NCBI GenBank assembly: GCA_003963075.1
Contig: RXJV01000036.1
Coordinates: 1 to 64,000, forward strand
DNA: 64,000 nucleotides
Direction: 5' to 3'
Source: Burkholderiales bacterium
GTDB taxonomy: Bacteria; Pseudomonadota; Gammaproteobacteria; Burkholderiales; Burkholderiaceae_C
This document shows, piece after piece, positions 1 to 64,000 of the stretch (its first letter is position 1; each line of letters opens with the position of its first letter). The translations under genes were made by a program, and so were the position numbers. The notes below the pieces were generated by a model, which was not told the DNA's origin, searched no databases, and was given only the letters and a program-made list of their open reading frames with translations.

Positions 1-597
1 ACAAGGCCGGTCACAAGACCGCCCTGCATGCTTTCAGGCGGTCGCCTTTCCGGTAACCCTCTGATGAACCGCCAAGCATCGCAGAGCGCCGAGGCGGGTG
101 ATGTTCGGCCTGGCACGAGAGCGCAAGTTGGAGCCGCGCCAGCGGATTGACGATGTGCTGGCCCCCGGCAACAGCCAGCGTGGCCGTGTCGCGCTGGTGG
201 TGGCCGCCATGCTGCGGCCCTCGCCTCGCGGGTGAGGCGTTCTGCGTGAAGCCAAACGTGGTGCCAAACCGGCAAGCCATGACGATCGCGCGGTGAGCAG
301 CGAAAGCGCTGGCCGTGAACACCCCTGGGCGATTCAACCAACAGGCGCCGCGGCTGCGGGCCGCATGCGGGGGAGGCTGCCGGGTCGGAGGGCGTTGACT
401 ACCGCCCCCGGTTTCGTCCCCAAGGGCTGTCGGCAAGCTTGACATCGAGCCGGCCCACTTCCGCACCTGAGGCGCCAAGTTCTTGCCCCAATTGAACATT
501 TCTGATCTGGCCCGGCAATTGCTTAGCAGGCGATGGCCAGCGCTGCTGCGCGATACGCCCGTTCCGCCTACGGGTTTCCACCAAGCAAGGAGTTACT

Positions 598-1197
598 GTG
601 ACGACGATCCTCAAGCTCGCAACCGTGATCGGCGCTGTCGCGCTGACAACTTCTGCACTCGCCGCACCGGTCATTCACGAAGACCCAGCAAGCCTTCTTG
701 TGACCAACCGCGGCATCGGTAGCGCTCCGGTGGGGCGGCTGACGGTCAGTTCGGCCCAGACCATCAGCAGTTTTGGCTTGAAGGTGGACCTTGCCCAGGC
801 CGGCAACCTGACCTTCGAGATTTTCGATTCGACCACGGGTGCACTGTTGTACGCGTCCGGCCCGAAGTTCTTCGCCGACGATGGCATGAGCTACAAATTC
901 TCCGACGACTTTTCCTTCACCTTCCAAACCGGCATCACCTATGGTTTGACGGCCTTCAGCGACGTTGCTGCCTCGTTCAGTGTCGATTTCAACGCAAACA
1001 CCGTCGGCGCCTTCAACTTCCTGACCGGCAATCAAAACGTGAACGGCAAAACCTTGGATCGCGGCCAAAACTGCTGCGATGTCTGGACGGCGCTCAACGT
1101 CGGCGAAGCGAACCAAGTGCCGGAACCCGCCACGTTGGCATTGACCGGCCTGGGCCTTTACGCGGCCAGCCGCACGCGCCGCCGTCAGGTGGCCTGA
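598..1197 (+). CDS. PEP-CTERM sorting domain-containing protein
   Basis: N-terminal signal-like sequence; C-terminus VPEPATLALTGLGLYAASRTRRRQVA (VPEP, hydrophobic stretch, Arg-rich tail). GTG start. Confidence 0.85.
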   Translation: MTTILKLATVIGAVALTTSALAAPVIHEDPASLLVTNRGIGSAPVGRLTVSSAQTISSFGLKVDLAQAGNLTFEIFDSTTGALLYASGPKFFADDGMSYKFSDDFSFTFQTGITYGLTAFSDVAASFSVDFNANTVGAFNFLTGNQNVNGKTLDRGQNCCDVWTALNVGEANQVPEPATLALTGLGLYAASRTRRRQVA

Positions 1198-1280
1198 AGC
1201 CGGCGCCAATGCGGCCGGGTCGACAAGGGTGACCCGAAGCCAGCCGCACCGCCAGCGTTGAGCTGGCCGATACCGAACGC

Positions 1281-1314
1281 CAAGCGGGGCGCCTTTGCGG
1301 CCCCGCTTTTTTAT
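1281..1314 (+). terminator. Rho-independent terminator-like hairpin downstream of PEP-CTERM gene
   Basis: aagcggggc-gcctttgcg-gccccgctttttt: GC-rich stem followed by T run. Confidence 0.65.
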
Positions 1315-1915
1315 TGAAGCGTTGGGATCCTGCAAGCCGAAGCCTCCATGCGCCGCGGAAGGCGACAAGCGCCCGGCGAGATGAGGAACAAAACGGCTGT
1401 TCTCGCCTGTGGCCAGCGGCCAAAGCCAACGGACCTCGGCCACAGCCGGCCAGCCCCGAGCGACTGCCAAGCCGGTGCCATGCGTCTGCGCGGCGGCCTG
1501 GGATCGACGTCAACCTGCCGATCACGGCTTGCAGCCGGCGCCGGATCGGCGCAGCCCGCTGTTGGCGGTGTCGTGCAAGCCAGGCCTGGGGCTCCGGACG
1601 GCGGGACGACGGCTCGCCGCAGCTGGCCGTGCGGGCCAATGCGCACAATCCGGGTCGGCCAGCGTCTGTCCATCTGCCGCGACCCCGACCGCCACCCCTG
1701 ACACGCCCATGGCCGCCACCGCATCGCCTTTGCGCAGGCCGTGGGCGGTGGGGTGACTTGTTGCTGGATCGTTCGGCGGACATCGTTCGGCGGACATCGT
1801 TTGGCGGAAAGCATGTCGCGGATACACCCGCAATCCCAGCGCCGGCTTTGACAGCGCCAAACCAACGCTGAATTGACCTCAGCCCCACCCGCAGAGCCTG
1901 ACGGGTTTACCCACC

Positions 1916-3001
1916 ATGCAAACATCAAGAGCCCGTCGTCGTCTGCCAAGCCTTGTCCACAATGTTTTGAGCCTTGCGCTGAGCCTGGCGATCGGCCCGG
2001 GCCATGCCGAAATGCTGGCAAGCCCCAGCCCCGAGGTGCTGGCCGCCAGAAACAGTATTGATGCCGGGCGCATGAGTGACCTGGTTCATGAGCTGTCCAG
2101 CCGTCGGTATCTGGGCCGGCTGCCGGGCAGCGACGGCGACAAAAGGGCGCGGGCTTATCTTGAAAACCTGTTCCGGCAAATCGGCCTGGCACCGGCGGGA
2201 ACCAATGGCTTTCTTCAGGAATTCAATACCCAGATCACCCAGCCCGACGGTGAATCTCACGGCAACCCGAGAAACCCACTGCTGGGGCGCTCCGCAAGAA
2301 CGGCCAATATCATCGGCACCCTGCCCGGCACCGACCCGAAGCTGAAGCATGAAATCATCATCATCAGCGGGCACCACGACCATTTGGGCTGGCGGCCACG
2401 CGACGAGGATGCCGACGACGACAGTCCCGTCGAATACTACCCAGGGGCCAACGACGACCTGTCCGGCATTGCGTCCGTGCTCGAACTGGCGCGCGCGTTC
2501 AAGCGCCTCAAAGGACCCCAGAACCGACGGACCTTGCTGTTTGTCGCCTACGGCGCCGAGGAACAGACCGAGATGGGCTCGATCGCGCACGTCAAAAAGC
2601 TGCGTGACGAAGGCAGCCTGAGCAAGGTGATTCTGATGCTCAGCATCGACATGATCGGCCGCGGCTACAAGCAGTTCGACGAAACCCTGGCCGCCACCTG
2701 GGCCCGACAAGCCTATCGGGGCGAACCGGATGACGGCGACATGTATTCACACAAATATGAATGCGAACCCGGCCCGACCTTCGATTACGACGCTGGCCCC
2801 TTTGCCCACCACGGCATCAACAACCGCGTGATCGGGCGCGCCGATGTCGATCATTACCACAAACCGTCCGACACCGCCAAAACGGTCGAATTCGAGGCCG
2901 CCGCACGGGTCACCAAGGCGATATTCGATTTCATCTGGCATATTGACCAGGCCGATATCCCGCCCAAGCCGGCCGGTATTCCGGCCAAATGCCGGAAGTA
3001 G
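1916..3001 (+). CDS. M28-family zinc aminopeptidase-like protein, secreted
   Basis: Motifs IISGHHDHLGW, GANDDLSGIASVLELAR, AYGAEEQTEMGS, VDHYHKPSDT match M28 metal-ligand pattern; N-terminal signal sequence. Confidence 0.85.
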   Translation: MQTSRARRRLPSLVHNVLSLALSLAIGPGHAEMLASPSPEVLAARNSIDAGRMSDLVHELSSRRYLGRLPGSDGDKRARAYLENLFRQIGLAPAGTNGFLQEFNTQITQPDGESHGNPRNPLLGRSARTANIIGTLPGTDPKLKHEIIIISGHHDHLGWRPRDEDADDDSPVEYYPGANDDLSGIASVLELARAFKRLKGPQNRRTLLFVAYGAEEQTEMGSIAHVKKLRDEGSLSKVILMLSIDMIGRGYKQFDETLAATWARQAYRGEPDDGDMYSHKYECEPGPTFDYDAGPFAHHGINNRVIGRADVDHYHKPSDTAKTVEFEAAARVTKAIFDFIWHIDQADIPPKPAGIPAKCRK

Positions 3002-3174
3002 CGCTTAAACCGGGCGCGAATTCGGGGTCAAGGCATCCGACCTCAGGCGGCCGACGCAAACACCCGTTTCCCGTCAGGACCAGGCCTTCGCCTCAAGGGC
3101 CGGTTGGGGGGGCGCCGGCGCGCATGCGGGCGGCACGCGTGCCGACTTGCTGGCGGTGAGCGAGACGCGGGCTT

Positions 3175-4449
3175 CTAGATCTGAGGCCTGGCGCCGAAGC
3201 TTCCGAAGCTCCCCTTCAGCCGCTTCCAGATGCTGGCCTGCACATCGCTCGGGTAACCCTTGGTGCCCATGAAGACATCGGCCACGCGGTCGGCGAGCTG
3301 CTGGCCAAACTGCTTCAGCAGCAGGTTGCGCAGCACCGTGTTGCCATAGAAGAACTTGGACAGCCGTGCGGAGGCATGCAGCTGCGGCCGCAGCGCCTGG
3401 TCGATGAAGGCGTCGTAGCGCGCGGCAGCGGTGGCGGCTTGCACCTCGCCCCGCGCGTTGCGGCTGGTCGCCAAGGCCTGCGCCGCCTGCTGCCCGGTGA
3501 GCATGGCGTTGGAAATGCCTTCGGCGGTGAGGGCGTCTGCGGTGCCGGCGGCATCACCCACCAACATCACACCCCCCTGGCACAGGGAACCCTGGCGCAG
3601 CGACACCGGGATCACGAAGCCATGGCTTTCTGTCCGGAGCACCTCCTGAATGCCCAAGGCCTGAAGGTAGCGTTGGTAATGCTGCTTCAGCGCGGTCTTG
3701 TCGCCGTCGTCCTTTTGAAACAGCGCCACGCCGATCGACAGGTGATCGCGCTTTGGGAAGCTCCAACCGTAGCCGTGCGGGATCGCATCCATGTCAAAGC
3801 GTGGATCGTCCTGGAGGCGGGCGAAATCGGCCTCGCCCACCCACACCTCGCATTCCAGGGCCGGGATGATCTGGCGGTCATCCACAAACCCGGCCAGCTT
3901 GGCGGTGGGGCTGGTCGCACCATCGGCCACGATGACGGCGCGGGCGGTGCAGCGCCGCTGGTCGGTGTGCAGATCGATCACGCTGCCACCGTGCGCGTCC
4001 AACGACCGATCCAGCCGACGCACGGCTTCGCCGGTGATCACGCGGACGCCCAGGCCCTGCGCGTGTTGCACCAGGGCGTGGTCGAAGCGATCGCGCATCA
4101 CCATGGTCACCAAGGGCTCGCTGCGCTGGGCCGAGTAGCGATCGCGGTACTCGTTGTTGTAGACATTGATCTGGCCGCAGCTCACCTCCAGCGCCGCTTG
4201 CAAGGCCGGGCTGGGGTGTTGACGCAGCGCCTCGGGCAGCAGTTGGCGACCGCGAAACACCAGCCCGCCGCCGCAGACCTTGTAGCGGGGCAGCTCGGCC
4301 TTGTCGATCAGCACGGTGCGCACACCGGCTTGGCCGAGTTCACAGGCCGCCATGGCACCCGCCGGCCCCCCGCCCACGATGGCCACTTCAAAAATATCTG
4401 CTTCCAACTGCCTTCTCCGCGCGCCTGGCTGTGCCCCGAAAAGCAGCAC
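3175..4449 (-). CDS. Geranylgeranyl reductase family FAD-dependent oxidoreductase
   Basis: FEVAIVGGGPAGAMAACELGQAGVRTVLIDKAELPRYKVCGGG dinucleotide-binding/GGR motif; VMLVGDAAGTADALTAEGI motif. True start may be internal (about VAIVGGG upstream Met/Val). Confidence 0.85.
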   Translation of the reverse strand: MLLFGAQPGARRRQLEADIFEVAIVGGGPAGAMAACELGQAGVRTVLIDKAELPRYKVCGGGLVFRGRQLLPEALRQHPSPALQAALEVSCGQINVYNNEYRDRYSAQRSEPLVTMVMRDRFDHALVQHAQGLGVRVITGEAVRRLDRSLDAHGGSVIDLHTDQRRCTARAVIVADGATSPTAKLAGFVDDRQIIPALECEVWVGEADFARLQDDPRFDMDAIPHGYGWSFPKRDHLSIGVALFQKDDGDKTALKQHYQRYLQALGIQEVLRTESHGFVIPVSLRQGSLCQGGVMLVGDAAGTADALTAEGISNAMLTGQQAAQALATSRNARGEVQAATAAARYDAFIDQALRPQLHASARLSKFFYGNTVLRNLLLKQFGQQLADRVADVFMGTKGYPSDVQASIWKRLKGSFGSFGARPQI

Positions 4450-4682
4450 AGCTGCGGGCTGGCTCAGCCGGGCCGGGATTATGTCCGAGGGGTTTCGACC
4501 GCCACTTTGGCCCTGATCCGCAGAAGTGAGGCGAAGCGCTCGGACACCGACTGGAGCGTCCAGGGCCGGCGAGGCTCAAGAAACCTTCACCGCCGGCTGG
4601 TGTCTCAGCGCCGCCAGCGCCGGCCGTTTCGGGCGTGATGCGGTGCACGCAAGCCGATCATCCGGGACGGCAGGCGCCGGCG

Positions 4683-5303
4683 TCACTTGGCCCCGACGCC
4701 CAAGAAGCGGTCAGGGTCAAAGTCCGCGATATCGATCTTTCCAAAATCCCGGGGCGGCCGGTAAGTCCGCACCCGCATGGAGCGTTCGGGCTCGGTCGAG
4801 CGGAAGGACGCCGATTCCACCTTCACCAGCTGCCACGTCTGGTCGCGACGCGAATAGCCGAACGAATAGGTGGCCGTCCACCGCAATGTGCTGCCCCCGT
4901 AGTGCCCGATGGTGAAGCGGCCGGGACCGACCTCCACCCGCTGCAAGGGGTCGCCCATCACACCGCCACAGGTACGGCACATCACCGCCGTGTCACTCGT
5001 CTTGGCCAGCCGCAAGCTGCCGTCCGGCTGACGCAACAACAGGCGTAGGGAGCGCGTGCCTTGCCCGGCGTCGGCCGCTTCGCCATTGGCGGTCTCGAGG
5101 ATCAACAGCACATCGTCCATCCCTCGCAGGCTCAGGTCGGCCTGCTCAAGCGCCACAACGATCGCCCCGGGCGGGATGAAGGGCCGGACTTGCGAGGGAA
5201 TGCTCGCCTCGTCGACCCCTGGCCCGGCCCATGCCGCCCACGCGCCGATGGGCGCGACGGCGCACGACAGCACGATGGCCGCTGGATACATCGCTCTGAT
5301 CAT
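4683..5303 (-). CDS. Hypothetical secreted protein
   Basis: ORF with signal peptide MIRAMYPAAIVLSCAVAPIGAWA; start trimmed from ORF track. Confidence 0.55.
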   Translation of the reverse strand: MIRAMYPAAIVLSCAVAPIGAWAAWAGPGVDEASIPSQVRPFIPPGAIVVALEQADLSLRGMDDVLLILETANGEAADAGQGTRSLRLLLRQPDGSLRLAKTSDTAVMCRTCGGVMGDPLQRVEVGPGRFTIGHYGGSTLRWTATYSFGYSRRDQTWQLVKVESASFRSTEPERSMRVRTYRPPRDFGKIDIADFDPDRFLGVGAK

Positions 5304-5770
5304 TCGGTGTCCTTGAAGCCCAATGCCGCCACCTCGCGCCGCCGCCCGACGACCACGACCACGACGCTGAACGCAGCAAGCAGCGCGATCGCGCACAGCC
5401 ACAGGCCGAAGCCCGCGCCCAAGCCCCTGATGGGTGTCAATTCGGCTTCATCGAAAACCCAGCCCGTCGTGGCGAAGCTCGTCAGGCCCAACAGCAGGGC
5501 CACGAGGCTTGACCCGAGCGCGATGCGCTCTCGCCCCACCGCGAGTGCCACACAAGCCGCTAGGAAGCAGGGGTTGGCGTACCAGCCGAACTCGAGCAGC
5601 ACCGGCCCCATCCACCCGCTCAGCAGAACTTCGATCCCCCTCAGCGACCGGTGGCCGTCGAAGAAGAAGACGGGCAACGCCCAGGACACCGCATAGGCCA
5701 GACCGACGCAGGTCAAAACCCATCGCTTCAACGTCGGCCACCGGACCGGCGGCTCATATCTCATGCTCAT
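5300..5770 (-). CDS. Hypothetical integral membrane protein
   Basis: 156 aa with several hydrophobic segments; overlaps start of the downstream secreted hypothetical by 4 nt. Confidence 0.55.
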   Translation of the reverse strand: MSMRYEPPVRWPTLKRWVLTCVGLAYAVSWALPVFFFDGHRSLRGIEVLLSGWMGPVLLEFGWYANPCFLAACVALAVGRERIALGSSLVALLLGLTSFATTGWVFDEAELTPIRGLGAGFGLWLCAIALLAAFSVVVVVVGRRREVAALGFKDTE

Positions 5771-6159
5771 GCCCCATTCGATCGCGCAAACTACCGAGGC
5801 TCCGGCGTCAGGCTTCGAACCTCAAGCCGTGCAGACTCAGATCGCAGTTTGCATTTGACTCGGGCGGTTGCATGGAACCCAGTGGACCCCAACGAAGCCT
5901 GTGGGTTCCATGACGGGATTCGAACACTGGCCGCCCCCAAAGAAGTCTGCATCGAGGCTGAGCATCCCGCGCGACGCCGACCGATTGTCCCGAAGGCCCC
6001 ACTCGTGCCGGAGTCACGACGGGGCGAGCGCCAGGTCCCCGGCGCGCTGGCAAACACGCGGGCCTGAGGCGACGTTCGCCACAGAGACCCGTTCGGGGGC
6101 ATCGCCGGCCCCGAAGGCTGAGAATGCGCTTGCCACTCACTCCTTCAAAAGACCCGACC

Positions 6160-6852
6160 ATGCTGAAGTTCTACTACTCGCTCGCGCCCAACCCGATGAA
6201 GGTCGCCCTGTTGCTGGAGGAGCTGGGGCTGCCCTATGAGGCCATCCCGGTGGACACCCGCAAGGGCGAGCAGCATGCGCCGGCCTTCCTGGCCTTGAAC
6301 CCGAATGCCAAGGTGCCGGTGATTGTCGACGGTGCCATCACGGTGTTCGACAGCAATGCCATCCTGCTCTACCTGGCGGACCGGGCCGGGCAGTTCCAGG
6401 CCGATCCGCAGGACCGGGGCCCGCTGCTGTCGTGGCTGATGTTCGTGGCCTCCGGCGTGGGGCCCTTCACCGGCCAATGCGTGCACTTCAAGCACTTCGC
6501 GCCGGAGCCCAAGGACTATGCGCTGAACCGTTATGACTTCGAGGCCTGGCGTCACTGGAAGATCCTCGATGCGCACCTGGCCCGGCAGCCCGAAGGCCAG
6601 CCCTGGATGATCAGCGGCCGCTACAGCCTGCTCGACATGGCGGTGTGGGGTTGGGCCCGCGCGGTGCCGTTTGCGCTGGGGGAGCAGGCCTGGGAGCAGC
6701 TGCCGCATGTGAAGCGGCTCTTTGACGCCATCAGCGAGCGGCCCGCAGCGCAGCGCGCCGCGGCCCTCAAGGACCGGCACACGTTCAAGACCGAGATGGA
6801 CGACGAAGCGCGGCGCGCGATGTTCCCGCAAAACGAGCGCCTCAAGGGCTGA
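6160..6852 (+). CDS. Glutathione S-transferase family protein
   Basis: [27 protein letters not shown]...LNPNAKVPVIVDG...DSNAILLYLAD: GST N-terminal thioredoxin fold. Confidence 0.9.
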   Translation: MLKFYYSLAPNPMKVALLLEELGLPYEAIPVDTRKGEQHAPAFLALNPNAKVPVIVDGAITVFDSNAILLYLADRAGQFQADPQDRGPLLSWLMFVASGVGPFTGQCVHFKHFAPEPKDYALNRYDFEAWRHWKILDAHLARQPEGQPWMISGRYSLLDMAVWGWARAVPFALGEQAWEQLPHVKRLFDAISERPAAQRAAALKDRHTFKTEMDDEARRAMFPQNERLKG

Positions 6853-6940
6853 GCACGGCGCCTCGCCGGCAGCCACGGGTCTTTTCGCAATCACCGTCAG
6901 CCCGGCGCGACCTCGGTTCGCGCCGCCCAGGAGTCAGATC

Positions 6941-7507
6941 ATGAAACTGTTTGCCGCCTTGCTGGCCGCCTTGTGCCTCATCGCCCCGCGGGCCGTGATG
7001 GCCGAGCCCTGGAACGTCGGTCCGCCGACCGGCTCGGCCGTGCCGGCCCTGCATGCCACCGACGCCAAGGGCAGCCCGGTCGGCCTGGCCGACCTCTACG
7101 GCAAGAACGGCCTGGTGCTGGTGTTCTTCCGCTCCGCCAAATGGTGCCCGTTTTGCCAGAAGCAGCTGATCGAGCTGAAGGAGGCCACGGCCCCGCTGGC
7201 GCAGAGGGGCTACAGGCTCGCGGCCATCAGCTATGACGCCGGCGAGGTGCTGGCCCAGTTCACGGCCAAGTGGCAGATTGCCTACCCGCTGCTGTCGGAT
7301 GCTGGCTCGGTCACGATCGATGCCTGGAAGCTGCGCGACATGCGCTACAAGCCCGACAGCTACGCCTGGGGCGTGCCCTATGCCTCGATCTATGTGATCG
7401 GCACGGATGGTCTGCTCAAGGCCAAGCTGGCCGAGGAGGACTACAAACAAAGGCCACAGCTCGCCGCCATCCTGGACGCCATCGACAACGCGTCCAAGCG
7501 GCGCTAA
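6941..7507 (+). CDS. Peroxiredoxin-like (AhpC/TSA, redoxin) secreted protein
   Basis: Signal peptide; VFFRSAKWCPFCQKQLIELK with CPFC motif in redoxin context. Confidence 0.85.
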   Translation: MKLFAALLAALCLIAPRAVMAEPWNVGPPTGSAVPALHATDAKGSPVGLADLYGKNGLVLVFFRSAKWCPFCQKQLIELKEATAPLAQRGYRLAAISYDAGEVLAQFTAKWQIAYPLLSDAGSVTIDAWKLRDMRYKPDSYAWGVPYASIYVIGTDGLLKAKLAEEDYKQRPQLAAILDAIDNASKRR

Positions 7508-7558
7508 CTGCGCAGGCCGGCGGCTCGCTGACGGGCACGCCGGCTGGCGTGCCCGGCC

Positions 7559-8611
7559 TCAGGCCCGGGTACGCCGACGCCGGCTCAGGAAGGCCAGCGC
7601 GCCCAGGCCGGCCATCAGCAGTGCGCCGGCATCCGGCTCAGGCACCGGGCTCAGCGTCACGAAGGGCTCATAGCCCAGCTCCAGCTTGCTGCCGTTGGCC
7701 GACGGGGCCAGCGAATTCGCGATCAGCGTGCCTTCCAGGTGACCGGAGCCGGTCACTGCCGCATTCGGCGCCAGCACGCTGCCGTTCAAGAAGCTGTTGA
7801 CGCTGACGCTGCTCGCCTGGCTCAGGTTGAACACCAGGCGGTCCCGGCTCAGGGCCAGCGCATCGGTGGAGTTGACCTGGTCGCCGCCGAGCTGGCCGCC
7901 GAAGCTGACCTGCGTGGCGCTGCTGTTGATGACGATATGCGCACCGCGCTTGACGTTGCTCAGCTGCAGATTGCTGAGGTTGCCGACATTGCCGAGGTTG
8001 AACACCTGCACGTCCGAGACGCCGTCGCCGACGAGGCTGATGCCGCTGTTCAATGCGGACCAGCTGCCGTTCTGGGTCTGAGCCGCGAGCTGGGTCGAGA
8101 GCGCGCCCAGCTTGGTCTTCGCGGCGGCGAAATCGATGAAGCTCGCATTACGGACGGCGCTGCCGTACTGCCAGCTCTGGGCATTCAGGCTGCCGCCGTA
8201 GACGATCTGGCCCGGCGCGGTCTGCGCGGTGATCCAGGCCCCGGTGCTCGGACCGATGGAGGCATTGGTGTTGGTGTTGTAGGTGGGGCCGTTGTAGATC
8301 GATCCGGCATTGCCGCCCCATTCGCTGGTCAGCGACACATTGCCCTTCACCACCAGCGTGGGCCCGGCGGCGTTGTAGGGGTTGCGATAGCCGACATCGA
8401 AGCCACGCGTCAGATTGCCGCCGACCGCCAGGCGGCCTTCCACGTCTGCGGCGCCGCTGACGTCGCCAAAGAAGAAACCGCTGTAGCCGTTGGCCACACC
8501 GAAATCGATGGTGGGCACCGCCATCGCCGCGCCACAGACCCAACCGGCCCCCAGCGCAAATACCATTCGAATACCACGCGAAACGCTCGACAGACCCTGA
8601 GAACCGAACAT
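7559..8611 (-). CDS. Choice-of-anchor A family PEP-CTERM protein
   Basis: GRLAVGGNLTRGFDVG and GSVLAPNAAVTGSGHLEGTLIANSL features typical of choice-of-anchor A; C-terminus PVPEPDAGALLMAGLGALAFLSRRRRTRA. Confidence 0.85.
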   Translation of the reverse strand: MFGSQGLSSVSRGIRMVFALGAGWVCGAAMAVPTIDFGVANGYSGFFFGDVSGAADVEGRLAVGGNLTRGFDVGYRNPYNAAGPTLVVKGNVSLTSEWGGNAGSIYNGPTYNTNTNASIGPSTGAWITAQTAPGQIVYGGSLNAQSWQYGSAVRNASFIDFAAAKTKLGALSTQLAAQTQNGSWSALNSGISLVGDGVSDVQVFNLGNVGNLSNLQLSNVKRGAHIVINSSATQVSFGGQLGGDQVNSTDALALSRDRLVFNLSQASSVSVNSFLNGSVLAPNAAVTGSGHLEGTLIANSLAPSANGSKLELGYEPFVTLSPVPEPDAGALLMAGLGALAFLSRRRRTRA

Positions 8612-8803
8612 CCTGTTTCCTCTACAAGTTGGGGGTTTTCCCTTGGAAGGGGCTCGGCGCGATTGTTCGGGCGGTGCTCCGACTGGCCTACCCCCCGACT
8701 GATGTGGTATCGGACTGGTTTGTGTGCTCCTTCACGGAATGCCCGGCCGGATGCGGGCCTGCCGCGACGCTCGGCCGCCGACGCGGGGCCGGTGTCGCCG
8801 ATT

Positions 8804-9373
8804 TCAGGCGCGGCGGCGGCGGCCGAGCGCGATCAACAGCGCAGATCCGGTCAGCGCCAGGCTGCCCGGCTCAGGCACGTTGGCCGCGATGTTGTCGAGC
8901 GCAAACCCGCCCGTGCCCGCAAAGCTGACCTCGGTGAGCTGGGCCCAGCGGCTGTCCAGCACCAGGTGGCTGGCACTCGACAGGTCGGCGGCGAGCGAGG
9001 CGACCTGCACGCCGTCGAGCAGGCCGCTGACGAGCAGGGTGCCGGGGCCAAAGCCAAAATCCTCGGGCAGCGCATCGAAGGACTGCAGGCTGAACAGGCC
9101 GCCGCCTTCGCGGCTGAGCGTGAAGGGCGTGCTATCGAAGCCGCCAAACATCGCGTCATCCAGCGGCAGAAAGCTCGCGGACGGCCCGCTGATGACGAAG
9201 CCCGCCTCGTGATAGCGGGCGATGTCGGTGGCGTTGTCGATGTCGATCAGGCCAGGGTGGTCAAAGGTGAGCAGGCCGGCATGCGCAGCGCCGCCTCCGC
9301 ACAGGGCGGCAGCGACTGCAGCGGCACCGACGAGGCGCGGCAAAAATGAAGCGGGGCGGTTGAGCGGTGACAT
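8804..9373 (-). CDS. PEP-CTERM sorting domain-containing protein
   Basis: Signal peptide MSPLNRPASFLPRLVGAAAVAAALCGGGAAHA; C-terminus NVPEPGSLALTGSALLIALGRRRRA. Start trimmed. Confidence 0.8.
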   Translation of the reverse strand: MSPLNRPASFLPRLVGAAAVAAALCGGGAAHAGLLTFDHPGLIDIDNATDIARYHEAGFVISGPSASFLPLDDAMFGGFDSTPFTLSREGGGLFSLQSFDALPEDFGFGPGTLLVSGLLDGVQVASLAADLSSASHLVLDSRWAQLTEVSFAGTGGFALDNIAANVPEPGSLALTGSALLIALGRRRRA

Positions 9374-9672
9374 GAGATCTCCGTGAGGCGTGGCGGTGGC
9401 AAGAGTCAATGCGCCGGCGGGGCCGCAGCGGGCGCGAGCCCGGCCTTGGCCTGGCGGCATCTGGCATACGCAGCCCAGGCCGGACGGATGCAGGGCCGCG
9501 ACGCTTTCGCCCCCCCAAACTGGGGGAAGGGGCGGCGGCCAGCGCCTAGCATCGACACCCATGCACCGCCCTGTTCCGACCCTCGCCCCGTGCCTGGCCA
9601 CCGCCGCAGCCGGCCTGCGGCCGCAGGCGCATGCCACGCACCGGCCAGCCAGCCCGCACTGAGTTGCCCACG

Positions 9673-12069
9673 ATGCCCCTGCCCCGTCTGCGCCGTGTCG
9701 AGCTCGCCGTCGCGGCCTTGGGCATCGCCGTGCTGGCGCTGGACCTCGCCTTCCCGTTGCCGCAGCCTGCCAGCGACGCCCCCACGCTGACCGTGCTCGC
9801 CGCCGACGGCACGCCGCTGCGCAGCTGGGCCAGCGAAGACGGCGCGCAGCGCCAGCCCACCACGCCCGAGGCGGTGTCGCCGCGCTATCTGCAGGCGCTG
9901 CTGCATTACGAGGACAGCTGGTTCCGCTGGCACCCCGGCGTGAACCCCGTGGCGCTGGCGCGCGCGGCCTGGCAGTGGGCGCGGCATGGGCACATCGTGT
10001 CGGGCGGGTCCACGCTGACGATGCAGGTCGCGCGCCTGGTGGACGAGAAGGCCGCCGGCCGCAGCCTGGCCGCCAAGCTGCGCCAGATCGCCCGCGCGCT
10101 GCAGCTGGAGCTGCACTGCAGCAAGCGCGAGATCCTGACGCTCTACCTCAACCTCGCGCCCATGGGAGGGCCGCTGGAGGGCGTGGAGACGGCCAGCCGC
10201 GCCTACCTCGGCAAGCCCGCGGCCGAGCTCTCGGCTGCCGAGGCCGCGCTGCTGGTGGCGCTGCCGCAGTCGCCCACCCGGCTGCGCCCGGACCGCGCGG
10301 TGCAGGCCGCGCAGGCCGCGCGCGACAAGGTGCTGACCCGCATGCAGACCCTGGGCGTGTGGCCCGCCGCCGAGGTGGCCGATGCCAAGCTGGAGCGCGT
10401 GTTCGCGCCGCCGCTGCGCGCGCGCTGGCTGGCGCCGCTGGCGGCCGAGCGGCTGCGCCAGCAGGCCCGCCGCGAGGGCCGGCGCGAGGCCGTCATCCAG
10501 ACCACGCTCGACGCCGGCCTGCAGGCCCGGCTGGAGCAGCTGCTGGCCGACCGGCTCAACACCCTGCCCGAGGCCAACTCGATGGCGGCGCTGGTGGTGG
10601 ACAACCGCACGCTGGAGGTGCGCGGCTACGTCGGCTCGGCCGACTTCAGCGATCCGCGCCGCGGCGCCCATGTGGACATGGTGCGCGCCCAGCGCTCGCC
10701 GGGGTCCACGCTCAAGCCCTTCCTGTACGGCATGGCGCTGGACGAGGGCCTGATCCACTCCGAAAGCCTGCTGATCGACGCGCCGCAGAACTTCGGCGGC
10801 TACGCGCCGGGCAACTTCCAGGCGGACTTCTCCGGGCCAGTCAGCGTGAGCGAAGCGCTGCAGCGCTCGCTCAACGTGCCTGCCGTGGACCTGCTGGACC
10901 GCCTGGGCCCCGAGCGCTTTGCCGGCCGGCTGCGCCACGCCGGCCTGCGGCTGCGCATGCCCGCCAACGCGGCGCCCAACCTCAGCCTCATCCTCGGCGG
11001 CGGCAGCACCTCGCTGGAGGAGCTGGTCGGCGCCTACACGGCGCTGGCGCGCGGCGGCCTGGCCGGGCGGCCGCGGCTCACGCCCGGCGCGGCCCCGCAC
11101 GAGGTGCGACTGATGAGCGAGGGCGCCGCCTTCATCGTGCGCGAGATCCTGGAAAACGGCGGCCGCCCGGGCAACCCGTTTCGTGAGAGCAACCAGCGCG
11201 TGGCCTGGAAGACCGGCACCAGCTTCGGCTTTCGCGACGCCTGGGCGCTGGGCGTGACCGACCGCTACACGGTCGGCGTGTGGGTGGGCCGGCCGGACGG
11301 CACGCCCAACCCCGGCCACTTCGGCGCTAACACCTCGGCCCCGCTGCTGCGCGACCTGGCCGCCGCCCTCGGCCCGGACGAGGCCCGCCAGCAGCTCGCC
11401 CCGCGCCGCCAGCCCGACAGCGTGCGCGCCTTGCCCATCTGCTGGCCGCTGGGCCGGGCCGAGGCCGCCACCCCGACGGCCCAATGCCTACAGCGCCGCA
11501 GCGCCTGGACGCTGGACGGCGCCGTGCCGCCCACGCTGCCGGACCGGCTGCAGCCCGGCAGCCTGGTCGAGACCGCCTGGACCCAGGGCGGCCACCGGGT
11601 GCGGCCCGACTGCGCGCCCGATGCCACACGGGCCGAGCTGGTGCGCTGGCCCACGCTGCTGGGCCCCTTCCTGGACGCCGCGCGGCTCGACCCGCTGGCC
11701 CGCCTGCCCTGGGCGCCGGGCTGCGCGCCCCGCAGCCCAGCGGCGCAGGCGCTGCGCATCGTCGGCCTGGAGCCCGGCACCGTGCTGCGGCCCGCGCCCG
11801 GCCGGCGCGACGTGACGCTGCGTTTGCAGGCCATTGGCGCCCAGCAGGGCGTCAATTGGCTGCTCGACGGCCAGCTCGTCGGCAGTGACCTGGGCAACTC
11901 GCAGACCCTGACCCTGCGCGCGCCCGGCAGCCATGCCCTGACGGCCATGGACGGCCGCGGCCGCTGGGCACGCGTCGGCTTCGAGCTGCAGGCCGAGGCG
12001 CCGGCGCGCGCAGGCAAAGGCGCCGACGATCCGGCCGTGACGAGCGCCAGCCCCAGCGCTCTTCGCTAA
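9673..12069 (+). CDS. pbpC: Penicillin-binding protein 1C
   Basis: Transglycosylase motifs EDSWFRWHPGVNP, SGGSTLTMQVARL; transpeptidase RSPGSTLKPFLYG and WKTGTSFGFRDAW; PbpC-type C-terminal extension. Confidence 0.92.
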   Translation: MPLPRLRRVELAVAALGIAVLALDLAFPLPQPASDAPTLTVLAADGTPLRSWASEDGAQRQPTTPEAVSPRYLQALLHYEDSWFRWHPGVNPVALARAAWQWARHGHIVSGGSTLTMQVARLVDEKAAGRSLAAKLRQIARALQLELHCSKREILTLYLNLAPMGGPLEGVETASRAYLGKPAAELSAAEAALLVALPQSPTRLRPDRAVQAAQAARDKVLTRMQTLGVWPAAEVADAKLERVFAPPLRARWLAPLAAERLRQQARREGRREAVIQTTLDAGLQARLEQLLADRLNTLPEANSMAALVVDNRTLEVRGYVGSADFSDPRRGAHVDMVRAQRSPGSTLKPFLYGMALDEGLIHSESLLIDAPQNFGGYAPGNFQADFSGPVSVSEALQRSLNVPAVDLLDRLGPERFAGRLRHAGLRLRMPANAAPNLSLILGGGSTSLEELVGAYTALARGGLAGRPRLTPGAAPHEVRLMSEGAAFIVREILENGGRPGNPFRESNQRVAWKTGTSFGFRDAWALGVTDRYTVGVWVGRPDGTPNPGHFGANTSAPLLRDLAAALGPDEARQQLAPRRQPDSVRALPICWPLGRAEAATPTAQCLQRRSAWTLDGAVPPTLPDRLQPGSLVETAWTQGGHRVRPDCAPDATRAELVRWPTLLGPFLDAARLDPLARLPWAPGCAPRSPAAQALRIVGLEPGTVLRPAPGRRDVTLRLQAIGAQQGVNWLLDGQLVGSDLGNSQTLTLRAPGSHALTAMDGRGRWARVGFELQAEAPARAGKGADDPAVTSASPSALR

Positions 12070-12123
12070 GCTGCCATCTCCGTGCCCGAGGATGCGGCAT
12101 CCGCTGCACTCGTGGCCTGCCCG

Positions 12124-13176
12124 ATGATGATTGAGCTGTTGATTTGTATCCTGGCCGCCGCGCTCGGCGTGGTGTTTGTCGGCCTGCTGTGGTGGGGGCG
12201 TCGCCGCCAGCAGCGCGTTCGCGAGGCCGCCGCGCAGCGCGAGGCCCAGCGCGCGATGCTGGAGCAGGCCGAGCATGTGGCGCGCGCCCAGCGCCTCGCC
12301 GCTGAAGCCGAACAGCAGGCCCGCGAACAGGCCGAGCGCGACGCCGCCGCGCGGGCGGCACGCCAGGCCGCTGAAGCCGAGCGGGCACGCGTTGCGGCGG
12401 AGCGCGCAGCCCGTGAGCAAGCGGAACGGGAAGCCGCCGAGCGGGCGCGCCTGGCCGCCGAGGCCCGGGCCGAAGCCGAGCGCCTGGCCCGGGAACGCGC
12501 CGAGCAAGCGGCCGAGCAGGCGGCCCGTGAGGCGGCCGAAGCCGCCGAGGCCGCAGCCCGCCAGCGGGCCGAACGCGAAGCCGCGGAACAGGCCCGTCTG
12601 GCCGCTGAGGCCGCTGAGGCCGCCGAGGCCGCCGCCCGCGCCGACGCCGAACGCGCGGCACAGCAACGCGCGGAGCAGGAACGGGCAGAACAGGAACGGG
12701 CCGAGCAGGCCGCGGCAGCGCAACGTGCCGAGGCCGAACGCCAGGCGCGTGAACAGGCCGAACAACAAGCCGCCGCCGCGGCCCGCGAGCTGCGCGCCGA
12801 TGAAACCCTGGTGCTGGTGGCCGATGATTCCAAGATCGTGCGCGTCAAGCTCAGCCGGCTGCTCGCCACGCGCAGCTACCGCATCGCGCTGGCCGAGAGC
12901 GGCGAGCAGGCGCTGGAACTGATCGCCGCCGAACGCCCCCACGTGCTGATCACCGACGTCGAGATGCCCGGCATCGATGGCTTCGAGCTGACCCGGCAGG
13001 TGCGCGCCAACCCGGCCACGGCCACGCTGCCGGTGCTGATGATCACGTCCTCCGACGACCGCCAGCAGGCCGCCGCCGACGCCGGCGTCACCCAGCTGCT
13101 CGGCAAGCCCTTCTCGGAGGACGCGCTGCTGGCCGCCATCGAGCAGGCACGCCTGACGGTGCGCGTGCCGATCTAG
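12124..13176 (+). CDS. Membrane-anchored Ala/Glu/Arg-rich coiled-coil protein with C-terminal receiver (REC) domain
   Basis: MMIELLICILAAALGVVFVGLLWW TM; ~190 aa of EAERAARE-type repeat; then LVLVADDSKIVRVKLSRLL...VLITDVEMPGIDGFELTRQVR...PVLMITSSDD...LLGKPF. Earlier GTG start at 12082 possible. Confidence 0.85.
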   Translation: MMIELLICILAAALGVVFVGLLWWGRRRQQRVREAAAQREAQRAMLEQAEHVARAQRLAAEAEQQAREQAERDAAARAARQAAEAERARVAAERAAREQAEREAAERARLAAEARAEAERLARERAEQAAEQAAREAAEAAEAAARQRAEREAAEQARLAAEAAEAAEAAARADAERAAQQRAEQERAEQERAEQAAAAQRAEAERQAREQAEQQAAAAARELRADETLVLVADDSKIVRVKLSRLLATRSYRIALAESGEQALELIAAERPHVLITDVEMPGIDGFELTRQVRANPATATLPVLMITSSDDRQQAAADAGVTQLLGKPFSEDALLAAIEQARLTVRVPI

Positions 13177-13216
13177 GGCCTGTCAACACGACGGCAGCAG
13201 GCCCCAGGCCCCGAGC

Positions 13217-13867
13217 TCACTGGCCCTGCAGGGTCTGGCGGTAGCGCTGGCCCCGGAAGCGCAGCACCAGCTCGCGCGGGCGGATCTGCTCCAGCACCAG
13301 CTCGCCGCCGAGGCTCGCGCCCTCGCGCATGACCTCGCCGTTGACGATGACGAAGCGGCTGGCCGCGTCGTCCGAATAGACCGAACCGCTGATCGCCAGC
13401 CGTGGCAGCTCGCGGCGCGTGCTCTCGGGCAGTTCGGCCAGCCGCGGGATGCGGGCGTCCGGTGCCGGGGCCACGGCGGCCGCTGGCGGCACCGGCGGCA
13501 GATAGGGCGAGGCGGACGCCGCCGGCGCGGGCTGGGGCACGGCAGCCGGCGCGACGGGTGCGGTGGGCGCCGCCGCAGTGACCGACCGCGGCGGCAGCGG
13601 CGGCACCTGGGGTGGCACCGCGGCGACGGGCGCGGCCGGGGGCGTTGGCGCGGCGCTGTCCGGCGGGCCGCTGGCCCACCAGCTGCCGGCCCCGAGGCCG
13701 GCCAGCAGCAGCAGGCCAGCACCGGCCCAGGGCAGCCAGCGGCGCGGGCCGGTGCCTGCCGCGGGCGCGCTGCCGGGCAGCGGCTGGGCATGCAGACCGG
13801 GCACCTGGCCGCGCTCGCGTTCGCGGTCGGCTTCGGCACGGCGCAGGGCGTCGAGGATGTAGGACAT
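13217..13867 (-). CDS. gspB: General secretion pathway protein B (GspB)
   Basis: MSYILDALRRAEADRERERGQVPGLHAQ N-terminus, Pro/Ala linker, C-terminal LPRLAISGSVYSDDAASRFVIVNGEVMREG typical of GspB. Confidence 0.85.
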   Translation of the reverse strand: MSYILDALRRAEADRERERGQVPGLHAQPLPGSAPAAGTGPRRWLPWAGAGLLLLAGLGAGSWWASGPPDSAAPTPPAAPVAAVPPQVPPLPPRSVTAAAPTAPVAPAAVPQPAPAASASPYLPPVPPAAAVAPAPDARIPRLAELPESTRRELPRLAISGSVYSDDAASRFVIVNGEVMREGASLGGELVLEQIRPRELVLRFRGQRYRQTLQGQ

Positions 13868-13873
13868 GGCGGT

Positions 13874-15553
13874 TCAGTCGGTCGATCGGGGGTCCAGCCG
13901 CGGCTCGGCAATGCCGGCTGCGCGGTTGACCTGCATCAGCGTGATGGGGCCGAGCCGGCCGTCCGGCTGCAGGCCCTGGCTGGCCTGGAAGGCCTGCAGC
14001 TGGCGCGTCAGCTCGGGCCAGCCGGGCGTGGCGCTGACCGGCACGGTGGGCGCCGCCGAGCCGGGCAGGCGGGCGAGCTGCGCGGCCAGCCAGTCGTGCA
14101 GCGGCGCGCTGTTGTCGGCGCGGCCAACATAGCCCGGTGGCACGCGCCACAGGGTCGTGAACTCACCCCGCCACACGGCCGCCAGCTCGGTCAGCCCCAC
14201 CGCGCGCGGCACGCCGTCCACCAGCAGCGTGGCCTGCTGTGGGTCCAGCCCCACGAGCGCGGCGAGTGCCGGCGGCTGACCCGGGCGGCGCAGCGTCAGC
14301 AGCACCGGCCGGTCGATCAGCCGGATCAGCGACAGGCTGCCGTTGCTGCTGCGGTGGCAGGCCAGGCCCTGGCGCGCGGCCGTCGCGCAGGGGTCGGCCT
14401 GGGGCGGCAAGGGCAGGCCCCAGCGCTGGGCCAGCCCGGCCCAGGCATCGGCGTCGCGTGGCGTCCAATCGGCCAGACGCAGCGGCGCCGCGGCGGGCCG
14501 TGTCGCCGGGCTGCTGCTCGCGGCCGACGCCTGCGGCAGCGCCTCTGACGCGGCGCGGGCCGTGGGTGCCGGTGAAGACGCGGCCGGCGCCGGCGACGCC
14601 GCCCGGCCGCTGCGCCCGGCCTGCGACTGCTGCTGCAGCGCCCAGGCCAGGCCGGCGCCGGCGACGGCTGCGGCCAGCAGCAGCAGGCCGATGCCGACCG
14701 GGTCGCGCCGGCGCTGGCGGCGGCGCAGGACGGGCTGGGGCGGGGCATCGAACACCTCGGCCGCGGCGCGCTGCACGATGGCCGGCGTGACCTGGGCCTG
14801 GCCGGTGGCATAACCACCCAGCAGAGCGCGGTCGCAGAGCAGATTGATGCGGCGCGGCACGCCGCGGGTGAGCTGGTGGATCAGGTGCAGGGCCTTGCGG
14901 TCAAACGGCGAGGCGCCGTTGAGGCCGGCCACCTTGAGCCGGTGGCCGATGTACTGCGCCGTCTCGGCCTCGGACAGCGCACCGAGATGAAAGCGCGCAA
15001 TCACACGCTGCGCCAGCTGCTCCAGCTCCGGCCGGGCCAGCATGCCGCGCAGCTCGGGCTGGCCGATCAGCACCACCTGCAGCAGCTTGCGCGTCGCGGT
15101 TTCGAGGTTGGTCAGCAGGCGCAGCTGCTCCAGCACGTCGGCCGACAGGTTCTGGGCCTCGTCGATGATCAGCACGTTGTTGCGGCCCGCCGCGTGCTGG
15201 GCCAGCAGGAAGGCGTTCAGCGGGTCGACAAAGTCCTTGACCGTGCGCGCCCCCGCCGGCACCGGCACGTGGAACTCGTCGCAGACGGCCTGCAGCAGCT
15301 CCGGCACGGTGAGCTTGGGGTTGAAGATGTAGGCGACGTTGCAGTTCGTCGGGATCTGCTCCAGGAAGCAGCGGCAGACGGTGGTCTTGCCAGCGCCGAT
15401 CTCGCCGGTGAGCAGCACGAAACCGCCGCCGCCGTCCAGGCCGTACAGCAGATGGGCCAGCGCCTCGCGGTGGCGCTCGCTCATGAAGAGGTAGTGCGGG
15501 TCCGGCGCGATCGAGAACGGCGCTTGTTTCAAGCCGAAGAAGGGCGCGTACAT
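13874..15553 (-). CDS. ExeA/GspA-like AAA ATPase with C-terminal peptidoglycan-binding region
   Basis: MYAPFFGLKQAPFSIAPDPHYLFMSERHREALAHLLYGL, LLTGEIGAGKTTVCR Walker A, NVLIIDEAQNL Walker B; C-terminal LQAFQASQGLQPDGRLGPITLMQVNR peptidoglycan-binding-like. Confidence 0.9.
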   Translation of the reverse strand: MYAPFFGLKQAPFSIAPDPHYLFMSERHREALAHLLYGLDGGGGFVLLTGEIGAGKTTVCRCFLEQIPTNCNVAYIFNPKLTVPELLQAVCDEFHVPVPAGARTVKDFVDPLNAFLLAQHAAGRNNVLIIDEAQNLSADVLEQLRLLTNLETATRKLLQVVLIGQPELRGMLARPELEQLAQRVIARFHLGALSEAETAQYIGHRLKVAGLNGASPFDRKALHLIHQLTRGVPRRINLLCDRALLGGYATGQAQVTPAIVQRAAAEVFDAPPQPVLRRRQRRRDPVGIGLLLLAAAVAGAGLAWALQQQSQAGRSGRAASPAPAASSPAPTARAASEALPQASAASSSPATRPAAAPLRLADWTPRDADAWAGLAQRWGLPLPPQADPCATAARQGLACHRSSNGSLSLIRLIDRPVLLTLRRPGQPPALAALVGLDPQQATLLVDGVPRAVGLTELAAVWRGEFTTLWRVPPGYVGRADNSAPLHDWLAAQLARLPGSAAPTVPVSATPGWPELTRQLQAFQASQGLQPDGRLGPITLMQVNRAAGIAEPRLDPRSTD

Positions 15554-15610
15554 GGGGCGGCAGGATAACCAGTGCCATGCCCGCGCCGCGCCCGGGGCCG
15601 CCGCCGATGT

Positions 15611-16270
15611 TCAGCGCGGCAACGCCAGCCGTGCCGACAGGGCCGAGCCGCGCGCCCGCAGGAAGGCCTTGAGCCGGTCGGCGTAGTCCGTCGTCACCGC
15701 GTCGCGCACCGAGGGCCTCGCCGACAACGCGGTGCGCCAGGCCTGCACCCGCGGCAGGCCGTCGAACAGGCCGTCCTCCGGGATCACGTCGAAGTAGCGG
15801 AACACCGGGCCGAAGACCGCGTCCACCAGGCCGAAGCGCGCGCCTGCAAACCAGGGGCCGTCGCCCAGCACCGCGTCCAGCTGCTCGAAGCGCGCCCGCA
15901 GCGCAGCTTGGGCCCGTGCCAGCGCTGCCGCGTCGGCCGCGTTGTAGAGCGCCGCGACGCCGTTCAGCACGGCCGAGCCGAACTCCATCCAGGCCCGCTC
16001 GCGCGCCCGGGCCAGCGGGTCGGCCGGGTGCAGGCGCGGCGGCTGGGTCTCGTCCAGGTACTCGCAGATGACGGCCGATTCGAACAGCGCCTCGCCGTCC
16101 ACCACCAGCACCGGCGTCTTGCCCAGCGGCGACAGGCGCAGGAACCAGTCGGGCTTGTGCGCCAGGTCCACATCCACGCGCTCGAAGGCCACGCCCTTTT
16201 CCGCCAGCACGATGGCCGCCCGCTGCACATAGGGGCAGAGGGCATGGCTGACCAGCAGCAGCCCGCTCAC
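15611..16270 (-). CDS. Glutathione S-transferase family protein
   Basis: SHALCPYVQRAAIVLAEKGVAFERVDVDLAHKPDWFLRLSPLGKTPVLVVDGEALFESAVICEYLDE. Confidence 0.9.
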   Translation of the reverse strand: MSGLLLVSHALCPYVQRAAIVLAEKGVAFERVDVDLAHKPDWFLRLSPLGKTPVLVVDGEALFESAVICEYLDETQPPRLHPADPLARARERAWMEFGSAVLNGVAALYNAADAAALARAQAALRARFEQLDAVLGDGPWFAGARFGLVDAVFGPVFRYFDVIPEDGLFDGLPRVQAWRTALSARPSVRDAVTTDYADRLKAFLRARGSALSARLALPR

Positions 16271-16677
16271 GCGCCACCCCAGGTGAAGCGCGCGCTGCGC
16301 CGCAGCGCGCCGGCGCCGTCACCGGCCAGCCACAGCACGAGGGACGCCGCCGCGAGAAACGCCGGGTACTCCCAGCCGCCGCCCGGCGCGGTGAACACCC
16401 AGCCATTGGGCGCATGCACCCAGGCCGCGCCGAGCAGCACCGGCGCGAGCGCCAGCGCCACCTGGCGCGGGTAGACGCCCAGCAGCAGCATCGCGCCGCC
16501 CAGCGCCTCGGCCGCCAACACGGCATAGGCCAGCGCAGCGGGCAGGCCGTGGCTTTCGAAGAACTGCGCGGTGCCGGGCAGCGTGAACACGAAAAGCTTG
16601 AGCCCCGCGTGCGCGAGGTACATCAGCCCGAGGGACAGGCGCAGCAGCAGCAGGCCGAGGGCGGTCGAGGACGGCAT
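16267..16677 (-). CDS. DoxX family membrane protein
   Basis: LLLLRLSLGLMYLAHAGLKLFVFTLPGTAQFFESHGLPAALAYAVLAAEALGGAMLLLGVYPR: DoxX pattern; overlaps GST start by 4 nt. Confidence 0.85.
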   Translation of the reverse strand: MPSSTALGLLLLRLSLGLMYLAHAGLKLFVFTLPGTAQFFESHGLPAALAYAVLAAEALGGAMLLLGVYPRQVALALAPVLLGAAWVHAPNGWVFTAPGGGWEYPAFLAAASLVLWLAGDGAGALRRSARFTWGGA

Positions 16678-16768
16678 GGAGCATCTCCAAAGCGGGTGGG
16701 AAGGCACGCACTCTAGGTAGGCATGCCGCGCATGAAAATGCGCAATCCGATCAAGCCTGATTGCAGCC

Positions 16769-17641
16769 ATGCAATACGACATCACCCCCGCCGACCTGGG
16801 CCTGGTGCTGGCCCTGCACCGCGCCGGCACGCTGGCGGCCGCGGGTGAGCGCCTGGGCGTCAACGCGTCCACGGTGTTCCGCATGCTGCAGCGGCTGGAG
16901 CGCGGCCTGGGGCAGGCACTGTTCGAGCGCGGCCGCCGCGGCTACCGGGCGCTGGAGCTGGCCCGCGCGCTGGCCACCCAGGCCGAGCAGGTGGAAGCCG
17001 CGCTGGAGGCCGCCCGCGCCGCCGCTCAGACCCAGCCCGGCCAGGCCGCCGGCACGGTGCGCCTCACGACCACCGACACCCTGCTGCACGGCCTGCTGGC
17101 GCCCGCGCTGGCGGCCCTGCACCGCGCGCAGCCGCGGCTGCAGTTCGAGCTGCACACCGGCAACGAGCTGGCCAGCCTGACGCGGCGCGACGCCGACATC
17201 GCGCTGCGCGCCACCCACAAGCCGCCGGAGCACCTGATCGGCCGGCGCATCGGCCCCATCCGCGTGGCGCTGTATGCCGCACGGGCCAGTGCCATCCGCC
17301 ACTGGCACCAGGTGGAGGCCGGCGAGGCGGCCTGGGTGGCGCCGGACGACGGCCTGCCCGACCACCCCTCGGTGCGCTGGCGGCAGCGCCACTTCCCGAC
17401 GCTGCAGCCGGCCTTCCGCACCGGCAGCGTGCAGAGCGTGGCGGAGCTCGTCGCGCAAGGCCTGGGCGTGGGCGTGCTGCCGCTGTTCCTGGCCGAGCCG
17501 CGCCACAAGCTGCGCCGGCTGACCGAGCCGCTGGACGAGGCCGAGACCGACCTCTGGCTGCTGACCCACCCCGAGACGCGCCACCTGCAGCGCGTCCACA
17601 CCGTGTGGGCCCACCTGGCCGGAGCGCTCAGCCTGGCGTGA
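16769..17641 (+). CDS. LysR family transcriptional regulator
   Basis: N-terminal HTH ALHRAGTLAAAGERLGVNASTVFRMLQRLERGLGQALFERGRRGY; substrate-binding domain follows. Confidence 0.85.
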   Translation: MQYDITPADLGLVLALHRAGTLAAAGERLGVNASTVFRMLQRLERGLGQALFERGRRGYRALELARALATQAEQVEAALEAARAAAQTQPGQAAGTVRLTTTDTLLHGLLAPALAALHRAQPRLQFELHTGNELASLTRRDADIALRATHKPPEHLIGRRIGPIRVALYAARASAIRHWHQVEAGEAAWVAPDDGLPDHPSVRWRQRHFPTLQPAFRTGSVQSVAELVAQGLGVGVLPLFLAEPRHKLRRLTEPLDEAETDLWLLTHPETRHLQRVHTVWAHLAGALSLA

Positions 17642-18536
17642 CGGCGTCCCAGGGCGCGCCGTCGAAGCGAGCAGCCAGGAAGTCCAGCAGCAGGCGCAGC
17701 GCCAGCGGCTGGTGCTGGCGCGACAGGTAGACGGCATGCACCCCCAGCGGCTCGGGCTCGTGGTCGGGCAGCACCGCCACGAGCCGGCCGGCGCGCAGGT
17801 CCTCGCCGACGAAATAGGTCGGCAGCACCGCCAGCCCGCCGCCCGCCAGCACCGCGCTGCGCAGCGTCGCCGCGTCGTTGGTGGACAGCGCGTCGGTGAT
17901 CGGCAGCTCTACCAGCTCGCCCGCGTGCCGGAAGCGGTACTGCGCCGCGCTGACATAGGCATGCGCCAGGCAGCGGTGCTGCGCCAGGTCCGCCAGCGTC
18001 TGCGGCATGCCGTGGGCGGCTAGGTAGGCGGGCGCGGCGCACAGCACCGAGCGGCAGGTGGCCAGCGGCCGCGTGATCAGCGTGGGCTCCAGCGTGTTGG
18101 TGATGCGCACGGCCAGGTCGATGCGCTCGGCGGTGAGGTCCACGCTGCGGTCGGCCACCATCAGCGTGAAGGCCACGCGCGGGTGCTGACGCTGGAAGTC
18201 CATCAAGGCCGGGGCGAGCTGGGTGTCCGCGAACGACGGCGAGCAGGTGATGCGCAGCCGGCCCGACGGCTCGCGGTGGGCGCGGCCGGCGCGTTCCTCC
18301 ACATCGGCGCTCAGGTCCAGCAGCTGGCGGCAGCTGGCCAGCGCCGCCTCGCCGGCTTCGGTCAGGCTGAGCCGCCGCGTCGTGCGGTGCAGCAGCCGCG
18401 TGCCCAGCCAGGCCTCCATCGCGGCCAGGTAGCGGCTGACCATGGCCGTGGACATGTCCAGCCGCTCGGCGGCGAGCGTCTGGCTGCCCTGCTCGACGAC
18501 CGTGACGAAGACGCGGGTGGCGGCCAGCCGGTCCAT
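17628..18536 (-). CDS. LysR family transcriptional regulator
   Basis: MDRLAATRVFVTVVEQGSQTLAAERLDMSTAMVSRYLAAMEAWLGTRLLHRTTRRLSLTEAG. Confidence 0.92.
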   Translation of the reverse strand: MDRLAATRVFVTVVEQGSQTLAAERLDMSTAMVSRYLAAMEAWLGTRLLHRTTRRLSLTEAGEAALASCRQLLDLSADVEERAGRAHREPSGRLRITCSPSFADTQLAPALMDFQRQHPRVAFTLMVADRSVDLTAERIDLAVRITNTLEPTLITRPLATCRSVLCAAPAYLAAHGMPQTLADLAQHRCLAHAYVSAAQYRFRHAGELVELPITDALSTNDAATLRSAVLAGGGLAVLPTYFVGEDLRAGRLVAVLPDHEPEPLGVHAVYLSRQHQPLALRLLLDFLAARFDGAPWDAVTPG

Positions 18537-18642
18537 GGTTTACGACGATTAATGCAATAAATATTCGACGGAGTTGAACTTTATCAACCGAAACGCGGCC
18601 AATACAGTGCCAGGCATCGATTCACCCCCTTTGGAGACCCGC

Positions 18643-19536
18643 ATGAACCGCTTCCTGCCCCGCCTGCTGAACCGCCTGCTCGCCCCCGCCCTGGCGCTGG
18701 GCGTGGTGGCCACGGCCGCCGCCCAGGCCCCCGCCAGCCCGCTGACCGTCAAGGTCATCAACGCCGACGCCGGCAGCTTCCACGTCAACGCCGTGCTCGT
18801 GACCGGCAAGACCGAGGCCGTCGTCATCGACAGCGGCTTCACCCGCGCCGACGCGCTGCGCATCGCGGCCCAGGTGCTGGACAGCGGCAAGACGCTGAAG
18901 ACCATCTTCATCAGCAATGCCGACCCCGACTTCTACTTCGGCGCCGAAGTGCTGAAGGGCCTGTTCCCGCAGGCCCAGCTGCTGACCTCGCCGGCGGTGC
19001 GCGACAAGATCCAGGCCAAGATGGCCGGCAAGGTGGCGTTCTGGGGCCCCAAGATGGGCACCAACGGCCCGCGCCAGCCGCTGCTGCCGGACGCCCTGAC
19101 CGGCAGCACGCTGAGCGTCGACGGCGAGGCCATCGAGCTGCGCGGCACCACCGGCCTGCTCGCCCACCGGCCATGGATGTACATCCCGTCCAGCCGCGCC
19201 ATCGTGGGCAATATCGCCATCGTCGGCAATCTGCATGTGTGGACGGCCGACACGCAACAGCCCGCCGAGCGGGAAGCCTGGCGCGCCCAGCTGGCCGAGA
19301 TGCTCGCGCTGCAGCCCGCCCTCGTCGTGCCCGGCCACATGGCCGCCGGCACCGCGCTGGACGCCAGCAGCATCCGCTACACGCTGGACTACCTGACCCG
19401 CTTCGAAGCCGAGCTCCCCAAGGCCGCCAACGCCGTGGCGCTGATCGCCACCCTGCAGCAGGCCTACCCGCAGGCCGGCCTGGGCATCGCGCTGGACATC
19501 GGCGCCAAGGTGAACAAGGGCGAAATGGCCTGGTGA
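18643..19536 (+). CDS. MBL-fold metallo-hydrolase, secreted
   Basis: Signal peptide; NAVLVTGKTEAVVIDSGFTRADALRIAAQVLDSGKTLKTIFISNADPDFYFGAEVL (variant of HxHxDH); VVPGHMA. Start trimmed. Confidence 0.8.
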   Translation: MNRFLPRLLNRLLAPALALGVVATAAAQAPASPLTVKVINADAGSFHVNAVLVTGKTEAVVIDSGFTRADALRIAAQVLDSGKTLKTIFISNADPDFYFGAEVLKGLFPQAQLLTSPAVRDKIQAKMAGKVAFWGPKMGTNGPRQPLLPDALTGSTLSVDGEAIELRGTTGLLAHRPWMYIPSSRAIVGNIAIVGNLHVWTADTQQPAEREAWRAQLAEMLALQPALVVPGHMAAGTALDASSIRYTLDYLTRFEAELPKAANAVALIATLQQAYPQAGLGIALDIGAKVNKGEMAW

Positions 19537-19616
19537 TGCGGCGGGGCGAGCGCGCGCTGGGGCCGACGGCGGCAGGCGCGCTATCGTTCGCGCATCGCAC
19601 TGCCTGCCCGCTCACC

Positions 19617-20048
19617 ATGCGCCTCGCCCTCCTTGCCCTCCTCACCCTGGCCGCCGCCGGTGCCCAGGCCGATTCCTTCGTGTCTTCCGCGGCCGGCGCT
19701 GGCTCGGCCTCGTCGGGCAGCGTGTCCGACTCTCTCAAGCAGTCCTCCGCCAGCAGCAGCGCCGGCGAGCGCCGCGCCGAGGGCCGCTACCGCGTCACCG
19801 AGGTGGCACGGGCCGACGACGTCGACAAGCTGCGGCTGACGCTGCAGCGCGATGGTGAGGCGCCGCTGGCGCTGACGCTGCCATGGCAGGCCCTGGCGGC
19901 ACGGCCGGTGAAGGTCGGCGATGAGGTGCAGGCCACGCCCCAGCCCTATGGCATCGCGTTCGCGCATGTCGACACCGGCCGGCCCTTCTTCCTGGTGCTG
20001 GAAGACGACTGGGCGCGCGAGCTGGCGACGCGCGCGGTCACGCCTTGA
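19617..20048 (+). CDS. Hypothetical secreted protein
   Basis: Signal peptide MRLALLALLTLAAAGAQA; stop codon overlaps the next start (ATGA). Confidence 0.6.
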   Translation: MRLALLALLTLAAAGAQADSFVSSAAGAGSASSGSVSDSLKQSSASSSAGERRAEGRYRVTEVARADDVDKLRLTLQRDGEAPLALTLPWQALAARPVKVGDEVQATPQPYGIAFAHVDTGRPFFLVLEDDWARELATRAVTP

Positions 20049-20926
20049 TGCGGCTGGCCGCCGCAGCGGCCCTGGCCTTGGCGGCCGGCCTCAGCCAGGC
20101 CGGCGCGCTGCCGCGCGGCTGCGAGCGCCACACCGCCGTGACGGCCGCCCAGCAGGACCGGCTGCTGCGCTTCGCGGCCGTGGTGCGCCGCGTGCTGGCG
20201 GAGTCCGGCGCCGAGGCGGCGCTGATCGCGCGCTCGGGCACCGACCTGTCGCGCTTCGGCCTGCGCTATTCGCATGCCGGCATCGCCCTGGCCGACGGCC
20301 TCGGCAGCCCCTGGGCCGTGCGCCAGCTCTACTACGCCTGCAGCGAGGGCGCGCCGCGCCTGTTCGACCAGGGCCTGGCCGGCTTCGTGGCCGGCAATGA
20401 CGACGCCGACCTGGGCTATGTCAGCCTGGTGTTGCTGCCCCCGGAGGCCGCCGCCCCGGTGGCCCGCGCGACGCTGGACAAGGGCGTCGCGCTGGGCCTG
20501 CTGAGCCCGCGCTACAGCGCCAATGCCTACCCGTTCAACACGGCCTATCAGAACTGCAACCAATGGGTGGCCGAGATGATCGCCGCCGCGGTGGGCGGCA
20601 GCTCCAGCCGTGAGGCCGCCCAGGCCTGGCTGCAGCAGGCCGGCTACTCCCCCGCGCCGGTGCATGCCGCGCCCTGGCTGATGCTGGCCGGCCGCTTCGT
20701 GCCCTGGCTGCATTTCAGCGACCATCCGACCAGCGCCCTGGAAGCCGGGCAGGTGCAGACCAGCCTGCCCGACAGCCTCGACGCCTTCGCCCTGCAGCGC
20801 TGGCCCGGCGCGCGCCGCATCGAGTTCTGCCACGGCCCGCAGGGCGTGCTGCTGCGCGAAAGCGGCGCGCCGCTGGCGGCAGGCTGCGTGCCGCAGGACG
20901 GCGACCGGCCGGTGGCGCTGGACTGA
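20048..20926 (+). CDS. DUF2145-like secreted protein
   Basis: Signal sequence; RFGLRYSHAGIAL ... FNTAYQNCNQWVAEMIAAA; overall organisation as I recall for DUF2145. Confidence 0.7.
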   Translation: MRLAAAAALALAAGLSQAGALPRGCERHTAVTAAQQDRLLRFAAVVRRVLAESGAEAALIARSGTDLSRFGLRYSHAGIALADGLGSPWAVRQLYYACSEGAPRLFDQGLAGFVAGNDDADLGYVSLVLLPPEAAAPVARATLDKGVALGLLSPRYSANAYPFNTAYQNCNQWVAEMIAAAVGGSSSREAAQAWLQQAGYSPAPVHAAPWLMLAGRFVPWLHFSDHPTSALEAGQVQTSLPDSLDAFALQRWPGARRIEFCHGPQGVLLRESGAPLAAGCVPQDGDRPVALD

Positions 20927-20928
20927 GC

Positions 20929-22206
20929 TCAGCGCACCGTCTGCCAGCCACTCGGCGTCCAGCGCAGAAGTACGTCGGTCAGCGGTCCGGGCACACGGCG
21001 CATCAGCTCACGCACCTGCATGCGCAGTGCATCCAGACCGGCCGGCGAGTCGTCAGCGGCGTAGAGCAGCACGTCCTTGGATGGCAGCGCAACGATGAGA
21101 ACGCCCTGCTGGGCCTGGGCGAGCGGCGCCCAGTCCTCATACAGCAGCACCCGACCCGATTCGTAGAAATCACCCTGCAGTGTCCCGATGGCGCCGTGCT
21201 TGAGCGGCTGGGCCACCTCGCTCAGCGGCCTCAGCGTGCGGCGCAGGTTCGCCAGCGCAAGCTCCTGTGCCTGAAGGGGCGACAGTCCCAGCGACTGGCA
21301 ATCGGCCTCGCCGAGCAGTCGCGCACTGCGCGGCGAGTCGACCATGGACATGGCCACCAGACCTTCGGCGAAGGGGCGATACAGGGCCGTGGCCTGGCCC
21401 GCCGCAGACCGTGTGGCCGTCTCGGCATAGGCAACCGTGCGCACGACGGCCCGCAGCGCCTCGCGGGTCACCGCAACGGCGCTCTTGCCATGGACGTCGA
21501 CAACGGCCTGCACATAGCGCTGCAGTTCGTCGTCACAGCCTCCGGTGTTGCTGCGGCAGAAGTCGTAGACCCGGTCCAGGTTGGCCTGCAGATCACCGAT
21601 CTTCAGCGTCAACGGTGCGGCAATGACGACGGCCGCATCGCCGAGCCGGGAGCGCAGCAATGCCGCTGCACGCTCGGTGAAGGCGGTCCGTTCGGCGAGG
21701 CTGTCATCGCCAGCCTCCCAATGCACGCTGCGGAACAGCCCTTTGACGGCCTCATGCTGAGCGGTGGTGGGGCCATGGCCCTCGAACGTGACGAAGGCGA
21801 TGGGGCCGTGGCGCGCCGTCAGGGCGTACTGCAAAAAATACCCTGTCTTGAACAGCCCGCTGACCTCGCTGCCGATGGACTGAAGCTGGGTCCCGTCCGG
21901 CAGGGTCTCGCTGGCCAGCGGCAGGACCACCTGGCCCGCCTTGCGGGCCTGCTCGGTCAACAGACGCTCGATCGAGGCCTGCAACTTGGCGAGCGCCTCG
22001 GGGCTTGCCTTGGCCGATGGCCCCGGCCGCATCACCGTCACCAGCACCTTGGCGCCGTCCGGGCCGCTGAGTTCGAAGGGCGGCCGACCGGACTTCAGCG
22101 TGTAGCCGACCGGCCAGTCCAGGGACAGTGATCCGAGGCGGATCTCGTGAGCCCCGGCGAGGCCGGTACTCAGCGCCAGGCTGACGAGAAGCAGCGCGAT
22201 GCGCAT
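20929..22206 (-). CDS. Hypothetical secreted protein (~425 aa)
   Basis: MRIALLLVSLALSTGLAGA signal peptide; long ORF with consistent codon usage. Confidence 0.65.
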   Translation of the reverse strand: MRIALLLVSLALSTGLAGAHEIRLGSLSLDWPVGYTLKSGRPPFELSGPDGAKVLVTVMRPGPSAKASPEALAKLQASIERLLTEQARKAGQVVLPLASETLPDGTQLQSIGSEVSGLFKTGYFLQYALTARHGPIAFVTFEGHGPTTAQHEAVKGLFRSVHWEAGDDSLAERTAFTERAAALLRSRLGDAAVVIAAPLTLKIGDLQANLDRVYDFCRSNTGGCDDELQRYVQAVVDVHGKSAVAVTREALRAVVRTVAYAETATRSAAGQATALYRPFAEGLVAMSMVDSPRSARLLGEADCQSLGLSPLQAQELALANLRRTLRPLSEVAQPLKHGAIGTLQGDFYESGRVLLYEDWAPLAQAQQGVLIVALPSKDVLLYAADDSPAGLDALRMQVRELMRRVPGPLTDVLLRWTPSGWQTVR

Positions 22207-22300
22207 CAAGATGCTCTCCGGTTGATCCTCAATGCCATGGATGATGCCAAAGGGCGCCGTTAGCGATTGGGCCTACAGTCGCGGCCACGCTGCAGCCCCG

Positions 22301-22765
22301 ATGAGCACCATGCGCGACCCCACAGCCCGCCAGGTGGCCGACATGATCGCCCGCTACACGCCGGAGATCGCGGACGCGATCACGGCCTGCCGGCGCAAGC
22401 TCTGCGCCCGCGTGCCGCGCGGCTATGAGCTGGTCTACGACAGCTACAACGCGCTGGCCATCGGCTATGCCTGGGCCGACCAGGCCTCGGCCAGCCTGGT
22501 GTCGATTGCCGCCTACCCGCGCTGGGTGACGCTGTTCTTCCTCTACGGCCAGGGCCTGCCGGACCCCGAGGGTCTGCTGGAGGGCGACGGCGTGCGCGTG
22601 CGCAGCCTGCGTCTCGGCGCGCCGGAAGATCTCGACCGGCCGGCCGTGCAACAACTGCTGGAGCTGGCGCTCGCGCCGCATGCCGCGGACTTTGCGGCCG
22701 CACCGCCGCTGCAGACGGTCGTGAAGGTCATCGCCGCCAAGCGGCGCGAGCGCCGGCCGGCCTGA
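22301..22765 (+). CDS. DUF1801-like protein
   Basis: YTPEIADAITACRRKLCARVPRGYELVYDSYNALAIGYAWADQASASLVSIAAYPRWVTLFFLYG; resembles DUF1801. Start trimmed. Confidence 0.55.
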   Translation: MSTMRDPTARQVADMIARYTPEIADAITACRRKLCARVPRGYELVYDSYNALAIGYAWADQASASLVSIAAYPRWVTLFFLYGQGLPDPEGLLEGDGVRVRSLRLGAPEDLDRPAVQQLLELALAPHAADFAAAPPLQTVVKVIAAKRRERRPA

Positions 22766-22782
22766 GACGGGCGCGTCCGGCG

Positions 22783-23483
22783 TCAGTCGCGCGCCGGGAT
22801 CTGGAGCCCGCGCTGCACCGCCGGCCGCGCGAGAAAGGCCTGCAGCACCCGCTCGACCTCGGTGAACTCGTCGAAGCCCACCAGCTCCCGCGCCCCGTAG
22901 AAGCCGACCAGGTTGTTGACCCACGGGAAGGTCGCGATGTCGGCGATGCCGTACTCGTCCACCAGCCAGTCGCGACCGCGCAGTTGCCCGTCCAGCACCT
23001 GGAGCAGCCGGCGCGTCTCGGCCACATAGCGGTCGCGCGGGCGCTTGTCTTCAAAGTCCTTGCCGGCGAACTTGTGGAAGAAGCCGAGCTGGCCGAACAT
23101 CGGCCCGACACCGCCCATCTGGAACATCAGCCACTGCAGCACCTCGTAGCGGCGCGCGATATCGGTGGGCATGAACCGGCCGGTCTTGGCGGCGAGGTAG
23201 AGCAGGATGGCCCCGCTTTCGAACAGCGCCAGCGGCTCGCCGTTCGGGCCGTCGGGGTCGAGGATGGCCGGGATCTTGTTGTTCGGGTTCAGCGACAGGA
23301 ACTCGGGGCTGAGCTGGTCTTGGGTGCTGAAGCTGACGAGATGGGGTTCGTAGGGCAGGCCCAGTTCCTCAAGCAGGATGCTCACCTTCACGCCATTCGG
23401 CGTGGGCAGCGAGTAGAGCTGCAGGCGGTCTGGGTGGCGGGCGGGCCACTTCTTCGTGATGGGGAAGTCCTTGAGCGTCTTCA
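22783..23483 (-). CDS. Glutathione S-transferase (YghU/GST-N-type)
   Basis: [79 protein letters not shown]. Confidence 0.9.
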
Positions 23484-23578
23484 TGGGCGGATCCAAGCCT
23501 GGGCCGCTGACTGTAGGCGGGCAGGCCCGGCCCGGCTTGCACGGGGTCATCGCCGCGGCGCCGCGTGAAAATCGCCGC

Positions 23579-24496
23579 ATGACCTTCGCCGCTCCCGCCG
23601 CTCCCGGCCCGGCCCAGCCTTCCCGGTTGAGCCTGTACCTGCAACTCATCCGCTGGGACCGGCCGGCCGGCTGGCTGCTGCTGCTCTGGCCCACGCTGTC
23701 GGCGCTGTGGATCGCGGCCGACGGCTTCCCCGGCTGGCATCTGCTGGCGGTGTTCACGCTGGGCACGGTGCTGATGCGCTCGGCCGGCTGCTGCGTCAAC
23801 GACGTGGCCGACCGCGACTTCGACCGCCACGTCAAGCGCACTGCCCAGCGCCCGGTGACGACCGGCGCGGTGTCGGCCAGGGAGGCCCTGCTGCTGGGCG
23901 CGGCGCTGGCGCTGCTGGCCTTCGGCCTGGTGCTGACCACCAACCCGCCAGCCATCCTGCTAAGCTTCGCGGCGCTGGCGGTGGCCATCGCCTACCCGTT
24001 CGCCAAACGCGTGCTGGCGATGCCGCAGGCGGTGCTCGGCGTGGCCTTCTCGTTCGGCATCCCGATGGCCTTCGCGGCGGCGCAGGGCGGCGCGGAATGG
24101 CATCTGCACTCGGTACCGCTGTCGGCCTGGGCGCTGCTGGTGGCCAATCTGTTCTGGGTGCTGGCCTATGACACCGAGTACGCGATGGTCGACCGAGACG
24201 ACGACCTGAGGATAGGCGTGCGCTCGTCGGCCATCGCGCTGGGCCGTTTCGATGTGGCGGGCATCATGGCCTTCTACGCGGCCTACCTCGCGCTGTGGAC
24301 GGGGCTGAGCCTGCGCCTCGGGCTGGGCCGCTGGTTCCTGCTGGGCGTGGCCGCCGCGGCGGCGCAGGCGGTCTGGCACTTCCTGCTGATCCGCGGCCGC
24401 GGCCGCGAGGGCTGCTTTCGCGCCTTCCGCGCCAACCACTGGCTGGGCTTTGCGATCTTCGCCGGCACGGTGCTGGACCTGGCGCTGCGTCACTGA
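23579..24496 (+). CDS. ubiA: 4-hydroxybenzoate octaprenyltransferase
   Basis: [52 protein letters not shown] and [26 protein letters not shown] Asp-rich motifs. Confidence 0.95.
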
Positions 24497-24532
24497 AGCC
24501 GCGCAGCCGCCGGACGCGCGGCGCCCGGCAGC

Positions 24533-25564
24533 TCAGCGCTTGCGGTTCACGCCGCCCGGGAACTTCGCGCGGATCGCGTCCATCCAGCGCAGCAGGGCGA
24601 GCGTCTCGGCATGGGGCATGCGCGGGCTCTCGATGAGCCCGCCACGGATGCAGGCCTGGGCCTCGGCGATCTCGCCCTCGAAACCGTTCAGCACGAAGGG
24701 CGCGTGCGCCCGCTCGGTGGGCGCCTTGCGGGTGATGCGCTCGACCGCCTCGGCCTGCCAGAAGTCGGCCGGGAAGCGCAGGCTGCTGCGGCTGCCCTGC
24801 GCCTCGAAGGCATTGACCGACGTGGCATCGAAGGCGCAACGGAACTGCGAACTCACGCCACCGGGGAACTGCAGCGTCACGTCCAGCGCGGCATCCACGC
24901 CGGTTGGTGCGAGCCGGACGCTCACATCGAGTGCGGTCGGCTCGGGGCAGACACCGCCGTTCGTCTGCTGCAGCACCCAACGCGTCACGGCGAGGTTGTA
25001 GATGCCGATGTCCCACAGCGCGCCGCCGGCCAGCGCCGGGTTCCAGCAGCGGTGCAGCGGGTCGTCCGGTGCGACGAAGCAGAAGCTCGACTGCATCGCG
25101 CGCAGCTCGCCGATGGCGCCCTCGCGCAGCCAGCGGCCGGCCAGCTCATAGGCCGGCAAAAAGCGCGTCCACAGTGCCTCCATCAGGAACACGCCCCGCT
25201 CGCGCGCCAGCGCCACCAGGGCCTCGCCCTCGTCGAGCGAGGTGACGAGCGGCTTCTCGCACAGCACCGGCTTGCCGGCCTGCAGCGCGGCGCGGATGTA
25301 GCCGCCATGGTGGGCGTGGGGCGTGGCGATGTAGACCGCATCGACGTCGGCCGCATCCAGCACGCCGGCCAGCTCGGTGGTCACGCGGGCCGGCTCGCCG
25401 CCGTGGCGCCAGCGCTCGGCATAGGCGCGGCCCTTGGCGGGATCGCGCGCGAACACGGCGCCGAGCCGGGCGCCCGGCACCGCCGCCAGCGCCGCGGCAA
25501 AGCGGTTGGCGATACCGCCCGGGCCGATCACGCCCCAACGGAAGATGGATTCGTCAGCGGCCAA
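24533..25564 (-). CDS. Gfo/Idh/MocA family oxidoreductase
   Basis: FRWGVIGPGGIANRFAAALAAVPGARLGAVFARDPAKGRAYAER; VDAVYIATPHAHHGGYIRAALQAGKPVLCEKPL. Confidence 0.93.
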   Translation of the reverse strand: MAADESIFRWGVIGPGGIANRFAAALAAVPGARLGAVFARDPAKGRAYAERWRHGGEPARVTTELAGVLDAADVDAVYIATPHAHHGGYIRAALQAGKPVLCEKPLVTSLDEGEALVALARERGVFLMEALWTRFLPAYELAGRWLREGAIGELRAMQSSFCFVAPDDPLHRCWNPALAGGALWDIGIYNLAVTRWVLQQTNGGVCPEPTALDVSVRLAPTGVDAALDVTLQFPGGVSSQFRCAFDATSVNAFEAQGSRSSLRFPADFWQAEAVERITRKAPTERAHAPFVLNGFEGEIAEAQACIRGGLIESPRMPHAETLALLRWMDAIRAKFPGGVNRKR

Positions 25565-25699
25565 GGCGGTGTGCTTTCAGAGAGTGGCAGGGCATGCGGG
25601 CGCGGGCCCGCCGCGCATGCATGCCTGGCGTCCTCCGGGCCGGGCAGCCGTGACTGGCCGCCCGCCGCGGATTGTGATCGCCCGCGCCGCCGTGGCAGC

Positions 25700-26248
25700 T
25701 CAGCCGCGGCCGAGCAGCCCCGCCATCTGGGTCTTCAGGGTCAGGGCCTGGGCGCGGCGCTCCTTGGTCGCGGCGCGCTGGTAGGCGGCCTCGGCCTTCT
25801 CGCGCAGCGCCACCGCACGCTCCAGTGCCTCCTGATAGCGCTCGACCGTGTAGGTGTTCTCGGTGCCGATGTAGACGCTGCGCGCCAGCGGCGTGTCGCC
25901 GAAGCGCGGCAGGGTCACCGCGAAGCTGCAGTCGCGCACCCGGCTGCCAGCGCGCTGGCGCACGATGGGACCGGAAATGCCCGAGGGCAGATCGCTCTGT
26001 TTCTTGCAGCTCGGCGTGCGGCGCAGCCGGGACGGCGCCGGCATCGTGGCGATGCGTTTGAGCAGCTCCTTGGTGGCCAGCGCCAGCGCCTTGCGCGCGC
26101 CGCTGCCATCCTGGCTGTGGTCCGAGAACAGCTTGGTGCCGCCGTAGCGGAGCTGCCAGCCATGCGTCGACAGATGGTCGATGCGTTGAATGCACTGCGG
26201 CACATCAAACCGTTCGCCGCTGAAAATCACCACGCTTCGGGTCTTCAT
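25700..26248 (-). CDS. Hypothetical protein
   Basis: Coherent 182 aa ORF (MKTRSVVIFSGERFDVPQCIQRIDHLSTHGWQLRYGGTKLF...); no recognised domain. Confidence 0.55.
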   Translation of the reverse strand: MKTRSVVIFSGERFDVPQCIQRIDHLSTHGWQLRYGGTKLFSDHSQDGSGARKALALATKELLKRIATMPAPSRLRRTPSCKKQSDLPSGISGPIVRQRAGSRVRDCSFAVTLPRFGDTPLARSVYIGTENTYTVERYQEALERAVALREKAEAAYQRAATKERRAQALTLKTQMAGLLGRG

Positions 26249-26404
26249 GCTACTGCCCCAATCTTGTGCCTGCCGTCGTCATGCGCGGCGGGTCGTCTAA
26301 CGCCCCTGTGGTACGGGGAAGTTTAAGAGGGTTTATGGGCAAACAGCGAATTTATGACTCGGTGAAAACACTTCCTTCCCACGGCCCCGGTCCTGGGGCA
26401 GCGC

Positions 26405-26947
26405 CTAGCGGCGCGGCCGCCCGGGGCGTTGCCCGGCCAAACCCGGAGCGAACAGCTCCATCACCCGCAGCAGCGCGCCGCCGCGGTGGAACACCGAGTG
26501 GCGCGACCACTGCATCTGCGCCGGCATGGCCGCGCCGGTCGCGGCCCGCCACTGGCGCGCGGCGTGGCGGCGGGTGTGGCCCTGGCGGGCCAGCCGGCGC
26601 GGCTGCAATTCGCTGCGGTGGATGCGGTAGTCGTCGTACAGCAGATGGGCCAGCGGCCGGCTGCCCAGCCCCTTGAGCGCCCGCCACGGCCCGGTGGTCG
26701 CGCGCTGGTGCACGGCCGAGCGGGCCCACACCAGCGGCTCGCCGTCCACCCGCAGGATGACCTCGCGCACCACCGTCAGCCCGCGCGGCGGCAGGCCCAG
26801 GGCCGCCCGCTCCAGCGCGCGGAAGGGCGCCACGCCCTGGCGCAGCACCTGCACCTCGAAGCGCTGGCCGAGCGCCGCCAGGCGCCGGCTCAGCGAGCCC
26901 GGGGCGCGCAGCCAGTCGCGCAGGCTGTGTCGCGTGGCGATGCCCAC
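26405..26947 (-). CDS. ubiC: Chorismate lyase
   Basis: LREWL-like N-terminus RDWLRAPGSLSRRLAALGQRFEVQVLRQG; REVILRVDGEPLVWARSAVHQ; LGSRPLAHLLYDD motif of UbiC. GTG start. Confidence 0.85.
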   Translation of the reverse strand: MGIATRHSLRDWLRAPGSLSRRLAALGQRFEVQVLRQGVAPFRALERAALGLPPRGLTVVREVILRVDGEPLVWARSAVHQRATTGPWRALKGLGSRPLAHLLYDDYRIHRSELQPRRLARQGHTRRHAARQWRAATGAAMPAQMQWSRHSVFHRGGALLRVMELFAPGLAGQRPGRPRR

Positions 26948-27760
26948 TCAGCCGAACTCTTTGCCCAATTCCGCCGCCCGGCGCTGCGCCGCCGCCACCG
27001 CGCGGCGGATGGCCACGTCCACACCGTCGGCCTGCATCGACGTGATGGCCGCATGCGTGGTGCCGCCCTTGCTGGTGACGCGTTCGCGCAGCGTGGTGGG
27101 CGACTCGTCGGACGCCAGGCCCAGCGCCGCCGAACCCGCGCAGGTGGCCAGCGCCAGGCGCCGGCCCTGCTCGGCCGTCAGGCCCAGGTCCACCGCCGCG
27201 GCCATCAGGGCCTCGACGAAGAAGAAGAAGTAGGCCGGGCCCGAGCCCGACAGCGCGGTCACGGCATCGAGGTCGTCCTCGCGTTCGACCCACAGGGTCT
27301 GGCCGGTCGGCGCCAGCAGCCGCTCGACGCTGGCCCGCTCGCCGGCCGAGACCGCCGGCCGCGCATACAGGCCGGCCATGCCCTGACCGATCAGGGCCGG
27401 CGTGTTGGGCATGCTGCGCACGACGCGCTCGCTGCCGGTGGCGCGTACCAGCGAGGCCGACGGGATGCCGGCCATCACCGACAGCTGCAGCGCGCCGTCC
27501 ACCCAGGCGCGCAGCGGCGCGGCCGCCTCGGCGAACAGCTGGGGCTTGACGGCCCAGACGACGATGTCGGCCTCGGCCAGGGAAGCATCCCCCTGGCCCA
27601 GCGCCTGCACGCCGAATTCGGCGAGCAGCTTGTCGCGCTGCGGCGCATGCGGTTCGACGACCGCCAGCTGCGCCGGTGTGAACCCGGCGCGCAGCAGGCC
27701 GCCCAGGATGGCGCTGGCCATGTTGCCGCCGCCGATGAACGCAATCCGAGGGGAGCTCAT
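26948..27760 (-). CDS. proC: Pyrroline-5-carboxylate reductase
   Basis: RIAFIGGGNMASAILGGLLRAGF; VRSMPNTPALIGQGMAGL; ALSGSGPAYFFFFVEALMAAAVDLGL; VTSKGGTTHAAI. Start trimmed from the 1277-aa ORF. Confidence 0.95.
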   Translation of the reverse strand: MSSPRIAFIGGGNMASAILGGLLRAGFTPAQLAVVEPHAPQRDKLLAEFGVQALGQGDASLAEADIVVWAVKPQLFAEAAAPLRAWVDGALQLSVMAGIPSASLVRATGSERVVRSMPNTPALIGQGMAGLYARPAVSAGERASVERLLAPTGQTLWVEREDDLDAVTALSGSGPAYFFFFVEALMAAAVDLGLTAEQGRRLALATCAGSAALGLASDESPTTLRERVTSKGGTTHAAITSMQADGVDVAIRRAVAAAQRRAAELGKEFG

Positions 27761-27859
27761 GCCGGCAAGTCTAAGCCTGGTGTTTCTGCGGGGGCCCAGA
27801 GCAATATGCCAGCGACATGGCGCGGCTATCGTGGCGCCCGCATCCACTGCCACGCCGCC

Positions 27860-28851
27860 ATGACCCGCAGACGAACCGCCTCGGCCCTGCTGCTCGCCAG
27901 CCTCACGCTGGCCGGCTGCGCGGGCGGGCCGCCACCCCCCTGGTCCGAAACCGCCACGCGCGAACTGCAACTGGCGCTGGCCAGCTTTGAAGTTCAGGGC
28001 CGGCGCGTGAGCCTGACGCGCAGCGCCGCCGCACCGGCCGCCACGCCGGTCGTCGTCTACCTGCCGGGCCTGGGCCAGGGCAGCCAGGCGCAGGACAGCG
28101 GCCAGCGCTGGGCCGCGGCCTGGGCCCAGGCCGGCTACACCGTGCTGGCGGTGCAGCCGCTGGAGGCCGACGCGGCGGCCTGGCGCTCGGAGCTGGCGCG
28201 CAGCGGCGAGTTCCGCGCGCTGGGGCTGCTGCATTACGGCGACACCCTGCGCGCCGAGCGGCTCGCGGCCCTGCGCCGGCTGCTGCCGGCCCTGCGCGCG
28301 GCCCAGCCGGCGCTGGACTGGGGCCATGCGGCCCTGGCCGGCTACGAGACCGGCGCACAGACCGTGCTGGACGCGCGTGCCGACCCGGGCTGGCAGGCCG
28401 TCATCGCCATCAGCCCGCCGGCCATGCAGGCGCCCGCCGGCGGCGCGGCCACCCTGCTGATCAGCAGCGACCTCGACCAGGACCCGCTCGGGCTGCTGCG
28501 CGGCCCGGCCGAACGCCGCCAGGCCTTCGACGGCTTCGCCCCGGGCACGGCCTGGCTGCTGACGCTGGCCGGGGTGTCCCACGCGGCACTGGCCGGCACG
28601 CTGGCGCCCGAGGGCTGGCATGCTCAGGACCAGCACCGCACCGCGCCCGCCGGCCTGGGCCGCGGGCGCGGCGGCGGCGAAGGTGGCGGACTGCCAGGGC
28701 CGGCCGGCGGCGGCGCGCGCGGGCCGCGCAGTGGCAGCGCAACCGAGGCGGCCCAGACCGATATGAGCGAGGCCCTGCGCCTGAGCACCGCCTTCCTGCA
28801 GGCCCAGCTGCGCGGCGCGGCGATGCCGGCAAGCCCCGCGTTGCAGACGCG

Positions 28852-28855
<4 letters not shown>
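27860..28855 (+). CDS. Putative lipoprotein, alpha/beta hydrolase-like (dienelactone hydrolase-like)
   Basis: Lipobox LTLAGCAG; VVVYLPGLGQGSQAQ and GHAALAGYETGAQTVLDARAD resemble alpha/beta hydrolase, nucleophile motif degenerate. Confidence 0.65.
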
Positions 28856-30708
<1,853 letters not shown>

Positions 30709-30781
30709 CCGGCGAGTGTCGCTCGCCAGCGCTGTCAATCCTTGGCAGCAGGCTGCGGGCCGCCGCGCGCGGCCGCGGCAA

Positions 30782-31213
30782 TCAACGGCTTGCTGCCGAG
30801 GCCGGCAAGGCCGCCGGCGCCGTCTGCGGCACCACCACGCCGGGGCTGATGGACACATCCTCGACCAGCGTGATGCCGGTGACGAAGTAGCGCGTCTCGC
30901 CGAAGCAGGAGGTGGGCAGGCCGACCTTCTGCTCGTAGTGCAGGTTCACGCGCCGGCCCATCAGCTTGTTGATGGCAGCGGCGGTGGCCTCGTCGTGCAC
31001 GGTGAACTGGAACTTCTCGACCGTGGCCGTGCCGGGCAGCGACACCAGCGCCTGCTCGCCCTCCCAGGTCTTGCAGACCCAGCCCTTGCGCGAGAACTTC
31101 TGCACCCAGCCGGCACGCTCGCCCTCGGAGTAGCTCCAGTGCCACGCAAAGGCAAACCAGGCCGCGACGAGCAGCAGCAGGGCGACGACGGACAGGGCGA
31201 GCTTGAGGCGCAT
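30782..31213 (-). CDS. Hypothetical single-TM protein
   Basis: N-terminal TM LALSVVALLLLVAAWFAFAW then 120 aa soluble domain. Confidence 0.65.
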   Translation of the reverse strand: MRLKLALSVVALLLLVAAWFAFAWHWSYSEGERAGWVQKFSRKGWVCKTWEGEQALVSLPGTATVEKFQFTVHDEATAAAINKLMGRRVNLHYEQKVGLPTSCFGETRYFVTGITLVEDVSISPGVVVPQTAPAALPASAASR

Positions 31214-31250
31214 GGCAGGTGAAGGAAGCCGAGGGCGCGGCGATTGTGCG

Positions 31251-31529
31251 TCAGCCCGGTGACCGGCCGAAGCGCTCGGCCGAGCGAGCCCTCGCCTTGG
31301 CGGCCTCCAACTCGCGGTCCTTGGGTGGGGCCGTGGTCGTCAGCGACGCGATCAACACGCGCGCCTCGGCCGCGATGGCCTGCACCGCGTGGTCGAACGC
31401 CGCCGCATTGGCCTGCGACGGCACATTGAAGCCGCTCAACTTGCGAACGAACTGCAGCGCCGCGTCACGGATCTCGACCTCGGTGGCCGCGGGTTCGAAA
31501 TTGAAGAGGGTGCGGATGTTGCGGCACAT
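31251..31529 (-). CDS. DUF2277 family protein
   Basis: MCRNIRTLFNFEPAATEVEIRDAALQFVRKLSGFNVPSQANAAAFDHAVQAIA: characteristic DUF2277 start. Confidence 0.9.
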   Translation of the reverse strand: MCRNIRTLFNFEPAATEVEIRDAALQFVRKLSGFNVPSQANAAAFDHAVQAIAAEARVLIASLTTTAPPKDRELEAAKARARSAERFGRSPG

Positions 31530-31543
31530 GGCGGAGTCCTCGG

Positions 31544-31717
31544 TCAGGCGGAGTCGGGGTGCCGCGCCTGCCAGGCCCGCAGCGCCTGGCGGTAGGCGTC
31601 CATCGCGAGGTCGTGCAGGTCGAAGATGCAGGGGTCGCAGCCATTGCCGCAGCAGGCGTCGAAATCGGGCGCCGGCGGTGGCACCGGCGGGGGGTCGGGG
31701 TCGGGTGCGTCGGTCAT
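31544..31717 (-). CDS. Small oxidoreductase-like (PF09791-type) CxxCxxxxxxC protein
   Basis: DFDACCGNGCDPCIFDLHDLAMDAYRQALRAWQ: CC-GNGC-DPC motif. Confidence 0.75.
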   Translation of the reverse strand: MTDAPDPDPPPVPPPAPDFDACCGNGCDPCIFDLHDLAMDAYRQALRAWQARHPDSA

Positions 31718-31785
31718 CGGTATGGATTGTCCGGCGGCGGGCCGGATCGGCGTTTGCTGATCTACTCGCAGCCGCACCACCCGCC

Positions 31786-32439
31786 ATGCCTGACATGACC
31801 ATCACCCACCGCCTGACCGACCAGCTGCTGCGCAGCGAGGCCGAGCTGCGCGCGCTGATCGGCGAGCCGCTGCCGCTGACCTGCGCCAAGATCACCGACC
31901 GGCTGAACGCCGCCACGCGCGTGTTCGTCGAGCGCGCGCCGCTGGTGTGCGTCGCCACCAGCGACGCCGAGGGCCGCTGCGACCTCAGCCCGCGCGGCGA
32001 CCCGGCCGGCTTTGTGCGCATCCTGGACGACCGCACTCTGCTGCTGCCCGAGCGCCCGGGCAACCGCATCGCCGACACGCTGCGCAACCTGCTGCAGAAC
32101 CCGCAGATCGGCCTGCTGTTCATCGTGCCCGGCTGGACCGACACCTTCCGCGTCAACGGCCGCGCGCTGCTGACGACGGATGCGGCCCTGCTCGCCCCCA
32201 GCGCGGTCGAGGGCAAGGCGCCCCAACTCGGCCTGCTGGTGGACATCGAGGAGGCCTACACCCAGTGCTCCAAGGCGCTGCTGCGCTCCCACCTCTGGGA
32301 TCCGGCCCGGCACACCGACCCGGCCGCCATGCCCACCGGCGGCGCCGTGTTCCGCGCCATCCAGGGCGAGGGCTTCGACGCCGAGCGCTACGACCGCGAG
32401 CGCGCCGAGCGCTACCGGCGGCGCGAGGGCTTTTATTGA
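31786..32439 (+). CDS. Pyridoxamine 5'-phosphate oxidase family protein (FMN-binding split barrel)
   Basis: FVERAPLVCVATSDAEGRCDLSPRGDPAGFVRILDDRTLLLPERPGNRIADTLRNLLQNPQIGLLFIVPGWTDTFRVNGRA. Confidence 0.9.
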   Translation: MPDMTITHRLTDQLLRSEAELRALIGEPLPLTCAKITDRLNAATRVFVERAPLVCVATSDAEGRCDLSPRGDPAGFVRILDDRTLLLPERPGNRIADTLRNLLQNPQIGLLFIVPGWTDTFRVNGRALLTTDAALLAPSAVEGKAPQLGLLVDIEEAYTQCSKALLRSHLWDPARHTDPAAMPTGGAVFRAIQGEGFDAERYDRERAERYRRREGFY

Positions 32440-32474
32440 CCAGGCCCGTGCCGGCAAGCCGTTAGCCTCTGGGC

Positions 32475-33695
32475 ATGGACTCGCTGATTGCCGCTGCCGC
32501 GCGCGCCCTGGCCGAGGGCGACACCCTGCGGGCGCTCAAGCATGTGGCGCTGCGGGAGGACGCACCGGCGCTGGCGCTGCGCGGCATTGCGATGGCGCGG
32601 CTCGGCGAACTGGCCCGTGCGCGCGAGCTGCTGCGCCGGGCGGGCCGCGGCTTCGGAGCCCACGAGGCCCAGGCGCGGGCGCGCTGCGTGGTGGCCGAGG
32701 CCGAGGTGGCACTGGCGCTGCGCGACTTCAGCGAGCCCCCGCGCAAGCTGGCCGCCGCGATGGCGGCGCTGCAGGCCGGCGGCGACCGCGCCAACGCGCT
32801 GCAGGCCCGGCTGGTGGCGGCGCGGCGCTGCCTGCTGCTGGGCCGGCTGGATGCCGCCGCGGCGCTGCTGGCACCCGTCGACACCGACGGCCTGGCGCCG
32901 GCGCCGGCCGCCGTCGCCGCCCTCGCGGCGGCCGAGCTGGCGCTGCGCTCGCTGCGCCTCGATGCCGCCGAAGCCGCGCTCGCACAGGCCGAACAGGCCG
33001 CGCAGCAGGCCGGCATTCCGGCCCTGCAGGCCGAGGTGGCGCGCGCCCGGGCCCTGCTGATACAGCCGGCCGCGCGGCGCCTGGGCGCCGGCGCTGCGCA
33101 GCCGCTGCGCCTGCACGAGGTGGCCGCGCTGCTGGCGTCGGGCGCCCTGGTGGTGGATGCCTGCCGCCACACCGTACAGGCCGGCACGACCCGGCTCGGG
33201 CTGGCGCGCCGGCCCCTCCTCTTCACGCTGCTGCGAGGCCTGGCCGAGGCCTGGCCGGATGAGGCGGGCCGCGAGACGCTGATCGCGCGCGCCTTCCGGC
33301 TGCGCGAGGCCGACGACAGCCACCGCGCCCGCTTGCGCGTGGAGATCGGCCGGCTGCGGGCGCTGCTGGCGGGCCAGGCCGAGATCGACGCCACGCCGCG
33401 CGGCTATGCGCTGCGGCCGGCAGGCGGGCGCGAGGTCGCGGTGCTGGCGCCGCCGATGGACGGCGAGGCCGGCGAGCTCATCGCGCTGCTGGCCGACGGC
33501 GCGGCCTGGTCGACCTCGGCCCTGGCCCTGGCCCTGGGTGCCAGCCAGCGCACGGTGCAGCGCGAGCTGGCCGCGCTGGAGGCCGCCGGCCGCGTGCGGG
33601 CCATCGGCCAGACCCGTGCCAGGCGCTGGCTGGCGCCGCCGCTGACCGGTTTCACGACGATCTTGTTACTCCCCGCCGCGCTGCCGCTTGGGTAG
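32475..33695 (+). CDS. Predicted regulator: Ala-rich helical-repeat N-terminus plus C-terminal winged-helix/HTH regions
   Basis: TPR-like helical N-terminus; RVEIGRLRALLAGQAEIDATPRGYALRP (OmpR/PhoB-like wHTH tail) and WSTSALALALGASQRTVQRELAALEAAGRVRAIGQTRARRW (DeoR/MarR-like HTH). Confidence 0.65.
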   Translation: MDSLIAAAARALAEGDTLRALKHVALREDAPALALRGIAMARLGELARARELLRRAGRGFGAHEAQARARCVVAEAEVALALRDFSEPPRKLAAAMAALQAGGDRANALQARLVAARRCLLLGRLDAAAALLAPVDTDGLAPAPAAVAALAAAELALRSLRLDAAEAALAQAEQAAQQAGIPALQAEVARARALLIQPAARRLGAGAAQPLRLHEVAALLASGALVVDACRHTVQAGTTRLGLARRPLLFTLLRGLAEAWPDEAGRETLIARAFRLREADDSHRARLRVEIGRLRALLAGQAEIDATPRGYALRPAGGREVAVLAPPMDGEAGELIALLADGAAWSTSALALALGASQRTVQRELAALEAAGRVRAIGQTRARRWLAPPLTGFTTILLLPAALPLG

Positions 33696-33735
33696 ATTGC
33701 CGCCATGCGCCAGGGCTGGCGCCCAGGAGCGACCG

Positions 33736-34407
33736 ATGACAGCCGAGCACCAGACCGCCGAGATCCTGCGAGAGTTCGGGCCCTTGGAGGGCGTGGCGTC
33801 GATCGCCGGCGTCACACACGACGGCGACCGCGTCTGGGCCGCCGCAGGCACCGAACTGCTGGCCATCGACCCGGCCACCGGCGCGGTGCTGCGCCGCCTG
33901 CCCCAGGCCGCCGATGCGGGCACGGCCTTCGACGGCCAGCATCTCTACCAGATCGCCGAGGCGCGCATCGACAAGATCGACCCGGTCAGCGGCCGCGTGC
34001 TGGCGTCCATTCCGGCGCCCGGCCAGGGCGGCGACTCGGGCCTGGCCTGGGCCGAGGGCAGCCTGTGGGTCGGCGAATACCGCGCGCGCAAGATCCATGA
34101 GGTCGACCCGGCCACCGGCGCGGTTCGGCGCACGCTGGAGTCCGACCGCTTTGTGACCGGCGTGACCTGGGTGGACGGCGAGCTCTGGCACGGCACCTGG
34201 GAGGGCGAGGCCAGCGAGATCCGCCGCATCGATCCGGCCAGCGGCGCGGTGCAGCAACGCCTGCACATGCCCGCCGGCCTGTTCGTCAGCGGTCTGGAGT
34301 CCGACGGCCACGGCCACTTCTACGCCGGCGGCGGCAGCAGCGCCACCCTGCGCGTGGTCAAAAAGCCCCGCGCCGCGCCGCGCCCGGCCGAACGCGGGCG
34401 GCGCTAG
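33736..34407 (+). CDS. Beta-propeller-like protein (glutamine cyclotransferase / Vgb-like)
   Basis: Repeats VTHDGDRVWAAAGTELLAIDPATGAVLRRLP / DGQHLYQIAEARIDKIDPVSGRVLASIP / AEGSLWVGEYRARKIHEVDPATGAVRRTL. Confidence 0.75.
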   Translation: MTAEHQTAEILREFGPLEGVASIAGVTHDGDRVWAAAGTELLAIDPATGAVLRRLPQAADAGTAFDGQHLYQIAEARIDKIDPVSGRVLASIPAPGQGGDSGLAWAEGSLWVGEYRARKIHEVDPATGAVRRTLESDRFVTGVTWVDGELWHGTWEGEASEIRRIDPASGAVQQRLHMPAGLFVSGLESDGHGHFYAGGGSSATLRVVKKPRAAPRPAERGRR

Positions 34408-34499
34408 CCGGTCCGCCGCCCCCATTCAGCTTCCCCCTTGCGACGCCTGCCCGGCCCGGGCGGGGCTGCCGCATGCCTTCGTCAACCTCAGGAGATGCC

Positions 34500-35261
34500 A
34501 TGACCACCCCGCAAACCCGCCACCATCCCGTCGTGTCGCGCGACCGCTGGCTCGCCGAACGCCAGGCCCTGCTCGACCGCGAAAAGGCGCTGACCCGGCT
34601 CGGCGACGAGGTCAGCGCCGCGCGGCGCGCGCTGCCCTGGGTGCAGCTCGCGCAGGACTACCGCTTCGACACCGTGGAGGGCCCGCGCGGGCTGAGCGAG
34701 CTGTTTCAGGGCCGGCGCCAGCTGCTGGTGCAGCACTTCATGTTCGGCCCGGGCTGGGAGCAGGGCTGCAAGAGCTGCTCCTTCATGACCGACCATCTGG
34801 ACGGCATGGCCATCCACCTGGCCCACCGCGACATCGCGCTGCTGCTGGTGTCCAGCGCGCCGCTGGCCGAGATCGAGCGCTTTCGGCAGCGCATGGGCTG
34901 GCGGCTGCCATGGGTGTCGTCGCAGGGCAGCGATTTCAACCGCGACTTCCAGGTCAGCTTCACGGCCAAGGAACTGGCGCGCGGCGAGGTCTTCTACAAC
35001 TACGGGTGGTCGAGCTTCCCGCTGACCGAGGCGCCGGGCATCAGCGTGTTCTGCCGCGATGACAGCGGCCAGCTCTTCCACAGCTACTCGACCTACGGCC
35101 GGGGCCTGGAAGTGATGATGGGCGCCTATGGCCTGATGGACCTGACGCCGCAGGGCCGCGGCGAGGATGAGCTGGACTTTCGGATGGCCTGGGTCCGCCA
35201 CCACGACCGCTACGAGGACGCGCCGGCCGCCGCCTGCTGCAGCAGCACGGCGCCGGCCTGA
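34500..35261 (+). CDS. DUF899 family (thioredoxin-like) protein
   Basis: HHPVVSRDRWLAERQALLDREKALTRLGDEVSAARRALPWV; FMFGPGWEQGCKSCSFMTDHLDG. Confidence 0.92.
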   Translation: MTTPQTRHHPVVSRDRWLAERQALLDREKALTRLGDEVSAARRALPWVQLAQDYRFDTVEGPRGLSELFQGRRQLLVQHFMFGPGWEQGCKSCSFMTDHLDGMAIHLAHRDIALLLVSSAPLAEIERFRQRMGWRLPWVSSQGSDFNRDFQVSFTAKELARGEVFYNYGWSSFPLTEAPGISVFCRDDSGQLFHSYSTYGRGLEVMMGAYGLMDLTPQGRGEDELDFRMAWVRHHDRYEDAPAAACCSSTAPA

Positions 35262-35263
35262 GC

Positions 35264-35842
35264 ATGGACCTCGCGCCCTGGCTGGCGGTGGCCGGTGCCG
35301 GCGCGCTGCACGGCCTGAACCCCTGCACCGGCTGGGCGCTGGCGGCCGCCGGCGCCGGGCAAGACCGCCGGCAGGCCTGGCGCGCGCTGCTGCCGCTGGC
35401 GCTCGGGCATGCGGCCTCGGTGGGCGTGGTGGCCGGCCTGGTGGCCCTGGGCCTGTTGGCGATGCAGCATCTGCCCTGGCTGGCCGCGGCGGGCCTGGTC
35501 GCGCTGCTGGCGGCCCGCTGCATGCGTCGCCCGGCGCCCAGGCGCTGGGCCGGGCTGGCGCTGTGGTCCTTCAGCGTCGCCAGCGCCCAGGGCAGCGGGC
35601 TGATGCTGCTGCCGGCGCTGCTGCCGCTGTGCCTGAGCGGATCGCCGGCGCGCGAGATCACCGCCTCCGGTTCGCTCGCGCTGGCGCTGGCGGCGGTGGC
35701 CCTGCACCTGGCCGCGATGCTGGCGACCACGGCGCTGGCCGCGCGCGCCGCCGTCCAGGTTCTGGCCTGGTGCGCGCGGCGCTGGCCGCAGCGGGCGCGG
35801 CTCAGGCCGGCGTGCCGCCCAGCTCGCGCAGCAGGCCGCTGA
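35264..35842 (+). CDS. Hypothetical multi-pass membrane protein
   Basis: Multiple hydrophobic segments; HGLNPCTGWALAAAG motif near N-terminus. Confidence 0.65.
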   Translation: MDLAPWLAVAGAGALHGLNPCTGWALAAAGAGQDRRQAWRALLPLALGHAASVGVVAGLVALGLLAMQHLPWLAAAGLVALLAARCMRRPAPRRWAGLALWSFSVASAQGSGLMLLPALLPLCLSGSPAREITASGSLALALAAVALHLAAMLATTALAARAAVQVLAWCARRWPQRARLRPACRPARAAGR

Positions 35843-38006
35843 GCGCGCGTTGCACGGCGCTGGGCTCGGCCACCTCGGTGGCCAGGCCGCCGCTGCGCAG
35901 GCGCTTCAGGCCGCGCAGGGTCAGCGAGTGCATGCCGCCCGCCAGGTTGCTGGTGAACATGAAGAACTCGCCGTTGTCGCTGCGCCAGGCCAGCTTGGTG
36001 GTCGTCCAGCGGCCCTGCAGATAGAGCTTGAAGCGCATGCCCGGCCGCAGCGATGCCAGCCAGGCCGACAGCTGGGCCTCCGCGTCGTCGGCATCGTCCA
36101 GGCCCATCGGCACGGTCGGCAGGCCACCGATGTTGGTGTCGCTGGCCTCCCAGCCGGCCGGGGCGGGCACGCTGTCGTGCAGGCTGTCCTCCAGTTCGAT
36201 GCGGGGCGCGGCGCTCGGTATCGGTATCGGGGTCGGGGTCGGGGTCGGGGCGAGCGCCGCTGCCGGCTCGGGCGCCGCGGTGGCCGCGGGTGCGGGGCTG
36301 GGCGCCGCGGCGGGCGGGCGCTCGAAGAGGTTGGCGCGGTGGGCCTGCATCAGATGGGCCATCACGCGTTCGCGGTGCGGCCCCGGCAGATCGATCAGGT
36401 CCATGCCCTGCTGCAGCCGGGCGACGAGATCGGGCAGGCGCCTGCGCAGCGCGACCCGCTCGGCCTCGGTGGCCGGGCGCTGCAGGCTGGCCAGCAGGTC
36501 GTCCACCGTGCCCACCAGGGCTTGGGTCTGCGGCGCGTCAGCGCCCTGCGAGACCATGGCCTGGGCCAGGGCATCGACCCAGGGCCCGAGCAGGAAGGTA
36601 CGCAGCAGCGGGCTGACCGCCTCGGCGCGGTCGAGCTGCAGCGCCACCTGGGGGCGCAGCAGTGGCAGCAGGCGCTTGGCCTCCTCGGCCTGGCCGAGCG
36701 CGTCCAGCATCGGCCGGGAGCGCTCGACCCGCTCGACGCGGTCCTGCTCGACGAAGCGCTGCACATCGCCCAGCGCCTGCTCGAACGCGCCCGGCTGGGC
36801 CGGCGCATTGGCGAGGCGGTCGATCAGCGGCTCGACGAAACGATGGAAGTCCTCGCCGCGGGTGGCGTCCTGGGCGGGCAGTTCGCCGGCATGGGCCGCG
36901 AGCTGGTTGATCAGCGCCCATGCCGGATGCTGCTCCGAGGTCAGCAGGCCGGGATCCTGGCGGGCGAGCTGCTGCAGCGGGGCCTGCAAGCGCCCGAGCG
37001 AGCCGCGCAGCGCGTCGGTGAGCTGGGGGTCGTCCAGCAGGCGCGCGAACAAGCGACCGAGCAGCGCGGTGGTGGCGGCATCGCCCCCGGCGTCCGCATC
37101 GGTGCCGCGCGGCGGCAGCCGGCTGGCGGCCACCTCGCCGTCGCCAGGCATGGGCTCCAGCCGGAAGCTGGCCAGCTCGGCCACGAGGGCGTCGTCGACG
37201 CCCTCACGCGGACGGGGCGCCGGTGCCGCGCCCGGCAGGCCGCTCTGCAGCAGGGGCAGGCGCTGCAGCAGCTGCGCCAGCACCTCGGGCGGCAATGTGG
37301 GGCCGGCCGGCGCGGCCGCCGCCGGCGCGCCGGCGGAGCCCGCCGCTGCGCTGGGCGTCAGGATGGCCCGGTAGCGCGGGGCCGGCACGCCAGCGACGCG
37401 CAGCGTTTCGGACGTCCGGCTGTAGAAGGCGGTGAGCCGGGCCGAGAAGCAGCGGCCCGCGATGCGCAGCCACAGGGCGCGCACCGGATCGGCCATCGGC
37501 AGTGCATAGGCGGTCTGGCTGATCGCGCGGGCGAACACGGCCGGGCCGCAGGCGCTCGGGTCTTCGCGATCCGGAACGTCCGGCAGCATATTGATCGCAA
37601 AACCCTGCAGCTCGCGCAGCTGCCATTCGGCGTTGAGGTCGAGCAGCTGCACGATGCGGGAGATCTCGATGTCCTTCTCGGCCTGGCTTTCGTCGACGAG
37701 GCTGAGCTCGTCGATGTCGAAGCCGCTGAGCGCCGCCGCGCTGCCGGCATGCCCGAGGGCGCGGGCCTGCGCGCCGGTGATGCCGGCGCGCAGATGGCCG
37801 GTCAGCAGCTCGGCGATCACGCTGCGCTGGGCCTCCAGCGCGGTCAACAGGTCACCCAGCAGGCGCCGGTCCTGCGACGCGAGGCCGGAGCCGGCCGGGT
37901 CGCGCAGGGCGTCCAGGGTGTCGGCAACCCAGCCTTCGGCCAGTGGCGCCGCCTGGTGGAGCAGATCCTCGATGTAGGTGTTGAAGTGGCGGTGGGTCGT
38001 CGGCAT
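35802..38006 (-). CDS. DUF1631 family protein
   Basis: N-terminal HHxA-type region, central VRALWLRIAGRCFSARLTAFYSRTSETLR, C-terminal LRPGMRFKLYLQGRWTTTKLAWRSDNGEFFMFTSNLAGGMHSLTLRGLKRL; consistent with DUF1631. Confidence 0.8.
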   Translation of the reverse strand: MPTTHRHFNTYIEDLLHQAAPLAEGWVADTLDALRDPAGSGLASQDRRLLGDLLTALEAQRSVIAELLTGHLRAGITGAQARALGHAGSAAALSGFDIDELSLVDESQAEKDIEISRIVQLLDLNAEWQLRELQGFAINMLPDVPDREDPSACGPAVFARAISQTAYALPMADPVRALWLRIAGRCFSARLTAFYSRTSETLRVAGVPAPRYRAILTPSAAAGSAGAPAAAAPAGPTLPPEVLAQLLQRLPLLQSGLPGAAPAPRPREGVDDALVAELASFRLEPMPGDGEVAASRLPPRGTDADAGGDAATTALLGRLFARLLDDPQLTDALRGSLGRLQAPLQQLARQDPGLLTSEQHPAWALINQLAAHAGELPAQDATRGEDFHRFVEPLIDRLANAPAQPGAFEQALGDVQRFVEQDRVERVERSRPMLDALGQAEEAKRLLPLLRPQVALQLDRAEAVSPLLRTFLLGPWVDALAQAMVSQGADAPQTQALVGTVDDLLASLQRPATEAERVALRRRLPDLVARLQQGMDLIDLPGPHRERVMAHLMQAHRANLFERPPAAAPSPAPAATAAPEPAAALAPTPTPTPIPIPSAAPRIELEDSLHDSVPAPAGWEASDTNIGGLPTVPMGLDDADDAEAQLSAWLASLRPGMRFKLYLQGRWTTTKLAWRSDNGEFFMFTSNLAGGMHSLTLRGLKRLRSGGLATEVAEPSAVQRALSGLLRELGGTPA

Positions 38007-38173
38007 CGCAGGGCGCCTCAATGGCCATGCGGCCCGGTGGACCTCGCGGCCCGGCCCGGGGCGGTGGCGACGACGCGCCGGGGGTGTGCGGGGCTGGGGC
38101 GCGGAGCGGTGAGAGCCATGACCGGATTGTGACCCGGCCCGGCGGTCTGCGATGCGGCGCAGGCCGCCGCGGT

Positions 38174-39436
38174 TCAGCTGCCTCGCGTGACCGGCATGGC
38201 GATGCGGTCCGCCGGCAGCTTCATGTGGCTGGCGATCTCAAGCTTGGCCAGCGAGTTGCGATGCACCTCGTCCGGGCCGTCGGCCAGGCGCAGGGTGCGC
38301 TGGTGGGCCCACATCATGGCCAGCGGGGTGTCGTCGGACACGCCCATGCCGCCGAAGACCTGGATGGCCCAGTCGATGACCTGCAGCGCCATATTGGGCG
38401 CGACGATCTTGATCATCGCGATCTCGGCCTTGGCGACCTTGTTGCCCACGGTGTCCATCATGTAGGCGGCCTTGAGCGTCAGCAGGCGCGCCTGCTCGAT
38501 CATGCAGCGCGCCTCGGCGATGCGCTCCTGCGTGACGGTCTGCTGGGCGATGGTCTTGCCGAAGGCGGTGCGGGCGATGGCGCGCTCGCACATCAGCTCC
38601 AGCGCACGCTCGGCCGCGCCGATGCTGCGCATGCAGTGGTGGATGCGCCCGGGGCCGAGCCGCCCCTGGGCGATCTCGAAGCCCCGGCCCTCGCCGAGCA
38701 GGATGTTGGCGACCGGCACGCGCACGTTCCTCAGCTCCACCTCCATGTGGCCGTGGGGCGCGTCGTCGTAGCCGAACACCGACAGCGGGCGGATGACGGT
38801 GATGCCGGGCGTGTCGGCCGGCACGACGACCATGGACTGCTGCTCGTGGCGGCCGGCCTCGGGGTTGGTCTTGCCCATCACGATGTAGACGGCGCAGCGC
38901 GGGTCGCCGGCACCGCTGCTCCACCACTTGCGGCCGTTGATGACGTAGTCATCGCCGTCGCGCTCGATGCGGCATTCGATATTGGTGGCGTCGCTGGACG
39001 CCACGGCCGGCTCGGTCATCAGGAAGGCCGAGCGGATCTCGCCGCGCAGCAGGGGCTCCAGCCAGCGGTCCTTCAGCGCCTCGCTGGCATAGCGCTCCAG
39101 CGTCTCCATATTGCCGGTGTCGGGGGCCGAGCAGTTGAACACCTCGGGCGCCCAGAACACCCGGCCCATGATCTCGCACAGCGGCGCGTATTCGAGGTTG
39201 CTCAGGCCCTCGGGCGCGCGGCTGGACTTCGGAAGGAACAGGTTCCACAGACCGGCGGCGCGGGCCTTGGGCTTGAGTTCCTCGATCACGGTGGTGGGCA
39301 GCCAGGGGTTGCCGGCACGGCGGTTGGCGGCGACTTCGTCGAGGTAGCGCTTTTCGTTGGGCGTGATGTGCTCGGCAAAGAAGGCGAGCAGGCGCTCGCG
39401 CATCTGCACGACCTGGGGGGAATAGTCGAAGTTCAT
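38174..39436 (-). CDS. Acyl-CoA dehydrogenase family protein
   Basis: [84 protein letters not shown]. Confidence 0.95.
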
Positions 39437-39522
39437 GGGGCCGGCTCCGTGTTCGTGTGCCGGCAGTGTGGCGCAGCCGCCGCCCACGGCTTGTCGCCGA
39501 GGCATCAGAACTGAGCGGGCGA

Positions 39523-41514
39523 TCAGCCGGCCAGCAGCTTGGCTTCGGCCAGGGCCAGCGCCGCCGGCACTCCGCTCAGCACCAGCGTGTCGCCCCCGGC
39601 CAGCGTCGCACCGTCGACCCGCTCACCCTTGCCGTTGGCGCGGCGCAGCGACACCACGGCGACACCGAGGGCGTGCAGGGCCAGGTCATCGAGCGGCTGG
39701 CCCGCCAGCGCGCTGGCCGTGGGCAGGGTGACCGAGGCCAGGCGGGCCTGGTCGAGCTCATCCACGGTGTCGTCATCGGCGCCGTGGAAATAGCCACGCA
39801 GCAGGCCGTAGCGGCGGTCGCGGGCATCGCGCGTGATGCGGATGACGCGCCGCATCGGCACGCCCACCAGCGCCAGCGCATGGGAGGCCAGCATCAGGCT
39901 GCCCTCGATGGCCTCGGGCACCACCTCGGTGGCGCCGGCGGCCTTGAGCCTTTCGAGGTCGGCATCGTCGATGGTGCGCACCACCACCGGCACCCGGGGC
40001 GCATGGGTCTGCACGAGGTGCAGGATCTTCAGCGCCGACGCCGTGTCGTGATAGCTGACGACGACGGCGCTGGCGCGCGCCAGGCCCGCGGCCATCAGGC
40101 TCTGCACCTTGGCGGCGTCACCGAAAACCACGCTCTGTCCGGCGGCGGCGGCCTGGCGCACGCGGTCGGGGTCCAGGTCCAGGGCCATGTAGGGGATGCG
40201 CTCGCCCTCCAGCAGCCGCGCCAGGTTCTGGCCCGAGCGGCCGTAGCCGCAGATGATCACGTGGGCCTCGCTCTTGATCGCCTTTTTGGCGATGGTGGTC
40301 AGCTGCACCGACTGCATCAGCCAGTCGCTGCTGCTGAGCTTCATCACGATGCGGTTGCTGTACATCACGATGATTGGCGTGGCCAGCATGGACAGCACCA
40401 TGCTGGCCAGCACCGGGCTGACCCAGCGCTCGGCGATCAGGTGCTGCTGCGCGCCCAACGTCAACAGCACGAAGCCGAACTCGCCGGCCTGCGCCAGAAA
40501 CAGGCCGGTGCGCAGCGCCGTGCCGGTGGGCGAGCGGAGCAGCTTGGCGAGCGCGGCGATCAGCACCGCCTTGGCCAGCACCGGCAGGGCGGTCAGCAGG
40601 ATCACCAGCCACCAGCTGTCGACCAGCGGGCGCCAGTCCAGCTTCATGCCGATGGTGATGAAGAACAGGCCGAGCAGCACGTCGTGGAAGGGCCGGATGT
40701 CGGTCTCCACCTGGTGCTTGTATTCGGTCTCGGCGATCAGCATGCCGGCCACGAACGCGCCCAGCGCCAGGCTCAGGCCGGCGTGTTCGGTCAGCCAGGC
40801 CAGGCCCAGCGTGACCAGCAACAGGTTGAGCATGAAGAGCTCGTCGCTCTTGCGCCGCGCCACCAGCGTGAGCCACCAGCGCATCAGCTTCTGGCCGCCA
40901 TAGAGCAGCAGGGTCAACAGCACCACGGCCTTGAGCCCGGCCCAGGCCAGGGCCTCGGCCATCTGACCGCCGCTGCTGTTCAGCGCCGGGATCAGCACCA
41001 GCAGCGGCACCACGGCCAGATCCTGGAACAGCAGCACGCCCATCACCTGCCGGCCATGCGGGCTCTCCAGCTCCAGCCGCTCGGCCAACAGCTTGACGAC
41101 GATGGCGGTCGAGCTCATCGCCATCGACGCCCCCAGCACCAGCGCACCCTGCCAGCCCAGGTCCCAGGCCCGGCCCAGCATCGCAAAGCCCGCCATCAGC
41201 AGCGCATTGCCCAGCACCGCGCCGCCGATGGTCAGCACCACCTGCATCAGGCCCAGGCCGAACACGGCGGTCTTGAGGGCGCGCAGCTTGGGCAGGTTGA
41301 ACTCCAGCCCGATGACGAACATCAGGAACACGACGCCGAACTCGGCGAGATATTCGATGCTGGCCGAGTCGTGCGCGAAGGCCAAGGCATTCGGCCCGAT
41401 CAACACCCCCACCGCCAGATAACCCAGCATCGGCGGCAGCTTCAGCGAGCGGCAGGCCACCACACCCAGCACGGCGGCCACGAGGTAGAGCAGGGCGAGG
41501 TCGAGGGAGGTCAC
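39523..41514 (-). CDS. CPA2-family monovalent cation:proton antiporter with RCK domains (KefB/KefC-like)
   Basis: [77 protein letters not shown] TrkA-N; C-terminal TrkA-C-like. GTG start proposed. Confidence 0.92.
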
Positions 41515-41581
41515 GAAGGGATGGTAGACGGCGGCGGGCGCCCCGAGTAACACTCCGCGCCTCTTCAAGGAAGCCGCCGCC

Positions 41582-42397
41582 ATGTCCCGCCACCTTCACA
41601 CCCGGATCACCCAGCCGCTCGCGGCCGCCTGCCTGGCCCTGGCCTGCGGCTCGGCCGCCGCCATCGTGGGTGGCACCCCGACCAGCGACTTTGGCGTCGT
41701 CTCCTCGGGCGTGCAGGTGCTGCCGAACTGGGTGCTGACGGCCCGCCACGTCGGCCTGGGCGTTGGCGACGTCTACAGCAACGGTTTCGGCAGCGCCGTC
41801 ATCGCGGCCCGCTACAACGCCGGCAGCGGCGCCTTCCCCCAGGACGACCTCGCCCTGCTGCGCCTGGCCACCCCGATCGCGGCGCCCGCTTTGAGCCTGG
41901 TCAGCGACGCGCTCGCGGCCGGCAGTGGCTATGCGCTCGACGCCACCCTCACGACCGGCGCCAACCAACAGCCGCGCGGCTATGCCTTCGGCCAGGTGCG
42001 CGAGTTCCAACCGAACTACGAGACCAATGGCCCCACGCCGTCGGTGCCCGTCAACTGGCTGGTCACCTATGACAACGCCTTCGGCGCGCCCTATGTCGAG
42101 AACGGTGACAGCGGCGGCGGGCTGTTCGCTGGCCATGTCACGGGGCTGGCGAGCGGCGCGCCGCTGTGGGGCATCACCTCGGTGGCGATCACCGGCACGG
42201 GCGGCCAGGGCCAAGACCTGCACGCCTCCGGCTTCGTCCAGCTGGCCAGCTACCGCGGCTGGCTGGACACCACCCTGGCCAACGACCTGGCGGACGCTCA
42301 GGCGCTGAACTGGACGCAGCTCAGCCCGGTTCCGGAACCGGCTACCGGGCTGCTGATGGGCCTCGGTTTGTGCTGGTTTGCACGCCGCCGACGCTGA
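41582..42397 (+). CDS. Trypsin-like serine protease with PEP-CTERM anchor
   Basis: NWVLTARHV (His), DDLALLRL (Asp), ENGDSGGGLF (Ser) catalytic motifs; C-terminus PVPEPATGLLMGLGLCWFARRRR. Confidence 0.88.
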   Translation: MSRHLHTRITQPLAAACLALACGSAAAIVGGTPTSDFGVVSSGVQVLPNWVLTARHVGLGVGDVYSNGFGSAVIAARYNAGSGAFPQDDLALLRLATPIAAPALSLVSDALAAGSGYALDATLTTGANQQPRGYAFGQVREFQPNYETNGPTPSVPVNWLVTYDNAFGAPYVENGDSGGGLFAGHVTGLASGAPLWGITSVAITGTGGQGQDLHASGFVQLASYRGWLDTTLANDLADAQALNWTQLSPVPEPATGLLMGLGLCWFARRRR

Positions 42398-42513
42398 CAC
42401 CGGGGGGCCATGCGTGGCTTGCATAACAGCATACGCACTTGGCTAGACAAGTTGTGGCGACTAGGCTGGGGTTCGCGCTACCGTTCGCCCCACTCAAAGT
42501 TACGGAGCATTTC

Positions 42514-43785
42514 ATGCCCAACCTGTCGTTTGTTTCGCCCACGCGCAACAGCCCGTGGGGAACCTATCTGTCGCAGATCGACGCGGTCGAGCCCTACCTC
42601 GGCCATCTGGCCCGCTGGGTCGAGACGCTGCGCCGCCCCAAGCGCGCGCTGATCGTGGACATCCCGATCGAGCTGGACAACGGCACCATCGCCCACTTCG
42701 AGGGCTACCGTGTCCAGCACAGCCTGACCCGCGGCCCGGGCAAGGGCGGTGTCCGCTACCACCCGGACGTGACGCTGGAAGAGGTGATGGCCCTGTCGGC
42801 CTGGATGACCATCAAGAACGCCGCGGTCAACCTGCCCTATGGCGGCGCCAAGGGCGGCATCCGCCTGGACCCCAGCGTGCTGTCGATGAAGGAGCTGGAG
42901 AAAGTTACGCGCCGGTACACCAGTGAGATCGGCATCATCATCGGCCCGACCCAGGACATCCCGGCGCCCGACGTCAACACCAACGGCCAGATCATGGCCT
43001 GGATGATGGACACCTACTCGATGAACGTCGGCGCCACCGCAACCGGCGTCGTCACCGGCAAGCCCATCCCGCTGGGCGGCTCGCTGGGCCGCGTGGCCGC
43101 CACCGGCCGGGGCGTCTTCGTGGTCGGCCGCGAGGCCATGCGCCGCCTCAACATCGACATGGACGGCGCCCGCGTCGCGGTGCAGGGCTTCGGCAATGTC
43201 GGCTCCATCGCGGCCAAGCTGTTCGCGGCGAATGGCGCCAAGATCGTCGCGGTGCAGGACCACACCGGCACCATCCTGAACGAGAACGGCTTCGACATGG
43301 CCAGCCTGCTGGACCATGTCGCCAAGACCCGTGGCGTGGCCGGCTTCAAGGGCGCCGATGCGATCGACAACGAGAACTTCTGGGACGTGAAGAGCGATGT
43401 GCTGATCCCGGCCGCGCTGGAAGGCCAGATCACCGCCGAGCGCGCCAAGCGCATCCACACCCGCCTGGTGCTCGAAGGCGCCAACGGCCCGACCACGCCC
43501 GACGGCGAGGACGTGCTGACCGACCGCGGCATCGTCGTCGTGCCCGATGTGATCGCCAATGCCGGCGGCGTGACCGTGTCCTACTTCGAGTGGGTGCAGG
43601 ACTTCTCGTCCTTCTTCTGGACCGAGGACGAGATCAATGTGCGCCTGGACAAGATCATGATCGGCGCCTTCAAGCACATCTGGGAAACCGGCGAGCAGCA
43701 CAAGATCGCGCTGCGCACCGCCGCCTTCACCGTGGCCTGCACCCGCGTGCTGGAGGCCCGCGAGGAACGGGGCCTCTATCCCTGA
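42514..43785 (+). CDS. gdhA: Glu/Leu/Phe/Val dehydrogenase (glutamate dehydrogenase)
   Basis: [68 protein letters not shown]. Confidence 0.93.
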
Positions 43786-43806
43786 GCCGACCCCGGCGCC
43801 CTGCTC

Positions 43807-43831
43807 AAAGCCCGCCTCGCGCGGGCTTTTT
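43807..43831 (+). terminator. Rho-independent terminator
   Basis: aaagcccgcctcgcgcgggcttttt hairpin and T run 20 nt after the gdh stop. Confidence 0.85.
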
Positions 43832-43878
43832 CATCGGCGGCTCGGCGCTCGGCCCGAACCGCGCCTGAAGGACGGCAT

Positions 43879-44322
43879 TCAGCCCATCAGCACCGCGCCG
43901 GTGCTGTCCAGCACCCGCAGCGTCACCGGCACGGCCGGCGCCACGCTCTGCGTGACGGTGCAGTAATCCTCAAAGGTGTCCAGCACGCGGGCGAGGTGGG
44001 CCAGCTCGGCCGCCGGCCGGCCCAGGTGCAGGTCCACGCTCAGACCCAGCACGCGCATCCGGTTGCGCTCGTTGCGGCCCACCGTGGCCTTGACCTCGGC
44101 GTGCAGGGGTGCGGGATCGTCCTTGTACTTCTGGCAGGCAAACAGCAGCGAAGCGCTCAGGCAGTTGCCCACGGCCGAAGCCAGCAACTGCACCGGATCC
44201 GGCCCCTGGCCGCTGCCCAGCGGCGGCGGCTCATCGGCCAGCAGCACGGGCAGCTCCGGGGAATAGCGGTGATCGAACTGATAGCCCTGGCGCTGGGTCA
44301 GGGTGACGCTGGGTTGGTCCAT
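43879..44322 (-). CDS. OsmC family protein
   Basis: PDPVQLLASAVGNCLSASLLFACQKYKDDPAPLHAEVKATVGRNERNRMRVLGLSVDLHLG. Start trimmed. Confidence 0.88.
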   Translation of the reverse strand: MDQPSVTLTQRQGYQFDHRYSPELPVLLADEPPPLGSGQGPDPVQLLASAVGNCLSASLLFACQKYKDDPAPLHAEVKATVGRNERNRMRVLGLSVDLHLGRPAAELAHLARVLDTFEDYCTVTQSVAPAVPVTLRVLDSTGAVLMG

Positions 44323-44583
44323 GGAGGGGTCCTGGTGGTGAGAGGCGGTTGATAACAAAGTGTCGAACAGGAGTTCACTCCCGGACCGCGCGACGCCGAC
44401 AACTGTTCCGGCGGCTCAGCCTGCCGCATGCGGCGTTGCTGCCATGGTGGCGCAGAGTCCATGCCGGCATGGGGACCAGCACGATGCCACAACAGATGCC
44501 GGATCGACGGCTGCTGTTGAATCTCTCAGCCAGACCCTTTCGATCAGGCCTTTGCCGTTGTGGGGGAGCCCATGCAGGAAGGG

Positions 44584-45120
44584 TCAGGCGTCATCTCGCG
44601 GCAGGGCGTACACCCGTTCCGTGCACGCCTCGCCTCGAAAGACGACTTCTCGACTTTCGACGCACGCAAAGCCAAGGCGCTCCAGCAGACGGATGCTGGG
44701 CAGGTTGCGCGCGTCGGTGATGCCCAAGACGCGAGTGACGCCGGTGGCTGCGAAAAGGAGTTGAAGTGCCTCGCGTACCGCCAGGGCTGCGATGCCGCGA
44801 CGTTGCGCCGACGGCTGGAGCGTGAACCCGACTTCGCCGGTCGTCCCATCGTCGGAGAGGTACAAGCCAATGTCGCCGACGAGCACGTCGGAGTCCGGCT
44901 CGGCGATTCCGAGTTGCACCCACTGGCCCACAGCAAACAGTGGCGCTCGACTCATTTCGTCCAGAAACTCAAGCGCCTCGGCTTCGGACATGGGCGACCA
45001 GCCCTGATAGCGGCCAAGCTCCGGGATTGCGCGATAGATCTGGAAAGCCCGGTGATCGCGCAACTGAAGTCGCCGCAGGCGGCCACCATGGAACTCTCGT
45101 GGCAACAGCGTCTCGTGCAT
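44584..45120 (-). CDS. GNAT family N-acetyltransferase
   Basis: GDIGLYLSDDGTTGEVGFTLQPSAQRRGIAALAVREALQLLFAATGVTRVLGITDARNLPSIRLLERLGF. Confidence 0.93.
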   Translation of the reverse strand: MHETLLPREFHGGRLRRLQLRDHRAFQIYRAIPELGRYQGWSPMSEAEALEFLDEMSRAPLFAVGQWVQLGIAEPDSDVLVGDIGLYLSDDGTTGEVGFTLQPSAQRRGIAALAVREALQLLFAATGVTRVLGITDARNLPSIRLLERLGFACVESREVVFRGEACTERVYALPRDDA

Positions 45121-45239
45121 GACGGCTAAAGACTGAGAGGGACGTCCACGTCCCGAACCCGCCGCGTTGCGGCCAACGGCAGGCAGTTGCCACGATGGGA
45201 CCTGAGGTTTCTCATCAGCTCATTCGGAAGGGGAAGTGC

Positions 45240-45450
45240 ATGACGATTCTGACCGTGCGCATCGACCTCGCCACGAATGGTTCGCGGTTCGCAGGGCCGG
45301 GTGCGGCGTCACGCTGAGACCCGTTCGACGCTCCGTTCGCCGGTTCCTCAAGCGTTCGCAGCAGCCAGCGTCGACCCAAACACCGGTGCGCCGTGCTGCA
45401 GCGCCGGCACGAGGCAGGGCGCTGGCGCTGGCACGGAAGCTGCAACGCCC
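45240..45450 (+). pseudogene. Possible degraded N-terminal fragment of an IS110-family transposase
   Basis: MTILTVRIDLAtN..FAVR (cf. IS110 N-terminus IGIDLAKNVFAVHG), and shifted-frame traces of RPVRRSVRRFL and cggaagctgcaa (ARKLQ-like). Needs at least two frameshifts. Confidence 0.35.
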
Positions 45451-45492
45451 GCTGCAGTCAGTTGTCTCCTCCATCCACCCGGATGGCTTCAC

Positions 45493-45525
45493 GCCCCGAG
45501 CTGGTTCAGCTTCGGGGCTTTTTTT
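45493..45525 (+). terminator. Terminator-like hairpin
   Basis: gccccga-gctg-gtt-cagcttcggggc followed by ttttttt; one bulge. Confidence 0.65.
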
Positions 45526-45561
45526 GTGCGCGCGCCCCGCGACGGGGCACCGGGCCTGCCG

Positions 45562-46215
45562 TCACGCCGGGCGGGCGTCGGGGGTCATCAGCGCCAGCAG
45601 CAGGTCGCGGTGGGCCGAGCGCAGCCTCGCGTCGCCGAGGGCCAGGCCCGGGGGCAGCACCGTCTGCATCAGCAGGCCCTGCACCGCGGGGGCCAGCACC
45701 AGCCAGGGCTCGCGGGCCAGCAGCGGCGGCCGGCCGTCGCGCCCCGCCGGCAGGCCCTGGGCCAGCAGCGCACCGAGCGCTTCCACATAAGGCTGCACCA
45801 CCTGGCCATGCCACTGCGCCACCAGCGCGGGCACGCGCTCGCTCTCGGCCACCAGCAGGCGCAGGCCGGCGCGCAGACCGGGCTCGGCGAAGTGGTCGTA
45901 GAGCGCGTCGAGCAGCCAGTCCACCCACTGCGCCGGCTCCCAGGGCTGGGGCGGCGGCACCAGCGCGGGCGGCGCCAGCAGGCGCGACAGCAGCGCCTCG
46001 AAGACCTCGTCCTTGCTCGCGAAGTGCGCATACAGCCCACCCTTGGACAGGCCGGCCGCGGCGGCGATGTCGTCCATCCGTGCGGCGGCATAGCCCCGCT
46101 CGCAGAACACGGCCAGCGCGGCGTCCAGGATCTGGCGCGTGCGCACCTGCGGTGGCAGGCGCAGGCGCACCGGCGGGCGCCGCCCGGATGCGGCCGACCT
46201 TGTCTCCATGTGCAT
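45562..46215 (-). CDS. TetR family transcriptional regulator
   Basis: [51 protein letters not shown]. Confidence 0.95.
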
Positions 46216-46239
46216 GTCTCCTTGATGACCGGCAGTAGA

Positions 46240-46259
46240 TACCGACTCGCGAGTCGCTA
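46240..46259. promoter_or_regulatory. Candidate TetR operator palindrome between tetR and phaC
   Basis: taccgactcg|cgagtcgcta: 14-bp perfect palindrome core (46243-46256), 9/10 half-site identity over 20 bp, in the divergent intergenic region. Confidence 0.6.
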
Positions 46260-46347
46260 GCTTGATCTGGCGCAAGCCCCGCCGCCGACCGCCTGCCTAC
46301 AGTGGCCGCGCCGCCCCACCGCCGGGGCCGGTAGCCCTGGAGGACCC

Positions 46348-48090
46348 ATGACAGACACCGCCGCCACCGCGTCGCCCACCGAGCGTCTGGACGACCTCGT
46401 GCACGCCAGCCTCGCCCGCAGCACGCGGGCGCTGTCGGTCGTGTCGCCCGGCCTCGCGCTGGCCGACTGGGCCCTGCATCTGGCGTTGTCGCCGGGCCGC
46501 TGCATGGAACTCGGCACCCTGGCCCTGCAGATGGCCCGCGCCTGGGCCGAGCATGCCGCCGCCAGCACCCGAGCGGCGCTGCCGCTGCTTGGCGGCGCGC
46601 CGCCCGAGCCGGTGCAGCCGGACCGGCGCTTTGCCGCCGCCGCATGGCAGCGCTGGCCGTTCAATGTCTGGCAGCAGGCCTTTGTGCTGCAGGAGCGCTG
46701 GTGGGCCGAAGCGACCGGCCCGACCTGGGGCGTCGAGAAGCATCACAGCGATCTCGTCGGCTTCTGGGCGCGGCAGTGGCTGGACGTGACCTCGCCGGCC
46801 AACCTGCCGGCCACCAACCCGCTGGTGCTGGAACGGGCAGCCCAGGAGGGCGGCGCCAACTTCCTGCGCGGCGTCCAGGACTGGGCTGACGACCTGCGCC
46901 GCGCGAACCGAGGCGAGCCGCCGGCCGGTACCGAGGCCTTCCAGGTCGGCCGCAACCTCGCCACCACGCCAGGCAAGGTCGTGTGGCGCAACGCGCTGAT
47001 GGAGCTGATCCAGTACGCGCCGCAGACCGCCACCGTGCAGGCCGAGCCGGTGCTGATCGTGCCGGCCTGGATCATGAAGTACTACATCCTCGACCTCGCC
47101 CCGGGCGGCTCGCTGGTCGAGCACCTGGTGCAGCAGGGCCACACGGTGTTCGCGATCTCCTGGAAGAACCCCGGCGAGGCCGAGCGCGACCTGGGCATGG
47201 ACGACTACCTGCAGCGCGGCATCGCCGAGGCGCTGCAGGCCATTGCCGCCATCGTGCCGCGCCAGAAGGTGCACGGCGTGGGCTACTGCCTGGGCGGCAC
47301 GCTGCTGACGATTGCCGCGGCCGCGCTGGCCCGTGACGGCGACGCGCGCCTCGCGTCGCTGACGCTGTTCGCGGCGCAGACCGACTTCAGCGACCCCGGC
47401 GAGCTGGGCCTGTTCATCGACGAAAGCCAGCTCAGCCTGCTGGAGGCGCAGATGAAGCAGACCGGCTATCTGCGCGCCGACCAGATGGCCGGCGCCTTCC
47501 AGATGCTGCGCTCCTACGACCTGCTGTGGTCGCGCCTGGTGCAGGACTACCTGCTGGGCGACCGCGCCCCGCTGAACGCGCTGATGGCCTGGAACGCCGA
47601 CGCCACCCGCATGCCCGCGCGCATGCACGGCGACTACCTGCGCCAGCTCTTCCTGCGCAACGACCTGGCCGAGGGCCGCTACCGCGCCCAGGGCCGGCCG
47701 GTCGCGCTGAGCGACCTGCAGCTGCCGGTCTACCTCGTCGGCACCGAGACCGACCATGTCGCGCCCTGGCGCTCGGTCTACAAGCTGCACCACCTCTGCC
47801 CGGCCGAGATCCGCTTCGTGCTGACCAGCGGCGGCCACAACGCCGGCGTCGTCAACCCGCCGGGCGAGGGCCACCGGCACTACCGCGCCGCCACCGCCGC
47901 GCCGGGCCAGGGCTATGTCGCGCCGGACGACTGGCTGGCCGCCACGCCCACCACCGAGGGCTCGTGGTGGCCCGACTGGTGCCGCTGGCTGGCCGCGCGC
48001 AGCGGCCCGCGCGTGAAGCCGCCGCGCCTGGGCGCAAAGGCCGCGCCCGTGCTGGGCGATGCGCCCGGCTCCTACGTGATGGAGCATTGA
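46348..48090 (+). CDS. phaC: Poly(3-hydroxyalkanoate) synthase (PhaC family)
   Basis: Lipase-like box GYCLGGTLL with Cys; PAWIMKYYILDLAPGGSLVEHLVQQGHTVFAISWKNPGE; VLTSGGHNAGVVNPPG; ~580 aa. Confidence 0.92.
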   Translation: MTDTAATASPTERLDDLVHASLARSTRALSVVSPGLALADWALHLALSPGRCMELGTLALQMARAWAEHAAASTRAALPLLGGAPPEPVQPDRRFAAAAWQRWPFNVWQQAFVLQERWWAEATGPTWGVEKHHSDLVGFWARQWLDVTSPANLPATNPLVLERAAQEGGANFLRGVQDWADDLRRANRGEPPAGTEAFQVGRNLATTPGKVVWRNALMELIQYAPQTATVQAEPVLIVPAWIMKYYILDLAPGGSLVEHLVQQGHTVFAISWKNPGEAERDLGMDDYLQRGIAEALQAIAAIVPRQKVHGVGYCLGGTLLTIAAAALARDGDARLASLTLFAAQTDFSDPGELGLFIDESQLSLLEAQMKQTGYLRADQMAGAFQMLRSYDLLWSRLVQDYLLGDRAPLNALMAWNADATRMPARMHGDYLRQLFLRNDLAEGRYRAQGRPVALSDLQLPVYLVGTETDHVAPWRSVYKLHHLCPAEIRFVLTSGGHNAGVVNPPGEGHRHYRAATAAPGQGYVAPDDWLAATPTTEGSWWPDWCRWLAARSGPRVKPPRLGAKAAPVLGDAPGSYVMEH

Positions 48091-48091
48091 C

Positions 48092-48859
48092 ATGGCCGGT
48101 GAACTGCAAGGCCGCCGCGGCCTCATCGTCGGCATCGCGAACGACCAGAGCATCGCCTGGGGCTGTGCCCAGGCCTGCCGCGCCGCCGGCGCCGAACTGG
48201 CGCTGACCTGGCTCAACGACAAGGCCCGGCCGCATGTGGAGCCGCTGGCCGCGCAGCTGGGCGCCACGCTGCGCCTGCCGCTGGACGTGGAGCAGCCCGG
48301 CCAGCTGGAGGCCGTGTTCGAGGCCATCGCGCGCCAGTGGGGCGGGCTGGACTTTCTCGTCCACTCCATCGCCTTCGCGCCCAAGGCCGACCTGATGGGC
48401 CGCGTCGTCGACACCAGCGCCGCCGGCTTCGCCCGCGCGATGGACATCTCCTGCCACTCCTTGCTGCGCATGGCGCGGCTGGCCGAGCCGCTGATGACGC
48501 AGGGTGGCAGCCTGGTCACCATGAGCTACCTCGGCGCCGAGGAGGTGGTGCCCAGCTACGGCCTGATGGGCCCGGTGAAGGCCGCGCTGGAGTCCAGCGT
48601 GCGCTACCTCGCGGCCGAGCTGGGCCCGCGCGGCATCAGCGTCAACGCGGTGTCGCCTGGGCCGGTGGCCACCCGCGCGGCCTCGGGCCTGCCGCATTTC
48701 GACGAACTGCTGCAGCGCTCCCGCGAGCGCGCGCCGCTGCGCCGGCTGGTGGACATCGCCGAGGTCGGCGCGCTGTGCCGCCATCTCGTCAGCCCGCTCG
48801 GACGGGCTCTGACGGGCAATGTGCTCTATGTCGACGGCGGCCTGCACATCCTGGGATGA
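48092..48859 (+). CDS. fabI: Enoyl-[acyl-carrier-protein] reductase (FabI type)
   Basis: LQGRRGLIVGIANDQSIAWGCAQACRAAGAELALTW; MSYLGAEEVVPSYGLMGPVKAALESSVRYLAAELGPRGISVNAVSPGPV (FabI Y-x6-K arrangement). Confidence 0.88.
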   Translation: MAGELQGRRGLIVGIANDQSIAWGCAQACRAAGAELALTWLNDKARPHVEPLAAQLGATLRLPLDVEQPGQLEAVFEAIARQWGGLDFLVHSIAFAPKADLMGRVVDTSAAGFARAMDISCHSLLRMARLAEPLMTQGGSLVTMSYLGAEEVVPSYGLMGPVKAALESSVRYLAAELGPRGISVNAVSPGPVATRAASGLPHFDELLQRSRERAPLRRLVDIAEVGALCRHLVSPLGRALTGNVLYVDGGLHILG

Positions 48860-48863
48860 AGCG

Positions 48864-50258
48864 ATGCGATTGACTGTTCCTGCCGCCGGCCTGGCGGTGC
48901 TGCTGGCGGCCTGTGCGCCGCTGGCTCCTCAGCCTGCGCCCGACGCGGGCCTGCCACCGCGTTTTGCCGGTGACGCGGCGCTAGCCGGCGTCGGCACGCC
49001 CGCCTGGCGCGACTACTTCAGCGACCCGGCCCTGCAAGCCCAGATCGAGCAGGCCCTCGCCCACAACCGCGACCGCGCGCTTGCCCTGGCCCGGCTGGAC
49101 GAGGCCCGGGCCCTGGCCGGCCTGCAGGCCAGCCAGCGGGCACCGCAGATCGCGCTGGACGCCCAGGGCCAGCGCGGCCGGGTGCCGGGGGATCTCAACC
49201 TGACGCGCCGGCCGCTGCTTGGCGACCAGTTCCAGCTCGGCCTGGGCCTGGCGAGCTGGGAGCTGGACCTGTGGGGCCGCCTGGCCAGCCTCGACACCGC
49301 CGCCCGCCAGGCCTGGCTGGCCAGCGAGGCCGCCGCGCAGGCCGTCACGCTCGCCCTGGTCCACCAGGTCGCGCAAACCTGGCTGCAGCTCGCCGAGCTG
49401 GACGAGCGCCTGCGCCTGGCGCGGCGCGCGCTGGACAGCCGCGAGGAGACGCTGCGCATCTTCAGGCGCCGGGTCGAGCTGGGCGCCACCTCGCGACTGG
49501 CGCTGACCCAGGTGCAGTTGCTGCAGACGCAGGCCGCGGCCCTGGTGTCGCAGCTGCAGCAGCAACGCGAAGCGCAATGGCAGGCGCTGACGCTGCTGAC
49601 CGGCGGCGCGCCCGCCACCGGCGAACCTCGCCTCACGGCGCTGGCGCCGCTGCGCGCCGGCCTGCCCGCCGAGCTGCTGCGCCAGCGGCCCGACCTTGTC
49701 GCCGCCGAACACCAGCTGCGCGCGGCCGACGCCAATGTGCAGGCGGCCAGCGCCGCCTACCTGCCGCGCATCAGCCTGACGGCCGCGTTCGGCAGCGCCA
49801 GCGCCGAGCTGTCCGGCCTGCTGAAGACCAGCAGCAAGGCCTGGAGCCTGACGCCCGACCTGGCGCTGCCGCTGCTGGACGGCGGCCGCCGCGAGCAGGC
49901 CCTGGCCGTGCAGCAGGCCCGCCGCCAGCAGGCGCTGCTGGCCTACGAGCGCGCCGTGCAGGGCGCGCTGCGCGACGTCAACGATGCGCTGTCGGCGCGC
50001 CAGCGCTATGCCGAGCAGCTGGACATCGCCGGCCAGACCCTGGCCGCCCAGGGCGAGCGCGCCCGCCTTGCGCAGCGCCGCTACGACACCGGTGCCGCCG
50101 CCTTCCTCGAAGTGCTGGACGCCCAGCGCGACCTGCTCGCCGCCGAGCAGCAGCAGGTCCAGGCCCGGCGCGCGCTGCTGGCCAGCCAGGCCAGCCTCTA
50201 TGCCGCCCTCGGGGGCGGTGACCTCACGACCCCAGACCCCCAGGGAGCCCGCCCATGA
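48864..50258 (+). CDS. Outer-membrane efflux lipoprotein (NodT/TolC type)
   Basis: Lipobox VLLAACAPL; outer-membrane factor repeats [47 protein letters not shown]. Start trimmed. Confidence 0.9.
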
Positions 50259-51328
50259 CCGCCCCGTTGCTGAAGAAGACCCTGCTGCCCGCCGCGCTGG
50301 GCCTGGCCGTGCTGGCCCTGGCCGGCTGGGGTTGGACAAGGCTGCGCCCGCAGGGCCCGGGCGAGGCCTTCGTGCAGGGCAACGGCCGCATCGAGGCCAC
50401 CGAGATCGACATCGCCACCAAGCTGCCCGGGCGGCTGCGCGATGTGCTGGTAGGCGAGGGCGACATCGTTCAGACCAACCAGCCCCTGGCCCATCTGCAG
50501 GTGCAGAGCCTGGAGGCCCAGTACGCCGAGGCCCAGGCGCGGCTGCGCCAGGCCGAGTCCGGCGTGGACAGCGCGCGGGCCCAGGTGGCCGTGCGCGAAA
50601 GCGACCGCCGCGCGGCCCAGGCCGTCGTGGCCCAGCGCGAGGCCGAGCTGGATGCCGCGCGCCGCCGCCTCGCACGCTCGCAAGCCCTGGCGCAGGAGGG
50701 CGCCTCGTCCGAGCAGGAGCTGGACGATGACCGCGCCCGCGTGCGCAGCGTCGAGGCCGCGCTGGCCGCCGCCCAGGCCCAGGTCGCGGCGGCCACGGCC
50801 GCCGTCGAGGCCGCACGCACCCAGACCACCGGCATGCAGGCCACGGTCAAGGCTGGCGGCGCGACGGTGGACCGCGTCAAGGCCGACCTGGACGACGCCG
50901 TGCTGACCGCGCCGCGCGCCGGCCGCGTGCAGTACCGCATCGCCGAGGCCGGTGAGGTGCTGGGCGCCGGCGGCAAGGTGCTCAACCTGGTCGACCTCAG
51001 CGACGTCTACATGAGCTTCTTCGTGCCCGAGGCCGTGGCCGGCCGGCTGGCCCTGGGCAGCGAGGTGCGCCTGGTGCTGGACGCGGCGCCCGGCCTGGTC
51101 ATCCCGGCCAAGGTGTCATTCGTGGCCAGCACAGCGCAGTTCACGCCCAAGACGGTCGAGACCGCCAGCGAGCGCCAGAAGCTGATGTTCCGCGTGCGGG
51201 CCCAGATCGCGCCTGAGCTGCTGAAGAAGCATGCCGAGCAGGTCAAGACCGGGCTGCCCGGCGTGGCCTGGGTGCGGCTGGACGCACAGCAACCCTGGCC
51301 CGCCGCGCTGTCGAAGGTGGTCGACTGA
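50255..51328 (+). CDS. HlyD family membrane fusion protein
   Basis: [87 protein letters not shown]; overlaps preceding stop. Confidence 0.93.
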
Positions 51329-54036
51329 TGACGCTGGCCCGCCTGCACGCCCTGAGCCTGCGCTACGGCCACACGCAGGCGCTGGCCGACGTGACGCTGG
51401 AGCTGCCGGCAGGCCGCATGCTGGGCCTGATCGGGCCCGACGGGGTCGGCAAGTCCAGCCTGCTGTCGCTGATCGCCGGCGCACGCGCGCTGCAGGACGG
51501 GCGGCTGGAGGTGCTGGGCGGCGACATGGCCTCGCGCCCGCACCGCGAGGCGGTCTGCCCGCGCATCGCCTACATGCCCCAGGGCCTGGGCCGCAACCTC
51601 TACCCCACGCTGTCGGTCGAGGAGAACCTGCAGTTCTTCGGCCGCCTGTTCGGCCACGGCGCGGCCGAGCGGCGCCGGCGCATCGACGAGCTCTGCCGCA
51701 GCACCGGCCTGCTGCCCTTCCTGGACCGGCCGGCCGGCAAGCTCTCGGGCGGCATGAAGCAGAAGCTGGGTCTGTGCTGCGCCCTCATCCACGACCCCGA
51801 CCTGCTCATCCTCGACGAGCCCACCACCGGCGTGGACCCGCTGTCGCGCGCGCAGTTCTGGCAGCTGATCGCGCGCATCCGCGCCCAGCGGCCGGGCATG
51901 AGCGTCATCGTCGCCACCGCCTACATGGAGGAGGCCGAGGCCTTCGACTGGCTCATCGCGATGGACGCCGGCCAGGTGCTCGCCACCGGCACGCCGGCCG
52001 AGCTGCGCGGCGGGCACGCGTCGCTGGAGCAGGCCTTCATCGCGCTGCTGCCCGAAGACAAGCGGCGCGGCCACCGCGAGGTCGTCGTACCGCCGCTGGC
52101 CGCGGAGGCCGACGCCCAGGTCGCCATCGAGGCGCGCGGGCTGACGATGCGCTTTGGCGACTTCACGGCGGTGGACCATGTCGACTTCCGCATCCGTCGC
52201 GGCGAGATCTTCGGCTTCCTCGGCTCCAACGGCTGCGGCAAGTCGACCACGATGAAGATGCTCACCGGCCTGCTCAGCGCCAGCGAAGGCCAGGCCTGGC
52301 TGTTCGGCCGCGAGGTGGACCCGCGCGACCTGCAGACCCGCCGCCGCGTCGGCTACATGACCCAGGCCTTCTCGCTCTACGGCGAGCTGAGCGTGCGCCA
52401 GAACCTGGTGCTGCACGCCCGGCTGTTCGAGGTGGCCGAGGCCGGGCTGGAGGCCCGCGTCGACGAGATGCTGCAGCGCTTCGACCTCGTCGCCGTGCAG
52501 CACAGCCTGCCCGAGGCCCTGCCGCTGGGCATCCGCCAGCGCCTCTCGCTCGCGGTGGCCATGGTGCACAGCCCCGAGCTGCTGATCCTGGACGAGCCGA
52601 CCTCGGGCGTGGACCCGGTGGCACGCGACATGTTCTGGCAACTGATGGTGGAGCTGGCGCGCCGCGACGGCGTGACCATCTTCATCTCCACCCACTTCAT
52701 GAACGAGGCGCTGCGCTGCGACCGCGTCTCGCTGATGCACGCCGGCCGCGTGCTGGTGAGCGACACGCCCGCCGCCATCCAGGCCTCGCGCGGCGCGGCC
52801 AGCCTGGAGCAGGCCTTCATCGCCTATCTGCAGGAGGCCGCCGGCGCCGGCGCGCCCGAGGCCGCAGCGCCCGCCGAAGTCCCGGCACCGGCCACTGCCC
52901 GGCCGGCGCGCCGCTTCAGCCTGGCACGCGCCTGGAGCTACAGCCTGCGCGAGGCGCTGGAGCTGCGCCGCGACCCGGTGCGCGCCACGCTGGCCCTGCT
53001 GGGCACGGCGCTGCTGATGCTGATCATGGGCTATGGCATCAGCCTGGACGTCGAGAACCTGCGCTTTGCCGTGCTCGACCAGGACCAGACCGGCCTCAGC
53101 CAGGGCTATGCGCAGCGCCTGGCCGGCTCGCGCTATTTCATCGAGCAGCCGCCGCTGCACGACCACGCCGAGCTGGACCGCCGCATGCGCGCCGGCGAGC
53201 TGGCGCTGGCGGTGGAGATCCCGCACGGCTTTGCGCGCGACGTGGCGCGCGGCCACCGGGCCGAGATCGGGCTGTGGGTGGACGGCGCCATGCCCTCGCG
53301 CGGCGAGACGGCGCGCGGCTACGCGCTGGCCATGCACCAGCTCTGGCTGGCCGAGATGGCCCGCGAGCGCCTGGGCGTGACGCTGGCCGGCCCCAGCACC
53401 GTGGAGCTGCGCTACCGCTACAACCCCGACGTGAAGAGCCTGCAGGCCATGGTGCCGGCCGTCATCCCGATGCTGCTGATGATGATCCCGGCCATGCTGA
53501 CGGCGCTGTCCGTGGTGCGCGAGAAGGAGCTGGGCTCCATCCTCAACCTCTACGTCACGCCGGTGCGGCGCAGCGAGTTCCTGCTCGGCAAGCAGCTGCC
53601 CTACGTCGCGCTGGCGATGCTGAACTTCTTCATGCTGGTGGCGCTGGCGGTGGGCTTCTTCGAGGTGCCGCTCAAGGGCAGCCTGGGCGCGCTCAGCCTG
53701 GCGGCGCTGCTCTACGTGACGGCGGCCACCGGCCTGGGGCTGCTGGCGTCCACCTTCACCCGCAGCCAGATCGCGGCGCTGTTCATCACCATGATCGGCA
53801 CCATCATTCCCTGCGTGCAGTTCGCGGGCCTGATCGACCCGGTGTCGTCGCTGGAGGGCACGGGCGCGCTGATCGGCCAGATCTACCCGGCCGCCCATTT
53901 CCTGACCATCAGCCGCGGCGTGTTCAACAAGGCGCTGGGCCTGCAGGACCTGTGGAGCAGCCTGTGGCCGCTCGGGGTGGCGGTGCCGGTGATTCTGGGG
54001 GCGGCGATGGGGCTGCTGAGGAAGCAGGAGACGTGA
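51328..54036 (+). CDS. ABC transporter with two ATP-binding domains fused to an ABC-2 permease (RbbA/YhiH-like)
   Basis: Two Walker A motifs ([22 protein letters not shown]), two LDEPTxGVDP motifs, C-terminal ABC-2 membrane region [31 protein letters not shown]. Confidence 0.93.
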
Positions 54037-54075
54037 TGCCGCTTCGAGGCATGTGGTTTGCGGTCAGGCCCAGCG

Positions 54076-54632
54076 GGGAGTTCGCCCCCGCGGGCGACCT
54101 ACTTTGGCTTCGCCGAAACCTTCGGTTTTCTGGCCCGCCAGAAAGTAGGCAAAGAGCGGCCCCTGCAAAACCGCCCACCCTGCGGGTGGGTGCCCTGCGA
54201 TGCTCGAAGCCCAGGGCCGCGCCGAACTCACTTCGCTACGCTCCGTTCAGACAAGCGGCGCGAAGTCAGTCGTTGATGCGCGCTGCGCGCGCGCCCTGGG
54301 CTTCTGCGCTTCTCGGCGGTTTAGAAGGGGAGACCCCAAACAGCCAGCAGCCAAGCGCGCACTCCCTCTGGTCGTGGCTGCTTCTTCATTCCCCCTCTGA
54401 GCCCGCCGAGGAGCGCAGGTCTTCAAGCCCGTTCGCGAAGCGAACCTCAAGCACTGACTCGCGGCGACTGTCCGAGCAGAGCGTAGCGGCGCGAGTTCGC
54501 CGCGCGGGCTTGAAGGCCGAGCACCGCAGGGCAGCCCGCTGCGAAGCAAAGGGCCGGGCGGTTCGGGGGCGCTTTCTTTGCCTACTTTCTTGTGCGCACA
54601 AGAAAGTAGGTCGCCCGCCGGGGCGAACTCCC
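54076..54632. repeat. Large nested inverted-repeat (multi-lobed) non-coding element
   Basis: Outer arms 54076-54105 / 54603-54632 (29/30 complementary), 54140-54154 / 54576-54590 (15/15), inner lobes 54206-54217/54293-54304 (12/12), 54312-54319/54403-54410 (8/8), 54347-54353/54375-54381 (7/7), 54421-54431/54505-54515 (11/11); 30-nt perfect palindrome 54581-54610. Confidence 0.85.
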
Positions 54633-54685
54633 GGCATGGGCCTTGCCATCAACCCGCCGCCTCAACAGCGGACCGAGTGACCGAC

Positions 54686-55816
54686 ATGCCCCGCCTCCAC
54701 CTCGCCCACATCTACCGCCTCGGCATCAAGGAGCTGTGGAGCCTCTGGCGCGACCCGATGATGCTGGTGCTGATCGTCTACACCTTCAGCCTCTCCATCT
54801 ACGCTGGCGCCACCGCCATGCCCGAGAGCCTTCGGCATGCGGCCATCGCCATCGTCGACGAGGACGCCTCGCCGCTGTCGGCGCGGCTGGCCGAGAGCTT
54901 CTACCCGCCGCGGTTTCGCAGCCCCGAGCTGATCTCGGCCCGCGAGATCGACCCCCGCATGGACCGCGGCGACGACACCTTCGTGCTCGTCATCCCGCCC
55001 GGCTTCCAGCGCGACGTGCTGGCCGGGCGCCAGCCGCGGCTGCAGCTCAACGTCGACGCGACGCGCATGAGCCAGGCCTTCACCGGCGGCGGCTATGTGC
55101 AGCAGATCATCGCGGCCGAGGTCAACCGTTTCGTGCTGCGGCACAGCGGCGGCGCCACGCCACCGGTCGACCTGGCGGTCCGCATGCGCTTCAACCCCAA
55201 CCTGGAGCACCCCTGGTTCGGTTCGCTGATGGAGATCATCAACAACGTCACCATGCTCTCCATCATCCTGACCGGCGCCGCGCTGATCCGCGAGCGCGAG
55301 CACGGCACCGTCGAGCACCTGCTGGTGATGCCGGTCACGCCGGGCGAGATCATGCTGGCCAAGGTCTGGTCCATGGGCCTGGTGGTGCTGGTGGCGGCCA
55401 TGGCCTCGCTCAGCTTCATCGTGCAGGGCGCGCTGGGCGTGCCGGTGCAGGGCTCGGTCGCGCTGTTCGCGCTGGCCGCCGCGCTGCATCTGTTTGCGAC
55501 CACCTCGCTGGGCATCTTCCTGGCCACGCTGGCACGTTCGATGCCGCAGTTCGGCATGCTGCTGGTGCTGGTGCTGCTGCCGCTGCAGATGCTGTCCGGC
55601 GGCGTCACGCCCCTCGAAAGCATGCCGGCCCTGGTGCGCTGGGTCATGGGGGCCGCGCCGACCACGCATTTCGTTGCCGCCGCCCAGGCCATCCTCTACC
55701 GCGGCGCCGGCCTCGCGGTGGTCTGGCCCCAGCTGCTGGCGGTGGGGGCCATCGGCAGCCTGCTCTTCATCGCCGCCCTGTCACGCTTTCGCAAGACCAT
55801 CGGCCTGATGGCCTGA
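54686..55816 (+). CDS. ABC-2 family permease (YhhJ-like)
   Basis: GIKELWSLWRDPMMLVLIVYTFSLSIYAGATAM; ALIREREHGTVEHLLVMPVTPGEIMLAKVWSMGLVVL. Start trimmed. Confidence 0.92.
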   Translation: MPRLHLAHIYRLGIKELWSLWRDPMMLVLIVYTFSLSIYAGATAMPESLRHAAIAIVDEDASPLSARLAESFYPPRFRSPELISAREIDPRMDRGDDTFVLVIPPGFQRDVLAGRQPRLQLNVDATRMSQAFTGGGYVQQIIAAEVNRFVLRHSGGATPPVDLAVRMRFNPNLEHPWFGSLMEIINNVTMLSIILTGAALIREREHGTVEHLLVMPVTPGEIMLAKVWSMGLVVLVAAMASLSFIVQGALGVPVQGSVALFALAAALHLFATTSLGIFLATLARSMPQFGMLLVLVLLPLQMLSGGVTPLESMPALVRWVMGAAPTTHFVAAAQAILYRGAGLAVVWPQLLAVGAIGSLLFIAALSRFRKTIGLMA

Positions 55817-55830
55817 GCCCGAGGAAACCC

Positions 55831-57240
55831 ATGAACGCCTCCACCCTGGACCTGCTGCGCAACCGCACCTTCGACGAGATCGCCGTCGGCGACAGCGCCG
55901 CGCTCGAACGCACCGTCACCGCCGAAGATCTGCAGCTCTTCGCCGTGATCTCCGGCGACCTCAACCCCCAGCACCTGGACGCCACCTTCGCCGCATCCAC
56001 GCGTTTCCACGGCGTCATCGCCCACGGCATGTTCGGCGGCGCGCTGATCTCGGCCGTGCTCGGCACGCGCCTGCCCGGTCCCGGCACCATCTACCTCGGC
56101 CAGAGCCTGAAGTTCTTGGCACCGGTGCGCATCGGCGACCTGCTGCTGGTGCGCGTGACCGTCAGCGCCCGCGACGAGGCCCACCGCCGGCTGACGCTGG
56201 ACTGCCGCTGCCTGAACCAGGAGGGCCAGACCGTCATCGAGGGCGAGGCCCAGGTGATCGCGCCCGCCGAGTCCATCGAATGGCGGGCCAGCCAGCTGCC
56301 CGAGGTCAAGCTCAGCGAGGGCGGCGGCGGCCTGGCCCGCCTGCTGGCCGCGGCCCGGCCGCTCGGGCCGCTGAAGGTGGCCGTGGTCCACCCCTGCGAT
56401 GCGGTGAGCCTGCAGGCCGCGCTGGAGGCGCGTGATGCCGGCCTGATCGAGCCGGTGCTGGTGGCGCCGCGCGCCAAGCTGGAGGCCGTGGCCGCCGCGC
56501 AGGGCTGGGACCTGAGCGGCCTGGCTGTCGAGGACGTGCCCCACAGCCACGCCGCCGCCGCCCGCGCCGCCGCGCTGGCCGGCGAGGGCGCCGTGGGCGC
56601 GCTGATGAAGGGCAGCCTGCACACCGACGAGCTGATGTCCGCCGCGCTGGCGTCTGAGGCCGGCCTGCGCACCAAGCGCCGCGCCAGCCACTGCTTCCTG
56701 ATGCAGACGCCGGCCTACCCGCGGCCCTTCATCATCACGGACGCGGCGCTGAACATCGCGCCCACGCTGGAGCACAAGGCCGACATCGTGCGCAACGCCA
56801 TCGAGCTGGCCCAGGCCATCGGCGTGGCGCGGCCCAAGGTGGCCATCCTGGCCGCGGTGGAAACCGTCAACGCCCAGATGCCCGCCACGCTGGACGCTGC
56901 GGCCCTGTGCAAGATGGCCGACCGCGGCCAGATCGCCGGCGCCGAGCTCGACGGGCCGCTCGCCTTCGACAACGCCGTCTCCATCGCCGCGGCGCGCATC
57001 AAGGGCATCGAGTCGCGCGTGGCGGGCCAGGCCGATGTGCTTGTGGTGCCCGACCTGGAGAGCGGCAACATGCTGGCCAAGCAGCTCGAATACCTCGGTG
57101 GCGCCGCCAGCGCCGGCCTCGTGCTGGGCGCGCGCGTGCCCATCATCCTCACCAGCCGGGCCGACGGCGCCGAGTCGCGCATCGCCAGCTGCGCGCTGGC
57201 CGTGCTGCTGGCCCACCACCACCGGAGCACGCCGCCGTGA
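55831..57240 (+). CDS. Bifunctional MaoC-like enoyl-CoA hydratase / phosphate acyl(acetyl)transferase
   Basis: N-terminal FAVISGDLNPQHLDATFAASTRFHGVIAHGMFGGALISAVLGTRLPGPGTIYL (MaoC); C-terminal MKGSLHTDELMSAAL, RRASHCFLMQTPAYPRPFIITDAALNIAP, VLVVPDLESGNMLAKQLEYLGGA (Pta/Ptb). Confidence 0.93.
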   Translation: MNASTLDLLRNRTFDEIAVGDSAALERTVTAEDLQLFAVISGDLNPQHLDATFAASTRFHGVIAHGMFGGALISAVLGTRLPGPGTIYLGQSLKFLAPVRIGDLLLVRVTVSARDEAHRRLTLDCRCLNQEGQTVIEGEAQVIAPAESIEWRASQLPEVKLSEGGGGLARLLAAARPLGPLKVAVVHPCDAVSLQAALEARDAGLIEPVLVAPRAKLEAVAAAQGWDLSGLAVEDVPHSHAAAARAAALAGEGAVGALMKGSLHTDELMSAALASEAGLRTKRRASHCFLMQTPAYPRPFIITDAALNIAPTLEHKADIVRNAIELAQAIGVARPKVAILAAVETVNAQMPATLDAAALCKMADRGQIAGAELDGPLAFDNAVSIAAARIKGIESRVAGQADVLVVPDLESGNMLAKQLEYLGGAASAGLVLGARVPIILTSRADGAESRIASCALAVLLAHHHRSTPP

Positions 57241-58451
57241 ACGAACCGACGCAAGCCCTCGCCGTGCTGAACTGCGGCTCCTCCAGCATCAAGTTCGCAC
57301 TCTTCGACGCCAGCACCGTCGAGCCCCCACGCCAGCCTTGGTGGGGCGGCCAGGTGCGCGGCATTGGCAGCGCGCAGGCCAGCCTGCAGACGGCCGGGCG
57401 CCCCGAGCAGCCGCTGGCCCTCGGCACGGCCGAGCCCTACCACGACGCCCTCGCCGTCATCCGCGACGCGCTGCGCGCGCAGCTCGGCCCCGTGCCGCTG
57501 CGCGGCGTGGCCCACCGCGTGGTGCACGGCGGCGCCCACCATGCCGCGCCGCTGCGCATGGACACGGCCGCCTTGGCCGAGCTGCGCGGCTACATCCCGC
57601 TCGCGCCTCTGCACCAGCCCTTCGCGCTGGAGGCCATGGAGGTGCTGCTGGCCCAGCAGCCCGAGCTGCCCCAGGTCGCCTGCTTCGACACCGCCTTCCA
57701 CCACACGCTGCCCGACGTGGAGCAGATGCTGCCGCTGCCCTGGTCGGCCTGGCAGCGGGGCCTGCGCCGCTACGGTTTCCATGGACTGTCCTACGAGTAC
57801 CAGTCCCTGGTGCTGCCCGAACGGCATGGCGAGCTGGCCTATGGCCGTTGCATCGTCGCCCACCTCGGCAGCGGCGCCAGCCTGTGCGCGATGCGCGGCG
57901 GCCGCAGCGTGGCCACGACCATGGGCTTCTCGGCGCTGGACGGGCTGATGATGGGCACCCGCTGCGGCGCCCTGGACCCCGGCGCCCTGCTCTACCTGAT
58001 GGAGGTCGAAGGCCTGGACGTGCACCAGGTCGGCCAGATGCTCTACCACCAGAGCGGGCTGCTGGGCGTCTCCGGCCGTTCGGCCGACCCGCGCGAGCTG
58101 CTGGCCCACGAAGCCGACGACCCGCAGTGCGCCGCCGCATTGGCGCTCTATGTGCGGCGCATCGTCCGCGAGGTCGGCGCGCTGGTGGCCGTGCTGGGCG
58201 GGCTGGACCTGCTCGTCTTCACCGCCGGCATCGGCGAGCACCAGGCCGAGGTCCGCGCCCGGATCGTGGCCGGCCTGGGCTTTCTGGGCGTGGCACTCGA
58301 CGACGCCGCCAATGCCCGCCACGCCCCGGTCATCTCCGCGCCCGCCAGCGCCGTGCGCGTGGCGGTGGAGCCCACCAACGAGGAATGGGTGGCGGCGCGG
58401 CAGGCGCTGGGGGTGCTGGGCAAGCATCGGCCCATGGTGCCCGGTCCGTAG
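57237..58451 (+). CDS. ackA: Acetate/propionate family kinase
   Basis: LAVLNCGSSSIKFALF; GVAHRVVHGGAHH; RRYGFHGLSYEY; IVAHLGSGASLCAMRGGRSVATTMGFSALDGLMMGTRCGALDPG. GTG start overlapping preceding stop. Confidence 0.95.
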   Translation: MNEPTQALAVLNCGSSSIKFALFDASTVEPPRQPWWGGQVRGIGSAQASLQTAGRPEQPLALGTAEPYHDALAVIRDALRAQLGPVPLRGVAHRVVHGGAHHAAPLRMDTAALAELRGYIPLAPLHQPFALEAMEVLLAQQPELPQVACFDTAFHHTLPDVEQMLPLPWSAWQRGLRRYGFHGLSYEYQSLVLPERHGELAYGRCIVAHLGSGASLCAMRGGRSVATTMGFSALDGLMMGTRCGALDPGALLYLMEVEGLDVHQVGQMLYHQSGLLGVSGRSADPRELLAHEADDPQCAAALALYVRRIVREVGALVAVLGGLDLLVFTAGIGEHQAEVRARIVAGLGFLGVALDDAANARHAPVISAPASAVRVAVEPTNEEWVAARQALGVLGKHRPMVPGP

Positions 58452-58649
58452 CGAGCGTCAGCCTCCCACGCACGCCCCACAAGCAGGGCGGTTCAAGATG
58501 GGGCGTGCGGCGACGGCGCTTATCAGGCGCGTGACCGAGGTGAAGACCTCAGCATGAAACAGCGGGTGTGCTGTGAAGGCGAGCCACCCTCGCGCGCATC
58601 GGCGCTGGGTTTTGCAACGCCAAGCTGCCTCGCTCATGAATCCATTCGG

Positions 58650-59099
58650 CTAGGGCGTTGTCCAACCGTCAGGGACTGGAATCGGTGAAAACAGGCCGCG
58701 GCAGGCTCTTGCTCGAAGGAGCGCCAGATGGTGTGGGAGCGCCGCGCATGCCGCCTGGCAAAGACTCCCGACTTCGACCACGAGATCGCCAAAATTGGAG
58801 CGTGTCAGTTCGAACTGCGGTGGCGCACCGCAAACGATCCGATTCAAGCGCCCTTCGGCGTGATGCGCCATCTTGGCGCTGCCCTGAGGCGTGAGTTCCG
58901 GAAACCGGACGCGGATGTTGATGTAAAAGATCCAAGGCTCCTCACCCGAGTTCCAGTCGCTTCCTTGGATATTGATCAGCTCCACATGACTGCCTTGGTC
59001 ACGGCTGAACGTCGAACCTCGCTTCGTGAAACCCTCTGCCTTGAAGCATTCAATATGGAGTTGGGTAGCGAATTTGGTGCCGAGATCGCGAACCGTCAT
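58650..59099 (-). CDS. DUF4304-like protein
   Basis: FKAEGFTKRGSTFSRDQGSHVELINIQGSDWNSGEEPWIFYINIRVRFPEL resembles DUF4304. Start trimmed. Confidence 0.6.
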   Translation of the reverse strand: MTVRDLGTKFATQLHIECFKAEGFTKRGSTFSRDQGSHVELINIQGSDWNSGEEPWIFYINIRVRFPELTPQGSAKMAHHAEGRLNRIVCGAPPQFELTRSNFGDLVVEVGSLCQAACAALPHHLALLRARACRGLFSPIPVPDGWTTP

Positions 59100-59238
59100 G
59101 CGTACCTGCTGAAAGCGGCGCCGTGTAGGCTGGGCTGACTTCGAAAAGCCCAACACACCATGTGTCGGAATCCCAAATGCACCCCGGCAGTGATCGATCC
59201 GAGAGGTATCAATCGCTCCGCTCGTGTTTCTGAACTGG

Positions 59239-59757
59239 TCACCGCGCCGCGATGACCTCGATCTCCACCAGCCAGCCCGGCACCACGAGGCCGGCCACCT
59301 GCATCACCGAGCGGGCGGGCAGGTTGGGCTGGGTGGCGGTGCCGTAGAACTCGCGGTAGGCGGCCATGAAGCCGTCGAAGTCCATCTTGCCGCCCTTGGC
59401 CGGGTCGCCGACGAGGAAGACCTGCATCTTCACCACGTCGCCCAGGCCCAGGCCCTGGGACTGCAGCTGGCGCTCGATGGCCTTGAGCACGCCCTGGGTC
59501 TGGGTGCGGGTGTCGCCGTAGGCGGCCAGGCTGCCACGCTCGGCCTTCTCATCAACCACCGGCGGCACGGTGCCGCTGACGAAGACCAACGCGCGGCCGG
59601 CCGGCACCTCGACGGCGCTGGCGATGGGGAAGGTGGAGCCCGGCGGGCGCAGGCGCTGGATGGGCGCGGGCGGCTCGGCGGCCAAGGCGGAGGACAAGGC
59701 CGTGGGCAGCAGGGCGGCAGCGGCGAGCAGTGCCGCGAGGGCGCGGGTGGGGGTCAT
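59239..59757 (-). CDS. RidA (YjgF/YER057c/UK114) family protein, secreted
   Basis: Signal peptide; ALVFVSGTVPPV...QTQGVLKAIERQLQSQGLGLGDVVKMQVFLVGD...RSVMQVAGLVVPGWLVEIEVIAA. Confidence 0.92.
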   Translation of the reverse strand: MTPTRALAALLAAAALLPTALSSALAAEPPAPIQRLRPPGSTFPIASAVEVPAGRALVFVSGTVPPVVDEKAERGSLAAYGDTRTQTQGVLKAIERQLQSQGLGLGDVVKMQVFLVGDPAKGGKMDFDGFMAAYREFYGTATQPNLPARSVMQVAGLVVPGWLVEIEVIAAR

Positions 59758-59776
59758 CGGTGTCTCCGGGTCAGGG

Positions 59777-60247
59777 TCAGTGGGCGGCGGCGCTGGCGGG
59801 CGGGGCGGGGGCGGCGGCTGACGCCGGGCGCAGCGCGTGCACCTCGTCGGGCGTCACGCGGGCAGCGGCTTCGCTCAGGCCACCGAAGCGCTGGCGCACA
59901 TGGCTAGCGACGGCGGCCACCTGCTCGTCGCTGAGCTGGCTGCCGAAGCCGGGCATGGCGCGGTTGCCGTTGACCACCATGTGCAGCAGATAGGGCGTGG
60001 CCGCAAGCCTGGGGTTGCCTTGCAGCGCCGGGTAGGCGGCCGCGCCCTTGGCGCCGCGGCCGTCGGGCATGTGGCAGGCGGCGCAGAGGGCCCCGTAGAT
60101 CGCCGGGCCGCTGCGCTGTTCGAAACGCCAGCCGGACGAGAAGCGCGGCTCGGCAGCGGGCGCCATGGCCTGGGCCAGGGCGGCGACGGGGCCAAGCAGC
60201 AGGGTGGCGAGGGCGCCGGCGCGCGAGGGGGTGCGGGTGCGGGTCAT
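59777..60247 (-). CDS. c-type cytochrome
   Basis: Signal peptide; IYGALCAACHMPDGRGAKGAAAYPALQGNPRL heme motif CAACH; MPGFGSQLSDEQVAAVASHVRQRFGG. Start trimmed. Confidence 0.92.
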   Translation of the reverse strand: MTRTRTPSRAGALATLLLGPVAALAQAMAPAAEPRFSSGWRFEQRSGPAIYGALCAACHMPDGRGAKGAAAYPALQGNPRLAATPYLLHMVVNGNRAMPGFGSQLSDEQVAAVASHVRQRFGGLSEAAARVTPDEVHALRPASAAAPAPPASAAAH

Positions 60248-61851
60248 CGGGTGCCTGGCGCTGCGGTCTGCAGCGCCGCCTCGTGCAGCTGGGTGACGGC
60301 GTGCTGGGCCGAGAGCACGGCACCCTCCTGCCAGGCGGGCAGGCGGGAGGCGTGCTCGCCGGCGAGGATGACGCGGCCGTCCATCTTCAGCAGGGTGGGG
60401 TAGTGGCGCTCGCGGGTCTCGGGCGTCCAGAACGCGAAGCAGCCGAGCGTGGTCGGCACGCGGTGCCAGGCGACCGCCATGCCGCACTCGTACTCCTGGC
60501 GGTACTGCGGGTGGATCTGGGCGCCGAAGTCCAGCGTGGCCTGGATGCGCTGCTCGGGCGCCATGGCGGTGTACTCCAGCGCCTGGGTGCCGAAGGCGTA
60601 GGCACCCAGCACCACGCCCTTGCGGCCGTGGAAGCCGTGGTTGGGGTAGGCGATCAGGCGATTGGGCAGGCTGGTGCTGCTGAAGCCGCCGTAGATGCCT
60701 TCGTCCTCCTCCCAGAAGCGGCGGCGGAACTGCAGGCCGACCTTGACGGACGGGAAGTAGGCCACCGCATCGATGGCCTCGCGCAGCGCCGGGCTCACGC
60801 GCATCTCGGTCTGCGACAGCACCGACAGCGGCAGGGTGCACACGCACCAGTCGGCGCGGGCCAGCTGGGCCGGGCCGGTGCCGTCGCGTGGGGTGTAGCG
60901 CACGCGCACGCCGCGCTCGTCCTGTTCGATGGCGGTGACCTTCACGCCGTGGCGGATGCGCGGGCCCACCGCGCGGGCCAGGGCCTGGGCGATGCGGTCC
61001 ATGCCGCCCTCGGGCTGGAACAGCGGGCTCTGGAACTCGAAGGCCGGCGCCAGCTCCAGCTGCTCCAGCAGGCCGCTGCGCAGCAGCTCGGGCAGCGGCC
61101 GCCCGGCCACCTGCGGCGCCTCAGTCACCACGCCCTGGCCGGGGAAGGGTTCATGGCCGCGGCGCTCGGCGGTCAGCGCACTGGGGCGGTAGCGCAGTTC
61201 GTCGTCCAGCGCGCCCTGGTGGCGCAGCAGCTCGATCAGGCGCTCGCGGTCCGCGGCGTCCAGCGGCTGGTCCAGCGACTTCTGATTCACCAGCTTGGCG
61301 AGCAGCTCGTCGAGATCGCCGTTGAGGTCGGCCATCAGCTCGCGGCGGCGCTGCGGCCGGCCGCCGAAGGCCCGGGGGCTGTGCACCCAGGCGTTGTCGT
61401 TGATCTGGATGAAGGGCTGCAGCGCGACGCCGAGCTGGCGGCAGTAGTCCAGCACGCCGTGGTGGTGGAAGGGGACGCGCCACGGGCCGGGGTTGAGGTA
61501 GTGGCCGGTGTCGAACTGGCAGTGCTGGGTGGCGCCACCCAGCTCGGTAAAGCGGTCGCCGCCGCGCAGCGTCCAGCAGCGGCCGCCGACGCGGTCCTGG
61601 TACTCCAGCAGCTGCACGCGGTAGCCGGCACGTTGCAGCTCCAGCGCGGAGACAAGGCCGGCCACGCCGGCGCCGAGCACCAGCACGGTCTGCCCACGCG
61701 GCGCCGGGGAGAGCTTGAAGCCGGGGCGGGCCGGTGAGGCCTCGGCGAGGCCGAGGGCGCACAGCGCGCCGTAGGCCGCGGCGCCGCCGCCGCTGCGGGC
61801 CAGCGCCTGCAGCCAGCGGCGCCGCGTGAATGGGGAGCTAGCAGGTGCCAT
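60244..61851 (-). CDS. Flavin monoamine oxidase family FAD-dependent oxidoreductase (Tat signal)
   Basis: Twin-Arg region FTRRRWLQALARSGGG; VLVLGAGVAGLVSALELQRAGYRVQLLEYQDRVGGRCWTLRGG; C-terminal GRVILAGEHASRLPAWQEGAVLSAQHAV. Start trimmed; overlaps cyt c start by 4 nt. Confidence 0.92.
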   Translation of the reverse strand: MAPASSPFTRRRWLQALARSGGGAAAYGALCALGLAEASPARPGFKLSPAPRGQTVLVLGAGVAGLVSALELQRAGYRVQLLEYQDRVGGRCWTLRGGDRFTELGGATQHCQFDTGHYLNPGPWRVPFHHHGVLDYCRQLGVALQPFIQINDNAWVHSPRAFGGRPQRRRELMADLNGDLDELLAKLVNQKSLDQPLDAADRERLIELLRHQGALDDELRYRPSALTAERRGHEPFPGQGVVTEAPQVAGRPLPELLRSGLLEQLELAPAFEFQSPLFQPEGGMDRIAQALARAVGPRIRHGVKVTAIEQDERGVRVRYTPRDGTGPAQLARADWCVCTLPLSVLSQTEMRVSPALREAIDAVAYFPSVKVGLQFRRRFWEEDEGIYGGFSSTSLPNRLIAYPNHGFHGRKGVVLGAYAFGTQALEYTAMAPEQRIQATLDFGAQIHPQYRQEYECGMAVAWHRVPTTLGCFAFWTPETRERHYPTLLKMDGRVILAGEHASRLPAWQEGAVLSAQHAVTQLHEAALQTAAPGTR

Positions 61852-61916
61852 GGGCACCGACCATAGCAAGCCGCCTGCGGCTCGGCCAGGGGAGGAACGT
61901 GGGGGAGGGCCGCGGC

Positions 61917-62570
61917 TCAGCGCAGGTCGTCGGTCTCGAAATAGAGCTGCGTCACCGCCGTGGCCCGCAGCGCCCGCGGCAGGGCCTCGAGCGGTGGCGT
62001 CAGCCCGCGCAGCGGCACGGCCACCCGGCCGCGCGCGCGCGGTGCGGTCACGCGCAGGATCTGGTCGAAGTCGGGCCGCCGGTCGATCTCCTTGACCGCG
62101 AACCACTCCTCGCCCCGGCCGATCAGCCGGTACTGGCCCACCGCAGCCGCGCGGGGTGTGGCGTCCAGGCGGCGGAAGAACAGCAGCTCGTCGACGATGA
62201 CGCCCTGGTCGGCGGCCTGCGGCCGGCCGCCGCGCTCGAAGTGCCCCTCGAAGAAGCGCGCCTTGAACGCGCGCAGCGGGCGGGCATGGCCAGGTTGCAA
62301 GCGCAGCAGGTCAAAAGGCTCGGGGTCGAAGGTCCAGAGCCGCGGCTCACGGGCGAGGGTGTCGCGCAGCGCGGTGTCGGCCGTGGGGTCGGCGAGGTGA
62401 AAACGCAGCAGCACCTGGCTGTCGTGCGGGGCATGGAACATCGGCAGGTGCGAGGCATACAGGCCCTCGCGGCCACCGAACACGGCCATGCCATGGCCGC
62501 CCATCGCCGTTTCCTCGGCGGCCGCGAACAGCGGCAGCAGCGCGGCGATGGCGACGCTGCGGCGCCTCAT
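61917..62570 (-). CDS. Hypothetical secreted protein
   Basis: Signal peptide MRRRSVAIAALLPLFAAA; coherent 217 aa ORF overlapping the upstream oxidoreductase stop by 4 nt. Confidence 0.7.
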   Translation of the reverse strand: MRRRSVAIAALLPLFAAAEETAMGGHGMAVFGGREGLYASHLPMFHAPHDSQVLLRFHLADPTADTALRDTLAREPRLWTFDPEPFDLLRLQPGHARPLRAFKARFFEGHFERGGRPQAADQGVIVDELLFFRRLDATPRAAAVGQYRLIGRGEEWFAVKEIDRRPDFDQILRVTAPRARGRVAVPLRGLTPPLEALPRALRATAVTQLYFETDDLR

Positions 62571-63589
62571 GCCAGGGCCTCGACCAGCAGCTTGCCGCGG
62601 TGGTCGCCGGTGAACAGGCTCTGCAGCGCGCCCGGCAGCTGCTCGAAGCCCTGCACCACGGTCTCCTCGAACACGATCTCGCCGCGCTGCACCATCGGCC
62701 CGACCACGCGCAGCATCTCGTCCATGCGGTGCAGGTAGTCGCGGGCCAGCATGCCCTGGATGGTGGCGCGCTGGTAAAGCAGGTGATGCAGCAGGCGCGG
62801 GCCCAGCTCGGGCGTGTCCAGCCCGCCGGAGTACTGGCTGATGGCGCCGCAGATGACGATGCGGGCGCGGCGGTGGATCAGCGGAATGATGGCGTCGGTG
62901 ATCCAGCCGCCGACGTTGTCGAAGTACACGTCCACGCCGCCGGTCAGCGCGCGGATCTCGTCGGCGAGGGACTCGGTCGTGGCGTGGGCCTTGTAGTCCA
63001 CCGCCCAGGTCAGGCCCAGGCGTTCACGCAGCCAGCCACACTTGGCCGCGCCGCCGGCGATGCCCAGCACGCGGCAGCCGTTCTTCAGCGCGAACTGCGC
63101 CACCAGCGAGCCCACCGCGCCGGCCGCGCCGGACACGACGACCACCTCGCCCGCTTTGGGCCGGCCCGACTCCATCAGCCCGAACCAGGCCGTGCGCCCC
63201 GGCATGCCCAGCAAGCCAAGGGCCGTCGACGGCGGCGCCACGGCCGGGTCGAGCTTCCTCAGCACCGAGTGGTGCACCCGGGCGTGGGTCTGCCAGCCCA
63301 GCATGCCTTCCACCCAGTCGCCCGCGGCCAGCGCGGGCACCGACGAATCCAGCACCCGGCCGACGACGCCGGCCGTCTGCACCGTGTCGAGCGCATGCGG
63401 CAGCTCGTTGTAGGTCGGCTTGAGCGACTGGTTGATGCGCATATACGGGTCCACCGACCACCAGCGCGCCTCCACCAGCACCTCGCCGGCGGACAGCGCC
63501 GTGGCCAGCGGCGTGGTGACCAGCTCGTAGTGCTCGGGGCCGACCAGGCCCTCCGGGTGGCGGCGGTACAGCCACTGACGGTTGCTCAC
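62567..63589 (-). CDS. NADP-dependent oxidoreductase (MDR superfamily, curcumin/2-alkenal reductase type)
   Basis: VSNRQWLYRRHPEGLVGPEHYELV; VVVSGAAGAVGSLVAQFALKNGCRVLGIAGG; VDVYFDNVGG; GTG start at 63589 preferred, ATG at 63703 also open. Confidence 0.92.
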   Translation of the reverse strand: MSNRQWLYRRHPEGLVGPEHYELVTTPLATALSAGEVLVEARWWSVDPYMRINQSLKPTYNELPHALDTVQTAGVVGRVLDSSVPALAAGDWVEGMLGWQTHARVHHSVLRKLDPAVAPPSTALGLLGMPGRTAWFGLMESGRPKAGEVVVVSGAAGAVGSLVAQFALKNGCRVLGIAGGAAKCGWLRERLGLTWAVDYKAHATTESLADEIRALTGGVDVYFDNVGGWITDAIIPLIHRRARIVICGAISQYSGGLDTPELGPRLLHHLLYQRATIQGMLARDYLHRMDEMLRVVGPMVQRGEIVFEETVVQGFEQLPGALQSLFTGDHRGKLLVEALA

Positions 63590-63592
63590 CCA

Positions 63593-63685
63593 CCCCGTAG
63601 CGGCTTCGCCGGCCCCGTCAAGGGGGCGCTCCCGGCGGCCCGGCAGAGCCGGATCCGCGGGAGCCGCTGGGGAAGGCAGGACAGC
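63593..63685. repeat. Structured, likely dispersed GC-rich repeat in leader/extended N-terminus of the MDR oxidoreductase
   Basis: gctcccg (63628-63634) / cgggagc (63658-63664) inverted pair, plus ccccgtcaaggggg and ccggcagagccgg mini-hairpins. Confidence 0.5.
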
Positions 63686-63781
63686 TTGCGAAACAGTGTT
63701 CATGCGCCGCATTCTTCCGCCGCGTCTAGTGCCTGTGAAGCAAAACAAAGTCCACAATCGGTGCCCAGCCAGACACAACCC

Positions 63782-64000
63782 ATGGACATCGCCGACCTGC
63801 GCAGCTTCCTCGTCATCGCCCGCCACGCCAATCTGCGCGCCGCGGCGGACGAGCTGCACCAGACGCCGTCGGCCCTGTCCAAGGCGGTCAAGCGGCTGGA
63901 GGGGTCGCTCGCGACGCCGGTGTTCGACCGCGTCGGCAAGGCCATCCGGCTGAACGCGGCGGGCGAGCGGCTGCGCGAACGGGCGCTCGCGCTGGTGGCC
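63782..64000 (+). CDS. LysR family transcriptional regulator (truncated by window end)
   Basis: MDIADLRSFLVIARHANLRAAADELHQTPSALSKAVKRLEGSLATPVFDRVGKAIRLNAAGERL. Confidence 0.92.
   Translation, partial: MDIADLRSFLVIARHANLRAAADELHQTPSALSKAVKRLEGSLATPVFDRVGKAIRLNAAGERLRERALALVA

Follow-up and report, generated by a model that had tools for sequence, protein, structure and literature searches.

The palindromic repeats that most resemble the element reported here are the REPINs, REP doublets found with RAYT transposases in Pseudomonas and E. coli. Like REPINs, the Roseateles element is non-coding, dispersed, and extragenic, is an inverted dimer able to adopt either a single-hairpin or a clover fold, also occurs as singletons, and carries compensatory changes. 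REPINs are, however, about 100 bp in length compared with ~600 bp for the Roseateles element, in which GTAG is unconserved and located within a hairpin, and for which no link to a RAYT gene was found; the element is further distinguished by its three-lobed core and by a copy number of about 15 in the best-assembled genome. BIMEs and BOX-like mosaic repeats are similarly modular, with arms, hairpins, and lobes being swapped, lost, or inserted in the Roseateles element, although modules of the former are strung in tandem whereas those of the latter are nested symmetrically. HEARO elements, whose target site is ATGA/GTGA, are another possible comparison. The TIR families of TIRYT transposases likewise consist of long dispersed repeats that are in part self-complementary and adjoin REP-like hairpins (Di Nocera et al. 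2013, PMC3733652); for the Roseateles element, by contrast, a motif search detected no arms next to Y1_Tnp genes of the genus. Stable structures are also known between the genes of ABC-transporter operons. In E. coli, intercistronic structures protect the upstream mRNA of such operons, with the malE-malF structure guarding it against 3'-5' decay, and a transcriptome-wide study located structures of this kind at many operon boundaries, including those of ABC transporters (PMC5927463). The Roseateles element also forms a stable structure between ABC-transporter genes, RbsB|RbsA among them; unlike malE-malF, it looks mobile and recurs at many operons unrelated to one another. The element is REPIN/BIME-like in kind, is several times the size of known REP/BIME/REPIN elements, and departs from RAYT-associated REPs in their defining features, its GTAG being unconserved and no RAYT linkage having been found. 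In a limited literature search on palindromic repeats in Burkholderiales, Rubrivivax, Roseateles, and Pelomonas, the titles and abstracts listed contained no description of the family, nor was the arm sequence found printed in the relevant papers searched. The palindromic repeats of bacteria gain a very large, modular, and structure-conserved class.

The copy studied here lies in a 64-kb stretch of host DNA, referred to as the window; coordinates are those of the window and all features are on the + strand. The original prediction had described a 557-bp nested inverted-repeat element at 54076-54632, and the following of its pairings were reproduced. The outer arms (54076-54105 with 54603-54632) pair at 29/30 positions and the inner arms (54140-54154 with 54576-54590) at 15/15, CCTACTTTCTTGTGCGCACAAGAAAGTAGG at 54581-54610 forms a perfect 30-nt palindrome, and stems of 12/12 (54206-54217 with 54293-54304) and 11/11 (54421-54431 with 54505-54515) close lobes 1 and 3, respectively. 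The closing stem of lobe 2 was found to pair at 13/15 (54306-54320 with 54402-54416). Elsewhere in the window the best pairing at the spacing of the outer arms was 21/30, compared with their 29/30, and the element ranks first among all inverted repeats of the 64 kb. Its boundaries had been drawn too narrowly: across 57 copies aligned with their flanks, column conservation dropped to background beyond about 54055-54657, which delimits the whole conserved element. Not recognized previously was that the element is an inverted dimer, the core (54066-54643) matching its reverse complement at 67% identity over 578 bp, with lobes 1 and 3 as inverted counterparts. Each of the two inverted half-units (~290 nt) comprises an arm, a hairpin, and a lobe.

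In agreement with the predicted absence of a credible coding sequence, frame-breaking indels were present in 39/39 other aligned copies. The flanking genes were also as predicted, the element separating an ORF encoding an RbbA-like ABC ATPase-permease (51328-54036, stop codon TGA at 54034-54036) from one encoding an ABC-2 permease (54686-55816, start codon ATG at 54686). Located 5' of the element are a gene for an outer-membrane efflux protein and one for an HlyD-like protein. No Rfam 15 family reached its gathering score against the element, with only sub-threshold chance matches recorded, and a tRNA/tmRNA search returned none.

Folding of 54045-54665 as RNA gave -406 kcal/mol compared with -284 +/- 7 in shuffled sequences (z -16.5), and the same element folded as DNA gave z -15.2 against shuffles. 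A consensus fold built from an alignment of 40 full copies was a branched clover comprising an outer stem, a left hairpin, stems P2 and P3, three lobes, and a right hairpin. The left outer arm (54073-54105), which carries its own small hairpin (CGGGG-AGTTCGC-CCCCG), is 94% complementary to the right outer arm (54603-54635), and this outer stem is kept in the consensus. It is followed by the left inner hairpin, whose 3' part, TTTCTGGCCCGCCAGAAAGTAGG (54127-54149), belongs to consensus pairs between columns 25-29 and 54-61 and columns 68-78, with both-sided changes. In the window copy this hairpin contains an extra insert of ~24 nt, TTTGGCTTCGCCGAAACCTTCGGT (54103-54126, edges uncertain by a few bases; gap columns 30-53 of the 40-copy alignment), which is missing in most copies and present also in L208; a motif resembling it was seen in L222, L244, and L255. 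The 5' strand of P2 (54160-54174) pairs with 54558-54569 and that of P3, CCCTGCGATGCTC (54193-54205), with 54519-54531, both in the consensus fold, and between them lies a small hairpin (CCCACCC-TGC-GGGTGGG, 54174-54190, columns 105-123) with 10 both-sided changes at columns 107/121. Lobe 1 (54206-54304) is closed by GAAGCCCAGGGC/GCCCTGGGCTTC, lobe 2 (54306-54416), defined by the consensus fold and its closing stem, forms the dimer center, and lobe 3 spans 54418-54518. The right inner hairpin (54581-54610), which is the perfect palindrome of the window copy, shows AU/UA and UA/CG exchanges across copies.

The clover has 129 consensus pairs, of which 41 display at least one both-sided, i.e., compensatory, change. 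In the 40-copy alignment, 97.7% of its cells were paired and 301 were compensatory, compared with 82.9% and 141 for a single giant hairpin, a comparison tilted toward the clover because the clover was derived from that same alignment. The giant hairpin has the lowest energy for the window copy, yet was rejected as the conserved fold given its lower paired fraction. Covariation was further assessed against a tree-aware null of our own construction, in the manner of R-scape, whereby substitutions are redistributed along a FastTree tree. Nine of 141,246 column pairs reached E < 0.05. Three of them, 170-194 and 146-253 in lobe 1 and 469-494 in lobe 3, lie inside the clover, and a fourth, 426-435, is in a short local hairpin of lobe 3 common to the clover and the giant hairpin. 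The remaining five are in neither structure and resemble linkage or mirrored variation, as recombination and shared ancestry would yield. This signal is modest, amounting to nine pairs with four in local hairpins, and recombination weakens any tree test. The compensatory covariation across aligned copies that had been proposed as a check was found in the lobes; the local lobes are thus maintained, consistent with structural selection or with a copying mechanism that requires the structure.

The occurrence of the element was determined in the host and its relatives. In the draft genome of the host (4.65 Mb in 173 contigs), 29 BLAST matches were recorded, counting both strands of one palindrome. 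Many fell at the ends of contigs, suggesting that assemblies break at the repeat, and the element probably accounts for some assembly breaks in Roseateles genomes. Up to 33 matches were recorded in each of the other genomes of the genus, and copies were ~80% identical to one another. Nearly all 20 Roseateles genomes (GTDB sense) matched the element, and the arm motif, allowing one mismatch, occurred in 18 of them, being absent from G014 and G010, the latter having other matches to the element. In R. caseinilyticus P7 (G009), the best-assembled genome, about 15 inverted arm pairs were found, mostly 488-614 bp apart. Other genomes named here are R. saccharophilus DSM 654 (G003), R. puraquae (G018), Pelomonas aquatica (G005), and the host (G000). 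Y1_Tnp (RAYT-like) matches (L177-L206) numbered 1-4 per genus genome examined, element-free ones included. In a family-wide sample of 301 genomes, matches at E <= 1e-20 occurred in 16 of 141 genera, Roseateles included. Beyond Roseateles these were chiefly half-units or arms, with near-full copies in one genome of another genus (G335), and records from Variovorax, Xenophilus, Zoogloea, Comamonas, Rubrivivax, and others covered only about 10-40% of the element. Two partial matches of about 115 bp were found on plasmids, from Variovorax and Comamonas, and none in phage records. Several exact 16-mer matches in distant phyla or P. putida were accompanied by no other part of the element. The impression that the arms recur in Burkholderiales is thus borne out in several genera, and the locus is neither a single-copy sequence lacking covariation nor a set of unrelated terminators, the outcomes that would have counted against the original prediction.

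The genomic context of 61 copies at 34 distinct sites was surveyed using gene calls from a crude method of our own. Copies were mainly found between codirectional operon genes, from the stop codon of one to the start codon of the next, frequently occupying identical junctions in different species. Neighboring genes were in the same sense as the element at 22 sites, in the opposite sense at 8, convergent at 3, and divergent at 1, the 22:8 sense bias reaching only p = 0.016 at distinct sites. Reference points equivalent to window positions 54060 and 54640 were typically 20-50 nt past the stop codon and 25-60 nt ahead of the start codon, respectively. Neighbor pairs, named by eye from flanking translations, included DppC|DppD, LivG|LivF, RbsB|RbsA, GspF|GspE, and a membrane-fusion protein ahead of a MacB-like protein.

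At each of five orthologous junctions compared across the genus, some species were pristine and others filled, providing the operons without the element against which comparison had been proposed. The RbbA|permease junction was pristine in G001 (TGAGATG) and G017 (TGATG), held the outermost hairpin alone in G011 (~105 bp), a different module mix in G003 (~370 bp), and ~570 bp in G009. DppC|DppD was pristine in G001 and G014, held about 600-660 bp in nine genomes, and was shortened to 370 bp in G007 and to 70-90 bp in G011 and G017, with an unrelated CCACAGAGG palindrome instead in G002 and G006. At GspF|GspE, seven genomes were pristine, G015, G008, and G017 had the element, and G002, G004, and G006 the CCACAGAGG palindrome. 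LivG|LivF was also pristine in seven genomes; the element was found there in G000, short other inserts in two genomes, and in a further seven either GTTACC-type relatives or other composites, 590-726 bp in size. RbsB|RbsA was pristine in G001 and G006 and carried the element, whole or cut, in most others, with other hairpins of ~101 bp in G002 and G012. Overall, G001 was pristine at all five junctions and G014 at three. In a three-gene tree, pristine genomes were interspersed among occupied ones, and therefore precise loss or repeated gain is required. One good case of target-site duplication was observed, with ATGACGA on both sides of the insert at GspF|GspE in G017; other junctions shared only TGA/ATG at the insert edges, codons required by the genes themselves. 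These junctions, empty, shortened, or filled in related species, constitute natural allele pairs for effects on operons, whether the insert is tolerated or reshapes output.

Identity between copies was 80.3% for the same site in different genomes, 80.7% for different sites in different genomes, and 83.9% within a genome, and the closest relative of a copy was never the copy of another species at the same site. Similarity correlations were 0.26-0.56 between contiguous thirds of the element compared with 0.69-0.83 between random thirds. Copies are mosaic, because similarity patterns differ between element thirds. This pattern would result equally from gene conversion between dispersed copies and from insertions recurring at one junction, and does not separate the two.

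Taken with its dispersal, the empty sites suggest that the element is mobile. The original prediction of a mobile or dispersed structured non-coding element stands with respect to dispersal, structure, and lack of coding capacity; a defined mobility is putative, as neither an autonomous partner nor a clear target-site duplication was found. Among the arm pairs listed for the 20 genomes, there was no transposase and no larger, ORF-bearing form that might serve as an autonomous version. This weighs against a MITE, i.e., an insertion sequence that has lost internal parts, retains terminal inverted repeats, and is mobilized by an ordinary transposase in trans, which would otherwise account for the terminal inverted repeats, the lack of an ORF, a length <700 bp, dispersal, and clean empty sites. 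No parent with these ends was found, arm pairs being no more than ~694 bp apart among the matches listed in the 20 genomes, target-site duplication was inconsistent across junctions, and strong conservation of internal structure is unusual in a deletion relic; we regard a MITE as decidedly unlikely. Slightly less so is a REPIN in the strict sense, in which two inverted GTAG-tagged REPs would be mobilized by a RAYT (Y1/HUH) transposase from another part of the genome. The inverted-dimer architecture, lone half-units in other genomes, and, in most arms, a GTAGG string preceding a TCGCCC/GGGCGA stem all fit this scenario, as do the 1-4 Y1_Tnp matches in every genus genome tested and compensatory changes, which have likewise been described for REPINs (PMC3116915). 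However, GTAGG was present in only 29/40 right arms, the others carrying GAAGG, GTGAC, GTGAG, or GAAGA, and in the consensus fold it is paired within a hairpin with no unpaired tag. Furthermore, no element arm was detected around 30 Y1_Tnp loci in the flanks fetched, which reached up to about 1.5 kb, G014 has Y1_Tnp genes while lacking the element, and the unit is about ten times REP length, making a strict REPIN improbable.

Alternatively, the junctions themselves could be selected by the host to hold a large hairpin with a regulatory role as RNA, being filled by whatever palindromic repeat is available. Occupation of the same junctions by the element, its GTTACC-type relative, the CCACAGAGG palindrome, or unrelated short hairpins is in line with such selection, as are the same-sense bias and compensatory changes. 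Every junction was nevertheless pristine in some related species, including all five in G001 and three in G014, and shared occupation is also explicable by old insertions, nested insertion, or target preference, leaving host selection doubtful. Neighboring independent intrinsic terminators are highly improbable: three weak terminator-like matches were found in 53900-54800, against 1.0 +/- 1.1 in shuffles, yet conservation spans the whole 600-bp unit as a single block across unrelated sites, and the unit sits inside operons. We consider the element to be, with reasonable probability, a genus-wide, non-coding, non-autonomous palindromic repeat of ~600 bp, REP/BIME/REPIN-like, that is spread in trans and likely forms an intercistronic RNA structure when transcribed.

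For such a trans-spread repeat, copies would insert near overlapping stop and start codons using machinery supplied in trans and would then be homogenized or replaced via recombination and nested insertion. The element is probably transcribed within the polycistronic mRNA, where the clover would form a structure between the cistrons and may uncouple the two flanking genes, either through 3'-end protection of the upstream part or through endonuclease processing, as at malE-malF. By analogy with that system, the element may affect operon stoichiometry, as the original prediction had proposed. RbsB|RbsA represents a natural test case for an intercistronic role, since the binding protein gene precedes the ATPase gene. 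A broader and more tentative proposal is that overlapping operon stop/start codons are the preferred landing sites of several unrelated palindromic families, that each hairpin becomes a target for the next, and that giant nested palindromes thus arise independently at the same junctions in related species through a novel trans-acting enzyme.

Other repeats were encountered at these loci. The unrelated palindrome (~100-130 bp, type CCACAGAGGCACAGAGG...CCTCTGTGCCTCTGTGG) was recorded at junctions of G002, G004, and G006, namely at L305, L308, and L309 (GspF|GspE) and L281 and L282 (DppC|DppD). Another family, similar in size and sister to this one, has GTTACC/GTAAC in place of GTAGG beside the same CCGGGA outer hairpin and was present at L371, L375, and L376 (LivG|LivF) and L405 (RbsB|RbsA). 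A double-hairpin module of ~80 bp (TGGCTTGCCGCTTGCAAGCGGCAAGCC...CACAAGGCAGTCCGCAGTGGACTGCCTTGTG) occupied the loop of the outermost hairpin in L215, L236, and L270, which suggests that hairpin loops are insertion targets. At RbsB|RbsA, the element was inverted in G018 relative to the sister species G013 (L400/L416 against L402). The GspF|GspE junction of the host (G000, L314) includes 226 nt within which the end of the upstream gene is apparently duplicated around another hairpin-rich region.
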